Positions 1-50,591 of a DNA stretch of 50,591 nt are shown one piece after another. The position numbers and the translations under genes were made by a program. Location of the stretch: assembly GCA_019358945.1 (NCBI GenBank), contig JAHHIE010000048.1, forward strand, positions 1 through 50,591, written 5' to 3'. The DNA comes from Stenomitos rutilans HA7619-LM2. Its GTDB lineage: Bacteria > Cyanobacteriota > Cyanobacteriia > Leptolyngbyales > Leptolyngbyaceae. The first letter of the stretch is position 1. Every line of letters starts with the position of its first letter. The notes below the pieces were generated by a model. The model was not told where the DNA came from. It searched no databases and saw nothing but the letters and a program-made list of their open reading frames with translations.

Positions 1-63
1 TCTGAGTCGTTGCTTCAGGTCCGCTTCGGTTTCAGTAATCTCGAGCTTGTAAACATCGGCCAT
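1..63 (-). CDS. N-terminal fragment of a probable IS630-type transposase (runs off left edge)
   Basis: Reading the minus strand from the ATG at 61-63 gives 21 codons without a stop before the window ends, starting MADVYKLEITETEADLKQRL. This resembles from memory the N-terminus of the cyanobacterial IS630-type helix-turn-helix transposase protein, which often begins with MAxVYKxEI followed by an acidic-leucine stretch. The identification rests on so few residues that it could be another small conserved cyanobacterial protein. The terminal inverted repeats and flanking TA of the small element at 44092-44227 would fit mobilisation by an IS630-type enzyme, but no link between the two is shown. 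Confidence 0.45.
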   Translation of the reverse strand, partial: MADVYKLEITETEADLKQRLR

Positions 64-148
64 AGCTACTGCTTGAACCCAACAGCTACTTTATATCATC
101 TGTAGCTTAATCTTGAGGAATTGGTATAAAGCGTGAGGGGTAAGAAAG

Positions 149-353
149 TTTTGAGTGATGAGTTTTGAGTTCAGTTGCGCTGAGCATTCAGCGGTTAGTT
201 TTCAGCGTTTTCGCCTGAAGAGAGAGGTGAGGAGTGAGGAGTGAGAAAGTTTTGAATCAGAAGTCAGCATCATGCCCCTTGCGCCCCTGTCTCCCCAGTT
301 TCTCTCACTTCTGCCTTTACCCGACTCCCCACTCCCCATTTCCCACTCCCTCC
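149..353. repeat. Heptamer tandem repeats (three short blocks)
   Basis: Three separate seven-base tandem blocks lie here. TTTTGAG variants occupy 149-171, GTGAGGA 227-245 and ACTCCCC variants 326-353. They belong to the same period-seven repeat habit seen in most gaps of this window. The last block runs directly into the TATAAT box of the following gene. Confidence 0.75.
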
Positions 354-359
354 TATAAT
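354..359 (+). promoter_or_regulatory. Candidate -10 box of the FAD oxidoreductase gene
   Basis: A perfect TATAAT lies 31 bases before the ATG at 391. A start of transcription near 366 would exclude the upstream GTG at 367 as start codon and supports the ATG. No convincing -35 hexamer is visible 16-18 bases upstream, where the sequence is a pyrimidine-rich heptamer repeat. Confidence 0.4.
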
Positions 360-390
360 CGTTCAAGTGTCCGAAAACACACTTTACGCA

Positions 391-1467
391 ATGACCACTC
401 CCTCTTTTGACTTTGATGTCGCCATTGTTGGTGCGGGTATGGCTGGGCTGACTTGTGCGAAGCAACTTCATCAGGCGGGCGATCGCGTGGTCATTTTGGA
501 GAAGTCGCGCGGTGTTGGTGGACGGATTGCCACGCGTCGGCTACACGAAACGTTAGCGGATCACGGCACCTGCTATCTCACACTGAAAGGAAAGGCGTTT
601 AGAGCGTTGCTTGAACCAATGCTGGCGGCAGAGATACTCCAGGTTTGGACAGATACAGTACACACACTCAATCCTGATGGTACGCTCAGCGAGTCGCCCG
701 AAGCAGAACGCTATCCACGCTATGTTGCGCCTGCCGGGATGACCGCTATCGCTAAATCGCTGGCGAGTGGTCTAGACATTCGTTTTAGCCACCTGGTGCA
801 ATCATTAACGCTTGTTGACGATGCCTATTGGAGCTTGGCTACCCAGAGAACGAATTCAGATCAGACAACAACGGCAGAAACGCTGACAGCGAGAGCGATC
901 GTTCTAGCCATTCCAGCTCCTCAAGCAGTAGCGCTGCTCCAAACATTACCGTCAGATAGGCTGACTGAATCTTTTCTCCAACAGATGCAAAATGTGACAT
1001 TCAACCCCTGTTTGAGTGTGATGGCTGGGTATCTATCCGATCGCCAGCAGGATTGGGACAGTCAGTATCCTAATGTACGATCGCTGACTTTCGTGAAGGA
1101 CGGCAACCTGGCATGGTTAGGGGTAGACAGCAGTAAGCGGGTTTCGTCGCCCCAGCCTGTTTTTGTGGTGCAAAGTACGGCTGCCTTTGCAGAGCCATAT
1201 CTGGACGCGATCGGCCTTCAAGCAGCAGGGCATCAATTGCTAAAGCGATCGGCTGAAAGGCTGGTGCCCTGGTTAGCCAAACCAGACTGGCTGCAAGTAC
1301 ATCGCTGGCGTTACGCCTTTGCCAAAACACCTTTGACAACACCGTATTTAGCAGCAACAACGCTAATACCGTTGGTTTGTGCAGGCGACTGGTGTGGTGG
1401 AATGAAAGTAGAACAGGCTTTTTTGTCAGGGCTAGCTGTCGCTGAGTACATCAGGCAGGCGCTTTGA
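391..1467 (+). CDS. FAD-dependent NAD(P)-binding oxidoreductase (renalase/amine-oxidase-like)
   Basis: The protein starts with a Rossmann dinucleotide-binding fold: VAIVGAGMAGL around residues 10-20 is the GxGxxG ADP-binding loop, and ILEKSRGVGGRIATRR follows as the usual second strand and Arg-rich flavin contact of the amine-oxidase superfamily. The C-terminus has CAGDWCGGMKVEQAFLSG, the second FAD-binding Asp motif followed by a helix. About 358 residues fits renalase-like oxidoreductases widespread in cyanobacteria, whose substrates are mostly unknown. The frame stays open to a GTG at 367, but a TATAAT box at 354-359 favours the ATG at 391. No signal peptide is present, so it is likely a soluble cytoplasmic flavoprotein. 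It is probably monocistronic, because the next gene is on the other strand. Confidence 0.85.
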   Translation: MTTPSFDFDVAIVGAGMAGLTCAKQLHQAGDRVVILEKSRGVGGRIATRRLHETLADHGTCYLTLKGKAFRALLEPMLAAEILQVWTDTVHTLNPDGTLSESPEAERYPRYVAPAGMTAIAKSLASGLDIRFSHLVQSLTLVDDAYWSLATQRTNSDQTTTAETLTARAIVLAIPAPQAVALLQTLPSDRLTESFLQQMQNVTFNPCLSVMAGYLSDRQQDWDSQYPNVRSLTFVKDGNLAWLGVDSSKRVSSPQPVFVVQSTAAFAEPYLDAIGLQAAGHQLLKRSAERLVPWLAKPDWLQVHRWRYAFAKTPLTTPYLAATTLIPLVCAGDWCGGMKVEQAFLSGLAVAEYIRQAL

Positions 1468-1624
1468 TACAGTTCTCCTCTCGTTTTAGAGGCCAGCGAT
1501 CAGCTTGAGAGTTTTGCGCCAGTTGTTGGTTGTTAGTTGCTAGTGCCTGAGCCGTTCCTGACTCCTTCTAAAAACTAAAAACTCCCTTGCCTGCTGCCTT
1601 CAAACTAAACGCTTCGCACGAAAA

Positions 1625-1652
1625 CTCCCTGAAACTGTACCAGCTCAGGGAG
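1625..1652 (-). terminator. Rho-independent-like terminator after the small basic protein gene
   Basis: Arms CTCCCTGA and TCAGGGAG pair perfectly over eight bases around a 12-base loop. Read on the minus strand the stem is followed by GTTTTC. It sits 25 bases past the stop of the minus-strand gene at 1677-1859. The T run is short, so termination may be weak. Confidence 0.5.
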
Positions 1653-1676
1653 AAACGCGTTGTCGGTGTCTCGATT

Positions 1677-1859
1677 CTAGTCGGCAGCGCCTTCACCAGT
1701 CCGAGCAGCGCCCTCTTGATCACCCTCGGCATCATCCCGACCGCCGCCATCTGTGCGTCGTCTGCCAAAGCGACCTGTGTTCGTTTTCTTACGAAACTTC
1801 CGTGCATACGCCTGATTACGGAGAGCTTTTTCTTTCTTTTGGTTGCGGCGTTTAGCCAT
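1677..1859 (-). CDS. Small highly basic conserved cyanobacterial protein
   Basis: This 60-residue protein begins MAKRRNQKKEKALRNQAYAR, a Lys/Arg-rich N-terminus that I recognise as a conserved cyanobacterial hypothetical protein. The second half is rich in Gly, Asp, Glu and Ala and is probably disordered. The start is supported by AAGGGG six bases before the ATG on the minus strand (around 1866-1871). The strong positive charge suggests binding to RNA, ribosomes or DNA, but that is inference only. A longer overlapping frame at 1568-1912 and a plus-strand frame at 1587-1874 are shadows. Its terminator-like hairpin at 1625-1652 follows directly. Confidence 0.7.
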   Translation of the reverse strand: MAKRRNQKKEKALRNQAYARKFRKKTNTGRFGRRRTDGGGRDDAEGDQEGAARTGEGAAD

Positions 1860-2071
1860 GTGTACCCCTTATAAAACAGCCGACAAGTAAGCAGCGAACC
1901 CTCAGCGCTCAAAAACCCAGCCTGTGTTCTAAGCTGGTGAGGCGCTGATGCAAAACCTGAAGAAGTGAGAATATCACTTTAACATACTCTCATGGATACC
2001 AGCTTGGCTTGTGAAAGCAGTAACGTTAACTCCAGCCTCCCGACCACTCATCCACTCAAAACTCGCATTCC

Positions 2072-2114
2072 TTTGCCTTTTACCCTTTACCTTTGCCCCT
2101 TCACTCCTCACTCT
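2072..2114. repeat. Pyrimidine heptamer repeats overlapping the end of cca
   Basis: Units such as TTTGCCT, TTTACCC, TTTACCT and TTGCCCC follow in period seven, then TCACTCC and TCACTCT. Read on the minus strand the last units are GAGAGTGAGGAGTGA, which forms the final codons (ESEE and stop) of cca. The repeat therefore defines the C-terminus of that protein. Confidence 0.7.
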
Positions 2115-3540
2115 CCACCAACTTTGCTGCCAGTTGCAGTGCTTCAGCCGGAGTCGTAATTTTTGCTTCAGCTCTAGCTAGTTGGATTGCTGACAGTAAA
2201 CGCCCGATACGTGGTCCAGCAGGTAGCTTCAATGCTGTCATCAGGTCTTGCCCCGTTAGTAAGGAACTAGCATGGGCAACGGGATCGTCAGGCGTGAGAA
2301 AGCGGTGGATGAGCGGCGCGATCGCCTCCACAGGAGTACCTAGCGCGATCGCAAGCAGAGCGGTTGCAGGAAATGTCGCACCTGCACTTTGAAAGAATTC
2401 GTACTGTTCTCGCAAGGAACGCTCCAGGTGGGTGAAGGGTTTCAGGTTCCAGGTAGCGCTGCTGACACCATCAGCACTGGCGACATCTAGCGGTTCAGTC
2501 AGACAAAGTTGTGGCAAGCTCCTCAAAATCGTGCTAACGGCTTGAACTTCCGTGCGGCTGTACTTGAGCCGCTTCAGTTGCAGCTCAGCTTGAGCAACGT
2601 TGACGGGCAATAAACTCGCCAATTTGGCAGTTGTAAGCCAAGTGCGAGTTGAGCCAGTTACTGTTAGCTCTGGCTTTGGGGGAGACGATCGCTCACTATC
2701 GGAGCTATTGCAGGGTTTGGGGCGCTGATTTTTGGGAAGATTCCGAATGCGGCTGAACAATTCCCAGGCAAAGGCAGGGATGGTTTCTTGTAGCATGCCT
2801 GCTGTATGGTCGATCGCCGCCACTAACGCCAGACTTTGGGCCGTCGCAGCGGGAAACCAATCATCCAGGAGTGCATCCTGCCATGCCATCGTGAGCCAGG
2901 TTGTGCCTCTGGTGGAACTAAGCAGATAGTTGAGTTCTGACTGCACGCGTTCAGCCGCAATTCGCTGCAAGAGCGGTGCCAAGGTGCGGATGACCGATCG
3001 CGTCTCGGCCTCGACCGTAAAGCCAAGCTGCGCCGCCTGTCGATAGGCTCGTAGTAATCGCAGCGGATCTTCTCGCAAGTTTTCAGGCGAAACCATACGC
3101 AACTGATGTTTCTGCAAGTCGGCATACCCATGCAGTGGATCGAGAAGTTGATCGGTGTGAGGATTGTAGGCGATCGCGTTCACCGTAAAATCCCGTCGCT
3201 CTAAATCGGCTTCCAGCGTTGATCCCACCTGCTGTGCGAAGTCTGCTGTGCCCTGCTCAAAGACAACCCGCGCGATCTGACGTTCGGCATCCAGCAGTAC
3301 AAACCCTGCCTTGTGGTGACGTGCGATCGCCTGCGCCGTCTCAACCGCACCTACAGGCATGACAAAATCGAGATCGAGATATTCACTTTCTCGCTCCAAT
3401 AGCGCATCCCGCACAGTGCCACCCACCAAACACGCCGAGTGTGGCAACCAATCCAGGCTAAACGGCCATGTTTTGGGAGAGAGTGCAGAAGACACTGCTG
3501 GAACACTCAATTGATACTTCAAATCTAAACGCTGATTCAA
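2101..3540 (-). CDS. cca: CCA tRNA nucleotidyltransferase / poly(A) polymerase family protein
   Basis: A class II nucleotidyltransferase that adds CCA, or only A, to tRNA 3' ends. Visible motifs are CLVGGTVRDALL near residues 37-48 (GGxVRD), DLD at 56-58 as metal-binding acids, ERRDFTVNAIAYN near 114-126, and EDPLRLLRAYR near 157-167, the neck and template region. About 479 residues fits the cyanobacterial family, in which some members add only A and others CC; the sequence alone does not let me decide. The start used is a TTG at 3538-3540; a later start would be hard because the GGxVRD motif begins about 40 residues in. The last residues ESEE come from heptamer repeat sequence. It is probably transcribed alone. 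Confidence 0.9.
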   Translation of the reverse strand: MNQRLDLKYQLSVPAVSSALSPKTWPFSLDWLPHSACLVGGTVRDALLERESEYLDLDFVMPVGAVETAQAIARHHKAGFVLLDAERQIARVVFEQGTADFAQQVGSTLEADLERRDFTVNAIAYNPHTDQLLDPLHGYADLQKHQLRMVSPENLREDPLRLLRAYRQAAQLGFTVEAETRSVIRTLAPLLQRIAAERVQSELNYLLSSTRGTTWLTMAWQDALLDDWFPAATAQSLALVAAIDHTAGMLQETIPAFAWELFSRIRNLPKNQRPKPCNSSDSERSSPPKPELTVTGSTRTWLTTAKLASLLPVNVAQAELQLKRLKYSRTEVQAVSTILRSLPQLCLTEPLDVASADGVSSATWNLKPFTHLERSLREQYEFFQSAGATFPATALLAIALGTPVEAIAPLIHRFLTPDDPVAHASSLLTGQDLMTALKLPAGPRIGRLLSAIQLARAEAKITTPAEALQLAAKLVESEE

Positions 3541-3801
3541 GCCCGTCCAACCTAACCATCACTGACACTACAATTTGGCGCTAACCCAACTGGTGCTAGA
3601 CACTCCAGCACTAAATCAATACGCGCCTGCACTCACTTACCAAAGCCTAACGTTGCCAGTCCTTCTCTGCACCATCCGACAGGAATGATCGCAACGAAAA
3701 TCAACCTGGTAGCCGCTGCATGATGAGTGCGTCTGAGCTAGAGTAACAGAAAAGCATCTGACATTCTGAATGTTCACGCTTCGATGCGAGAAATTTAAGC
3801 C

Positions 3802-4050
3802 ATGTGTATTTGCATTAACTGCCACTACGTCGATCGCTGCACCACCTACAATGCAGTCGAACATCAACACCAACAGCCACATTTAACTGAAACTCCAGAT
3901 TTTGAAGCGACAGAACCCACTGTCAATGTCAATATTCGTCATCAAGGCGAGATTATTGAGATGGAATGGGATGTGGTTGGCTGCTTGAGCTTTGTTGAAG
4001 AAAAAGGCAAGTGGTCAAAACTGCGTCCAGGTGAATTGGTGCCAACATGA
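3802..4050 (+). CDS. ycf34: Ycf34 family protein (iron-sulfur-cluster-binding type)
   Basis: The N-terminus MCICINCHYVDRCTTYNAVE carries four cysteines (residues 2, 4, 7 and 13) and matches the Ycf34 family found in cyanobacteria and red-algal plastids. From published work on a cyanobacterial Ycf34, as I recall it, the cysteines bind an iron-sulfur cluster and the protein is tied to photosynthetic electron transport; nothing here tests that. The rest, including IIEMEWDVVGCLSFVEEKGKW, is the conserved small C-terminal domain, and 82 residues is normal. No strong ribosome-binding site is visible. A 28-base palindrome lies 13 bases past the stop, between this gene and the convergent arfB. Confidence 0.85.
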   Translation: MCICINCHYVDRCTTYNAVEHQHQQPHLTETPDFEATEPTVNVNIRHQGEIIEMEWDVVGCLSFVEEKGKWSKLRPGELVPT

Positions 4051-4063
4051 GCGATCGGTTGCA

Positions 4064-4091
4064 GTAGGGACGTTACATGTAACGTCCCTAC
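4064..4091. repeat. Perfect 28-base palindrome between convergent genes
   Basis: The left arm GTAGGGACGTTACA is followed at once by its exact reverse complement, with no spacer. A third degenerate arm, TGTAACGTCTCTACA, lies just downstream near 4101-4115. It sits between the ends of ycf34 and arfB, so a role as a two-way terminator is possible, although there is no T run. It looks like a dispersed cyanobacterial palindromic element; related sequences are at 17452-17480 and, as a half copy, near 33892. Confidence 0.8.
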
Positions 4092-4110
4092 GAATGCGCC
4101 TGTAACGTCT

Positions 4111-4527
4111 CTACAAATCGTCAACGTTGCCGCGCAAGAGTTTGATTTGCCCTCGCTTCGTCTTGCTGTCGAGACGCTTGCGCTGAGAGCTACGGGATGG
4201 TTTACTGGCTTTGCGCGGTTTGGGTAAGACGATCGCCCCTCTAATCATCTCCTGCAACCGCTTCAACGCGTCTTCCCGATTTTGCTCCTGGCTACGATGC
4301 TCCTGAGCTTTAAGCACAATCACGCCATCTTTGGTCAAACGCTGATCGGTAAGCTTTAAGATCCGCTCTTTGTAGCGATCGGGCAGCGAAGAATGCACCA
4401 CATCAAAACGCAAGTGAATTGCCGTTGCAACTTTATTCACATTTTGTCCCCCAGCCCCTTGAGAGCGAATGGCACTGAGTTCGATCTCATGCTCTGGAAT
4501 GCTCACGGTGTTGGAAATCTGTAGCAT
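4111..4527 (-). CDS. arfB: Alternative ribosome-rescue peptidyl-tRNA hydrolase ArfB (YaeJ/ICT1 family)
   Basis: The protein holds a release-factor-like catalytic domain with SQGAGGQNVNKVATAIHLRF near residues 22-41. The GGQ at 26-28 is the motif that hydrolyses peptidyl-tRNA. It lacks the codon-recognition domains of release factors, and 138 residues is the ArfB length. The C-terminal tail (from about residue 100) is Lys/Arg-rich (KPRKASKPSRSSQRKRLDSK), as in ArfB, where it enters the empty mRNA channel of stalled ribosomes. It converges on ycf34 with the palindrome between them, and its start is an ATG at 4525-4527. Confidence 0.93.
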   Translation of the reverse strand: MLQISNTVSIPEHEIELSAIRSQGAGGQNVNKVATAIHLRFDVVHSSLPDRYKERILKLTDQRLTKDGVIVLKAQEHRSQEQNREDALKRLQEMIRGAIVLPKPRKASKPSRSSQRKRLDSKTKRGQIKLLRGNVDDL

Positions 4528-4689
4528 GATCTTGGCGGGAGAGGGGCGATCGTCGTTTCAGTGGATATGCTTTTAGCATAAAGCAGTTGATCGCTTGCTG
4601 GCTCTACCAGTCGGCAGTTTTGGTGGTTTGGCAGGCGATCGCGTGAAGAGACACGGTACGATCGCAACAGTAAGCCTTAATCCAAAATA

Positions 4690-4947
4690 ATGGCAAAGCA
4701 GAAACCAGAACCACCACTTACAGGAGCCGCGTCAGTCAAAGAAGTCTGTCGGCGCATTCGTGTGGCTCGTAGCTACTGGGATGCTCACAACAATGCGGCG
4801 TGTCGAGGGGAACGCGATCAAGCACTGGCACTCTACAACACCCTGACCAAAGAACAGAAAGACCAGATTCCACAGGCTCTGCGCGTTTGGTTGCGCTACC
4901 GCAGTGAAAAATATTTTGGCGCATATCGCACGCCACCTGGAAGCTAA
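4690..4947 (+). CDS. Conserved small cyanobacterial protein of unknown function
   Basis: This 85-residue soluble protein begins MAKQKPEPPLTGAASVKEVC and has a predicted helical core (VRRIRVARSYWDAHNNAACR, then a dipped segment ending RVWLRYRSEKYFGAY). I recognise the general pattern as a cyanobacterial hypothetical protein but know no function. It has no signal peptide or membrane segment, and two cysteines in no known motif. It is flanked by arfB and the pentapeptide genes, both on the other strand, so it is probably a single-gene unit. The frame is supported by a typical start and by minus-strand alternatives that look like shadows. Confidence 0.7.
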   Translation: MAKQKPEPPLTGAASVKEVCRRIRVARSYWDAHNNAACRGERDQALALYNTLTKEQKDQIPQALRVWLRYRSEKYFGAYRTPPGS

Positions 4948-5028
4948 GACATCCAAGCCACCTCCTCAAACCATGAGGGCTAGGAGAGCAAAACTGGCGA
5001 TGGTGAGAAGCAACTAGAAAACGTTCCT

Positions 5029-5696
5029 CTACTTATGCCGCTTGCCATCTGGCATGATTGCTCCATCAAAATCAGCTCTGTCTAAGTTAGCACCTGATAA
5101 ATCTGCCCCACGCAAATTTGCTTTATTAAACTTTGCACCACTCAAATTTGTACCTCCGAGATCAGCTCCTTGTAGATTTGCCTCAATGAATGTTGCCCCA
5201 TAAGCTGGGCAAGCTTTAGATCAGTTGAATTAAGCTGGGCGTAATCTAACCTCACACCAGACATTTTTGCTTCTCTCAAGACTGCATGATCAAGAATAGT
5301 ACTGCCCATATCTATTCCTGATAAATCTGCACGTGCTAACTTTACCCTACTCAAGTTTGCTCTCGCTAAGTAAGCTTCAACCTTTAGATAAGAACAAGAA
5401 TTATAGATACTATTACCACTCCTAAATACCTGAAACTTAGCTCCACTTAGATCCGCTTCACGTAGATTGGTAGTGTATAGCTTGGCCCCGACTAGATCTG
5501 CGTTCCGCAAGTTCGCTTTAGCTAGATCTATTCCAGTCAGGTCTGCGTGCCAAAGATCGCAGCCGTCACATTCCTTAGTGGTAAGCAACCGTTTGAGGTG
5601 ATCGGGATTATACTGGTGGTCTGTTTTACAGTCCTCACTACAGCCTGTGATACAAGCGAACAGTAAAGCAGTCGTCAGCAAAAGCTTGAGTTTCAT
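5029..5696 (-). pseudogene. Pentapeptide-repeat lipoprotein, frameshifted near its 3' end
   Basis: A lipoprotein signal (MKLKLLLTTALLFACITGC, lipobox ITGC) is followed by a Cys-containing segment and then A(D/N)LxX pentapeptide repeats, which fold as a right-handed quadrilateral beta-helix. The open frame ends at 5142, but the repeats go on in another frame to a stop at 5029-5031, ending IMPDGKRHK, almost identical to the end of the upstream paralogue. Adding one base to the four-C run at 5196-5199 (GGGG in the sense direction) joins both parts in perfect repeat register (QLMGATFIEANLQGADL). Either this copy is decaying or the read has a homopolymer error. The start used is the ATG at 5694-5696; a start at 5711 would put five residues before the signal. 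Confidence 0.8.
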
Positions 5697-5723
5697 TGTT
5701 TTAGACAGCAACTTAAAAAATCT

Positions 5724-6401
5724 CTACTGATGGCGCTTGCCGTCTGGCATGATTGTTCCAGTGAAATTGGTTTTGTAGAGGACTGCTCCATCTAACTTCG
5801 CTCCTGCTAAATTTGCTCCACTCAAATCAGCTTGATAAAGTTCCGCAGTGATTAAATTTGCCTCTCTAAGATCGGCTCCTTGTAGATTGGCTCCGTTCAG
5901 GGCAGCGGAACGCAAGTTCACGCGCCTTAGATCGGCTGAGTTGAGCTTTGCAGCCCCCAACGCCGCACGACCCATATCTGCTCCTTTTAAGACGGCATGA
6001 TCGAGGATGGCACGACTCATATCGACTTCTGATAAATTAGCACCCTCTAATTTTGCATAGCTCAATTTTGTTCCAGCTAAGGAAGCTCTCACGTCTAGAC
6101 CAGGACAAGAGCTATAGATACTATTACCACTGTCATAAAACACAAATTTTGCACCACTGAGATCCGCACCGCGTAAATCAGCAGTGGATAGCCTTGCACC
6201 GACTAACTCTGCATTCCGCAAGTTTGCTTTAGCTAAATTCATCCCAGCAAGGTCTGCGTGCCAAAGATCGCAGCCCTGACATTTCTTGGTAGTGAGCAAG
6301 CGCTGGAGGTGCTCGTAATTATACTGATGGTCTGTTGTACAGGTACAGCCTGCGGTACAAGCAAACAGTAAAGCAGCTACCAGCCAAAACATGCGTTTCA
6401 T
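5724..6401 (-). CDS. Pentapeptide-repeat lipoprotein
   Basis: The protein starts with a lipoprotein signal (MKRMFWLVAALLFACTAGC, lipobox TAGC), so it is likely lipid-anchored outside the inner membrane. A short linker with the CQGCDLWHADL segment leads into about 30 pentapeptide-type repeats (A-D/N-L-x-x), for example LSGANLAGAKLDGAVL near the end, predicted to form a right-handed beta-helix. The C-terminus IMPDGKRHQ matches the frameshifted downstream paralogue. Function is unknown; pentapeptide proteins act in many ways, from gyrase inhibition to scaffolding, and none can be assigned. The two genes lie 27 bases apart on the same strand and are a tandem duplication, probably co-transcribed. 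Confidence 0.88.
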   Translation of the reverse strand: MKRMFWLVAALLFACTAGCTCTTDHQYNYEHLQRLLTTKKCQGCDLWHADLAGMNLAKANLRNAELVGARLSTADLRGADLSGAKFVFYDSGNSIYSSCPGLDVRASLAGTKLSYAKLEGANLSEVDMSRAILDHAVLKGADMGRAALGAAKLNSADLRRVNLRSAALNGANLQGADLREANLITAELYQADLSGANLAGAKLDGAVLYKTNFTGTIMPDGKRHQ

Positions 6402-6521
6402 TGGGTTATATCCTGTTCGGCTTTGGCACTGCTAAAGTGTGCCCCATGTCCTTATCTCTCTAGACTGACGTAGCCCAACAAAAACCATTTAACACTTAAA
6501 GGTATTGGAGAATTTCGATGG

Positions 6522-6779
6522 ATGGTACACGTTATGACTTCAGATCATTCACAAAAAGATAAACCCGTTTTTCAGACACCGAATCCAACCGAGCTTAAAG
6601 CCGCCGCAGTAGAGGACTCAATTCTCGATCGCTATCCTCATGGCGTTGATAACGACATTAACGAAGAGCACCCTGAGGCTGAGCAGGTCGATGTTGTCGA
6701 TTCAAAAGTTGACGATCGTCCCGGTGCCGAAGAATCCCACAACAGCCAAACTGTTAAAGCCAACCTCTCAGGACACTGA
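6522..6779 (+). CDS. Small acidic hypothetical protein
   Basis: This 85-codon frame encodes an acidic, hydrophilic protein with no cysteine or membrane segment (for example NDINEEHPEAEQVDVVDSKV). GGAG lies about 12 bases upstream of the ATG at 6522; a second ATG at 6534 (MTSDHSQKDKPVF) is an equally good start. The middle and end are low in hydrophobic residues, so it is probably disordered. I do not recognise a family. It stands alone between minus-strand neighbours, ends nine bases before the end of the convergent ubiD, and has no visible terminator. Confidence 0.6.
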   Translation: MVHVMTSDHSQKDKPVFQTPNPTELKAAAVEDSILDRYPHGVDNDINEEHPEAEQVDVVDSKVDDRPGAEESHNSQTVKANLSGH

Positions 6780-6788
6780 CAGATTCCA

Positions 6789-8300
6789 CTAGCGCATATC
6801 GTAGCCAAACAGATTTGGGTTGACTTCGCCTAAATTCAGGTCTGTCAACCCATATTCTGCCCAGCGCCGATCGACCATTGCCGCCACTTCTGGATCAGAT
6901 TCTAGGGGCGTGTTCCAGACGCGATCGGTTTCGGGTGGAATCTTGGTCGTGGCATCAATGCCCATGCGTCCGCCCAGACCAGACTTTTCGGTGGCAAAAT
7001 CCAGCGAGTCGAACGGCGTTTCGGGCAGGATAAAGACATCGCGGGCAGGATCGACTTTGGACGCGATCGCCCAAACCACGGCACGCGGATCGCGGATGTT
7101 GATATCCTTATCTACCACAACGACAAACTTGGTATACGTGAATTGGGGCAACGCGCTCCAGAAGGCAAGCGCAGCCCGACGAGCATGACCCGGATAGGCT
7201 TTGTCGATCGCCAGAATCGCGGTTTTATAGCTCAGCGTTTCCATTGGCAAAAAGAAATCCACAATTTCGGGCACTTGCTGCCGCAAGATGGGTGTGTAAA
7301 TGCGGTTTAGCGCCAGTGCCATCATCGCGTCTTCCTTGGGTGGACGACCGCTGAAGGTAGTGAGGTAGATCGGGTCTTTGCGATGGGTCATGCAGTGGAA
7401 TCGAATGAGTGGTGCAGCTTCATTCACGCCACCATAAAAGCCCATGTGATCACCAGCGGGGCCATCCACAGCCGTTTCACCCGGAGTAATTGTCCCTTCG
7501 AGGACGATTTCCGAGTCAGCAGGCACTTGTAAATCTACCGTTTTGCACTTGGCGAGATGGACCCCTTCACCTGCATATAGCCCCGCAAACAGCCATTCTG
7601 ACAGGTCGATCGGTAAGGGAGTCGCCGCCGCCATAATCAAGAGGGGATCAACGCCAAGAGCGATCGCCACTTCCAGCTTTTGCCCCCGTTCAGCCGCTTT
7701 ACGAAGGTGGCGCGTGGCTCCCCGTACCGATAGCCACTGCACCGTCATCGTGTTTTTAGACTGCAACTGCAAGCGATACACACCCACGTTAATCGTTTTG
7801 TTTTCGCAATCCTTCGTGATCATCAACCCCAGCGTCACCACTTTGTTGGCATCCTCCGGATACACCTTCAACAGCGGCAATCGAGTCAGATCAACGTCCT
7901 CACCTTTCAATATGACCTGATGACAAGGCGGCAGCAGATCTCGACTCGGTTTGGCTTTGAGGACATCAAAGAGAGCTTGCCCAAGCGCGATCGCCTGCGG
8001 CACCGTTTTTGGGGGTCTGGGTTGATACAGCAATGCCAGTTTCTTCCCTAGTGCCTCTAGCTCAGCAGGCGTTTCCATGTTCATGGCCCAACACACACGC
8101 TCTACGGTGCCCATCACATTTACGGCCACAGGATAGGGCGACCCCTTAACATTCTCAAACAGCAGCGCTGGGCCACCCTTCTCTAGCAACCGCTGAGCAA
8201 TTTCGGCAATTTCCAGGTCTGGATCAACCAGCGCTGTAATCCGCCGCAGTTGCCCCCGTTGCTCTAGCTGTCTGATAAACCCACGCAAATCTCTCGCCAT
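6789..8300 (-). CDS. ubiD: UbiD-family prenylated-FMN decarboxylase
   Basis: This 503-residue protein has UbiD-family features from end to end: MARDLRGFIRQLEQRGQLRR at the start, the conserved GGPALLFENVKGSPYPVAVN, then TINVGVYRLQLQSKNTMTVQ (substrate and cofactor region) and GPAGDHMGFYGG. UbiD enzymes decarboxylate aromatic or unsaturated acids with prenylated FMN made by UbiX. In cyanobacteria this enzyme is proposed to remove the carboxyl from the prenylated 4-hydroxybenzoate precursor of plastoquinone. No ubiX is in the window. The gene is monocistronic here; its ATG at 8298-8300 faces the long AT-rich gap. Length and motifs fit the intact family, though substrate remains an inference. 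Confidence 0.93.
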   Translation of the reverse strand: MARDLRGFIRQLEQRGQLRRITALVDPDLEIAEIAQRLLEKGGPALLFENVKGSPYPVAVNVMGTVERVCWAMNMETPAELEALGKKLALLYQPRPPKTVPQAIALGQALFDVLKAKPSRDLLPPCHQVILKGEDVDLTRLPLLKVYPEDANKVVTLGLMITKDCENKTINVGVYRLQLQSKNTMTVQWLSVRGATRHLRKAAERGQKLEVAIALGVDPLLIMAAATPLPIDLSEWLFAGLYAGEGVHLAKCKTVDLQVPADSEIVLEGTITPGETAVDGPAGDHMGFYGGVNEAAPLIRFHCMTHRKDPIYLTTFSGRPPKEDAMMALALNRIYTPILRQQVPEIVDFFLPMETLSYKTAILAIDKAYPGHARRAALAFWSALPQFTYTKFVVVVDKDINIRDPRAVVWAIASKVDPARDVFILPETPFDSLDFATEKSGLGGRMGIDATTKIPPETDRVWNTPLESDPEVAAMVDRRWAEYGLTDLNLGEVNPNLFGYDMR

Positions 8301-9406
8301 GATGAAGCCATGTAAAGCATCTTCCTCATTATGAAGCGAGAGTCTACGCTTCGGACGGATTCGTCGCTAAGCCGATCGCCCTCTGCCCGGTAGCTGACCT
8401 GGACGCCTAAGCCAACTATGTGGTCGATCGCTGCCGTGCTATAACAGCGCTCTTTTGAGACGCTAAGCCATAGGCTTGCAAAGACGGGAGCAGGTATAGG
8501 CATCGGACCACGGCATGAGTTGTTTAGGACAGCCACAGTGGATTGAATTGATGGAGGCAAAAGAAAACGGCTGTGCGCCGTGAAACAAGAATCCAAATAA
8601 GAAAAAATTATTATTCATACGCCTGACTTAGTTTTTACTGATGTGATACACAAATGGCCTTTAGTTGCATTTGTTACAAACATGTTACGTGTTTAAATCA
8701 CTGCATCAGTAATTTTCTCTGTGTAAAAGCTTTGTAAGACACAAACAGTCGCTTAAGTTTCGTGAAGTAGCGTTTTGACTACGTAGTTGGCGTGCAGCTA
8801 GAGAGCATACAAATGATACAATCCTGCGCTCTTTTAGATATTGTTCCTCACAATGTTCAAAGTGCTTTCATTGCAAAGCTATGGTAAAGTTTTAATGAAA
8901 TAAATAAAAAGGTCTGCATTATGACGATTAATTTTCTGTAGCCTTTTAAACTTTTTTAAGCATTATTGATTCGGTAAAGTAAAGCTTCCTGAAATGCTGT
9001 AAGGCACAATCTAGGGCTAATAGTAATTGTTTCAAAAAAGCCTTATTTAGGTTTATGAAATGCTGCAATTAACTCTTACAAAGATGGATTGAATAAGCTT
9101 TCATCCGATCAAGTAGAAGTCTTAGTCATTCTTCGGAAAGCTTGCTGATCTTGCCTGAATGAAAGGGGAGCCAAGCCTTAGCGGCAGACAACGTTCAGAT
9201 CTATACACATCGATCGAGCAAGCCAAATCCCCCCTTTGATTGTCACCTTCTTTCCTTAGAACGATGTTACAGCGCCACTATTCATCTAAATTGATGTTTG
9301 TTTGCAGTCGTGGAACGAAAGCAATTTGTGCTTTTTAAGCTCGCTAACCTGGCATTCGTCACGCTTGGTAACTGTCAACGCTAGTAGAACCGAAACTCAC
9401 AACGCT
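8301..9406. other. Long AT-rich gap between divergent ubiD and the GT4 gene
   Basis: About 1.1 kb with no convincing gene. The minus-strand frame at 8264-8596 and the leftward extension of the GT4 frame look non-coding. From about 8600 the sequence becomes clearly richer in A and T than its surroundings. A near match to the HLR1 motif lies at 8673-8690 (GTTACAAA, three bases, GTTACG), which fails the two-base spacer rule. A short CCCCCCTTTG string near 9229 resembles part of other cyanobacterial dispersed repeats. I see no tRNA, CRISPR or clear terminator. Confidence 0.6.
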
Positions 9407-10702
9407 ATGATTCTTTCCAATCGAAAACGTATTGCTCTGATCTCCGTTCATGGTGACCCGGCCATTGAATTTGGTAAAGAAGAAGCTGGAGGGCAAAACG
9501 TTTATGTCCGCCATGTCGGCGAGGCTCTTTCGCACCAGGGTTGGCAGGTTGATATGTTTACCCGCCGTGTTAACCCCGATCAAGAGGCGATCGTTCAGCA
9601 CACGCCCCATTGCCGCACCATTCGCTTAACAGCAGGCACACAGACATTCATTCCACGTGATGAAATCTTTGAGTTTTTACCAGAGTTTGTACAGGCGTTT
9701 TTGCAGTTTCAAAAGCAGTTAGAAACACCTTACTGTCTCATTCACAGCAACTATTGGCTGTCTTCCTGGGTTGGCATGGAGTTAAGTAAAAAGCTTGCCG
9801 TCCCGCAAACTCATACCTATCACTCTCTGGGAGCGGTGAAGTATAAAGCCGTTTCAACCATTCCACTCATTGCTAAAACCCGCCTTGGGGTCGAGAAGAC
9901 GTGCCTGGAAAAGGTGGATCGGGTAGTAGCCACCAGCCCTCAAGAGCATGACCATATGCGATCGCTGGTTTCAACTCGTGGCAATATCGATATCATTCCC
10001 TGCGGTACGCGCATCGATCACTTTGGTACGGTGACGCAAGCTGAAGCACGGCAACGGTTGGGCATTGCACCCGGTGAGAAAGTGGTGCTGTACGTGGGAC
10101 GCTTTGACCCTCGCAAAGGCATTGAAACTCTTGTACGGGCAATCCACCGTTGCGAGGCGCGCGCCACTGAGAAGGTACGGTTGATCATTGGGGGGGGTAG
10201 CCGTCCCGGACATAGCGATGGCGATGAGCGCGATCGCATCGAAAGCATCGTGGCAGACCTGGGGTTGACAGACGTGACCCACTTTCCCGGTCGCCTGACC
10301 CAGGAGGAACTGCCTACCTACTACGCCGCCGCCGATGTTTCAGTAGTGCCCAGCCATTATGAACCCTTTGGTTTAGTGACGATCGAAGCGATGGCCTGTG
10401 GTACGCCTGTTGTAGGCAGCGATGTTGGCGGGTTGCAATTCACCGTCGTGCCTGAAGAGACCGGGTTACTGGCTCCCCCCAAAGATGATGCAGCCTTTGC
10501 AGCGGCGATCGATCGCATTTTGCTCAATCCAGCTTGGCGGAACCAGTTGGGGCAGGCTGCGAGAAAGCGGGTTGAAGCAACCTTTAGCTGGGATGGTGTG
10601 GCAACTCAACTGGGACAATTGTATGAAACGCTGCTTGAGGAGTCATCTGAAGCAGCCTCTCAGGAAGAAGCTGCCAAAGCATTGACCCCAGTGAGTGCGT
10701 AA
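9407..10702 (+). CDS. GT4-family retaining glycosyltransferase (sucrose-phosphate-synthase/MshA-like)
   Basis: A two-domain GT-B glycosyltransferase. The N-terminal acceptor domain has the GGQNVYVRHVGEAL motif typical of the sucrose-phosphate-synthase and MshA-like branch of GT4. The C-terminal donor domain has VVLYVGRFDPRKGIETLV and the E-x7-E signature EPFGLVTIE near residue 350, which binds the sugar nucleotide. About 431 residues is normal. The frame opens at 9302 with a TTG, but the added 35 residues are unlike any family and the ATG at 9407 (MILSNRKRIALISVHGDP) matches the usual start. Donor and acceptor cannot be read from the sequence. It is probably monocistronic, with a very long upstream gap. 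Confidence 0.9.
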   Translation: MILSNRKRIALISVHGDPAIEFGKEEAGGQNVYVRHVGEALSHQGWQVDMFTRRVNPDQEAIVQHTPHCRTIRLTAGTQTFIPRDEIFEFLPEFVQAFLQFQKQLETPYCLIHSNYWLSSWVGMELSKKLAVPQTHTYHSLGAVKYKAVSTIPLIAKTRLGVEKTCLEKVDRVVATSPQEHDHMRSLVSTRGNIDIIPCGTRIDHFGTVTQAEARQRLGIAPGEKVVLYVGRFDPRKGIETLVRAIHRCEARATEKVRLIIGGGSRPGHSDGDERDRIESIVADLGLTDVTHFPGRLTQEELPTYYAAADVSVVPSHYEPFGLVTIEAMACGTPVVGSDVGGLQFTVVPEETGLLAPPKDDAAFAAAIDRILLNPAWRNQLGQAARKRVEATFSWDGVATQLGQLYETLLEESSEAASQEEAAKALTPVSA

Positions 10703-10729
10703 GGTCCGTTCATTGGAGCGAGGCTGCAC

Positions 10730-11464
10730 TTAGGGGCTGAAATCACGTTCCCATTGCCAAAAGGTGATTGATTGATCTAGAGAATCGGCTGCGATCGCGG
10801 CGACACAACTGGGTGCTGGTGTAAAGAGCTGTAGTAGCCATAGGGCGGCTGGCTGAGGCGCGCGGCTCCATTGCATCAGCGTTGCTTTGTCATCCTTAAT
10901 GCAAACTTCGATCGTGCTCAGGCTCATGAGTCCGTCTCCAGTAGCTTTCAGTAGTGCTTCTTTGCACGTCCAATGCTGAAAGAACGATCGCAACCGCAGA
11001 TCGTCTGGTAGAGCGTGAATCACCGCATGTTCTCGTGGTGAAAAGAAGCGCTGCGTTAGGTCGGCAAGATTAGCAACCGGACGAATCGCTTCTAAATCAA
11101 TGCCAACAGAGCACCCGCGCGCGATCGCACAGACCATCAAATCGTCTGAATGAGACAAATTGAAGGCCAGTTCAGGGGCTGATGATGGATAGGCTAAAGA
11201 TGGCTTACCGCGATCGCTGTAACAAAACTGAATCTGATCTGGCGGTGTTTGGAGATAACGTCCCAATAGCGCACGCAGAATGCCCCGACTGACAATAAAA
11301 CGGTGAGCATCCCGCGCAAACCGAAAGCGACTTGCGCGCCTCTGCTCATCGACTGACAGCGTTTGGACAAATTGCTCACGTTCATCAGACGAAACGGCAA
11401 GACTCGCCTGCCAGATATGGATCTCGATTTCGGCTAGCGATCGGGTTGCTAAGCTCTCGGACAC
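10730..11464 (-). CDS. 4'-phosphopantetheinyl transferase (Sfp/HetI type)
   Basis: The enzyme moves phosphopantetheine from CoA to a serine of acyl or peptidyl carrier proteins. It has the Sfp-type motifs VGIDLEAIR (metal-binding Asp and Glu) and FFQHWTCKEALLKATGDGL (the WxxKEAxxK signature). Residues around LAFNLSHSDDLMVCAIA form the conserved N-terminal-half block. The length of about 244 residues fits the Sfp type rather than the short AcpS type. I take the GTG at 11462-11464 as start because it follows the upstream hydrolase stop by five bases; a TTG at 11492-11494 would overlap it by 25. No polyketide or peptide synthase is in the window, so its carrier partner lies elsewhere. Confidence 0.88.
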   Translation of the reverse strand: MSESLATRSLAEIEIHIWQASLAVSSDEREQFVQTLSVDEQRRASRFRFARDAHRFIVSRGILRALLGRYLQTPPDQIQFCYSDRGKPSLAYPSSAPELAFNLSHSDDLMVCAIARGCSVGIDLEAIRPVANLADLTQRFFSPREHAVIHALPDDLRLRSFFQHWTCKEALLKATGDGLMSLSTIEVCIKDDKATLMQWSRAPQPAALWLLQLFTPAPSCVAAIAADSLDQSITFWQWERDFSP

Positions 11465-11469
11465 GCGCT

Positions 11470-12357
11470 CTAAACCCCAGTTTCTTTGAGCCAATCTAGA
11501 ATCAGAGGATTGACGATTTCGGGACGATCGTCGTGGGGACAGTGCCCCGTATCGGGAATCGACACAAACGTGAGCGAATGAGTTTGGGCAAATTCCTGAT
11601 AAATCGATGCACCCGCGATCGGTGTCCAGGGATCGGCAGCACCCCAGAGTACGAGTAGCGGTTGACTCACGCGAGGCAGCAATTCTGATGGGCTGGGGCC
11701 AGGTGGCGCAGTCAGCACAGAGGCAAAAACTTTTTGGGCACCCTCATCGCAAGAAGGCGCATACAGCAGGTCTACCAACTCATCTGTAATGGCCTCTCGA
11801 TTGCGGTAGACCTGAGACAGTGTGCGACGAATGCGATGCTTTTGGCGAATCTGGTTGAAGACAAAGCCACCTAAACGGGGTGATCGCACCAGCGCAGTAA
11901 ACGCTGCCATTACCAGCCGCAATGGTGGGTTCAACTCATCAGGACGATGGCTCATGCCTCCCGCACAATTGAGCAACACACCCCCAGCAGCCGTTTCAGG
12001 ATGGTTCGCCAGCATCATCAAGCACAGCAACCCACCGATCGAATTCCCAACAAAGACCGTCGGTTGCTGAATGTGTGCGCTCCAAAAATCCTTCAACAAG
12101 TCCTGCCATAGTTCCAGGCTGTAATCTAGTGCCGGTTTTGCCGACCCCCCAAAGCCCAGCAGGTCGATCGCAAACACCCGATAGCCCCCTGCTGCCAGCA
12201 CGGGAATATTCTGCCGCCAATGCCCGAAAGACGCACCAAACCCATGCACTAAGAGTAACGGCTGGCCCGTGCCCGCAACAGTGTATGCAATGGAGTAGCC
12301 GCGCCAACTCCAGGTCAGCTTTTCCAGCGGTGCGAAGGTTAGTTGTTGAGTCACCAC
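11470..12357 (-). CDS. Alpha/beta-fold hydrolase
   Basis: A classical alpha/beta hydrolase of 295 residues. The oxyanion segment LLLVHGFGASFGHWRQN is near residues 34-50, and the nucleophile elbow GNSIGG has Ser106. The acid is the Asp in LLVLWGAADPWTPIAGA and the catalytic His is in PDTGHCPHDDRPE. No signal peptide is visible. Similar cyanobacterial and plastid proteins include esterases and the pheophytinase-like group, but no substrate is shown here. It is upstream of the phosphopantetheinyl transferase on the same strand with little or no gap, so they probably form a two-gene operon, which may or may not mean a shared pathway. Confidence 0.9.
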   Translation of the reverse strand: MVTQQLTFAPLEKLTWSWRGYSIAYTVAGTGQPLLLVHGFGASFGHWRQNIPVLAAGGYRVFAIDLLGFGGSAKPALDYSLELWQDLLKDFWSAHIQQPTVFVGNSIGGLLCLMMLANHPETAAGGVLLNCAGGMSHRPDELNPPLRLVMAAFTALVRSPRLGGFVFNQIRQKHRIRRTLSQVYRNREAITDELVDLLYAPSCDEGAQKVFASVLTAPPGPSPSELLPRVSQPLLVLWGAADPWTPIAGASIYQEFAQTHSLTFVSIPDTGHCPHDDRPEIVNPLILDWLKETGV

Positions 12358-12482
12358 AGCGTTTTATGAAGAATTTGCAACACTTTTATCATAGTATTCT
12401 GTAGGTTTCCTTCTGTAAGCGTCTAAACCAGTCAGCCGCATACGGATAGCCCTACAGAATAATCCTACAAACCGTAGCAAGC

Positions 12483-12962
12483 ATGGTACATCCCTGGCAG
12501 CAATCGATGGTGATGCAACACAGTCAGCGGTTGTACCGTAGCTTTCAGCATTGGCTCGATCGCCCTCTATTAACCGTAGACGATGCCCCTACAACGATCG
12601 CCCATGCCCTCTTTCACGCACCATTCGTCCTCGTCTCTCATGGCACAGAACTCGATCCCATCTTGAACTACGGCAACCATCAAGCGCTGAAACTGTGGCA
12701 AATGGACTGGACACAGTTCACCCAAACGCCCTCGCGCCTCACTGCAGAACTGATCGAGCGAGAGGAGCGCGATCGTCTCCTCGCTCAAGCCAAAACCCAG
12801 GGCTATATCAACGACTACAAAGGCATCCGCATTTCCAGCACCGGACAACGCTTCTGGATTCAGGATGTAATCATTTGGGACGTACTGGATGAGCACAACC
12901 AGCGATGCGGACAAGCGGCGATGTTCGAGCGATGGAAGTTTTTGGAAGAGGATGAGGGATGA
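12483..12962 (+). CDS. MEKHLA-domain protein (PAS-like)
   Basis: This 159-residue protein fits the MEKHLA domain, a PAS-like fold named for a plant transcription-factor domain and common in cyanobacteria. Supporting blocks are the PFVLVSHGTELDPILNYGNHQALKLW segment in the middle, EREERDRLLAQAKTQGYINDYKGIRIS, and the C-terminal RFWIQDVIIWDVLDE. The function is unknown; a sensor or small-ligand role is guessed from the PAS-like fold. The stop codon lies within heptamer repeats (GATGAGG units), so the final EEDEG residues probably derive from the repeat. The gene stands alone. Confidence 0.82.
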   Translation: MVHPWQQSMVMQHSQRLYRSFQHWLDRPLLTVDDAPTTIAHALFHAPFVLVSHGTELDPILNYGNHQALKLWQMDWTQFTQTPSRLTAELIEREERDRLLAQAKTQGYINDYKGIRISSTGQRFWIQDVIIWDVLDEHNQRCGQAAMFERWKFLEEDEG

Positions 12963-13140
12963 GGGATGAAGGCTAAAGAAGTTGTTGGTTTTTAGTTTTT
13001 AGAAAAAGGCTGACGGCTGACCACTGTAGCTTGCTTCCCGCAGGGTTAGCTGACCGCTTCACATGACTCCTAAAGTCTCTTTTCCAACTCAAAACTCTCT
13101 AGATTGTCAGCGCAGAGCACTACTCAAAACTCAAAACTCT
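12951..13140. repeat. Heptamer repeats at the end of the MEKHLA gene and in the following gap
   Basis: GATGAGG units fill 12951-12971 and overlap the MEKHLA stop codon. The gap then has AAGGCTAAAGAAGTTGTTGG, also found near 48538, and ends with ACTCAAA units at 13122-13140. The remaining text is pyrimidine-rich spacer, and small frames found here are repeat-derived. Confidence 0.72.
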
Positions 13141-13186
13141 CCCTGCTACCCCTGCTGCCCCGCCTCCCCTGCCCCCTTCCGCCTCC

Positions 13187-14104
13187 ATGCCCCTACCGAT
13201 CGTCTACCACCCAGATTACGTTGCACCGTTGCCAGAAGGGCATCGGTTTCCCATGTCAAAATTCCGGTTGCTCTATGAAAAGCTGCTGAGTGATGGGGTG
13301 GTGGATGCAACGCAGGTTCATGTGCCGGAGCGATCGCCGCAGGAATGGCTGGAGTTGGTGCATACACCAGAGTACGTGCAGGCATATTGTGAGGGTACGC
13401 TGGATGCAAAAGCGCAGCGACGCATTGGGCTGCCGTGGAGTCCGGCGTTGGTTAATCGGACGTGTGTTGCGGTAGGTGGTAGCATCCTTACGGCAAAGCT
13501 AGCGTTGCAGCATGGGTTAGCGTCCAATACGGCAGGCGGCACACACCATGCGTTTCCCAACTATGGATCGGGCTTTTGTATTTTCAATGATCTGGCGATC
13601 GCGGCTCGTGTTTTACAAAACCTGGCACTGGTCAAAACCGTTCTGATCGTCGATTTGGATGTGCACCAAGGAGACGGTACCGCGTTTATTTTTCAAGACA
13701 ACCCGGATGTATTCACGTTTTCCATGCACTGTGAGGTCAATTTCCCAGGCACCAAGCAGCAAAGTGACTTGGATGTACCCCTGCCACAAGGGATGGAAGA
13801 TGACGCGTACCTGCAAACATTGGCAAGTTACTTACCCGACTTATTGCATCAGTTCAAGCCAGATTTAGTGCTCTACGACGCGGGCGTTGATCCACACCTA
13901 AGCGATCGTCTGGGTAAGCTGTGCCTCACCGATACAGGACTGTTTCGCCGCGAGATGCAGGTTCTTAGCACCTGTGTTTCAGCGGGATACGCGATCGCCT
14001 GTGTCATTGGCGGCGGCTATGCAGACGATATGCAAGCACTCGTCTACCGTCACTCCCTGGTTCATCGTGCTGCGGGTGAAGTCTATCGTCAATATCGACT
14101 GTAA
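13187..14104 (+). CDS. Histone-deacetylase-family metal-dependent amidohydrolase
   Basis: The protein has the arginase/deacetylase fold of bacterial HDAC-like enzymes: AGGTHHAFPNYGSGFCIFNDLAIA holds the catalytic His pair and FNDLA loop, VLIVDLDVHQGDGTAFIF holds the Zn-binding Asp and His, and LYDAGVDPHLSDRLGKLCLT holds a third Asp. The 305-residue length matches the prokaryotic class IV-like group. Bacterial homologues include acetylpolyamine amidohydrolases and acetoin-utilisation proteins; the substrate here is not known. Upstream lies a heptamer-repeat spacer. No partner gene is in the same direction nearby, so it is probably monocistronic. The ATG start at 13187 fits the family N-terminus (IVYHPDYVAPLPEGHRFPM). 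Confidence 0.92.
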   Translation: MPLPIVYHPDYVAPLPEGHRFPMSKFRLLYEKLLSDGVVDATQVHVPERSPQEWLELVHTPEYVQAYCEGTLDAKAQRRIGLPWSPALVNRTCVAVGGSILTAKLALQHGLASNTAGGTHHAFPNYGSGFCIFNDLAIAARVLQNLALVKTVLIVDLDVHQGDGTAFIFQDNPDVFTFSMHCEVNFPGTKQQSDLDVPLPQGMEDDAYLQTLASYLPDLLHQFKPDLVLYDAGVDPHLSDRLGKLCLTDTGLFRREMQVLSTCVSAGYAIACVIGGGYADDMQALVYRHSLVHRAAGEVYRQYRL

Positions 14105-14173
14105 GGGCTTCGTTTGTAGAAACTGCCAAATGTGCAAAAGCCAAAAGAGACGTTCAGCAGGTGGAAGCAATTG

Positions 14174-14205
14174 CACTCAGCACTCAGCACTCAGCACTCA
14201 GCACT
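14174..14205. repeat. CACTCAG heptamer array overlapping the end of the amidotransferase gene
   Basis: Four and a half perfect CACTCAG units. Read on the minus strand they supply the last codons and the stop (at 14184-14186) of the convergent amidotransferase. Its final residues (VLSAEC) therefore come from the repeat. Confidence 0.85.
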
Positions 14206-14933
14206 TTGCCCTCTTGCCTCCAAAGAAACTGATGCATAAATTGATTCGCTAAAGGCGCTACAGAAGGAGAATGAAATCTTGCTTCATTCAAAAGTTGAGT
14301 TAAGTTTGTATGTTGAATTTCACTATCCTTCAACTCCTGCTCAATTACCGCAGAACAATCTTCTAAAACATGTTCATCAATTTCGAGGTGAAACTGAATA
14401 GCCCATACATGGTTTTGATAGCGAAAGGCTTGATTGGTATATTTTTCATTCTTTGCCAAATGGACACAGCCAGAAGGCAAATCAAAGGTATCCTGGTGCG
14501 ACTGAAAGACTTTGAACGCTTGTGGAAAGCGATCAAGTAATGGGTCGATCGCAGCTTGCTCTGTTAACTGAACATCACACCAACCCGCTTCTCGTCCAGC
14601 CTGCCCTCGATAAACCTTTGCCCCTAAAACAGTTGCGAGAATTTGAGACCCCAAACAGATTCCTAATGTTGGAATACCCTGCGCGATCGCGGTTTCCAAA
14701 AGCTTAAACTCATCGTACAAGAATGGATACTGCTGATGCTCATAGGCACTGATGGCACCACCTAAGACCACAATGTGAGAGTAATGAGCGATCGGTTCCA
14801 ACAACGTCTCATTTTGAGCGATATCGAGATACTTAAACGGAACTGAATGAGGTTTGAGAGCCGCTTCTAACAAACCCAGGCTAGAGCATTTTTCGTGCCG
14901 AATGACCAGAAGATTGGGTGTCTCTATTTCCAT
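14184..14933 (-). CDS. Class I glutamine amidotransferase (GMP-synthase-like)
   Basis: The protein has the class I glutaminase triad: Cys93 in GIPTLGICLGSQILA, His near 182 in IQFHLEID and Glu near 184. The segment HIVVLGGAISAYEHQQYPFLYDE comes before it. This group is annotated as GMP-synthase-like GATases and in several pathways hydrolyses gamma-glutamyl compounds or donates ammonia. No synthetase partner is adjacent, so it probably acts as a stand-alone gamma-glutamyl hydrolase; that is inference. The first residues (METxxPNLLVIRHEKCSSLG) are normal. The end reads into CACTCAG repeats, so the tail is not conserved. Confidence 0.9.
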   Translation of the reverse strand: MEIETPNLLVIRHEKCSSLGLLEAALKPHSVPFKYLDIAQNETLLEPIAHYSHIVVLGGAISAYEHQQYPFLYDEFKLLETAIAQGIPTLGICLGSQILATVLGAKVYRGQAGREAGWCDVQLTEQAAIDPLLDRFPQAFKVFQSHQDTFDLPSGCVHLAKNEKYTNQAFRYQNHVWAIQFHLEIDEHVLEDCSAVIEQELKDSEIQHTNLTQLLNEARFHSPSVAPLANQFMHQFLWRQEGKVLSAEC

Positions 14934-15262
14934 TTTTGATCTCGCTCTAGCAGAAGAAGCGGAAGAATATCCAGCTAATTAAATGCAGTAAGGTTAAAGA
15001 TTGGTAAAGTTTAACGCTACGTTACTCAAGGGCATTTTCACAGTGTTGCCTCATTTAGAGGACGGTTTCCAGACGATTGAATCAATCAAAGAACGTTTCT
15101 GTAGCAGCCGATACGATTACCATCATCTGTCAAAAACTAGTGATTTTTCGCCTTGTTTTGGGTCTGTAGTTGTCAGGGTTAGAGAATGAAGAGTAGCATT
15201 AATCTTGTTTCTCTTGCGGTCACCCGCGATCGTTCTGCTCAAGCATTAGCACAGGCAACACA
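14934..15262. other. Gap upstream of the PhyH pair
   Basis: About 330 bases without a supported gene. A 62-codon frame at 15001-15189 has no recognisable family and its start has no good ribosome-binding site, so I do not call it. I see no strong promoter, terminator or repeat. Confidence 0.5.
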
Positions 15263-16162
15263 ATGGTTTCTTTGACTCAAGAACAGTTGCGTCAGTTTCA
15301 CGAAGATGGGTTTTTGATCGTCGAAAACCTGCTGGATGAAGCTCTGGTCGATCATCTAGTGGGGCGAGTTGAACCGCTGTTTTCGGGCGAGTTTGAAACG
15401 GGCGTTTATCCCGATGAGTGGTACTGGAATCCATCGTTGGGGTTACCGGGCGCATCGGGTCAAATGAGCAACGTTTGGAAGAGCGATCGTACCTTTGCGT
15501 CAGTGGTACTGGCGGCTAAAGTTGGCAAAATTGCGGCGGCTCTGGGGCAATGGAGCGGCTCTCGTCTTTTGAGCGACAGCTTATGGATGAAACCCTACGG
15601 AGCCACCGAAACCACGCTCCATCAAGATTCCATGTATTCCTTTTACCACACCCCCCAGAAGCTAGTCACCTGCTGGATTGCGCTCAGCCACGCGGTTCGG
15701 GGAGCAAGCACCATTGAGTATGTGCGGGGTTCTCACCGTTGGGTGCTATCGGATGCGGTGCCAGAGTTTCATGCACCCAGTCGCAGCTATCGCTGGGAGA
15801 TGGAGCAGGCCGCTAAGCGATCGGGCGTTGGAGCACCAGACGTACTGGAACTAGAGATGAAACCAGGCAGTTGTGCGTTCCACCACGGTCATATGTGGCA
15901 CGGCTCCGGCAAGAACCAGATGCTGGGCGTTATCCGACGCAGCCTGGTAATGGCGTATATTCCGGCAGAATCTCGCTTTAAGCCTACAGGCGCTTATGTG
16001 CCAGGAGGCTACATTGCCGGACGCTACAAGCGCTTTGGTGATGACACGATGGACGAAAGCTTTTTCCCGATCGTGTGGCAAGAAGATGGCTACCGCACTC
16101 CCTTCCTAGCGGGATATTGTGCGGATGCGCTGACAGAACAGCCTCCGCTTGTGCTGGCTTAA
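15263..16162 (+). CDS. Phytanoyl-CoA dioxygenase (PhyH) family Fe(II)/2-oxoglutarate oxygenase, intact metal triad
   Basis: The protein has the PhyH family N-terminus (FHEDGFLIVENLLDEALVDHL) and a facial triad: His120 and Asp122 in TTLHQDSMYSF, with the distal His in GHMWHGSGKNQ. The Arg that binds 2-oxoglutarate is probably in IRRSLVMAYI. PhyH enzymes hydroxylate carbon next to a carboxyl or act on small metabolites; the substrate is unknown. The 299 residues and the double-stranded beta-helix pattern fit. It is the first of two tandem paralogues with a 114-base gap, so they may be co-transcribed, although heptamer repeats fill the gap. Confidence 0.9.
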   Translation: MVSLTQEQLRQFHEDGFLIVENLLDEALVDHLVGRVEPLFSGEFETGVYPDEWYWNPSLGLPGASGQMSNVWKSDRTFASVVLAAKVGKIAAALGQWSGSRLLSDSLWMKPYGATETTLHQDSMYSFYHTPQKLVTCWIALSHAVRGASTIEYVRGSHRWVLSDAVPEFHAPSRSYRWEMEQAAKRSGVGAPDVLELEMKPGSCAFHHGHMWHGSGKNQMLGVIRRSLVMAYIPAESRFKPTGAYVPGGYIAGRYKRFGDDTMDESFFPIVWQEDGYRTPFLAGYCADALTEQPPLVLA

Positions 16163-16205
16163 AGCGTATGGGTGTGGATAGATTACAGCCGTTTTCATTT
16201 GCATT

Positions 16206-16240
16206 CACCCCACCCCACACCCTACACCCCATACTCATAT
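16206..16240. repeat. CCCCACA-type heptamer repeats between the PhyH paralogues
   Basis: Four period-seven units (CACCCCA, CCCCACA, CCCTACA, CCCCATA) fill 16206-16233. The same unit occurs on the other strand as GGGGTGT upstream of chlB at 27933-27967. Confidence 0.75.
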
Positions 16241-16276
16241 TCATAGGACTGTGGCTTCCAAATCAGTAACCGCTGT

Positions 16277-17164
16277 ATGACACATGTGCCCGTTCAGCTT
16301 AGCGACGAACAAATCCATCAGTTTCGAGAAGACGGATTTTTGATTCTAGAGAAGTTTTTGGATCTGGCGGTGGTCGATCGCATTGACGCTCGGCTCGATC
16401 CGCTCTTTGCCACTCAGTTTGAGACGGGTGTTTACCCCGATGAATGGCACGGACGACCCGGATTGAGTCAGCCAACGGCGACCCGCCAGATGTGCGGTAT
16501 GTGGCGCTGCGATCGGACGGTGGCTAGCCTTTCGCTCTCAGCAGAAGTGGCTCGGCTGAATGCAACGCTGGCAGGCTGGAGCGGGGCGCGGTTGGCAACC
16601 GATAGCTGCTGGATTAAACCGCCCGGTGCGCCGGAAGTATCGTTCCATCGCAACAACACGGCGTTTGCCTGCATCAATCCCACGTCTGTGGTGACCTGCT
16701 GGATTGCCCTCAGCGATGGAACGCCTTCAGCCGCGCCATTAGAGGTTGTTCCTGGTTCGCATCAATGGCGTTGCTCCGACCAATTTCGCTTTCTTCATGC
16801 GCCTAAAGAGGATTATCGGCAATTGCTCTGGACGGCAGCAGAGGAAGCAGGGATTGACCAGCCTGAAAGTCTAGCGATAGCTATTCCAGCAGGGAGCTGC
16901 GTTTTTCTAGATGGCAATCTGTGGCACGGTTCGGGGAGAAACATCACCCCTGACCAGACCCGTCGAAGTTTCGCCATTACGACGCTGCCAGCCGAGGCTC
17001 AGTTTGACCCTGCTGGAACAGGCCCAGGCTACATTTTTAGCCGTTACCGTCGTATAGGCCAGACGGAGATGGATGAGAGCTTTTTTCCTATCCTTTGGAC
17101 ACAGGCGGGCGATCGTACATCCATGCTTGCAGAGTATTGCAACGATGCACTGGTCAATGCCTGA
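16277..17164 (+). CDS. PhyH-family paralogue with a changed metal ligand
   Basis: It aligns along its whole length with the upstream gene: same N-terminus (FREDGFLILEKFLDLAVVDR), same FETGVYPDEW block, same WHGSG distal His and Arg (RRSFAI). At the expected HxD ligand the codons give H-R-N (residues 124-126, EVSFHRNNTAF), so the Asp is Asn. In Fe/2-oxoglutarate enzymes that acid holds the iron; Asn could weaken binding. Family members with the acid replaced by Ala or Gly are the halogenases; Asn is not that type. The protein may be a catalytically altered partner, a regulator or a decaying duplicate. The reading frame is intact for 295 residues. Both genes are about the same size. Confidence 0.86.
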   Translation: MTHVPVQLSDEQIHQFREDGFLILEKFLDLAVVDRIDARLDPLFATQFETGVYPDEWHGRPGLSQPTATRQMCGMWRCDRTVASLSLSAEVARLNATLAGWSGARLATDSCWIKPPGAPEVSFHRNNTAFACINPTSVVTCWIALSDGTPSAAPLEVVPGSHQWRCSDQFRFLHAPKEDYRQLLWTAAEEAGIDQPESLAIAIPAGSCVFLDGNLWHGSGRNITPDQTRRSFAITTLPAEAQFDPAGTGPGYIFSRYRRIGQTEMDESFFPILWTQAGDRTSMLAEYCNDALVNA

Positions 17165-17227
17165 TTGGGTCTATGCCCTCAAGCTAGCCTCTTCTTTCAG
17201 ACCAGGTAAGACAGCCTTGTAGCCAAA

Positions 17228-17455
17228 CGAGGGGGGTTAGTGCGTTGGCCGACTCGTCAAACTATCGGTGAAAGGCTCAATCGCATGGGGTATCGCCTCA
17301 AGAACACACAAGACCAAGCCCGTAAAAAAGATGCCGCCAACCGATTGCCCTTTTCGCCCATGTCTTCCGAGCAAATCGCGCAGCCGATGACATCGGACGC
17401 CATGACTGTGCATACCGATTTAAAGAATGACGGCTACAGATCAATCGTTGGGTAG
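17228..17455 (+). pseudogene. Probable transposase remnant (ISAzo13-like fragment)
   Basis: The frame reads PTRQTIGERLNRMGYRLKN, which resembles the helix-turn-helix and LNRLGYRLR segment of ISAzo13-type transposases, as I remember them. The following part (KKDAANRLPFSPMSS) does not look like the family and the frame stops at 17455, so at most a piece of the gene remains. A palindromic repeat (17452-17480) touches the end. An alternative is an unrelated small hypothetical protein of 71 residues. Confidence 0.4.
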
Positions 17456-17480
17456 GGGCAAGGCAATGCCTTGCCCCTAC
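17452..17480. repeat. 29-base palindromic element
   Basis: Arms GTAGGGGCAAGGCA and its exact reverse complement flank one central A. The outer GTAGGG and CCCTAC match the element at 4064-4091, so they belong to the same class of dispersed palindromes. It could form a strong stem in RNA of either strand. Confidence 0.8.
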
Positions 17481-17589
17481 AGGATGTGTCGCATTTTCAA
17501 TTCAAATTGGTATGAGGATGTAGATCGTCCTGATCTCGATACATCTGATATAATCAGCAGCCAGTAAACGTTGATAGCACGATCGCGGC

Positions 17590-17853
17590 ATGACTATTGA
17601 ATCACGACTAGAAACGATTGATGAGCGGCTTGCTCAATTAGTAGTTATTGCAGGTGAGCTAGTCAGAGCGTCAGTGCATCAGCGTGAAAGCATTGAAGGA
17701 CTGGCCTCAGGGATGGGGCAACTGATAGAGTCTAATACTGAATTCAGAATGGAGCTGGCTGAACTGAAAGCAACGACTCAAAAGCAGGCTGAAACAGCAG
17801 GGCTTCAGCAGCAAATGATTGAGCAGTTAATTCATCAGAAAGAAGCACCGTAA
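17590..17853 (+). CDS. Small coiled-coil hypothetical protein
   Basis: This 87-residue frame begins MTIESRLETIDERLAQLVVI and keeps a heptad-like pattern of Leu, Ile and Val for most of its length (for example LATTQKQAETAGLQQQMIEQ near the end), so a parallel coiled coil is likely. Similar small coiled-coil proteins are common in cyanobacteria. I know no function. No signal peptide is seen. The ATG follows ACGATCGCGGC with no strong ribosome-binding site. It ends 16 bases before the end of the large minus-strand gene. Confidence 0.65.
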   Translation: MTIESRLETIDERLAQLVVIAGELVRASVHQRESIEGLASGMGQLIESNTEFRMELAELKATTQKQAETAGLQQQMIEQLIHQKEAP

Positions 17854-17869
17854 AGGCAGGTTGCCGTCT

Positions 17870-20800
17870 CTACTTCTCTGACACCACCAGGCTTGAGGAG
17901 GCCGATCGCCCAAATTCCTCTGGGGCATATTCCAGATGAGCTTCGGCACCGGGGTAGAGGAATGTGCCTGGAGTGACTGAGCGGACGAGGTAGTGCAGGG
18001 TGTACACGCCGGGGTCGAGTTTATCACCGAAGGCAACGACGCGATCGTGGTAGATGGTTTGGTAGCCTAACTGCCAGCTATCGCCCTGCGCTTGAAAGTA
18101 GGGCGTGGTCGTCTGGAAGCTGTTATCGACGGCTTCAAACCCTGCGGGTAGTGGATCAGTCACCACCACATGATCGACGGGATGATCGGTAATGATTTCC
18201 AGCCCAATATCGTAGACCTGCCCGACGGAGACGGTGAGCGGATCGGGTGCGTATAGCCCTGTTTTGTACAGCACCTTGTCTTCGTTGGCGGGACGAATGG
18301 TGCGGGTGACGCGCAAGCCATTCAATCTACCGGGTTGGTTGCCCTGAAGCCGGTAGCGGTAGGCCACCAGATAGTGCAAGATGCCCTGACCTGTCTTTTT
18401 GAGGGTCAGGTCGTTGCGATCGCGCGGAAGATCTGCCATCTTCACCGATACATCTGCACCAGGGGTACGGTAGCCTTCAAACTTAGCGGTACTGAGCGTT
18501 TTGCCTGCCAAGGTTGCCGTTGCCTCAAAGCTGGGTGGCGTGGGCTGAAGCTTGCTGTATTCAACTAAAGCCGTCAGTGCTTCCGCGTTGTCGTGAGTGC
18601 CCTGCCAGGTACCGTTACGTCGCTGCGAAAGAAGACCTTTGAGTAAGCGATCGAGGTCTTCAGACTTGGCATTTTGAGCAATGAAGAGCCGTAACGACTG
18701 AGCCTGAGCAGTCGTTGGCGAATTCAGCCACCGCCAGTTAGGAGGCAGATTGATAGTGGCGTTGCGTCCCGTCTGGTAAATGGTTTCCTGAAGCTGGCTC
18801 ACCATCCCTTTGGCTTCTTGCTGCCACTCTGGGAATTGGGCCAGGTACCGCGCGAGTTTGATCTGGCTAACCGGATCAAGCTGGTTGCGCTGGCTGTAAA
18901 GGTCGGAGAGGAAGTCATTGCGTCGATCGCCCAGCGCTGCCAAAGCTATCAACGTTTCCAGCCGTACCTGATTTTTGCAGAGGGCTTCTTTGCAGTAGTC
19001 GTACTGTCCAGGGTCGGCAAGGAGTTTTTTGAGGTAGGGGGTTAGGGGAGTTTTGAGTTTTGAGTTTTGAGTTTTGAGTTCTGAGTTGGGGAAGGCGCGA
19101 TCGGTGAGGGCGATCGCCTGGGCGGCGTAGGGGGTGACGAAGGGGTCGGATGTCTCCTGACTGGGATAGGAGGCGAAACCACCATCGGGCTTTTGAAGGG
19201 CTTGCAGGCGATCGAGTGCTTGGGTTGCCTGTTGTTTTGAATCAAAGTCAGCAAACGCTTGACCGTAGGTTTGGGCGAGGGTTTGCAGGTTAGCGGCGAT
19301 CGTCAGTTGGCTGGCGGTAGGTTCCAGGAAGGGGAGATCGTTTTCGTCTAACACCTGTTTAGCGGGAGCAGATAGCGTCGGCATCAGGCTGCTGGCAAGG
19401 GAAAGATCCAGTCCTCCGGCATCGGGTGCCACGTTTTTATCCACATTCAATGGAATGGTGGCTTGATCGGTGGTCGTTCCCGCTTCTACCACCTGTTCCG
19501 TCACGTCGAGCGGTTTGATGTCGAGCGGCACTTCAAAGGCATCGGTGGCATTCCCAAGCTGGGTGGTAAATTTCACTTTTGCGTCGCCTGTAGACTGCAC
19601 GACCACTGGGAAGCGATAGGCACTGGTGCCCGTTGCTGCCTGCGCCTGCTGCTGACCAGAGGAGTTGTCCAGCTTCAGCGGATCGGTGACGGAGCCGTTA
19701 ACCGCCAGATTGCCCGTTTGTCCAGCCGTATTTGTAACCGAAACGCCTGCCTGGAAGCGATCGCCCGGACGCACAAACTGCGGTAACAGGGGGTTCGCAA
19801 TCAGCGGTTTCGTCGTGACAAAGGTGGTGTCACTATTCCCGCCGAAATGCAAGTTCTCATCGGTGGCAACTGCCATGACGCGCCAGGTTGTGAGGTCATC
19901 TGGCAGCTTAAATTTGACCGTCGCGTTGCCGATCGCGTCTGTTTTCACTGAGCCGTTGTAATATGCCAGAGCTTTAAAGTCGGTGCGAATGCGAGTGCCG
20001 CCTGCGCCATTAGAAGCACCTCCCCCATAGCCCCACCCTTTTTCGAGAGGAGATGCCTGCGGTTGCAGGACGACATCGGGTCGGTTGTCGCTCAAACGAA
20101 TGGAAACAGGCTGTTCGGCATAGACCGTCTTCACCAGGTCAGGCGGACGGTAGCCGCTGAGTTGCAGCACCGCTTCATTCACCACCATGAGCGTCACCTG
20201 TCCTTTGGTAGCCTGTCCCTGGTTCGTGACTCGAAGTTGAATGGTTTGTTCGTCATCTGGTTGAAGGCTGGGAGTAACAGTCGTTTCAACGTTGAGATAT
20301 TGAGAACCCAAGTCAGTTTCAAACGGCGCAAAGCCAATGCGGACGAGTTTATCTAAACTGCCGGGTTCTACCTGCTCCAGCGGTTTGCCCTGGCGCACCA
20401 GCACGGCTTCGACCGCCGCATTGGGTAGCATCTCAGGTGTCACCTGGAACTGGACACTGGGCGCACTGCCCTGCACTTTAGTCAGGGTTTTGTAGAGGGT
20501 ATCATGGCGCACGATCGCAAAGTACAGTTCACCGTCGGGATAGGGTGATTGAATCAGCGCAGTTGCCGTTTCGCCCACTTGATAGTGCTTCTTGTCGAGC
20601 TTGATTTCCAGACGATTATTGCGGTAGCGACTGCCCCAACTGGCGGCGGTATCCCCTGTTGCCCAAAGCTGCACATCCGTCGCGCTGACTGGGTTGTTGT
20701 CTCCAAACGTCGCACGCACGCGGTATGACCCGGAAGTCGTCGGTTTCAAATTAGCGCTTTGTGGACTGGCATCTGACTGGACATCAGCCGTAGCAACGGT

Positions 20801-23689
20801 TTTGTGTTCCACCTGATCTTGCTGGGTGCGGCTGCCTTCCACCAGCTTCGACACGCGGCTGTAGGTCATCTGCTGGAGCTCCAGATGCACTTTTTGATTC
20901 AAGATTGGGGTGCCAGCGGGGTCAGTGACAATGACCTTGACCGGAAAATCCTGCCCTGCCGTTGCCACAAAATCGCTTTGTAGCCCAATCAGCTTGTCGG
21001 TTGGCAGCGCCAAAAAGGTTTTGGAGTCGGCAACCGAAAGATTCGACACATCTGAGACCTGAGCATCGACGCGATAGGTCATGGGATAAGGCAGATCTTT
21101 GTCGATCGCCACGGTTTGACTACTATCCCCGGTTTTGCTCAACACCTGATTAGTTTGCAGCACGTCCGTCGTCACCGTAGGCGCTTCTTCGGGCCAGAAC
21201 CACTGTTGCCCAAACGCAAAGCCATCCCAGCCTTTGGGTGCAAATTCTGCTTGCTTGCGCGTGACGTAGTATTCGACTTTGCCACCTTCTACAGGGGAGC
21301 CAAAGAGGTAATTGCTCTGGGTCTTGGCGGTAATGATCTGACCGACAGAGGCGATCGAGGAAAAGTTTTGAGTTTCAAGTGTTGAGTTTTGAGTTGAAGC
21401 ACTGGGTTCAGCGGCTTTGCCGCCTTCTAAAGTCAACGCGACTTTAAAGTTCGGGGGTTTGAATTCGGCAAGGCGAAATTCACCTGCAATTTCAACCTCG
21501 TTCGCGTTCTTGGCGAGAATGGCGTAATAGCCGAGGGGTTGATTTTTGCCGATCGCCCATTCTTTAGAAAACGTGCCAAATTCGTTGGTAGTTTCGGTCC
21601 CCAGACTAGTTTCCTGACCGTTGGAGTCGCGCAGGGTGAGGGTGTAACGGGCGTTTTTGTCTTGTTTCAATGCGCCGTTTTGCAAATAGTAAGCCGCGCC
21701 CGTGAACCAGGCCGTTTCGCCCGGTTGGTAGAGCTGGCGATCGGAAAAGATAATGCCTCGTGAATCTGGCTTACTGCTCTGCCACCCGGCATCCACGCCG
21801 TACTCATAAGCACCGCTGTACTCCAGAGTGCGTGTAAACGCCCAGTCCTTGCCTTCTTGCGCCACAACCAGCAGCTTCGGTGCATCGGTAAAGCGCCCTG
21901 CTCCGCCCATGCAGGTCTGCAAGGCTTTACTGTCGAGTAACAGAGTCCCGGTCTTATCGGTTTTACCTGTAGCACAGGCACTAGGTTCAGGCTGATCTTT
22001 TGCGTCTAGCTTCGATTGGTAGATTTGCACCGTCGCATTGGCAACCGCTGCACCATCCGATAGATGGCTCACGCGTACCATGCCAGCTTCGGGGAACCAT
22101 TGGGCAAAGACACCCAGGTTAGTCAGTTGCACCAAACCATATGTAGTCGGTTCGCGCCATTTCTGCTGATTGCCATCCTGGTATTGATTGGTACGCGCCT
22201 GTACACCGTAGGCCAGCATTCCGGTTGGGCCACCTAACTGTTTTTGCAGCGGTACGGGGAGGTCGATCGCCTGGTTCTTTTGCCCCTTCATAGACGTACT
22301 CTTCCAGGCTGAGGAACTGGGCAATAACCCCTTGCCGTTGTCGCTGGGAAAGGCAGAATCGGCATAGACCAGATCCGTGGGCTGCACAACGGTAAAGGCC
22401 GTTTTGTAGCTAGACAGGTTGACCGTCGAAAGATTGAGTTGAAGGTTTTTGCCCGTTGGAAAGATATTCAGCCCAGAGGGTGCCCACAGGTCAGCCGCGA
22501 CATCGCCCGTGGCGTAGTCGATCGTCATTGGCTTGCCGAGTGTTTGCCCATACTTATCTTTAAGGTCAGCACCCAACTTCACGGTGTACTTTGTCGCAGG
22601 GTCGAGTGCCCAGGGGTTAAGGGCAACAATGCGATCGCCCTCGTAGACGCGCACTAAGGGAACATCTTTTTTAGGGGCAGGCTCGACGGTAATCTGGGCG
22701 ATCGCAGCTTCTGCATCCACCTCGTTGTTGAACTCTAACTGCCCGCTGCCATTCACAAAGCGTCCCGGAGTGCCGCCAGCATCGGGTTGTCCGTAATAGC
22801 TAATTTTCTGAAATGCTAGCGGTGAATAGGTTTCAACCTGACTCGCAAACACACTCTCACTCGCCACATTACCTTTGGCAGACATCAATCCTGACGTGAT
22901 TTGCAAGCGATAGCGAGTGGCTTTTGCGAGAGACTGTTGGGGTTCGATCGTGTAGATCCAGTCACGCGCAGATGGATCAAACTGTTCGGTGGGTGATTTT
23001 GTTTCAGGGTATTCTTCTCTGACTTTCTCTTCACTCTTCTCCAGCGCCACATGGAGTCCAACCCCGTTCTGGTCGTTACCTGGTGTCAGCTTTACATGGT
23101 CTTTGAGCGAGGTTAAATCGAGTTCTGTATTGGATGTAAATTTGAGAACGGGCTTGAGATCGAGTGGCTCTACCGCTTCGCCTTGCGGTGCGCCTGCAAC
23201 GGGTGTACCAGGCAAGTTGGTAAGCTTAAGCGGTTCGGTATTGAACGTCCAGGCAATATCTTGACCCAGGCGATGCTGCTTGAGGTCTGCCAAACCTGCT
23301 TTGAGCGTCACCTGCACGCGGGTGGCTTTGGGAATGGCTTGATCACCCTGAAACCCGACCATACGCGGTGTCAAAAAGCGCCACTGACCAGGCAGCGGGG
23401 GCACCAGCTCAAACTTCTTCAGCAAATCTTGTGGTTCTTTACTCTCCAGGCTTTCAACGGGAAGCAGCGGTTCCTTAAAGCGAACGCGAATTTGAGCGGT
23501 AGTAGCGGCCTCGCCCGTAGGGCTAATCTGCTCAATCCAGTCGGGTAGCTTAGGGGCGGCTAGAGCAGCAACAGAGGGCTGGGGGTTTGCGATCGGGGTA
23601 ATGTTCGCAACGCTACAGCCTTTGATGGCAAGAGCAACGCATAATGCTAGCACAACAAACCACGGCTTGATGCCATTGCGACTTCTCAT
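17870..23689 (-). CDS. Alpha-2-macroglobulin family lipoprotein without thioester motif
   Basis: A large protein (about 1939 residues). The start taken is the ATG at 23687-23689, giving a normal lipoprotein signal (MRSRNGIKPWFVVLALCVAL, then lipobox IKGC). An earlier GTG at 23743 would add 18 residues. Domains read as MG-type beta-sandwich modules, an MG2-like DRQLYQPGETAWF near residue 650, the A2M block (TTWRVMAVATDENLHFGG) near 1270 and an alpha-helical TED-like region after about 1440. The usual bacterial CxEQ thioester is absent; the matching place reads DLPFLEPTASQ. The protein is probably an outer-surface or periplasmic protease trap without covalent bonding. No pbpC is next to it. Two heptamer repeat stretches are in frame inside it (19051-19087, 21365-21399). 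Confidence 0.88.
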   Translation of the reverse strand: MRSRNGIKPWFVVLALCVALAIKGCSVANITPIANPQPSVAALAAPKLPDWIEQISPTGEAATTAQIRVRFKEPLLPVESLESKEPQDLLKKFELVPPLPGQWRFLTPRMVGFQGDQAIPKATRVQVTLKAGLADLKQHRLGQDIAWTFNTEPLKLTNLPGTPVAGAPQGEAVEPLDLKPVLKFTSNTELDLTSLKDHVKLTPGNDQNGVGLHVALEKSEEKVREEYPETKSPTEQFDPSARDWIYTIEPQQSLAKATRYRLQITSGLMSAKGNVASESVFASQVETYSPLAFQKISYYGQPDAGGTPGRFVNGSGQLEFNNEVDAEAAIAQITVEPAPKKDVPLVRVYEGDRIVALNPWALDPATKYTVKLGADLKDKYGQTLGKPMTIDYATGDVAADLWAPSGLNIFPTGKNLQLNLSTVNLSSYKTAFTVVQPTDLVYADSAFPSDNGKGLLPSSSAWKSTSMKGQKNQAIDLPVPLQKQLGGPTGMLAYGVQARTNQYQDGNQQKWREPTTYGLVQLTNLGVFAQWFPEAGMVRVSHLSDGAAVANATVQIYQSKLDAKDQPEPSACATGKTDKTGTLLLDSKALQTCMGGAGRFTDAPKLLVVAQEGKDWAFTRTLEYSGAYEYGVDAGWQSSKPDSRGIIFSDRQLYQPGETAWFTGAAYYLQNGALKQDKNARYTLTLRDSNGQETSLGTETTNEFGTFSKEWAIGKNQPLGYYAILAKNANEVEIAGEFRLAEFKPPNFKVALTLEGGKAAEPSASTQNSTLETQNFSSIASVGQIITAKTQSNYLFGSPVEGGKVEYYVTRKQAEFAPKGWDGFAFGQQWFWPEEAPTVTTDVLQTNQVLSKTGDSSQTVAIDKDLPYPMTYRVDAQVSDVSNLSVADSKTFLALPTDKLIGLQSDFVATAGQDFPVKVIVTDPAGTPILNQKVHLELQQMTYSRVSKLVEGSRTQQDQVEHKTVATADVQSDASPQSANLKPTTSGSYRVRATFGDNNPVSATDVQLWATGDTAASWGSRYRNNRLEIKLDKKHYQVGETATALIQSPYPDGELYFAIVRHDTLYKTLTKVQGSAPSVQFQVTPEMLPNAAVEAVLVRQGKPLEQVEPGSLDKLVRIGFAPFETDLGSQYLNVETTVTPSLQPDDEQTIQLRVTNQGQATKGQVTLMVVNEAVLQLSGYRPPDLVKTVYAEQPVSIRLSDNRPDVVLQPQASPLEKGWGYGGGASNGAGGTRIRTDFKALAYYNGSVKTDAIGNATVKFKLPDDLTTWRVMAVATDENLHFGGNSDTTFVTTKPLIANPLLPQFVRPGDRFQAGVSVTNTAGQTGNLAVNGSVTDPLKLDNSSGQQQAQAATGTSAYRFPVVVQSTGDAKVKFTTQLGNATDAFEVPLDIKPLDVTEQVVEAGTTTDQATIPLNVDKNVAPDAGGLDLSLASSLMPTLSAPAKQVLDENDLPFLEPTASQLTIAANLQTLAQTYGQAFADFDSKQQATQALDRLQALQKPDGGFASYPSQETSDPFVTPYAAQAIALTDRAFPNSELKTQNSKLKTPLTPYLKKLLADPGQYDYCKEALCKNQVRLETLIALAALGDRRNDFLSDLYSQRNQLDPVSQIKLARYLAQFPEWQQEAKGMVSQLQETIYQTGRNATINLPPNWRWLNSPTTAQAQSLRLFIAQNAKSEDLDRLLKGLLSQRRNGTWQGTHDNAEALTALVEYSKLQPTPPSFEATATLAGKTLSTAKFEGYRTPGADVSVKMADLPRDRNDLTLKKTGQGILHYLVAYRYRLQGNQPGRLNGLRVTRTIRPANEDKVLYKTGLYAPDPLTVSVGQVYDIGLEIITDHPVDHVVVTDPLPAGFEAVDNSFQTTTPYFQAQGDSWQLGYQTIYHDRVVAFGDKLDPGVYTLHYLVRSVTPGTFLYPGAEAHLEYAPEEFGRSASSSLVVSEK
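19051..19087. repeat. TTTTGAG heptamer repeats inside the alpha-2-macroglobulin gene
   Basis: Five period-seven units (four TTTTGAG and one TTCTGAG). On the coding strand they give the residues NSELKTQNSKLKT, without any stop and in frame. The position falls near residue 1540 in the TED-like helical region, probably a surface loop. Confidence 0.85.
21365..21399. repeat. GTTTTGA heptamer repeats inside the alpha-2-macroglobulin gene
   Basis: Five period-seven units, two of them diverged (GTTTCAA, GTGTTGA, GTTGAAG at the end). The coding strand reads SASTQNSTLETQN in frame near residue 770. It is the second insertion of the same family in one gene. Confidence 0.78.
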
Positions 23690-23743
23690 CACCACTTTCC
23701 CCACTGTGTCTCCGATCGCGGTCGGCACATCGCCTGCCACCAC

Positions 23744-24112
23744 ATCATTCCTACCCGCAAGGATGGGGCAATTCCCCGTATTGGCTATAAATCTTTACTA
23801 TCAGGGCTGGCGAGGAACCGTAGTAATGCCACTATCACTCCGGTTCCTGGTGAAATAGAAAAGACTCGTCCTAGCAAAGAAGCAGGAGCTTAGTTGCGCG
23901 ATCGATCACGGAAGCCAGGGTTAAGGCTTAAGGCATAGGGTTGCAGCACGTCAGTTCAGTTAAAATACGGGTAAGTAGCCGAACGCAATTCACCTGGCTC
24001 ACTCGTGGTAGCAAGAGAAGCGAGTAGTGATTGCGGGTTGCTTACTTAAAGCAGCATTCTACTAACTTGAAACTAGTGGCAAGTTCTAACCTGTGATTAG
24101 GAGGTTCGCAAG
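23744..24112. other. Gap before the Arg/Asp/Tyr-rich secreted protein gene
   Basis: About 370 bases with no gene I can support; the plus-strand frame at 23601-23858 is a shadow of the alpha-2-macroglobulin 5' end. A possible stem CACTCG/CGAGT lies near 24000-24029. AGGAGG at 24099-24104 is a strong ribosome-binding site for the next gene. Confidence 0.5.
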
Positions 24113-24457
24113 ATGTTTCGTACTGCTGTATCTGTCCTCTGTGCGATCGCCGTTCTTGCACCGACAGCGGCATTTGCCGGCGATCGACACAATCGTGGAG
24201 CTTACGATCGTAGTAACTATGAACGCAAGTCTTACGGTCGGTCTTACGACAATCGTCGCGATGTAGAGCGCATACGGACGATCGACTTTTACCGGAATCG
24301 GGACTTTGATCGGCGCGATCGGCGCGATTGGGAACGGCGTGAAGCCGAACGATCGCGCTACTGGCGCGATCGCCGCGATGACCGTTATCGCCGAGACTAC
24401 GATCGCGATCGTTACAATCGACCCAGCGTCATTATCTTTCCGCGTATCTCGTTCTAG
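24113..24457 (+). CDS. Secreted Arg/Asp/Tyr-rich low-complexity protein
   Basis: A signal peptide (MFRTAVSVLCAIAVLAPTAA, cleavage after AFA) precedes about 92 residues made mostly of Arg, Asp and Tyr, for example DRRDRRDWERREAERSRYWR. The C-terminus is PSVIIFPRISF. The gene is rich in CGATCG and GCGATCGC words that encode RDR and DRD, so HIP1 expansion may have shaped it. AGGAGG nine bases before the ATG is a strong ribosome-binding site. The mature protein is probably periplasmic or outer-surface and highly charged. I know no function; short basic secreted proteins of this type are seen in cyanobacteria but are poorly described. Confidence 0.75.
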   Translation: MFRTAVSVLCAIAVLAPTAAFAGDRHNRGAYDRSNYERKSYGRSYDNRRDVERIRTIDFYRNRDFDRRDRRDWERREAERSRYWRDRRDDRYRRDYDRDRYNRPSVIIFPRISF

Positions 24458-24559
24458 AATGAGCGCCTGCTGTGAGTTCAGGCTGCATCGCGGTTAGCAA
24501 CAGGCGGCATCTACCAACAGGCGACAACATCGGCACGCCTGAAGCAGACGACCTGAACT

Positions 24560-25294
24560 TTACTTAGGTGGTGCTAGCGGGGGACAGGTTTTGTAACTAG
24601 GCGACGTTTTATCAAAATTGCACTGGTAGATAGTGCTTTTCTGCCAGCTCGGCGGAATTTCTAAGAGATCCCGTGTGCCTGTGATTCCCTGCCCAAGAAA
24701 GAGCAGAAGGGCGAAACAGTTAAGCACGACGTGGGTCGTCCGCCAACGATTTGCCCGATCCTGATAGATGTCGCGCACGATCGCCAGCGAAAACACCATC
24801 AGCAGCGCCGCGACCAAGCCGTAGTAAAAGTGAGACGCAAACCAGGCATTATCCAAACGGTAAACCCCATCCTGGAAGCCAAGCACCACAACACCAATCC
24901 CGGTTAGGGTTGCGAAGACGCCTCGCCAAACCTTATCTTGTGCTCGATACAAAAAGACTAGTGACGCGATCGTCGCCACGTAAAGGAGCACAATAAACGT
25001 GACTTTGAATGGCTCTTTACTCAGCAGATCTTTCTCCTGAATGTTAGCAAAAATCGGATGAGTGATGCCGAGAAAGTAAACGCCTACGACCGCACCAGTC
25101 AACCAGCGGCCCAGTTGTACATGTTCTTGCCCCACTCCAGGGGGAATTTTACTTTTGTTTTGTGCTTTTACTTCCAGACGACGCTGACGGGTCTGCCACG
25201 CCATCCTAAGCACCATGCCAATAAGCGGAAACACGATCGTCACGGCGATCGCTGGATGTAGCAATAGGACAATATCGTCGGGATTCAGATCCAT
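24560..25294 (-). CDS. DUF4079 family membrane protein
   Basis: This 244-residue integral membrane protein has about six hydrophobic segments: the first near residues 10-30 (LLHPAIAVTIVFPLIGMVLR), followed by GRWLTGAVVGVYFLGITHP, VTFIVLLYVATIASLVFLYR, a GIGVVVLGFQ segment, YYGLVAALLMVFSLAIV and a C-terminal CFALLLFLGQGITG. The pattern and the His near the start fit DUF4079, a family found mostly in cyanobacteria and algae. Its function is not established; a thylakoid or plasma membrane place is inferred. The ATG at 25292-25294 is the natural start. It appears to be monocistronic. Confidence 0.85.
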   Translation of the reverse strand: MDLNPDDIVLLLHPAIAVTIVFPLIGMVLRMAWQTRQRRLEVKAQNKSKIPPGVGQEHVQLGRWLTGAVVGVYFLGITHPIFANIQEKDLLSKEPFKVTFIVLLYVATIASLVFLYRAQDKVWRGVFATLTGIGVVVLGFQDGVYRLDNAWFASHFYYGLVAALLMVFSLAIVRDIYQDRANRWRTTHVVLNCFALLLFLGQGITGTRDLLEIPPSWQKSTIYQCNFDKTSPSYKTCPPLAPPK

Positions 25295-25554
25295 ACAGCA
25301 TCACCTAGAACACTCAAGGATGTTAGCAGAGTATCAGCCAAATCTGAGAGACGGCTGAGTGTGGAAGGGTAGAAGGCAAAAGGCAGAAGGCATTCCTGGA
25401 TACTCGATGAGTGCGGCATACTAAGTTCATGCAAATGGCTTGATTCTCAGCTCAATCCCTTAACTTGTCACCAACGCCCTTCCCCTTCTGCCCTCTCACA
25501 TGCCCAACGTTCAGCACTGCTTAAAAGTTTAAGAACTTGTTAAAAGATGACGAC
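25295..25554. other. Gap with AGAAGGC heptamers before the candidate RNA
   Basis: Three AGAAGGC-type units fill 25371-25391. The rest is spacer with pyrimidine-rich text near 25470-25500. There is no supported gene. The promoter of the candidate RNA downstream would be in the last 60 bases, but no clear -35/-10 pair is visible. Confidence 0.5.
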
Positions 25555-25655
25555 AACTGAATTTCTCTAGTTAACGTGAGAAACAAGATACCTCCTAACT
25601 GCGTCTCTAGCCCTGTGGATGACACCGCTGCGTCACTCCGTAGGGCTTTTATTTA
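25555..25655 (+). ncRNA. Candidate Yfr2/Cyano-1-type small RNA with terminator
   Basis: The stretch has a 5' stem (TTTCTC with GAGAAA, loop containing GTTAACG), then GAGAAACA followed by ACCTCCT, and a 3' hairpin (AGCCCT at 25609-25614, AGGGCT at 25642-25647) with TTTTATTT. The Yfr2 family, as I remember it, has a GTTAACGT-GGAAACA element, a CCUCC word and a terminator, so this is a similar layout, with GAAACA but GA instead of GG in front. The exact ends are estimated. The RNA overlaps the 3' end of convergent folB, so it could also be only a terminator. Confidence 0.45.
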
Positions 25656-26034
25656 GTGTTGCCCGCGATCGCGTGATGTCAATGATGATCGCGCCGCCGA
25701 AATCTGGAATGGGTGCAGCAGGCTTAGACAACCGTACTTGAACTTGCTGTACGGAAGCGGACTCTGACGGTGAGGTGGGATACAGCACGGCGTCAGCGAT
25801 CGCGGTTGCGAGACGCTCTAGCAAGGTGAATTTTGAAGTTCTAACCAGCACCTGCACGGTCGCAATCACGGTGCGGTAATCGAGCGTATCGCTTAGACGA
25901 TCGCTCTGTCCGGGCAGCGTCAAGTCCAGCCACAGTATTAGTTCCACTTCAAACCACTGCCCTAAGACTTGCTCCTCTGGTAGAGCACCTGTATAGCCAT
26001 AGCAGCGAATGCCGCTGAGTTGAATCCGATCCAT
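25633..26034 (-). CDS. folB: Dihydroneopterin aldolase
   Basis: The protein has the FolB pattern: MDRIQLSGIRCYGYTGALPE with the catalytic Glu region GALPEEQVLGQWFEVEL, LSDTLDYRTV in the middle and a conserved Lys in VQVRLSKPAAPIPDFGGAIIIDI near the end. It converts dihydroneopterin to hydroxymethyldihydropterin in folate synthesis and usually forms an octamer. I take the ATG at 26032-26034, which begins at MDRIQLSG like the family; the frame reaches 26064. No other folate gene is in the window. The candidate small RNA or terminator at its 3' end may overlap the end of the message. Confidence 0.9.
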   Translation of the reverse strand: MDRIQLSGIRCYGYTGALPEEQVLGQWFEVELILWLDLTLPGQSDRLSDTLDYRTVIATVQVLVRTSKFTLLERLATAIADAVLYPTSPSESASVQQVQVRLSKPAAPIPDFGGAIIIDITRSRATLNKSPTE

Positions 26035-26230
26035 CAGTTGAGTTCTGGAGGAAGCAAAAGACATTGAGTGAATGGCTGGAGGGTTAGCAAATCACTGCCG
26101 TGCTTGACGGTATCAGCGCGATCGCAGCTCAGTCCTTACCCAGTCTACGGTCTTACGGTTTGAGATCTCTTGATCAAAAAAGGTTGACAGATTGACTCTA
26201 GTTTGAGAAGCTAAAGATCGTCTGAATTTC

Positions 26231-26302
26231 GCGGGTGTAGCTCAGTGGTAGAGCGTCACCTTGCCAAGGTGAATGTCGCGCGTTCGAATCGCGTCACCCG
26301 CT
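26231..26302 (+). tRNA. tRNA-Gly (anticodon GCC)
   Basis: A 72-base cloverleaf: acceptor stem GCGGGTG with CACCCGC, D arm GCTCAGTGGTAGAGC, anticodon stem CACC with GGTG around TTGCCAA, and T arm with GTTCGAATC. The loop centre GCC reads GGC and GGU glycine codons. CCA is not encoded. Upstream, TTGACA at 26184 and TTGACT at 26192 are possible -35 boxes but no well-spaced -10 is clear. It is followed by a strong stem at 26320-26354. Confidence 0.97.
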
Positions 26303-26319
26303 TCCCTCAGAAAAGTCAG

Positions 26320-26354
26320 AAAGAACTCCCGCTAGTTTCCAGTGGGAGTTCTTT
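26320..26354. terminator. Hairpin between tRNA-Gly and convergent chlB
   Basis: An 11-base stem, AAAGAACTCCC with GGGAGTTCTTT, around a 13-base loop. Its T-rich ends on both strands suit a two-way terminator for tRNA-Gly and chlB. Confidence 0.8.
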
Positions 26355-26391
26355 CATTAAGCAGCTAAACCTGCGCTATCGAATCATAAGC

Positions 26392-27918
26392 CTATGCGCC
26401 AACCGCCTCTTTCGCGGCGTAGAGTACTTCAGCGGTGATGATTTCGATATTGCGATCGCGCGCAAATTTCTCGGTATTCCGCTTCACCTTACCGCGTACA
26501 AACCCAGGGATTTTGTTGAGTTCTGCCTGCCCATCCTTACTCCAAGCCAGGTCAGAATCGGCAGAGATGCCTTTGGTGATGCTTTCTTTGGTATCGTGAC
26601 CGCCAAAGATTTCGAGCAGATGATCTTCCATACCCAGCGTGAAAGAGTTGTAGATCAGATCTACGAGTTGATTGGTGCCTTCGTAACCGAGGAAGGGCTT
26701 ATAGCCGATCGGGAAGTTTTGGACGTGAATGGGGGCAGAAATCACGCCACAGGGAATATCCAATCGCTTGCCGACGTGGCGTTCCATCTGGGTACCAAAG
26801 ATGGCAGACGGTTCCACACGGGCGATCGCGTCTCCTACTGCACCATGATCATCGGTAATCAGCACTTCGTCGCAGTACTCGCTGACCTGTTCGCGGAACC
26901 AGGCTTCGTCATACTTGCAAAAGGTGCCTGCCCAAACGACATGAATGCCCATTTCGCGGGATAGCACTTTGGTAATGGCTGCTGCATGGGTGCTATCGCC
27001 ATAGACGACCGCTTTTTTGTCGGTCAGGTTCTGGCAGTCGATCGACCTTGAAAACCAGGCGGCTTGCGAGACGTGCAGAGTTTGCTCATTGATGTAGTCT
27101 TCGTAGTCCACGTTGGCACCTTGCGCGTTCAGAATCGCCTGAATCTGGCGGATGCAGCGTGCCGTTTCCACCACACCCATCGGTGTAATGTCTACAAAGG
27201 GAGTGCCAAATTCTTGCTCCAGATACGCGGCGGATAGGGGACCCAGTTCGCGGTAAGGCACCAGGTTGAACCAGGTGCGGGACAGATTTTTAATATTGTG
27301 AACCGAAGCACCTTCGGGAATGACTTCGTTGACTTCAATGCCCAGGTCTGCCATCAGGCGCTTTAACTCGGTGCAGTCGTGGTTGTTGTGAAAACCAAGG
27401 GTGGAGATGCCGAAAATGTTGACGCTGGGTTTCTCGGTTTTGTCTGTAGGCAGATCGCCTTTGCGACGTGCTTTCTCGATGTAGAACTGCACGATCTGCT
27501 GAAGGGTACGATCGGCCGCTTGCAGTTCATTCACGCGGTAGTGGTTGACATCCGCCAGCATGACATCGCCTTTGGACTCGATCTGAGCGCGTTCAACGAA
27601 GTTTTGCAGGTCTTCTTGCAGAATGCTGGAGGTGCAGGTGGGTGTCAGCACAATCAGGTCGGGATGCTCTTCGGCATCTTTGCGCGTGATGTTGTCTACC
27701 ACCTTCTCTTGAGAACCTCGCGCCAGCACGTTGCGATCGACCACACTGGTCGTAACCGGGGTAAAGTTGCGTTCCCGTGACAGCATGGAGCGCATGACGT
27801 TGAAGTAGTCATCGCCGATCGGCGCGTGCATGATGGCGTGGACGTTCTTGAAGGAACTGGCGACGCGGAGTGTGCCAATGTGGGCGGGACCTGCATACAT
27901 CCAGTAAGCCAATTTCAT
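26392..27918 (-). CDS. chlB: Light-independent protochlorophyllide reductase subunit B
   Basis: The subunit reduces protochlorophyllide in the dark together with ChlN, using electrons from the ChlL iron protein; the ChlNB complex is nitrogenase-like. The start [20 protein letters not shown] and the following [12 protein letters not shown] are diagnostic; Asp36 is the residue that in BchB binds the NB iron-sulfur cluster. [13 protein letters not shown] gives Cys ligand positions, and the C-terminus has the small DUF3604-like helical domain ([21 protein letters not shown]). The 508 residues match the family. ChlL and ChlN are not in the window, which fits a split arrangement. Heptamer GGGGTGT repeats lie upstream. 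Confidence 0.98.
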
Positions 27919-27932
27919 AGAGTACCTCGGTT

Positions 27933-27967
27933 GGGGTGTGGGGTGTGGGGTATAGGGTGTGGAGTGT
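27933..27967. repeat. GGGGTGT heptamers upstream of chlB
   Basis: Five period-seven units (35 bases) 15 bases before the chlB start codon on the minus strand. They lie in the chlB leader or promoter region. The complement of the unit is found at 16206-16233. Confidence 0.75.
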
Positions 27968-28229
27968 GCCTCAACCCTTAGTCCTGCTTTAGTGCCGCAG
28001 CACGATCGCGGAGCCGTAATCGCTTATCGATTTTCTCAGACATCTCGCGTTCTGATAAGCGGCCTATTCAGTAGCTTGAGGTTTTGTCAGCACTGCAAAT
28101 CACTTGAACGCTCTGCTGTAGTTACGTTTCAGCGCTGGTTGAGCAACTAACTCACATCTTGGCTTGTCATCATTCTTAATGCTGACGCGGTGCTGTAAAA
28201 CCTTGTAACACGGGATCTTCTTGCAATCG

Positions 28230-28502
28230 CTATTCATACGCTTTGCTGCGATGGCGTACTGCAATGATGTCAATTGTGTTGGATTTGTCATCAAGGCTAT
28301 AAAGCACTCGGTAATCTCCCACTCTGATGCGCCATGTGTTTTCACTACCCACTAATTTGCGGCAACCAGAAGGACGTGGCTCGTTTCTCAAAGCTTCGAT
28401 TCTCGGAAAGATGCGATTCACCAATGCGGCATCTAATGCCTCTAATTCCTTTCGAGCAGATCGAGAAAATTTAATCTGGTAAGCGTTTTCACCGCTAGTC
28501 AC
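28230..28502 (-). CDS. RelE/ParE-family toxin
   Basis: A 90-residue basic protein with the RelE/ParE fold pattern: YQIKFSRSARKELEALDAAL at the start, an Arg-rich helix with alternating bases, and the C-terminal WRIRVGDYRVLYSLDDKSN with IIAVRHRSKAYE. Such toxins cleave mRNA on the ribosome (RelE) or poison gyrase (ParE); here WRIRVGDYRVLY followed by VxxRxxAY is typical of the RelE branch, but the target is not shown. Its start overlaps the end of the antitoxin by eight bases, which suggests translational coupling. Confidence 0.88.
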   Translation of the reverse strand: MTSGENAYQIKFSRSARKELEALDAALVNRIFPRIEALRNEPRPSGCRKLVGSENTWRIRVGDYRVLYSLDDKSNTIDIIAVRHRSKAYE

Positions 28503-28686
28503 TCAGCTTTCCCTGTTCCAGTAGACGCTGTTTTACATCTTCCAGCAGTTCTCGCGGTTCATCCTCACGCGATCGCGCCAACCACGCATCATAAATGTCT
28601 TCCCAAAGCTCACTATGCTCCTCTAAGTCAATGACTACAGCCGTTTTGCGACCCTGGCGATCAACCAAAAATTGAATCCCTTGCAT
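28495..28686 (-). CDS. Cognate antitoxin (RelB/Phd-like)
   Basis: A 63-residue acidic protein, MQGIQFLVDRQGRKTAVVID, followed by LEEHSELWEDIYDAWLARSRE. It has an N-terminal beta part like Phd/YefM antitoxins that would bind operator DNA and a C-terminal acidic helix that would cover the toxin. It is upstream of the toxin and overlaps it by eight bases, the usual order antitoxin then toxin. It is likely autoregulated, but I see no clear operator. The accessory region starts about here. Confidence 0.82.
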   Translation of the reverse strand: MQGIQFLVDRQGRKTAVVIDLEEHSELWEDIYDAWLARSREDEPRELLEDVKQRLLEQGKLSD

Positions 28687-29006
28687 GGCTTACTGCATCG
28701 AGTTAGGTGCTTAAAGTATAGGCGATCGCCCAAACCACTGCCTCTGTTAGCATAGAGTCGCTTCTTGAGCAATAGAATTCCACCAACCCTGCAACGATCT
28801 TTATCCCTCATGACGTTCCGCAAGATCTACTAAGCTGAGTCGATTCAATGGTCTATTTATACCTGTTATCTGTTAATAGTTGGATCAAGCACTAGAATGC
28901 TTGAAACTCCCTTAGTTAGTGATCATGCTGCTCAGTCTTTGGTGAGGGCGTATTGCGAAATTAGCTGTTGATGCTTGCTACTTCTTATGTTTTGGTTAGG
29001 TGAACC
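28687..29006. other. Gap between the toxin-antitoxin pair and the receiver-domain gene
   Basis: About 320 bases. Both flanking genes point away from it, so it holds two divergent promoters. AT-rich text near 28840-28890 is a possible promoter zone. No repeat or gene is supported. Confidence 0.45.
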
Positions 29007-29699
29007 GTGAGTGTTGACGATATTGTTAAGCTATTCGATGCAATCACAAAATTGCTCAACGTCCTTATCTGGCCGGGAGTACTTTTGTTCATCCTGATCC
29101 GGTTTGGTCGAGATTTGCGTGAGTTTTTCTCCAGCTTAGGAGAGCTATCGCTTAAAGGGGCTGGATTTGAAGCTTCTTTAAAGAAGAAACAAGCTGAAGT
29201 GGTTGCTGCGTTGTCTGCTGCTGCTGCGTCAAACCCTGATGGAGATAAGACTCGTGAAAGCGTTGCGAAAGAGGCGATGATTGCCGCAGATGTTGTCGCT
29301 GAGGTTGTTACGCCTCGCACCATAAGACGTGCGAGTAGATCAACAGTCCTTTGGGTGGACGATAACCCCAATAACAATAGCTACGAGCGTCAAGCACTCG
29401 AAGCGCTAGGCGTTAGTTTTGTATTAGCAATATCGACAGACGAGGCGCTAAAGAAAATTTCTCGCCAACGGTTCGATGCAATTATTTCTGACATGGGGCG
29501 ACCGCCTGATTCTCGCGCAGGTTATACGCTCCTCGATAAGCTACGCTCTATTGGGGATCAAACTCCATTTATTATTTACGCTAGTTCAAGGAATCCGGAG
29601 CATATTGCGGAGTCACGCCGTCATGGTGCTATTGGATGTACTAACAATGCAAACGAGCTGTTTGAGATGGTGTTGTCTGCGTTAGGCCGCGCTGTATAA
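29007..29699 (+). CDS. Membrane-anchored receiver-domain protein (response-regulator-like)
   Basis: The 230-residue protein has one hydrophobic segment near residues 18-33 (NVLIWPGVLLFILIRFG) after a cytoplasmic N-end, an alanine-rich linker, and a receiver-like domain from about 112: STVLWVDDNPNNNSYERQAL with Asp118/119 and the probable phosphorylated Asp162 in AIISDMGRPPDSRAGY. The conserved Lys of receivers is absent: the site reads GAIGCTNNANELF. There is no DNA-binding domain. The start is a GTG at 29007. I recall close homologues in diverse bacteria but no described function. It lies between two toxin-antitoxin pairs, in a neighbourhood that suggests an acquired module. Confidence 0.75.
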   Translation: MSVDDIVKLFDAITKLLNVLIWPGVLLFILIRFGRDLREFFSSLGELSLKGAGFEASLKKKQAEVVAALSAAAASNPDGDKTRESVAKEAMIAADVVAEVVTPRTIRRASRSTVLWVDDNPNNNSYERQALEALGVSFVLAISTDEALKKISRQRFDAIISDMGRPPDSRAGYTLLDKLRSIGDQTPFIIYASSRNPEHIAESRRHGAIGCTNNANELFEMVLSALGRAV

Positions 29700-29768
29700 A
29701 ACCCTAAATGCACATCAACTTCTAAAAGGTTATCTCCGACAGGATATTAAAAACGTTTGGAAGCATTT

Positions 29769-30020
29769 ATGTATCAAATCACGAGTGATTACGCTCAAAA
29801 TAATTTTGATGAGATTCTCGATCGCGCCAGTCAAGATCCTGAAGGAGTGGCGATCGTACAGGCGAACAAAAGCTTTGTGCTAATTAGTCAAGAAGAGCTT
29901 GAAGCCTTAATTGAAACGGTTGAATTGCTTAAAGATCCAACCTTGCTGGAGGATATTCAACGAGCACGCCAAGAACACAGTCGGGGTGAGATTCTAACAG
30001 CCGATCAGGTATTCGGTTGA
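29769..30020 (+). CDS. Phd/YefM-family antitoxin
   Basis: An 83-residue protein beginning MYQITSDYAQNNFDEILDRA, with EGVAIVQANKSFVLISQEEL in the middle and an acidic C-terminal segment (RARQEHSRGEILTADQVFG). This is the Phd/YefM pattern: a DNA-binding N-terminal half and a flexible toxin-covering tail. The frame is open from a TTG at 29757, but the ATG at 29769 fits the family. It ends four bases before the toxin gene, so the two are one operon. A decayed copy of its N-terminal half lies near 30304-30400. Confidence 0.88.
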   Translation: MYQITSDYAQNNFDEILDRASQDPEGVAIVQANKSFVLISQEELEALIETVELLKDPTLLEDIQRARQEHSRGEILTADQVFG

Positions 30021-30024
30021 AGGC

Positions 30025-30282
30025 ATGGAATCGTTTCAGGTTCTCTTCTCGAAGCAAGTTCAGAAGGATATTGCTTTACGAATACCGAAGCAAAAAGAGA
30101 AGTTTCAGCAAGTGGCGCAGCAAATTCTGGCTGTGAATCCTTATGCTGGAAAAGCTCTGAAAGGAGAACTAAAAGGACTATATTTCTATAGGCTCAATCT
30201 AACTGATCGTATTGTTTACGAAATTCTAGAAGCGGATAAAGTAGTTTTCGTTATTGGAGCAAGAACCCACTACGGCGATTAA
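30025..30282 (+). CDS. RelE/YoeB-family toxin
   Basis: A basic 85-residue toxin: FQVLFSKQVQKDIALRIPKQ, LAVNPYAGKALKGELKGLYF and YRLNLTDRIVYEILEADKVV with a C-terminal VVFVIGARTHYGD. These match the RelE/YoeB/ParE fold, whose ribosome-dependent mRNases usually end with a His or Tyr region, here ARTHYGD. It pairs with the Phd-type antitoxin four bases upstream. Its orientation is opposite to the first pair at 28230-28686. The activity is inferred from family only. Confidence 0.86.
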   Translation: MESFQVLFSKQVQKDIALRIPKQKEKFQQVAQQILAVNPYAGKALKGELKGLYFYRLNLTDRIVYEILEADKVVFVIGARTHYGD

Positions 30283-30292
30283 GCGAAAGGAA

Positions 30293-30400
30293 TCAGTCAC
30301 TCGCGATCGCGCTCAAAATAACTTTGATCAAGAGCCATTTTTCCAGTGAATGCCTTGATGTGGTGCTGGTTAACGGAAAGGGAAATAGTTTAGGTCAGGC
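30293..30400 (+). pseudogene. Decayed second copy of the Phd/YefM antitoxin N-terminal half
   Basis: Just past the toxin gene, one frame reads VTRDRAQNNFDQEPFFQ then stop. This repeats the antitoxin ITSDYAQNNFDEI with the stretch AQNNFD exact. A different frame about 30 bases later reads LDVVLVNGKGNSLG, like the second beta strand of a YefM antitoxin. Spacing between the two matches the antitoxin within a few residues. It is a fragment with frameshift and stop, probably an old duplication or a remnant of another pair. Confidence 0.6.
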
Positions 30401-30658
30401 AGTTTGACCAATCAGTTGATGCCAGATGTGCTTGAGGGTTTGGTTAACGAGCATTTTTTCTTCGATCGAACAGTCGAGTTTGTCGATTAGGGGTGTAATT
30501 TGGGCAGCCGTTGCAAGCGGGATGCCGTAGCTAAGCAAAACTGTTTGGTAAGACTGGTTGCGGTACGCTTTCACCGGGTCATGTCCTTGAGCTAGCTGTT
30601 CCAAATAGTCAGTGTCAGACATACCGAGATCGACGACAAGAGGCTGATGAGTTGACAT
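30395..30658 (-). CDS. Small conserved hypothetical protein
   Basis: The frame is open from 30781, but the ATG at 30656-30658 gives a neat 87-residue protein: MSTHQPLVVDLGMSDTDYLE to HIWHQLIGQTA. The residues are mixed helical with a middle LLSYGIPLATAAQITPLIDK. No signal peptide or membrane segment. I do not recognise a domain. It lies downstream of the helicase on the same strand, 163 bases away, so it may or may not be co-transcribed with it. Confidence 0.55.
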   Translation of the reverse strand: MSTHQPLVVDLGMSDTDYLEQLAQGHDPVKAYRNQSYQTVLLSYGIPLATAAQITPLIDKLDCSIEEKMLVNQTLKHIWHQLIGQTA

Positions 30659-30821
30659 AACAGTATTGGTAGTAATGGCACGATCGCATATCACCCTTTG
30701 AGTCAGACGTGCATTCAAACTAGAGTGCCCTTGAACGTCGCGAAGCCCTTGAAACGGGCTGCGATCGTACGAAGGTTTCATCTATCTAAAGATAGAATTA
30801 CACGAAAATCTGGTGCCTTTA

Positions 30822-33011
30822 CTACCAATGGCTCACGACGCAACCCAGCGCTTCAAGGTCGAGATAATCGGCAGCAAAGGCTCGACGCAGCAATGGTGAA
30901 GGAATAAATTCGTCGTATTTTTGGAGTTTGGGCGCTTCCTCTTCAGTCAGTAACTCGTCTGCGCTCATCCGGCGATCGCTCAGGGACTTGATTTCGTGAT
31001 ACAAGCTCACCGTGCTGCATTTACCCATATTGACCACCAGAAAGTAGGGCGATCGTCCCATCACGCCTTTAATTTTCAGCGTGTCTCGGCAGTGCAGGCG
31101 CAAGAAGCGTTCCAGAGTGCGAACGGCGATCGTCCCTGCCCAAGGCAGAATGCAACAGGCGTTCCCTTCGAGCGGAAAGAGGTAGCTACTCTCTAGCCCT
31201 TCTTTCTTGGCGAGTTTGCGTGCCTCTGCTAAGCGCGCCCTGGCCCCAGATTGCAAATAAGGATACTCGATGTCTTCTAGCAATGCCTGTCGCATGCGTT
31301 GCAGTACGCGGGTATGGATATTGCCGCTGCTACCCCGCCAGGAAACGCTAGAGGTGCCGATCGCGGGTTTCACTTGAAGCACTTTGCGACGGCTGTTAAC
31401 TTCCGTGACTTCCCAGATGCGTCCTGCCAAGGAGAGGCGATCGCCCACACCGGGCGGCACAACGACGGTACCCAGTTCGATGCCATCGCTCCAAACCGCA
31501 TATTCTTCACTATCGGGAAAAATCGCGTAGAACTTAAAGTTTTTCACCAGACGTTCTGCGGCTAACCCAACAATCAGGCCGTTTTCTGGGGTGCGCTGAA
31601 TGTGGTCTAGCTCAATCCAATGACGCAGTACCTGACGGAAATCATCCTGTGAGAGCGATCGAAAGGGCGGCAGGGTGAGAATGCGCTGTGCCAGAGCTGC
31701 GGGGGAGAGTTCACCCAGTGCGACGAGCGTACTCATGGTTTGCTGATACAGCAGGCTGAGAGGGTAACGCAGAGGGGCAATCGGCTCAATCCACTTTTCT
31801 TCTAAATAAAGCTGAATGACAGCAATGCACTGAAGCAACTGCCAAGGAATGCGTTCAGGTAACGATTCGCCGCCTGTGGGGTTGTCTTCAGCGCACACAA
31901 AGCGCATGTCAGCCGGACTGCCTCGCCTGCCTGATCGCCCCAGACGCTGCAAAAAGCTAGCAACGGATGGTGGTGCTTCAAGCTGAATCACGCGATCGAG
32001 CTGTCCCAAATCAATACCCATCTCAAACGTCACCGTAGCAGCGGTAACGGTGGGACTCGATGGGTCACGCATGGCGTTTTCAGCGGCTTCTCGCAGGGAT
32101 GCTGCAATGCTGCCGTGGTGGACATGATACACATCAGGAAAGCCTTTTGCCTGAGCGATCTGCCGCAGAGACGCGATGACGTTTTCGGTTTCAGAGCGTC
32201 CGTTGGCAAAAATCAGGCATTTACGGGAATGACTTTGCTCGAATAAGTGATGCTGATAGGGGCTGAAGGCGGCATCTCGCGTATCGCCTCTTGCTCGCAC
32301 GGTGAGGCTGGAGGTGTAGAAGTGTTCAAGCGCGAGTTGAATGGTGCGGGGTGCAGCAGGTAAATGCGGGGTGATGACGGGACGATCGGTACCCGATCGC
32401 AGCCAGTCCTCCGCCATTGCATAGTCGCCAAGCGTTGCCGATAGCCCAATGCGGCGCGGTTGGTTTTGGGTGATCTGAGCAAGCCGGGAGAGCTGACATA
32501 GGATCTGTGCCCCGCGATCGGAACCGATAAAAGCATGAATTTCATCAATGATGACAAAGCGCAACGCTCCAAAGAGACGATGCAATTCCGTATGCTTATT
32601 AATCAGGAGACTTTCTAGCGATTCGGGCGTAATTTGCAGAATGCCTTGGGGCTGCTTCAGTAAATTCGTTTTGCGGCTTTGCTTCACATCGCCGTGCCAC
32701 GCCCAAACCGGGATATCGGCTTGTTTCAAAAGGTCGGTGAGGCGATCGAACTGATCATTAATCAACGCCTTGATTGGTCCAATGTACATGGCACCAATGG
32801 TTGTTGGCGGCTCGTTATGCAGCAGCGTCAGCACGGGTAGAAAGGCGGCTTCTGTTTTACCCGATGCGGTGCCTGCTGCAATGAGCAAGTGCGCGTCGGC
32901 TTTAAACAGCACGCGACAGGCTTCTACCTGTACTGGACGTAGATCAGTCCACCCCTCACTGTAGATATACTCCTGAATAAACGGTGCAAGATCATGATAA
33001 GGAGAGGTCAT
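30822..33011 (-). CDS. Lhr-like DEAD/DEAH-box (DEIH) superfamily 2 helicase
   Basis: A 729-residue helicase with the SF2 motifs: Q motif RPVQ near residue 28, Walker A GTASGKTEA at 47-55, DEIHAF for motif II, SATLGD for motif III, and QRLGRSGRRG for motif VI. A C-terminal part of about 300 residues is the winged-helix and Lhr-like core (for example LPPFRSLSQDDFRQVLRHWI and the following WEVTEVNSRRKVLQ region). This group of helicases is found beside a DUF2791 ATPase and TerB-related proteins in phage-defence or DNA-processing operons, as I recall. Here the ATPase is 985 bases upstream, split off by a GlsB-type gene. Start is ATG at 33009-33011. Confidence 0.88.
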   Translation of the reverse strand: MTSPYHDLAPFIQEYIYSEGWTDLRPVQVEACRVLFKADAHLLIAAGTASGKTEAAFLPVLTLLHNEPPTTIGAMYIGPIKALINDQFDRLTDLLKQADIPVWAWHGDVKQSRKTNLLKQPQGILQITPESLESLLINKHTELHRLFGALRFVIIDEIHAFIGSDRGAQILCQLSRLAQITQNQPRRIGLSATLGDYAMAEDWLRSGTDRPVITPHLPAAPRTIQLALEHFYTSSLTVRARGDTRDAAFSPYQHHLFEQSHSRKCLIFANGRSETENVIASLRQIAQAKGFPDVYHVHHGSIAASLREAAENAMRDPSSPTVTAATVTFEMGIDLGQLDRVIQLEAPPSVASFLQRLGRSGRRGSPADMRFVCAEDNPTGGESLPERIPWQLLQCIAVIQLYLEEKWIEPIAPLRYPLSLLYQQTMSTLVALGELSPAALAQRILTLPPFRSLSQDDFRQVLRHWIELDHIQRTPENGLIVGLAAERLVKNFKFYAIFPDSEEYAVWSDGIELGTVVVPPGVGDRLSLAGRIWEVTEVNSRRKVLQVKPAIGTSSVSWRGSSGNIHTRVLQRMRQALLEDIEYPYLQSGARARLAEARKLAKKEGLESSYLFPLEGNACCILPWAGTIAVRTLERFLRLHCRDTLKIKGVMGRSPYFLVVNMGKCSTVSLYHEIKSLSDRRMSADELLTEEEAPKLQKYDEFIPSPLLRRAFAADYLDLEALGCVVSHW

Positions 33012-33605
33012 ATCAAGTGTTAAGAACTACCTTTGAAATCGCTCGGTCTGTTATGTGAAACACATGGCTTTGGTGATGATCGTGACATGTCAAGGCATGG
33101 GTAAGTGCTGTATCTTTGCAAGCATTGACGTGCAGCTTCTAGCCTTTATGTCGGTTATGAAGCTGCGTTTAACTAAACTTAGTATTCTGTCGTATAGTAG
33201 CCTTGAATCATGCGTAAAAAGCAGGCTGTGTTTGATTTAGTCAGCCGTCAGCTGTCAGCCGTCAGCTTGGAGTTTAAAGCTGATAGCTGATAGCTGATAG
33301 CTAATGGCTAAAGACTAAGCCAGGAGCCTTTTCATAAAGCAAAGAGGGCCGCTGTAGTAGGGCTTTAGTGGCCCTGTAACCAGTGCGTTGTTGTCCTGAT
33401 GCACATGCCTAAACGATCTTTCAATGGAGGGGATTGTGGCAGCGGAGCCAAAACAGATCGATAAGATGCCATAAGATAATTAAATTTTTTGGTAGCCATA
33501 AGTTTTTTGTGGGGTGAGCAGTATACTTTATACCAGTGTGAGTTTAGTAAGCCTTAATCGTTACTTGCTAAGCATCTGTTTTTCGGTTTTTAGGAGAGTC
33601 GAGAT
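33012..33605. other. Gap with heptamer blocks between the helicase and the GlsB-type gene
   Basis: About 590 bases. GTCAGCC/GTCAGCT units at 33240-33267 and TGATAGC units at 33281-33308 are two heptamer blocks. A stem GGGCC/GGCCC spans about 33347-33376. A 61-codon frame at 33055-33240 has no family support. Ribosome-binding text AGGAGAG lies eight bases before the GlsB-type ATG. Confidence 0.6.
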
Positions 33606-33875
33606 ATGAATTTGATTGCATGGATTGTTTTAGGATTGATTGCGGGCGCGATCGCAAAGGCGATTTATCCTGGTACTCAGGGTGGTGGTATTCTGGCTAC
33701 GCTTGCGTTGGGCGTGGTTGGTGCTTTTATTGGTGGCACATTGTTCACGTTATTAACAACAGGAACGCTTGCTTTAGCGGCTCCAGGCTTTAGCATTGGT
33801 GGCATCGTTGTTGCAATTATTGGCGCAATCGTTGCGATCTTCCTGTGGGGCTTAATTACCCGTCGTGCGGCTTAG
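33606..33875 (+). CDS. GlsB/YeaQ/YmgE-family stress-response membrane protein
   Basis: An 89-residue Gly-, Ala- and Ile-rich protein with three membrane segments: MNLIAWIVLGLIAGAIAKAI, ILATLALGVVGAFIGGTLFT and GGIVVAIIGAIVAIFLWGLI. It fits the transglycosylase-associated/GlsB family, whose members are linked to envelope stress in many bacteria, with no settled biochemical role. AGGAGAG upstream of the ATG is a good ribosome-binding site. It lies on the plus strand between the minus-strand ATPase and helicase genes and so breaks what would be their operon. Confidence 0.9.
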   Translation: MNLIAWIVLGLIAGAIAKAIYPGTQGGGILATLALGVVGAFIGGTLFTLLTTGTLALAAPGFSIGGIVVAIIGAIVAIFLWGLITRRAA

Positions 33876-33891
33876 AATGTAACGCGCTTGT

Positions 33892-33920
33892 AGGGGTAAA
33901 GCATTCAGCGATCGCCATTT
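33892..33920. repeat. Half copy of the GTAGGG palindrome class
   Basis: GTAGGGGTAAAGCATTCAGC follows the end of the GlsB-type gene, starting at about 33892. It shares the GTAGGGG-AAGCA pattern with the left half of the element at 17452. The matching right arm is missing. Confidence 0.45.
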
Positions 33921-33996
33921 AGTTGCAATGCCAAAGGCTTCCTAAGTGTGCTTTGTCCCTGCAGCAATTATCTCTATGACTCCTGTTGCCGTTCCT

Positions 33997-35358
33997 CTAG
34001 ACAGTAAATTCAGCAAACTCATTTGTTTCTTCGATCGAAGCATTGCTTTGCATCTTCGATTGAGGAAATGTGTGGCTTTGCATCAACTGATTAAGCGTCA
34101 TTTTAGGATGCTGCTGCAAGACGTTGAGGAGACCCATAAAATCGCGCACCACTTCACCCGGCGTGAGTAATGTGTCTGCACCGACTCGACTGGTCACAGC
34201 GCCTAAGAAGTCCTGTAGCTCTCGTTGCGTCAGTCGCGATGTGCTATCGTGATGCGCCGCGTGAATGTCTGACAGGCGTTGCAATAACCCCAAGATATCG
34301 TCCTTTCCAAGTGGCTCTAGCCAAAGAGCAGGGCCAGACACATCTTCAGTACCCACCGTAACAAAACGACTTTTAGCGGTACGACGCTGCCACGCTGGGT
34401 CACTGTATAGCCCTCGGCGCGGATCTTCCAGTAGTTGTGGGGTGCCTCCGATCACCGTGCCCAAGAAGCCGACTCTGCCCTGCATGGCATCGTTGAACAT
34501 CGCCAGCAGCTTATCGTAGTTGTTTTGGCGGGCGATCGCGGTGTTGATTTTGTACAGATGAATGGCCTCATCCAAAACGATAAGCAAGCCCTTATAGCCA
34601 ATATCGGCCACAAACCGGGCAAAAAGTTTGATGTAGTCATACCAGGTTTCATCGTCAATGATGACGCGTACCCCTAGTGCGGCCCGTGCCTCCGTTTTGG
34701 TAGGAAATTCGCCACGCAGCCAGCGCAGTGCGGCTGTTTTCTTGCTGTCGTCATCGGTGCGATAGCCCGACCAGTAAGCAATGATGACATTTGCAAACTC
34801 AAACCCGTTCACCAGATCGGCGACATCGCTCACCACTTCGCGGATTTTAGCTTCTACGTAACCATCAAAGCCGTCATCATTCGGTTTTTTACCTGTTTCC
34901 TGAGCAACCTGCGTTTGAATGCCTGCAATCCAGCGCTCCAGGATGATCGTGAGTGCACCCCCATCGGGACGGCTCTTGGTTGCCAAATTATGCATCAGTT
35001 CGCGGTAGGTGGCAACGCCTGCCCCATTGGCACCAGCCAACCGTCGCTCTGGTGTGAGATCGGCATCGGCCACAACAAAGCCCTGTTCCATCGCGTAGTT
35101 GCGCAGCAATTGCAAGGTGAAGCTTTTGCCTGCTCCATAGCGCCCTACCACAAACCGAAAGGCGGCTCCACCCGCTGCAACGTTATCCAGATCTTGCAGA
35201 AGGGCAAGCACTTCCCGTTCACGCCCCACGGCGATGTGCTCTAGCCCCACGCGCGGTACCACACCCGCACTGAGGGCATTAATCAGCGCAGTCGAGATTC
35301 GTTTGGACAGTTTGGGCGGGGACATAGGCGTTAAAGGGTTCATTTGTACCCGGTGCAT
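33997..35358 (-). CDS. BrxD-like P-loop ATPase (DUF2791 family)
   Basis: A 453-residue ATP-binding protein with Walker A VVGRYGAGKSF (residues 71-80) and Walker B GLLIVLDEAIHLYK near 250. The overall sequence is the DUF2791 type: ISTALINALSAGVVPRVGLE at the start and ERWIAGIQTQVAQETGKKPN in the middle. DUF2791 proteins include BrxD of type 2 BREX systems and the ATPases beside Lhr-like helicases and TerB proteins. The other BREX genes (pglX, pglZ, brxC) are not in this window. The start is an ATG at 35356-35358; a second in-frame ATG is five codons on. It shares strand with the helicase 985 bases downstream but is separated by the GlsB-type gene. Confidence 0.85.
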   Translation of the reverse strand: MHRVQMNPLTPMSPPKLSKRISTALINALSAGVVPRVGLEHIAVGREREVLALLQDLDNVAAGGAAFRFVVGRYGAGKSFTLQLLRNYAMEQGFVVADADLTPERRLAGANGAGVATYRELMHNLATKSRPDGGALTIILERWIAGIQTQVAQETGKKPNDDGFDGYVEAKIREVVSDVADLVNGFEFANVIIAYWSGYRTDDDSKKTAALRWLRGEFPTKTEARAALGVRVIIDDETWYDYIKLFARFVADIGYKGLLIVLDEAIHLYKINTAIARQNNYDKLLAMFNDAMQGRVGFLGTVIGGTPQLLEDPRRGLYSDPAWQRRTAKSRFVTVGTEDVSGPALWLEPLGKDDILGLLQRLSDIHAAHHDSTSRLTQRELQDFLGAVTSRVGADTLLTPGEVVRDFMGLLNVLQQHPKMTLNQLMQSHTFPQSKMQSNASIEETNEFAEFTV

Positions 35359-35818
35359 CTGTACCAGGGCGATCGCTTATTCATCATAGTAAGACCTGAA
35401 CGGAAATACTCCACGACTCGCTGTACGATTCATCGGCTGTGTGCCATCTGCTCCTGTCAGAAATGTTTGCAAACGCAATAAAACCTATATGGTAATTTCA
35501 CGGTACCTTGTACCGAATTTTACTGACCGTTTGCTAGCGTATGACTAGTAGATCGTTCTGTCGATCGTCTGGCAACAGTTGCCCATTGAGCGGATTCCAA
35601 CGGGATACCTTTGTCAATTGATTCAGTACAACCGCTGAGAAGAGTCTGATTTTAGGCTGGTTACTTTCTTCATACTTTTTCTCATGCTTGCGTTAAGCCC
35701 CATCGGCATCAGGTTGTTGAGTGAGTGCCACTTGCTTGTCGATCGCGCCAGTTTGAAGACTTCAGGTTCCATTAAAGCGTCCAGTTGAAGCGAAGCTTCC
35801 GGTTGATAAAGGATAGTT
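35359..35818. other. Gap upstream of the hybrid kinase
   Basis: About 460 bases between divergent genes. A small inverted repeat CGGTAC-CTT-GTACCG lies at 35501-35515 and GTTTGCAAAC at about 35465-35474, either of which could be an operator. AAGGATA sits before the kinase ATG. No gene is supported. Confidence 0.45.
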
Positions 35819-37882
35819 ATGCATCAGTGCTCATACGGGCTGGGCTGGCAATGTGCTGATACATCGCCCTACAGCCCGCTTACAAGTAATTCTCTACCGA
35901 GAGCGCTCCCAATGAATCGCCCGATGACCGAGTGCCCTGCTCCTTATACGCTTTCAACTGTGTCCACTGCCACCACGCCAGAAGACTTGCAGGCAACGGT
36001 GCAGCAGTTGGCAACAGAGCTACAAGCAGAACGATACCTTAATCGTTTGGGACAACGGTTGAGTGCCTGCGTTTTAGCATCCCTTGAGGTTGATCGTGAG
36101 CTTGCTATTTCCGGTGCTGATGAGCCTCTAGCGCAAGTAGTGGTGGATGAGTTGAACCTGGGGCTGTCGCAAAGCTGTGCAATGGTGCTGCGAAGTGGGG
36201 ATGCAACGAGTCATTGCATTGCCCCTTCTGCACAAACGCTGGAACCCTGTTTTACCGTGTGCGCGATCGCGGCAAACCACTCCCAAGCGGTGCTGGGAGA
36301 CCCGTCTTTCCCCACGATGACAGCGTTGATGCCGTTTGTGTTGGGACAGACCTTATCCGACCGTGAGCTGCAAAGCTGGCAAGCCCAGTTCCCTGCTTGC
36401 GGCTGGCCCATTCTCGATGGCACGGCAGTCTTGGGCTGGCTGTTGTTGGCTCCTGCTGCGTCTGATTTTCAGTCAGAGGCGATGGACGAGATGGAATCGT
36501 TTACCGCGTGTTTGAACGCGCGTTTGATTGAGCAGAGCCTCGATCGCTATCGGTCTGCTCGGCAGCAGATTGAGCGCATTCAAGCGCAGGTACAGCAACG
36601 GCAAACCCTGGAAGTCTCCAACTGCGAACTGACTCAAGCCAATCAGTTGAAAAGCGAATTTTTAGCCAATACAAGCCATGAAATTCGCACACCTCTGAGT
36701 TCGATTTTGGGCTTTACCCATCTCATGCGTGAACAAGGGTTTAGCCCCAGCAACCTGAAGCACCAGGAGTATCTCAACATTATTTTGAGCAGTGGGCAGC
36801 ACCTGCTATCGCTGATTAACGACATTCTCGATCTCTCCAAAATTGAAGCGAATCAGCTTGATTTGCACTGGGAAACCGTTGCTGTGCAGTCGGTTTGTCA
36901 AACCGCGATCGCCCTGGTACGAGAAAAAGCCAACGATAAGGGACTGGCGCTCAAGCTAGAGATTGCGCCTCAGGTAGAAACCCTTGTGGCCGATCCACTG
37001 CGGCTCAAGCAAATGTTGTTTAACTTGCTGTCGAATGCGCTCAAGTTCACCCGTCAAGGGAGCGTGGGACTACAGGTGACTGCCAGCGATGCGATCCATT
37101 TTACGGTTTGGGATACAGGCACAGGTATTTCCGAAGACCAGCAGCAGTTGCTTTTTCGGCCTTACTCACAGCTTTTGAATCCGGCTGCGAAACGGGACGA
37201 AGGAACTGGCTTGGGGTTGGCGCTGACTCAGAAACTTGCAGAACTTCACGGAGGCCGCGTCGAAATTCGATCGGAGCTTGGTCAAGGTTCGCGCTTTACG
37301 ATCGTGCTGCCTCTGGAACCTGCTGCCACGGATGGCGATACGGCTCTCGCTGAATTGGCTCAGCCAATCTCACCATATTCACTGACCAGAGAGGGGCACG
37401 ATCAAGGCCAGGTGTCTGATGCCACAGTTGCCAATCATGCTGAGTCTGATGGCTCAAGGGCAAACCCTTACCCACAAGCTGAAGTGCTTTCGCCTTCTGA
37501 CAGATACATGCGATCGAACCATCTGTTGTTAGTAGAAGACAACGCTTACAACGCCAAGCTGCTACTGACCTATTTGAGCAAATTAGGGTATGAACTGACC
37601 TGGGTTAAGGATGGCACCGAAATGAGGCAGGCGCTTGCACGTGCGCTGCCAGCCCTGATCCTGATGGATATTCATCTTCCAAATGAAGATGGGTTAGCGT
37701 TAACGCATCAGCTTCAAACAGACGATCGCTATCGAACCATTCCCATCATTGCGCAAACGGCAATGGCAATGAATGGCGATCGTGACCTTTGCCTGCAAGC
37801 CGGAACAGTTGCATACATTTCTAAGCCCATTGATCTGAAGGCTTTAGCCAAACTGGTTGGTCAATACGTGAGCGTGTGCTGA
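35819..37882 (+). CDS. Hybrid sensor histidine kinase with C-terminal receiver
   Basis: A 687-residue kinase. The N-terminal third (about 260 residues) has a GAF-like look without a clear signature. HisKA follows with the phosphorylated His in LANTSHEIRTPLSSILGFTH near residue 287. HATPase has the N box (LLSNALKFTRQG), G1 (DTGTGI) and G2 (GTGLGLAL). The receiver begins near 570 with LLLVEDNAYNAKLLLTYLSK, with phospho-Asp in ALILMDIHLP and Lys in YISKPIDLKA. No membrane segment is clear, so it is probably soluble. The ATG at 35819 has AAGGATA upstream; another ATG at 35912 is possible. It is followed by ffh on the other strand. Confidence 0.9.
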   Translation: MHQCSYGLGWQCADTSPYSPLTSNSLPRALPMNRPMTECPAPYTLSTVSTATTPEDLQATVQQLATELQAERYLNRLGQRLSACVLASLEVDRELAISGADEPLAQVVVDELNLGLSQSCAMVLRSGDATSHCIAPSAQTLEPCFTVCAIAANHSQAVLGDPSFPTMTALMPFVLGQTLSDRELQSWQAQFPACGWPILDGTAVLGWLLLAPAASDFQSEAMDEMESFTACLNARLIEQSLDRYRSARQQIERIQAQVQQRQTLEVSNCELTQANQLKSEFLANTSHEIRTPLSSILGFTHLMREQGFSPSNLKHQEYLNIILSSGQHLLSLINDILDLSKIEANQLDLHWETVAVQSVCQTAIALVREKANDKGLALKLEIAPQVETLVADPLRLKQMLFNLLSNALKFTRQGSVGLQVTASDAIHFTVWDTGTGISEDQQQLLFRPYSQLLNPAAKRDEGTGLGLALTQKLAELHGGRVEIRSELGQGSRFTIVLPLEPAATDGDTALAELAQPISPYSLTREGHDQGQVSDATVANHAESDGSRANPYPQAEVLSPSDRYMRSNHLLLVEDNAYNAKLLLTYLSKLGYELTWVKDGTEMRQALARALPALILMDIHLPNEDGLALTHQLQTDDRYRTIPIIAQTAMAMNGDRDLCLQAGTVAYISKPIDLKALAKLVGQYVSVC

Positions 37883-37902
37883 AGGCAAAAGGCAAAAGGT
37901 TA
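37882..37902. repeat. AAGGCAA heptamers between the kinase and ffh stops
   Basis: Three period-seven units (AAGGCAA, AAGGCAA, AAGGTTA) fill the 17-base gap between the two convergent stops and touch both stops. The sequence may also be a weak terminator but has no stem. Confidence 0.6.
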
Positions 37903-39366
37903 CAAATTCCCGAACCCCTTCTTCTTCTTCTCCTTCTTCTTCTTATTGCTGCTTCCGGTTGAGTAGCCGCGCCAGCCTGGTTGGGGTGGACGGTTGCCGC
38001 CCATGTTTCCCATCCCGCCCATGCCGCCCATACCGGGCATTCCGGGTATGCCACCCATGCCAGGGAAGCGTCCTTGTCCCATTTGCTGCATCAGCGATCG
38101 CATCTTCTGGAAGTCGCTGACGAGCTTGCTGACATCGCTTTCGGCATAGCCAGCGCCCCGTCCCACACGACGACGACGACTGGGCGAACCAGATAGCAAT
38201 TCAGGGTTTTTACGCTCGGCGACGGTCATAGAGCCAATCATGGCTTCGGCTCGCTTAAGCTGGGTTTCGCCGTGTTGCAACTGTTCGTCGCTGATTTTGC
38301 CCATGCCAGGAAGCATTTTCATAATGCCGCCCAAGGAACCCATGTTTTTGAGCAAACGAGTTTGCTTCAGGAAGTCGGTGAAGTCGAACTTGGCAGAGAG
38401 AATTTTCTCCTGCATCTTTTCAGCTTCTTCCATGTCTACTTCTTCCCGCGCCTTCTCGACGAGGGTGAGGACATCACCCATGCCTAAAATGCGAGAGGCC
38501 ATGCGATCGGGATAGAAGGGCTGTAACGCTTCGACCTTTTCGCCGACCCCGATGAATTTGATGGGCTGACCGGAAATTTGCCGTACCGAGAGCGCTGCCC
38601 CACCGCGCGTGTCGCCGTCCATCTTGGTCAGAATGGCACCTGTAATGCCGATTTGGCTGTGGAAGGTTTGGGTGAGGTTGGCGGCTTCTTGGCCCGTCAT
38701 CGCATCGACGACGAGCAGCACTTCATGGGGCTGCACAACGTTTTTGATCTGCGCCAACTCTGCCATCATGTCGGCATCAATTTGCAATCGTCCAGCCGTG
38801 TCAATGATGACAGTGTTGATGCCATCCGCCTCCGCTTTCTCGATTCCCTGGCGAGCGATCTCAACGGGGTTTGCATCTTTGCCCAGTTCAAAGACGGGTA
38901 CATCAATCTGGCGACCGAGGGTGAGAAGTTGGTCGATCGCGGCTGGACGATACACATCCGTTGCCACAAGCAGGGTCGAGCGATTTTCTTTCCGCAGGTG
39001 CAGCGCGAGTTTTGCGGTTGCTGTGGTTTTACCCGTACCCTGCAAGCCTGCCATGAGGATGACGGTGGGTGGGGTGTCGGCATTCGCTAAAGGCGCATTG
39101 TCGCCCCCCATTACCTGCACGAGTTCGTTGTGAACAATTTCAATAAACTGCTGATCGGGACGCACCCCTGAGATCACCTCTGCTCCCTGAGCTTTGGTTT
39201 CCACCGCTGCCACAAAGTCCTTGACGACCTGAAGGTTAACATCCGCTTCCAGCAGAGCGCGTCGTACTTCACGGACTGCATCCTTGATGTTGGTTTCGGA
39301 GATCTTGTCCTGACCTCGCAGCTTTTTCCAGGTAGACTCCAGGCGATCGGAGAGCGCTTCAAACAT
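37900..39366 (-). CDS. ffh: Signal recognition particle GTPase (SRP54 homologue)
   Basis: The protein delivers nascent membrane and exported proteins to the membrane with 4.5S RNA and FtsY. NG domain motifs are LQGTGKTTATAKLA (P loop), DTAGRLQID and TKMDGDTRGGAAL. The M domain has the Met-rich signal-binding part (MEEAEKMQEKIL, MKMLPGMGKI). The C-terminus is a long Gly/Met-rich tail (GMGGIPGMPGMGGMGGMGNM) followed by lysines, which is usual in cyanobacterial Ffh. 488 residues is normal. ATG at 39364-39366. Its 5' end faces the GAF-type gene across 366 bases. Confidence 0.98.
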   Translation of the reverse strand: MFEALSDRLESTWKKLRGQDKISETNIKDAVREVRRALLEADVNLQVVKDFVAAVETKAQGAEVISGVRPDQQFIEIVHNELVQVMGGDNAPLANADTPPTVILMAGLQGTGKTTATAKLALHLRKENRSTLLVATDVYRPAAIDQLLTLGRQIDVPVFELGKDANPVEIARQGIEKAEADGINTVIIDTAGRLQIDADMMAELAQIKNVVQPHEVLLVVDAMTGQEAANLTQTFHSQIGITGAILTKMDGDTRGGAALSVRQISGQPIKFIGVGEKVEALQPFYPDRMASRILGMGDVLTLVEKAREEVDMEEAEKMQEKILSAKFDFTDFLKQTRLLKNMGSLGGIMKMLPGMGKISDEQLQHGETQLKRAEAMIGSMTVAERKNPELLSGSPSRRRRVGRGAGYAESDVSKLVSDFQKMRSLMQQMGQGRFPGMGGIPGMPGMGGMGGMGNMGGNRPPQPGWRGYSTGSSNKKKKEKKKKGFGNL

Positions 39367-39732
39367 GACTCGTTTCTTGCCAGCTAGGGATTGCTATCAG
39401 CAGAGCGTGATCGTGGGACACTCAACGCAGCCCGATCGAACATCGCTGCCTGCTCTTTATCCAGATTAGCGCTTTCGGTTCGCTTCATCCGGTGAATCCA
39501 CGAAAAGGCTGGTATGGATGAAGTGTTGTTGCGTGCTGGGGCTGGACTGGCTACCCCAGAATGCTTGCAGTAAGCTGGTGACAGGATGGCCTCGCAGCGT
39601 TCTGGCAATCGACTCATCCATAGAGACGGATTGAATCACACCAGAAGAGCAACGCACCGGGGCATACTAGCTGAGACTAACCTGAATCGTTACGCACTCG
39701 TTGGAGTGTTTCTCCCGCTAAGGCAGACCACT
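39367..39732. other. Gap between divergent ffh and GAF-type gene
   Basis: About 366 bases. The leftward extension of the GAF-type frame (39586-39732) looks non-coding in composition; frames at 39384-39657 on the minus strand are not supported. No repeat or RNA is visible. Confidence 0.5.
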
Positions 39733-42168
39733 ATGCATATTTCTGAGCCATCCACTATGCCGTTGAGCGAGCATGATGCGGTCGTTACTCAGGCCAATGA
39801 TCCGGCGAGACATTCCCCGGATCGGCTGGCGATAGCGCTAGAGCCTTTGCCCCTCGATTCGTCTTCTACGGAGACGGCACGGCTCAAGTCGGAGCTAGAA
39901 CGGCCTGGGTGGTGGCATCATTTTCAACAATACAGTCGGTTATTGATTGCGGTGATTGAGCCGATCACGCTGACGTTGCAGCACGCTAATGATTACTTCT
40001 GCCAGATGGTAGCGGTTGAGTCTCAAGGTGCTCAAGGTAATCTAGGCGATGTGCTTCAGCAGCGCCTCAGCGAAACGGACAATCATGCGATTCAACGGCT
40101 GTACCGCAGACATTTGTTGCATCGGATCTTTCAGCGGCTTTATCAGGTTAATCTACAGGGTTCGCGGTTGCTCGATGAGCCTGTCATGGTCACACTTCAG
40201 AGTCCGCTGTATCCAGAACCCCGTCACATTGAGTTTTGGCTGCGATCGGATCAAATTACCACCACGCGCTTAGATCCTCAGCGAGATGAGTTTGCGGCTC
40301 TGGGTCTGGCGCACCTGACTACGCAGGCATTAGAAGAGATGCTAGCTAATCCAGCACAGTTTGACGCGCTAACCCAACGGCTAGAGTTAGACAACTACCA
40401 GATTGAAGGGTCGCTGTTGCTGGAAGGGCTGGATATTACCGAGCGCGAGATTGTGCGCCGCATTACGCAACTGTTGATCGATCGCGATTCCATTTTGCGG
40501 CCCCAAAAATTTAGCGAACTGAATCAGCAAACGCGATCGCTCTTTCGTGCTCAAAACACGCTGGTTCTGAGCATTGAAACGGATCAGATTCGCTTGTTTA
40601 TGGGTTCCATCACGGCTGAACCCCACACAACGATGTATCCTCTGGAGGCGCTGCAACAGTCTCACTTCATGCACGCCATTCGTACAAAGCAAGTGCTTGC
40701 GGTGCCTGACCTTGCTCAAGATCCCCGCACCGACGGAGGGCGGCAATTGGTCGCTATGGGGGTGCGTTCCTTGCTGTTGATCCCCCTGCTATCACCCCTT
40801 GTGGGGGGTACGGAGGCAGAGGCTCCAGAGGGGTATGCGACAGTACAGGATGAATCGGTGGACTCTTTAAAGACACCGGGTGATGACCCTGTAGAAAGTT
40901 CTCAACCTGCTGTCTCAACGCAGCAAGACCCCGTATCCCAATCTACGTCTCTACGGGCGGTTGGCGTTGTGGCGCTTTTGAGCGATCGCCCCCACAACTT
41001 TGATGCGATCGACTGTCGCTATGCTGAGCAACTAATCCCTGCGTTTACCAGAGCGCTCACGGCAGCGCAACGGCAGTTAATTCAGCAGCGGTTTATTACT
41101 AACATTCACCCCGCTGTGGAGTGGCGGTTTTTGCAAGAAGCTGAGCGACGGGGATTGGGGTTGCCACCAGAACCGATCGTGTTTAGCAACGTGTATCCTC
41201 TCTACGGCATTTCAGATATTCGCGGCTCGTCTGATGAGCGTAATCGGGCGATTCAAGCCGATTTGCTGGAGCAGTTTCGGTTAGGGTTAGCGGTGGTTGA
41301 GGTCGCCTGCACTGCCAGAGACACGATTTTGGGCAAGCAATTGCGCCTAGATTTGCTCGAACACATTCGGCAGATGCAGGAGTGCGTCACGGTCGATGCA
41401 GAAGTCAGCCGCCTGCGCTATCTACGGGATCATCTGGAACTTTATTTCGACTATTTCGCGCAGTGTGGGGAAGCGGCGATCGCGGCTGTAACGGCCTATC
41501 GGACTGCTTGCGCGAACGACCATGAATGCGTGTACCGTGCGCGCGCCCAGTACGATGACCTGATCAGGCAAATCAATGCGCGATTGCGCGAAACCTGGGA
41601 TCGCTGGCAAGACACGATGCAGCGCACCACGCCTCATTACTGCGACATCGAAGCTACCGATGGCATTGACCATATGCTGTATGCGGGAGCCTCGATCGAT
41701 CCCAAGTTTGGTAGCTTTCAGCTTCGAAGTCTGCGTTACGAGCAGCTATGCGCCGTATGCGACTGTGCCAGAACGGCCTTTAAGCTCCAAGAGCTATACA
41801 TCACACACATGCAAGTGACGCATCTTGTGTTGGTGCAAGATGCCGCGATCGACATTTTTCACGACGAAACAACAGAACGCATGTTTGATGTGCGGGGTAG
41901 CCGTGACACGCGCTACGAAATTGTGAAAAAGCGCATTGATAAAGCGATCGACGAAGAAACGGGGGCACGCATCACCCAGCCTGGCATGCTAACCCTCGTC
42001 TTTTGCACAGAGGATGAGTGGGCAGAATATCAGCAGTACTTCCGCTACCTGATGCGCGAAGGCTGGGTGGATGAGCATATCGAGCGTGGCACGGTGCAGC
42101 CACTCCAAGGGGTGACAGGGCTAAAGTATGCTCGCATTCGCATTCTTCCAGTAGGGGATGTGGTTTAG
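39733..42168 (+). CDS. Large GAF-domain-type cyanobacterial protein of unknown role
   Basis: A frame of 811 codons from the ATG at 39733 (MHISEPSTMPLSEHDAVVTQ); the frame remains open to 39586. The N-terminal third has the HANDYFCQMVAVESQGAQG segment, PAS-like in look. The middle (from about residue 300) has a GAF-like domain (YPLEALQQSHFMHAIRTKQV, VLAVPDLAQDPRTDGGRQLV, MGVRSLLLIPLL). After a Ser/Thr/Pro-rich linker the second half is a conserved unknown region, with FSNVYPLYGISDIRGSSDER and many Cys/His residues near ACTARDTILGK. I recall such proteins as GAF-domain proteins specific to cyanobacteria. No kinase or cyclase motif is seen. No signal peptide. Confidence 0.8.
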   Translation: MHISEPSTMPLSEHDAVVTQANDPARHSPDRLAIALEPLPLDSSSTETARLKSELERPGWWHHFQQYSRLLIAVIEPITLTLQHANDYFCQMVAVESQGAQGNLGDVLQQRLSETDNHAIQRLYRRHLLHRIFQRLYQVNLQGSRLLDEPVMVTLQSPLYPEPRHIEFWLRSDQITTTRLDPQRDEFAALGLAHLTTQALEEMLANPAQFDALTQRLELDNYQIEGSLLLEGLDITEREIVRRITQLLIDRDSILRPQKFSELNQQTRSLFRAQNTLVLSIETDQIRLFMGSITAEPHTTMYPLEALQQSHFMHAIRTKQVLAVPDLAQDPRTDGGRQLVAMGVRSLLLIPLLSPLVGGTEAEAPEGYATVQDESVDSLKTPGDDPVESSQPAVSTQQDPVSQSTSLRAVGVVALLSDRPHNFDAIDCRYAEQLIPAFTRALTAAQRQLIQQRFITNIHPAVEWRFLQEAERRGLGLPPEPIVFSNVYPLYGISDIRGSSDERNRAIQADLLEQFRLGLAVVEVACTARDTILGKQLRLDLLEHIRQMQECVTVDAEVSRLRYLRDHLELYFDYFAQCGEAAIAAVTAYRTACANDHECVYRARAQYDDLIRQINARLRETWDRWQDTMQRTTPHYCDIEATDGIDHMLYAGASIDPKFGSFQLRSLRYEQLCAVCDCARTAFKLQELYITHMQVTHLVLVQDAAIDIFHDETTERMFDVRGSRDTRYEIVKKRIDKAIDEETGARITQPGMLTLVFCTEDEWAEYQQYFRYLMREGWVDEHIERGTVQPLQGVTGLKYARIRILPVGDVV

Positions 42169-42239
42169 AAGGTTTCCGTAGGAACATGATCAATGCCATA
42201 TCTCTGTAGAAACCTCAAACTCGTCCCTTAAATTTGAAC

Positions 42240-42410
42240 TTAGTTTAAACCTAACCACTCTAGTAAACCCTGGCCGGTGACGTATTCAATCACCAGCGCG
42301 AGTGCAAACCCAATCATGGCAGCACGACCATTGAGGCGCTCGGCGTACTCGCTAAAGCCAAACTTTGGTTCTTCGATCTTGGGGGTAACAGTTGGTTGGG
42401 GTTGAGTCAT
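42240..42410 (-). CDS. hli: High-light-inducible protein (Hlip/SCP), single-helix chlorophyll-binding family
   Basis: A short gene of 56 codons: MTQPQPTVTPKIEEPKFGFS, then EYAERLNGRAAMIGFALALV, ending LEWLGLN. The motif ExxNxRxAMIGF is the Lhc-type chlorophyll-binding signature, and the following hydrophobic stretch is the single membrane helix. Hlips protect photosystem assembly and chlorophyll intermediates under high light. GAGAG lies 11 bases before the ATG. An HLR1-like motif is about 95 bases upstream (42505-42522), which fits RpaB control. The gene stands alone on the minus strand. Confidence 0.93.
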   Translation of the reverse strand: MTQPQPTVTPKIEEPKFGFSEYAERLNGRAAMIGFALALVIEYVTGQGLLEWLGLN

Positions 42411-42504
42411 GGTGCAGTCGCTCTCATCAAATAAGGCTGAACGGAATCCGATACGTCCTATAAATCTGAAGGCGAGCGCTCGCTTTCACAATAGCTGACG
42501 TTCG

Positions 42505-42522
42505 GTTACAAATGTTTACATT
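42505..42522 (+). promoter_or_regulatory. HLR1 motif (RpaB binding site) upstream of hli
   Basis: The sequence GTTACAAA TG TTTACATT is two (G/T)TTACA(A/T)(A/T) words separated by two bases, the HLR1 consensus. RpaB binds this in promoters of high-light genes such as hli. It lies on the plus strand while hli is read from the minus strand, so its orientation is reversed relative to the gene. A TATTGT on the minus strand lies about 11 bases beyond. Confidence 0.7.
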
Positions 42523-42916
42523 TTTATTGTAGCGTTTGCTTGGCTAGTCTAACTGAAATAATCCTAAAACGATTGCTAAAAAAGATTGGAAACGACCGCA
42601 TCAGCCGATTGCAGAAAGTCCCTGGTGTTTTCATCGGGTTTAGCTTTCTCATGGCTGGATGAACGAACACGATCGTACGGCTTTCTACCCACGTTTACTC
42701 CTTTTAATCGGTTTTCAAGGGCGATCGAAGGCGATACAGTAGTAGGGAGGTCTAAAGTAACAACTCTTAACAGAGACTCATCTGGCTTGGATCGCTCTAC
42801 TCGGCTCGTAGGTTCGTACCAGTGGCTTTCGTTCTGCGTGAACCGCTGCAAAGTTTCAGGCAAAATGGAACAGGGAGCCGACATTTCACTGTCATTTAGC
42901 AAACGTCTGGGTAGGC
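42523..42916. other. Gap between hli regulatory region and the DUF1517 gene
   Basis: About 390 bases. Two overlapping frames (42586-42951 plus, 42576-42902 minus) have no recognisable family. GGGTAGGC lies before the DUF1517 ATG. No repeat or RNA is visible. Confidence 0.5.
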
Positions 42917-43885
42917 ATGGTTATGCAAAAAACATTACGTTCATTGGTTAAGCACTGGGTTAAAGCGATAGTGGCGATCAGCTTGGTGGTTGCGCTGTCC
43001 TTTGGTCATGCGGATGGTGCTTTAGCAGCTGGTGGGGGACGTATTGGGGGTGGTTCCTTCCGTGCCCCCGCCCCTCGTTCTTACTCCGCTCCACGCAGTT
43101 ATGCACCTGGCCCTGGCTACGGTAGTGGTTACTACCCTGGTGGCGGTTTCGGTCTTCCTTTCCTGTTCCCGGTCTTTGGCATTGGCGGCGGTTTTGGCGG
43201 TTTGTTCAGCATCTTGATTTTTCTGGCAGTTGCAAACTTTCTGGTGCAAAGCTTCCGTCGATCGCGCTCGGACGACGACAGCCTGGGTTACAGCACTGAA
43301 AGCCCAACCATCTCGGTTGCCAAACTTCAGGTTGGTCTGTTGGCAGAAGCAAGAGAGCTACAGGCTGATCTAAACGCGATCGCTCGCAAGGCCGATACTA
43401 GCTCTACAACGGGTTTATCTGAAGTGCTTCAGGAAGCGACACTAGCACTGTTGCGCCATCCCGAATATTGGGTTTATGCCGGTTCTACCGTTCAGCAAAC
43501 CCGTTTAGAAGCGGCAGAATCTCAGTTCAACCGTCTGCTGATTGCAGAGCGCAGTAAGTTTACTGGCGAAACGCTGTCTAACGTTAACAATCAGTTGAAG
43601 CAAGCCTCTAGCAGCAGTTTGGCTGTGGCTGAAAAGGCGGGTGCTCTGGCAGAATCTGGCCCTGGTGAATATATCGTAGTGACGCTGCTGGTTGGTTCTC
43701 AAGGCAAACTGCAATTGCCTACGGTCAACAACTCCAACGATCTGCGTCAAGCGTTGCAGCAATTGGGTGGTGTGTCGGGCGATCGCCTCCTGGCGTTAGA
43801 AGTGCTGTGGACACCGCAAGCTGAAAACGAGGTACTAACGACTGAAGATGTAATCGTTCAGTATCCCGATCTGAAGCTTGTCTAA
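42917..43885 (+). CDS. DUF1517-family membrane protein (FLAP1-like)
   Basis: The protein has a signal-like hydrophobic segment (WVKAIVAISLVVALSFGHAD) followed by a Gly/Pro/Tyr-rich stretch with GGGRIGGGSFRAPAPRSYSA, a second hydrophobic segment (GGLFSILIFLAVANFLVQSF) near residue 100, and a soluble C-terminal domain with LQVGLLAEARELQADLNAIA. DUF1517 proteins are found in cyanobacteria and chloroplasts; the plant member FLAP1 affects fluctuating-light acclimation. The Gly-rich region before the second helix is typical. A strong terminator-like stem at 43937-43965 follows. The start could also be the ATG at 42923. Confidence 0.88.
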   Translation: MVMQKTLRSLVKHWVKAIVAISLVVALSFGHADGALAAGGGRIGGGSFRAPAPRSYSAPRSYAPGPGYGSGYYPGGGFGLPFLFPVFGIGGGFGGLFSILIFLAVANFLVQSFRRSRSDDDSLGYSTESPTISVAKLQVGLLAEARELQADLNAIARKADTSSTTGLSEVLQEATLALLRHPEYWVYAGSTVQQTRLEAAESQFNRLLIAERSKFTGETLSNVNNQLKQASSSSLAVAEKAGALAESGPGEYIVVTLLVGSQGKLQLPTVNNSNDLRQALQQLGGVSGDRLLALEVLWTPQAENEVLTTEDVIVQYPDLKLV

Positions 43886-43936
43886 AGTTTGCTCGCTCAG
43901 GTTTGATGCAGCGATCGCTGCATTGCGAATGAAGAA

Positions 43937-43965
43937 AAGGGGGGCTGCTCAGCTTCCCTTTTTTT
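43937..43965 (+). terminator. Rho-independent terminator of the DUF1517 gene
   Basis: AAGGGGGGCTG pairs with CAGCTTCCCTT through two G-T pairs, with a two-base loop, and is followed by TTTTT. It ends 52-80 bases past the stop codon. Confidence 0.75.
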
Positions 43966-44091
43966 ACGTACCCATTTCGAGTTTGGATTAGTATCTGGCA
44001 AACATTTTTGCAATCTGGATCTGTAGTAAAAAATGAAGTCTAGTATTGAGTTGAGTCAACGATCTGCTGTGGGCGATCGCTACTTTGACTA

Positions 44092-44227
44092 TAGGACTGA
44101 CGCAGTCGCCGCCTCAATCCCCCAATTCTGGGAGACTTTGAGTGCTTGCTCCCCCTTTCTTGTATGCCCGCTAGGGCTATAAATTGGGAGCTGGGGGCCA
44201 GTTTTGCAAGAATTTGCGTAAGTCCTA
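44092..44227. mobile_element. MITE-like element with terminal inverted repeats and flanking TA
   Basis: Left end TAGGACTGACGCA and right end TGCGTAAGTCCTA are inverted repeats with one mismatch in 13. The element, counted without the outer TA, is about 132 bases, carries no frame and could have a TA target duplication, as IS630/Tc1-type elements do. Its core has a CTCAATCCCCCAATTCTGGG string (44113-44132) also found at 50311-50330. It lies before the cysteine hydrolase gene and may contain part of its promoter. Confidence 0.65.
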
Positions 44228-44293
44228 ACTAAAACAAAGTCACTTTCTCGTGATGCCCTTTCTTGTGACGGCCTTTCTTGGGATGCAACCGCA

Positions 44294-45070
44294 ATGACCT
44301 CTTCCCTTCGGACGTTAGGAACTCCACCCAATGCCTGGTCGGTGAATGCCACGATCGCAGATATCACGCGTCCAGCGCTCGAACCTCATATCATTACGCT
44401 ACCCACTGAGACTAAAACGTTGCGTCTGGATTTGGCAAAAGCGGCAATTTTGGTGATTGATATGCAGAATGACTTTTGCCATCCCGATGGCTGGTTGGCG
44501 CACATTGGCGTTGATGTCACTCCGGCGCGTGATCCGATCGCCCCACTTCAAGGCTTGCTGCCAGTGTTGCGCACGGTACAGGTGCCGATCGTGTGGGTGA
44601 ACTGGGGCAACCGTCCCGATTTGCTCAACATTAGCGCGGCAGCACGGCACGTTTATAATCCAACCGGAGACGGGGTAGGATTGGGCGATCCTTTACCAGC
44701 AAACGGTGCTCCTGTGTTGATTAAAGATAGCTGGGCTGCTGCTGTTGTCAATGAACTAGAGCAACAGTCAGACGACGTTCGGGTAGATAAATATCGAATG
44801 AGCGGCTTTTGGGATACCCCTTTAGACAGCATCCTCAAAAATCTGGGTAGGACAACGCTTTTCTTTACAGGCGTTAATGCCGATCAGTGCGTGATGGCAA
44901 CGCTGCAAGATGCCAGCTTTTTGGGCTACGACTGCATTCTGGTTTCAGACTGCACCGCAACCACTTCCCCAACCTACTGCTGGCAAGCAACCCTGTATAA
45001 CGTCAAGCAGTGCTTTGGTTTTGTGGCAGAGTCGCACGCGCTTTTGACTGCAATTAAAACAAAGGAGTAA
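44294..45070 (+). CDS. Cysteine hydrolase (isochorismatase/biuret-hydrolase-like)
   Basis: A 258-residue protein with the isochorismatase-like triad: Asp56 in ILVIDMQNDFCHPDGWLAH, Lys in RVDKYRMSGFWDTPLDSIL near 162 and Cys in NADQCVMATLQDASFLGY near 197. Related enzymes hydrolyse amides such as biuret, ureidoacrylate, nicotinamide or N-carbamoyl compounds. The Cys and the unusual long N-terminus (about 45 residues before the first motif) fit the ureidoacrylate/biuret group, but substrate is inference. It lies 119 bases before a cupin gene on the same strand, so the pair may act together. Confidence 0.88.
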   Translation: MTSSLRTLGTPPNAWSVNATIADITRPALEPHIITLPTETKTLRLDLAKAAILVIDMQNDFCHPDGWLAHIGVDVTPARDPIAPLQGLLPVLRTVQVPIVWVNWGNRPDLLNISAAARHVYNPTGDGVGLGDPLPANGAPVLIKDSWAAAVVNELEQQSDDVRVDKYRMSGFWDTPLDSILKNLGRTTLFFTGVNADQCVMATLQDASFLGYDCILVSDCTATTSPTYCWQATLYNVKQCFGFVAESHALLTAIKTKE

Positions 45071-45104
45071 AGGGGCAGAAGGCTAAAGGTTGACCACTCA
45101 ATTA

Positions 45105-45118
45105 ACTCAAAACTCAAA
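45105..45118. repeat. ACTCAAA heptamers between the hydrolase and the cupin genes
   Basis: Two period-seven ACTCAAA units. Preceded by GGGGCAGAAGGCTAAAGG, a related repeat word that begins just after the stop codon of the hydrolase. Confidence 0.6.
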
Positions 45119-45189
45119 ATTCTTAACTTTCTACCCATAACCCCTGACTTAACTCAAAACGCTCTCATCCATATTTTTGAGGCATACTC

Positions 45190-45663
45190 ATGGACTCTGA
45201 AAGCTGCGTTATTCCGGTTGTCAAATCGCCGCTCGATTACCAGGCGTTTCGGATTAGTCCTCATGATACGAACCGCTTGGCGATCGTGTTTGATCCCCAA
45301 ATCGCAAATATGTCGCTGACTCTTTGCGTCGAAATCTTTGATATTGGTGGTAAAACACCTCCAAACCGCCATCAGCTTGCAGTGGAAATGTTTTTTGTCC
45401 TGAAGGGTGAAGGGGTAGCAACCTGCGACGGTAAAACCGTTTTTATTCAGGCAGGTGACAGCATTTTGGTGCCGCCTACAGGCATTCACAAAATTGAAAA
45501 CACAGGGCCAGATCGCCTCTATGCGCTCTGCTTTATGGTGCCTAACGAAGATTTTGCGGAACTCATTCGCAGCGGCATTCCGGCTGAGCTAGATGAAGAA
45601 GACATGGCAGTGCTGAGACGTACCCCGTCGCCCGTGTTCGCTACAACACTGAGCACCGACTAA
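45190..45663 (+). CDS. Cupin-domain protein
   Basis: A 157-residue single-domain cupin. The first motif is HQLAVEMFFVLKGEGVATCD, close to the GHxH-E pattern but with a His and Glu spaced as in small cupins, and the second is GDSILVPPTGIHKIENTGPD, with a conserved His. Metal binding is likely. The N-terminus has a long segment (SPHDTNRLAIVFDPQIANMS) not in typical cupins. It follows the cysteine hydrolase by 119 bases on the same strand. The C-terminal tail is acidic and variable. Such cupin-hydrolase neighbours may be one operon; the function is unknown. Confidence 0.86.
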   Translation: MDSESCVIPVVKSPLDYQAFRISPHDTNRLAIVFDPQIANMSLTLCVEIFDIGGKTPPNRHQLAVEMFFVLKGEGVATCDGKTVFIQAGDSILVPPTGIHKIENTGPDRLYALCFMVPNEDFAELIRSGIPAELDEEDMAVLRRTPSPVFATTLSTD

Positions 45664-45797
45664 TCTATACGCTGTTTTGTAGAACTGCTACCGGGGTTCA
45701 GGCTACTGCTAGGACTAAAGGCCCAGATCTACAGGGGACCACGCCGCTCGCGTCAATCTTCCCCTAGTAGGATGGTTATGACAGAGAGCCGATTAAG

Positions 45798-47723
45798 GTG
45801 GTTACGGGACGATCGTTGCGAGTCGCGGTTAGACAAGCGCAACTCGATCGCCTTAATTGTGCGTTGGATGACTGTATGCAATTGGATATAACCCAAGCAA
45901 AGGCAAAAACACACCACTCTCTGCGAACTCTTTTGTATCGATCTAGGTGTAGCAGGTGGTTTACCCGGCTTAGTTTGGGACTGGCTACGCTGGCGCTGAT
46001 TGTGATGACGGCTTCCATGAGCTTAGGGCAAAGCGTTGTGCCCTCCTATCTTCAGGCACCAAAAGCAACTGCGGCACCAGACCCATCGAATGCGACTGCA
46101 ACTTCTTCTGCGATCACAAACTCCTCTACAGCGGCAACGGCAGATGTCGCACTGGACGGACGAACCTTGTTTACAATTGCGGCTCCCGGTATCAGCGCTC
46201 AGCAGAGACGTGATGGCCCTCCTCCCATCCGAGAGCGGGTGCAGAACATTGAAAAGGGACTCAATCAGGTTGCAGATAATCCTAATGATCCCAAAACATT
46301 AGACGTGAAAGCGGTGGTGGACGAGTCCAGCCGGCAACCTGTGATCTCCATTGGCGATCGCTATCTAATGACGGTCACTTCGCTAGATGCTCAACTTCAA
46401 GGCCAAGATCCAGAGCAGCGGGCCACTGAGTTGACCCAAACCATTAAGGAGGCGCTAACTACGGCTAGACAGGAGCGACAGCCGCAAGCGCTATTCAAGC
46501 AAGGATCGTTAGCGGGACAAATTGCCCTTGGGCTTGTGGTGGTCAGCGGTCTTCTGGTGCTAGTACAACGTTGGCTCAAAGGGCAACGAAAGCGACTACT
46601 AGCTCAGTCTGAGGCAGTGAATGAAACCGCTCTAGAGTCTGACCCCAACAGCACAAGAGCGATGACAGCGGTGCAGGAGCAAATTGCTCAACGGCGCTAC
46701 CGCACTATCAATGACGTACAGCGGCGATTGTTACAAACGATTCAGTTGGGTCTCTGGTTAAGCGGCATTTTGGTCATTTTGGGTCTGTTTCCGTATACCC
46801 GTTGGATGCAGTCACTCGTACTATCCGGGCCGTTGAAGATTTTGGGAGTCGTTGTGGTGACGTATCTGCTCATCCGGGTGAGTGACGTGGTGATCGATCG
46901 CTTTTTTAGCGTTCTAACAACCAATGAATTGCTGTCGCCCGATACGTCTCAACGCTTAGCGCTACGAGTGACCACCTTTTCACGCGTGCTACGTAGCGTG
47001 ATTGCCACTTTTTGGGTTAGTACGGGGTTACTCACTGCGCTGTCGATCGTCGGTGTAGAACTGGGGCCCGTCCTGGCTGGGGCGGGTATTTTGGGCTTAG
47101 CGATTTCCTTCGCATCCCAAAACTTGATCAAGGATATCATTAACGGCCTGCTGATCCTCTGGGAAGACCAGTACGCTGTCGGAGATGTGATTCAGATCGG
47201 CAAAGCCTCCGGGTTGGTAGAAACCTTGAATCTTCGGATTACCCAACTTCGCAATTCTGAAGGTCGGTTGATTACCATTCCCAATAGTTCGATCACGGTG
47301 GTCGAAAACCTCTCGAAGGACTGGTCACGGGTGGATCTGGGTATCACGATCGCCTACGATGCGAATGTCGATCGCGCGATCGCTGTTGTCAAAAAAGTTG
47401 GCGAAGACATGACTAGCGATCCAGCCTGGAAAACAAGAATTCCTGAACCCCCTGATGTGTTGGGCGTAGATGAGATTAGCAACGATGGCATCACGTTGCG
47501 GGTGTGGATCAAAACCCTGCCGCTCCAGCAATGGAATGTTGCCCGCGAATTTCGCCGTCGCCTTAAGTACGCCCTCGATCAAGAAGGCATTGCGATAGGC
47601 CTCCCTCAACAATCCCTCTGGTTCCGTAGTTCAACAGACCTACCGCATCTCACTGATGGCAATGATGGCAGCGATCGAACCCCAAAGACTGCAGGTAAAG
47701 TTCCAGAGAATGGTAGAGAGTGA
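45798..47723 (+). CDS. MscS-family mechanosensitive ion channel
   Basis: A long small-conductance mechanosensitive channel protein of about 641 codons. There is a hydrophobic N-terminal segment near residues 60-80 (LSLGLATLALIVMTASMSLG), a long periplasmic-like region, then membrane segments (AGQIALGLVVVSGLLVLVQR, IQLGLWLSGILVILGLFPYT, LGVVVVTYLLIRVSDVVI). The channel core has VELGPVLAGAGILGLAISFA, then SQNLIKDIINGLLILWEDQY, the TM3 signature, and the beta domain after. The frame begins with GTG at 45798; the ATG at 45876 is also possible and would leave a shorter N-end. It releases solutes on osmotic downshift. Confidence 0.9.
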   Translation: MVTGRSLRVAVRQAQLDRLNCALDDCMQLDITQAKAKTHHSLRTLLYRSRCSRWFTRLSLGLATLALIVMTASMSLGQSVVPSYLQAPKATAAPDPSNATATSSAITNSSTAATADVALDGRTLFTIAAPGISAQQRRDGPPPIRERVQNIEKGLNQVADNPNDPKTLDVKAVVDESSRQPVISIGDRYLMTVTSLDAQLQGQDPEQRATELTQTIKEALTTARQERQPQALFKQGSLAGQIALGLVVVSGLLVLVQRWLKGQRKRLLAQSEAVNETALESDPNSTRAMTAVQEQIAQRRYRTINDVQRRLLQTIQLGLWLSGILVILGLFPYTRWMQSLVLSGPLKILGVVVVTYLLIRVSDVVIDRFFSVLTTNELLSPDTSQRLALRVTTFSRVLRSVIATFWVSTGLLTALSIVGVELGPVLAGAGILGLAISFASQNLIKDIINGLLILWEDQYAVGDVIQIGKASGLVETLNLRITQLRNSEGRLITIPNSSITVVENLSKDWSRVDLGITIAYDANVDRAIAVVKKVGEDMTSDPAWKTRIPEPPDVLGVDEISNDGITLRVWIKTLPLQQWNVAREFRRRLKYALDQEGIAIGLPQQSLWFRSSTDLPHLTDGNDGSDRTPKTAGKVPENGRE

Positions 47724-47754
47724 GGGGGTAAGGGAGAGGGTAGAAGGTTAAGAA

Positions 47755-47911
47755 TTTTGAGTTTTGAGTTGATTGAGCCGTCAGCGGTCAGCTTAGCCTA
47801 CCCTTCGGGAAGCAAGCTACATACCTTATCCTTTAGCCTTCATCCCTCATTTCTTGCCTTCTATCTTTTACCTTTTGCCCTTTACCTGTTTCCTTCTGCT
47901 TTCCCTCCTCC
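47755..47911. repeat. Heptamer repeats after the MscS gene
   Basis: Two TTTTGAG units at 47755-47770, then degenerate period-seven pyrimidine words such as TCCTTTA, GCCTTCA, TCCCTCA and CCTTTTG in 47828-47900. The region runs into the end of the minus-strand gene and gives it the final residues (RSERE). A plus-strand frame at 47757-47957 is made of this repeat. Confidence 0.7.
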
Positions 47912-48301
47912 CTACTCTCTCTCCGACCTTTGCCCATCGCGTCGTCCAAGTTCGTAGATGGCGCAACCAATGCACGCGAGTATGCCAACGCTGATGGCCC
48001 AACTGCGTCCCAGCGTCAGTTCTACAAGGTAGTTGCACAGTGCGCCTGCAATGAGAAAGGGCACAATGCTGAAAATAGAGGCGTAAAAGGCATTTTGAGC
48101 TTCTCGGCCTTTGCGAGTTCGTTCAAACTCTTCGGCGGACGTGTAGAGTGATCGCTCGGCAAAGTTAAACCAACGATTAAGCTGATGGGTGACCCACTCG
48201 CTAAGGGTGGCAAACCCTAAATACAGCGACAGTGACCACAAGCCTGTGCCCGCGATCGCAACTGCGCTCAGGTGAATCTCGAAGGGGATGAAATCAAACA
48301 T
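47912..48301 (-). CDS. Small conserved membrane protein of unknown function
   Basis: A 129-residue protein with hydrophobic segments near residues 10-30 (LSAVAIAGTGLWSLSLYLGF), 70-90 (FYASIFSIVPFLIAGALCNY) and 97-113 (SWAISVGILACIGCAIYELG), separated by a charged RSLYTSAEEFERTRKGREAQ stretch. I recognise it as a type of hypothetical protein common in cyanobacteria, with no known role. The ATG start at 48299-48301 fits. Its C-terminal RSERE residues derive from heptamer repeats. Confidence 0.72.
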   Translation of the reverse strand: MFDFIPFEIHLSAVAIAGTGLWSLSLYLGFATLSEWVTHQLNRWFNFAERSLYTSAEEFERTRKGREAQNAFYASIFSIVPFLIAGALCNYLVELTLGRSWAISVGILACIGCAIYELGRRDGQRSERE

Positions 48302-48659
48302 ACCAATGCCAACCTGAAACGAAGACGGTAACCTGGCTCAGATGGCGATCATAGAAGCCATCCAAGCCATAGAAGCTTGTTCAGTATCTTAACGAAAAGT
48401 TAACCCTTAGCAAACTAGCGTCTCGGCGATGAGAGGCGTACTGGCGATCGAAGATGGTCAGGTAGAAAATCACGGCATCCGGGAATGCTGGTAAAGTGCT
48501 GAACAAATACTCAAAAGCACGAGGCAGAAGGTTTAAGGCTAAAGAAGTTGTTGGTTTTTAGAAGAAAGCTGGACAGTTGACGGCTGACCGCTGATTGCTG
48601 AACCCTGATTGCTACCCCTGCCTGTTTCGCTCCCTTTCCCCTTCACTTCCCCTTTGCCC
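48302..48659. other. Gap with repeat spacer before the TPR gene
   Basis: About 360 bases. AAGGCTAAAGAAGTTGTTGG near 48538-48557 is also found near 12970. GACGGCTGACCGCTGATTGCTGA is a degenerate heptamer text. The pyrimidine-rich end (48610-48659) can be read as residues (MLPLPVSLPFPFTSPLP) but looks like repeat. No gene is supported. Confidence 0.5.
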
Positions 48660-50282
48660 GTGGAAAAACTCTACCCTTCTTCAATCAACATTCCGCAACT
48701 GCTGGCGACTGCCACGGCTCACCATCAAGCCGGACGCTTATCCCAAGCCGAACAACTCTATTGTCAAATTTTGCAGCAGCAGCCCCAGCAGATTGATGCG
48801 CTGAACTTAATGGGTGTGATTGCGTGTCAGCAGGGCAAGCTGGATGAAGGCATTGCCCTGTATCGGAAAGCGCTTGCTCAACGTCCTGGTTACGTGAGTG
48901 CGCGGGAAAATTTGAGCGTGGCGCTGTGGAAGCAAGGCAAGCAAATGATTGAAGAGGCGATCGCCTCCTACACTCAAATCATTACCTTTCAACCGGAGAA
49001 CGTGCAGGCGTATCATAACCTGGGTGTGATTCTGATTGAGCAGGGCAAGTTGGATGAAGCCATGAGCTATTATCTCCAGGCGCTAGCAGTGCAGCCTAAC
49101 GATGCCGTTGCCCTCAATACCATTGGCACGATTTTGCAGCAGCAAGGGAAGTCAACCACGGCGATCGTCTATCATCGCCATGCACTAGCAGTGCAACCAG
49201 ACTATCCTGATGCGCTTAATAGTTTGGGCACGGCACTGCAAGATCAGGGGCAGGCTCAAGAAGCGATGGCGTGCTTTGATCGGGCATTAGCCCTTGATCC
49301 TAACGATGCCAATGCTCGTTACAACCGATCGCTGATCTTACTCACAGACGGCAACTATCGTGAGGGTTTTCCAGAGTATGAATGGCGCTTCAAAACCCGT
49401 GAGTTTCCTCCCTGCCCGTTTCGACAACCCGTCTGGGATGGTTCTGATCTGACAGGACGCACGCTTTTGCTCCACGCAGAGCAAGGCTTGGGCGACACGA
49501 TTCAGTTCATTCGCTATGCTGCGATCGTGGCGCAACGAGGCGGACGCATCATCCTGACCTGCCACCAACCCTTGATACGCCTTCTAGCAACGGTGCCCGG
49601 TATTGAGGAATTCATTCCGTTAGGCTATCCAGCACCTCATTTTGATGTCTACGCCCCGTTGATGAGCCTGCCAGGGATTTTGGGCACCACTCTGGAAAGC
49701 GTTCCGGCTCAAGTACCGTATCTCAAACCGCTACCAGATAGCCACATCGATCTTGCTGTGGCTGGTTCAAACAATCCAGAGACACCTCGGTTGAAGGTTG
49801 GTCTAGTTTGGTCTGGTGGACATCTTTACAAGAAAAACCAGAGTCGATCGTGCCCGCTGAAGCACTTTGAATGGCTACTGCAACTGTCAGATATCGCATA
49901 CTACAGTTTGCAAAAGGGCATTGCTCAGACTGCTTTGTCTGAACTTGGATGGGATTCTCAAATACAAGATTGGGGCAGTCAATTAAACGATCTCGCCGAT
50001 ACGGCTGCCGCGATCGCTCAGTTAGATCTGGTCATTACCGTCGATACGTCGATCGCCCATCTCGCAGGTGCGCTCGGTAAACCTGTCTGGGTGCTGCTGA
50101 CCTACCTTCCTGACTGGCGCTGGATGCTGCACCGCGAAGATACCCCCTGGTATCCCACCATGCGCCTGTTTCGCCAAACCCAACCAGATGATTGGCAGGG
50201 AGTGCTCGATCGGGTTTCGCAAGCGCTGCTCCAGCACAGTACACCTACTTTAAAAGGGTCGGCTCCATCAGAGGATGTCTGA
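48660..50282 (+). CDS. TPR protein with C-terminal glycosyltransferase-like domain
   Basis: About 540 residues. The N-terminal half has about six tetratricopeptide repeats, for example YHNLGVILIEQGKLDEAMSY and LNSLGTALQDQGQAQEAMAC, each ending with a Pro turn (ALAVQPND). The C-terminal half looks like the GT9-type domain seen in TPR proteins: LLHAEQGLGDTIQFIRYAAI, VGLVWSGGHLYKKNQSRSCP and VITVDTSIAHLAGALGKPVW. GT9 enzymes transfer heptose or related sugars; here the role could be O-linked protein glycosylation or a scaffold. I take the GTG at 48660 (VEKLYPSS); the frame opens at 48609 with residues from repeat sequence. No signal peptide. Confidence 0.86.
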   Translation: MEKLYPSSINIPQLLATATAHHQAGRLSQAEQLYCQILQQQPQQIDALNLMGVIACQQGKLDEGIALYRKALAQRPGYVSARENLSVALWKQGKQMIEEAIASYTQIITFQPENVQAYHNLGVILIEQGKLDEAMSYYLQALAVQPNDAVALNTIGTILQQQGKSTTAIVYHRHALAVQPDYPDALNSLGTALQDQGQAQEAMACFDRALALDPNDANARYNRSLILLTDGNYREGFPEYEWRFKTREFPPCPFRQPVWDGSDLTGRTLLLHAEQGLGDTIQFIRYAAIVAQRGGRIILTCHQPLIRLLATVPGIEEFIPLGYPAPHFDVYAPLMSLPGILGTTLESVPAQVPYLKPLPDSHIDLAVAGSNNPETPRLKVGLVWSGGHLYKKNQSRSCPLKHFEWLLQLSDIAYYSLQKGIAQTALSELGWDSQIQDWGSQLNDLADTAAAIAQLDLVITVDTSIAHLAGALGKPVWVLLTYLPDWRWMLHREDTPWYPTMRLFRQTQPDDWQGVLDRVSQALLQHSTPTLKGSAPSEDV

Positions 50283-50307
50283 GAAGTATCAGAGACGCTG
50301 CCTTCGC

Positions 50308-50334
50308 CCCCTCAATCCCCCAATTCTGGGGGAC
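50308..50334. repeat. Hairpin-forming dispersed repeat after the TPR gene
   Basis: TCCCCCA and TGGGGGA arms around ATTC, with CTCAATCCCCCAATTCTGGG identical to the core of the element at 44092-44227. It may serve as a terminator of the TPR gene, but there is no T run. Confidence 0.6.
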
Positions 50335-50475
50335 TTCCACCTCAGAACCCCTCAAATTTGGGCATTAATATACTTGACGCACCACACTTTTATTTCGTGA
50401 GCGGAAGTAAATAAAAATAGAAGTGTTTATTACAAACTATTACAGAAAATAGTCCAAAAGAACTACGGTTGTGCA

Positions 50476-50591
50476 TCAGACAAGGGTGGGATAGGTTAAA
50501 AGGTCATGCCAAGTCCAGGGTTGTACTGCTAAACCGGCTCGTTGGGCTGCTGTCGTCTTAAACCGACTATGCTGCCAAATCCAGTTGAAGT
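50476..50591 (-). CDS. C-terminal fragment of a probable transposase (runs off right edge)
   Basis: On the minus strand, from the right edge, one frame has no stop until 50476-50478: FNWIWQHSRFKTTAAQRAGL then AVQPWTWHDLLTYPTLV and stop. This is similar to the C-terminal end of transposases of the IS701/IS4 kind in cyanobacteria, as I recall. The identification is not sure, because only 37 residues are visible. Its left side has AT-rich text (50400-50450) and a possible repeat border. Confidence 0.5.
   Translation of the reverse strand, partial: FNWIWQHSRFKTTAAQRAGLAVQPWTWHDLLTYPTLV

Follow-up and report, generated by a model that had tools for sequence, protein, structure and literature searches.

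Here, we describe a heptamer repeat that is read as protein inside a cyanobacterial alpha-2-macroglobulin (A2M) gene. The window, that is the whole stretch of 50,591 nucleotides of Stenomitos rutilans HA7619-LM2 DNA that was analysed (contig JAHHIE010000048.1), holds this gene at positions 17870-23743 on the minus strand, as an intact open reading frame (ORF) of 1957 aa with a GTG start by mechanical calling. The protein matches MG2, A2M_BRD (the bait region), A2M, bMG10 and Big_5 above the Pfam cut-offs, with bMG3 and bMG5 falling under the curated ones. A search of the protein for the CxEQ thioester motif, which defines the thioester class, returned none, and with ten window proteins scanned, the ORFs tested on either side (PhyH and DUF4079) did not include a PBP1c-like partner. 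An Rfam scan of 17800-23800 gave no structured-RNA match at the gathering score. Elsewhere in the window, two neighbouring PhyH-family dioxygenase genes lie at 15263-17164, and at 30822-35358 a DEAD-box helicase (Lhr-like winged helix) adjoins a BrxC/BrxD-like ATPase (Pfam PF10923, 537 bits), a pair that may be part of a defence module.

Within the A2M gene, positions 19048-19087 (minus strand) carry a block of heptamers, here called site A, that is of AACTCAA type on the coding strand and encodes NSELKTQNSKLKT at aa 1553-1565. On the forward strand the layout is GAG, four copies of TTTTGAG (19051-19078), one TTCTGAG (19079-19085) and a final TT, and the residues are read from minus-strand codons 19087-19049 within the intact 1957-aa frame. 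The original prediction of five TTTTGAG-type units at 19051-19087 being read in frame is borne out in the form of four exact units and one variant; its end point of 19087 is correct for the residues, but the heptamers themselves stop at 19085. The block is confirmed as a real array. Tandem Repeats Finder gives it the top score (73) among 40 rows for the window, with period 7, 5.7 copies and 96% matches. TTTTGAG occurs 36 times in the window versus 10.55 expected (100 shuffles peak at 19), and the best lag-7 score in the A2M coding sequence (CDS) is 27 of 28, while none of 5000 codon-order shuffles exceeded 20.

The placement of the block in a TED-like region also holds as far as the fold is concerned. 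An AlphaFold2 model of aa 1430-1815 (18299-19456, minus strand), made with nine sequences and having a mean pLDDT of 81, shows a helical TED-like domain and, after it, strands; the top PDB match of the model by fold is the Salmonella A2M 4u48 (E 1.4e-9); a sequence search found no PDB relative at E <= 0.01. In the numbering of the modelled segment, the host loop of site A lies between helices 108-121 and 127-147, and the repeat residues (local 124-136) form part of a turn (122-126) plus the opening turns of the TED helix 127-147. A second, degenerate block of AACTCAA type (site B; 21364-21395, minus strand) encodes STQNSTLETQNF (TQNSTLETQNF) at aa 783-794. In a poorer model (mean pLDDT 70), site B (local 144-155) falls mostly within a stretch of pLDDT <50 (140-152) between two beta strands. 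In six species of the genus, counting the present one, its loop keeps a length of 22-23 aa while residues are substituted; the period-7 threshold is reached in three of them.

Seven is coprime to three, so the peptide encoded by an AACTCAA array is (LKTQNSK)n in any frame; its three frames read NSKLKTQ, TQNSKLK and LKTQNSK, and all are free of stops. TTTTGAG has a TGA in each of its three frames, and for this unit the C-rich reading alone is therefore viable inside genes. Among classified tracts outside ORFs, frames without a stop number 547 of 963 in the C-rich sense, compared with 224 of 963 in the G-rich sense. Inside ORFs of >=150 aa, as called mechanically, lie 125 of 552 tracts (74 C-rich in sense, 36 G-rich and 15 undecided). 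This stop filter alone is enough to explain the orientation of the A2M block. Neither the stop-free AACTCAA reading nor the second block in the gene formed part of the original prediction, and nor did the genome-wide pattern to which we return below.

We compared 34 A2M reading frames, two of which (L027 and L029) stop short of site A. The loop is flanked by conserved anchors, YAAQAIALADRA and YLKKLLADPGQY. Residues identical to those of site A occur in L003 (genome G005) only, encoded by the same AACTCAA period-7 DNA. In the same genus, L002, L005 and L006 have TCACTCC-type arrays, that of L002 at the same codons, and L004 is repeat-free. By eye, an apparent decayed version is found in L075, from the seventh species of the genus (G004), which lies outside the 34 frames and whose genome has the A2M gene only in fragments. 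Other genera show an AACTCAA composite (L012), degenerate heptamers (L009) and a 28-nt perfect palindrome (L016). The last (GTAGAG...CTCTAC; G010:C1:1816607-1816634) stands in frame in the same TED loop, and its pattern occurs at three places in G010. In A2M trees computed with both sites masked (one of 20 of the 34 frames, a second of 9), L002 is the sister of the present gene (L001) and L003 adjoins both, so the unit at the same codons was either switched at least once or gained twice.

A conserved element of the fold, whose residues would persist in orthologues without period-7 DNA, is ruled out, as the residues are missing from the compared orthologues except L003, which shares the DNA repeat as well. 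The alignment of relatives that had been proposed for pinpointing the insertion thus shows the residues to be unconserved, but the exact insertion cannot be located, the loop being rewritten as a whole between species. In the six species of the genus the site A loop measures 18, 20, 18, 15, 17 and 20 aa, with 18 aa here versus 15 in the repeat-free congener L004, and in other genera the median is 13 aa (range 7-33), most being shorter than here. These differences are whole codons and not multiples of seven codons. The idea that flanking changes kept the frame despite the 35 bases therefore stands in so far as only whole codons separate the loop from its repeat-free orthologues: an array whose length is not divisible by three must have been accompanied by some change other than in heptamers. 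A clean insertion is not demonstrable; the A2M orthologues compared include no empty site with intact flanks, and the insertion step itself is not visible among them.

In A2M the tracts are restricted to two loops. At a threshold of 15/21 lag-7 matches, 13 of 13 period-7 tracts in the 34 A2M frames (188 kb) fall at aa 779-789 (5 tracts) or aa 1551-1564 (8 tracts), a fourteenth match, in L013, being a run of N that was excluded. Control lags of 5, 8, 10, 11 and 13 gave 0-2 tracts each beyond this run-of-N artefact. The unit at the site agrees with the stock of its genome in G000 (the present genome), G005 and G006, disagrees in G001 and is uninformative in G003. We reject as a general rule that the unit at the site follows the genome stock: G001 has TCCTCAC at site A, yet genome-wide it holds 108 AACTCAA versus 2 TCACTCC triplets.

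Heptamer repeats are abundant well beyond this gene. In 450 kb of the genome there are 153 exact 7-base tandem doublets versus 27.5 expected at equal base frequencies, the corresponding figures being 176 versus 110 for 6 bases, 12 versus 6.9 for 8 bases and 11 versus 1.7 for 9 bases. Four genome samples were scanned for lag-7 tracts: 849,591 bp of G000 (window included) gave 215, and 400 kb each of G019, G006 and G010 gave 38, 121 and 178; in the same samples lags 5, 8, 10, 11 and 13 gave 1-20 tracts and lag 6 gave 15-26. Across the genome, TTTTGAGTTTTGAG has 328 matches and AACTCAA x3 has 80, overlapping positions counted. A reversed-pattern control is uninformative, as TTTTGAG written backwards gives the same array shifted in phase, and AACTCAA reads alike in both directions. 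Thus, a period-7 excess and the same unit at many loci, the two marks of the cyanobacterial heptameric tandem repeats (STRR/LSSR class), are both present.

Moreover, adjacent tracts resemble the two arms of a dispersed repeat. Among neighbours <200 nt apart in the four samples with both arms classified, a G-rich arm is followed by a C-rich one in 109 cases and the reverse holds in 1, with 10 GG and 10 CC pairs; 28 pairs with an undecided arm were excluded. Because the reverse complement of G-then-C is again G-then-C, the arrangement is inverted and has no strand preference, and for the genome-wide class it has the two-armed (convergent) form described in Xanthomonas. By eye, an apparent case lies in the window at 12949-13180 (no strand assigned), where a GGATGAG-type G-rich arm is followed by a C-rich arm of AACTCAA/CTCCCTG type. 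Base pairing from arm to arm was considered as the cause of the order and is not supported, since a pair's own arms exceed swapped arms in only 14 of 32 cases in G000, 15 of 30 in G006 and 19 of 44 in G010; in G019 they are stronger in 2 of 3 pairs, which are too few to judge.

At site A of the present genome the C-rich arm stands alone, so the two-armed form is not found here, whereas the G019 orthologue has both arms. The G019 insert is one of many dispersed copies, ~73-81% alignable over about 70-80 nt, with 81 matches at E <= 10 (self, overlaps and both strands counted), and 20 places were read, self included. The element they represent (L012/L173, L174-L192) is ~70 nt long and consists of (TTYTNAG)3-4, a variable spacer and (AACTYAA)4. 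In 17 of the 20 copies the strand opposite the A2M sense strand gives the more stable RNA fold, apparently, as judged by eye, through G-U pairs.

The original claim that such repeats can enter protein-coding genes is upheld by period-7 tracts in frame in A2M and in other genes. Of the 35 strong tracts (22/28) in a 450,591-bp sample of the genome, 12 lie within long ORFs: A2M, a doubtful 139-aa ORF, LeuS (twice), LpxB, a MacB/FtsX permease, a class-III aminotransferase, RsmB, a PLP decarboxylase, a radical SAM protein, Era and HSP90 (HtpG), with Pfam naming covering nine proteins besides A2M and the doubtful ORF. We followed Era, LeuS, HtpG and RsmB through 30 orthologues each. These four genes were picked for their tracts in this genome and are not a measure of how common such loops are; the choice fixes which loop is filled in this genome but has no bearing on where tracts lie in other genera. 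At least two of Era, LeuS and HtpG are essential in most bacteria.

In each of these proteins the tracts keep to the same places. All 9 Era tracts are in one loop (two, both in L121 of G010, were placed by reading since the frame is broken in the assembly), all 15 LeuS tracts are in two loops (6 and 9), all 9 HtpG tracts are in one region and all 10 RsmB tracts are in one loop. These counts include a weak Era tract (L120, 16/21) and an GCGATCGC-like LeuS tract (L156) that is perhaps not a comparable heptamer repeat. Pooled with A2M, 56 tracts were found in 154 CDS (397,764 bp), all within seven loops. Twenty codon-order shuffles of the 154 CDS gave 0-2 tracts each, and lags 4, 5, 8, 10, 11, 13 and 16 gave 0-5; lags 6, 9, 12, 14 and 15 yield 14-50 tracts and are not controls, 14 being a harmonic of 7 and the others multiples of three. 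G-rich-to-C-rich composites stand in frame in LeuS, HtpG and RsmB, and in Era by reading the loop. In G010, the Era frame (L121) is broken inside the heptamer loop and LeuS is split into several frames, which are probably assembly errors, as several genes are affected.

This genus contributes 40 of the 56 tracts, and the remaining 16 are spread over seven genomes, one from each of seven other genera, and frequently consist of other units. In 6 of the 7 loops the genus is longer than the median elsewhere: 26-60 aa versus 7 in Era, 33-61 versus 19.5 in RsmB, 25-53 versus 16 in loop 1 of LeuS (filled in this genus only), 41-52 versus 35 in the HtpG region, and in A2M 15-20 versus 13 at site A and 22-23 versus 7 at site B. 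Loop 2 of LeuS is not clearly longer (13-33 aa versus a median of 14). In most loops, single members of other genera overlap the range of the genus, reaching 53 aa in HtpG and 28 at site B.

In light of this pattern, what might be the origin of the A2M block? We consider it probable that heptamer repeats from the dispersed stock get into genes and persist only where the frame is kept and the loop is permissive. The block at site A would represent a single arm of the repeat DNA, built of heptamers, that is scattered over the genomes of this lineage, and such DNA would occasionally enter genes, by copying or slippage. Persistence would then require that the net length change preserve the frame, that the strand read be free of stops, and that the residues land in a loop or helix start tolerant of changes in length and sequence. 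The TED loop at aa 1551-1564 would be such a permissive place, holding different heptamers or none according to species. We infer, from conservation and models, that tolerance rather than target preference is the cause of the shared positions. As for the residues of site A, they most likely have no specific function and are carried as a tolerated passenger.

The heptamer DNA may have been copied in from a genomic pool, and its vocabulary bears on this. Other species contribute 20 units from their A2M, Era and LeuS tracts (16 gene copies); 11 of these occur among the 44 units of intergenic doublets in the present genome, while letter-shuffled units give a mean of 0.6 (maximum 4) and heptamers drawn from the same genes a mean of 1.0 (maximum 6). 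This overlap favours a common pool or a common mutational bias over chance local seeds. The TCCTCAC array at site A of G001, with its different genomic stock, speaks against a simple pool, and the data as a whole fit copying-in and local slippage alike. A bolder version, which we offer tentatively, is that a two-armed element (G-rich arm, spacer and C-rich arm, nearly always in this order) moves or copies around these genomes, and that this source, independent of frame because its unit length is coprime to the codon, has time and again given rise to inserts of as many as about 50 residues, placed in the same loops of essential proteins, the A2M block being a one-armed case.

The chief competitor, which we regard as somewhat unlikely, is a local origin, with slippage acting on a chance 7-base duplication in a fast-evolving loop and nothing being imported. 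The genome-wide excess of 7-base doublets would suit it, as would mosaic arrays, which repeated slippage could generate, and Mrazek et al. proposed that 7 nt is perhaps the length of polymerase contact, favouring slippage (cited in MacGregor et al. 2015; PMC4679880, from part of its text). However, the agreement of the coding units with the intergenic vocabulary goes far beyond chance, even if a shared mutational bias could also bring this about, entire G-rich-to-C-rich composites stand in frame in LeuS, Era, HtpG and RsmB, and the G019 insert at site A belongs to many dispersed copies.

Entry from dispersed repeats must also be weighed against one ancient insertion per loop, followed by turnover of units and many losses with no repeated entry, a history we judge unlikely. 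Within the genus a single gain suffices for site A on the tree, and the site B loop, constant at 22-23 aa in six species that differ by substitution, behaves there as if of single origin. Across genera, site A carries tracts in g1, g13 and g14, which are separated by lineages without one (three gains and one loss by hand count on the tree of 20 of the 34 frames), the units often differ between genera, and in G010 the same loop holds an unrelated 28-nt palindrome.

A selected role for the peptide in A2M, as a linker or a helix cap, appears very improbable. The model does put the residues at the start of a TED helix, and an identical AACTCAA core is retained in L001 and L003, whose A2M genes otherwise differ at 16% of bases, but the residues, the length and the unit vary among the closest species, one congener being repeat-free. 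Phase variation, in which gain or loss of one heptamer would switch off the A2M C-terminus, seems very unlikely as well: an added 7 nt would indeed end the protein at 1611 aa and an added 14 nt at 1571 aa, but the perfect units number only four, five congeners have the whole gene in frame (open frames of 1946-1978 aa), and similar tracts occur in Era, LeuS and HtpG.

The interest of the A2M block lies in the general pattern that it exposes. If heptamer repeats do enter genes in the manner proposed, they amount to a countable natural experiment in the conversion of non-coding repeat DNA to protein, and the loops of Era, LeuS, HtpG and RsmB, with different heptamers by genus, become a map of insertion tolerance in essential proteins. 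The order of 109 to 1, with arms no better matched than swapped ones in three of four samples, would constrain models of heptamer origin. For annotators, period-7 peptides such as (LKTQNSK)n can derive from repeats.

For cyanobacteria, Mazel reportedly described STRR in 1990, Vioque is said to have found STRR in RNase P RNA in 1997, and small dispersed repeats were reportedly treated by Elhai in 2008. In the open PMC literature, most subscription papers lying outside its scope, we found no orthologue-level report of the same loops of conserved proteins being filled by different heptamers across lineages, and no near-absolute two-arm order across many cyanobacterial unit families. Intragenic heptamers and convergent pairs as such are already in print, and the comparisons that follow draw on part of the text of each source. 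The G-rich heptamers of Xanthomonas and Nostoc sp. PCC 7120 (Rehm et al. 2015; PMC4692102) are, like ours, dispersed and mostly intergenic arrays, the Nostoc repeats studied being intergenic in 68% of cases and the remainder not. Two convergent arrays were counted in 70 and 75 cases in Xanthomonas, whose pairs show the same G-rich-then-C-rich order, and Nostoc has few pairs. In the parts of that work used here there is one unit family per genome, whereas here the order is common to many families, and its reported comparisons concern repeat presence in two Xanthomonas genomes and do not include orthologous protein loops.

Replacement of one heptamer by another at a fixed site also has a precedent in RNA. 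In the P6b stem-loop of the Nostoc tRNA-Leu intron, built of the 7-nt motifs NNTGAGT or TDNGATT, one motif class has repeatedly and independently been swapped for the other at one site, which recalls the differing units at site A, but the host is a self-splicing intron RNA whose shifts are reported, in the portion cited, as unidirectional, and here it is a coding loop (PMC4476775).

Among repeats that enter proteins, the Rickettsia palindromic elements (Ogata et al. 2000, 2002, via PMC10969869, in part) insert in frame in unrelated metabolic genes, and the fold is predicted to accommodate them. In-frame insertion in unrelated conserved genes is likewise seen here, in A2M, LeuS, Era, HtpG, RsmB and others. 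The Rickettsia elements are ~150 bp long with a conserved peptide, whereas ours are 7-base units with no defined ends; a defined length, inverted ends and a conserved peptide are not found at the loci and in the species compared, across which units and peptides vary. Similar in reading are the TAACTGA heptamers of Beggiatoaceae and cyanobacteria (MacGregor et al. 2015; PMC4679880), which also occur within ORFs and of which one orientation has stops in all frames while the other reads through. As described in the sections drawn on here, TAACTGA lies mostly at protein edges, whereas the heptamers reported here occupy internal loops of conserved proteins in several genera, with differing units and two-armed composites.
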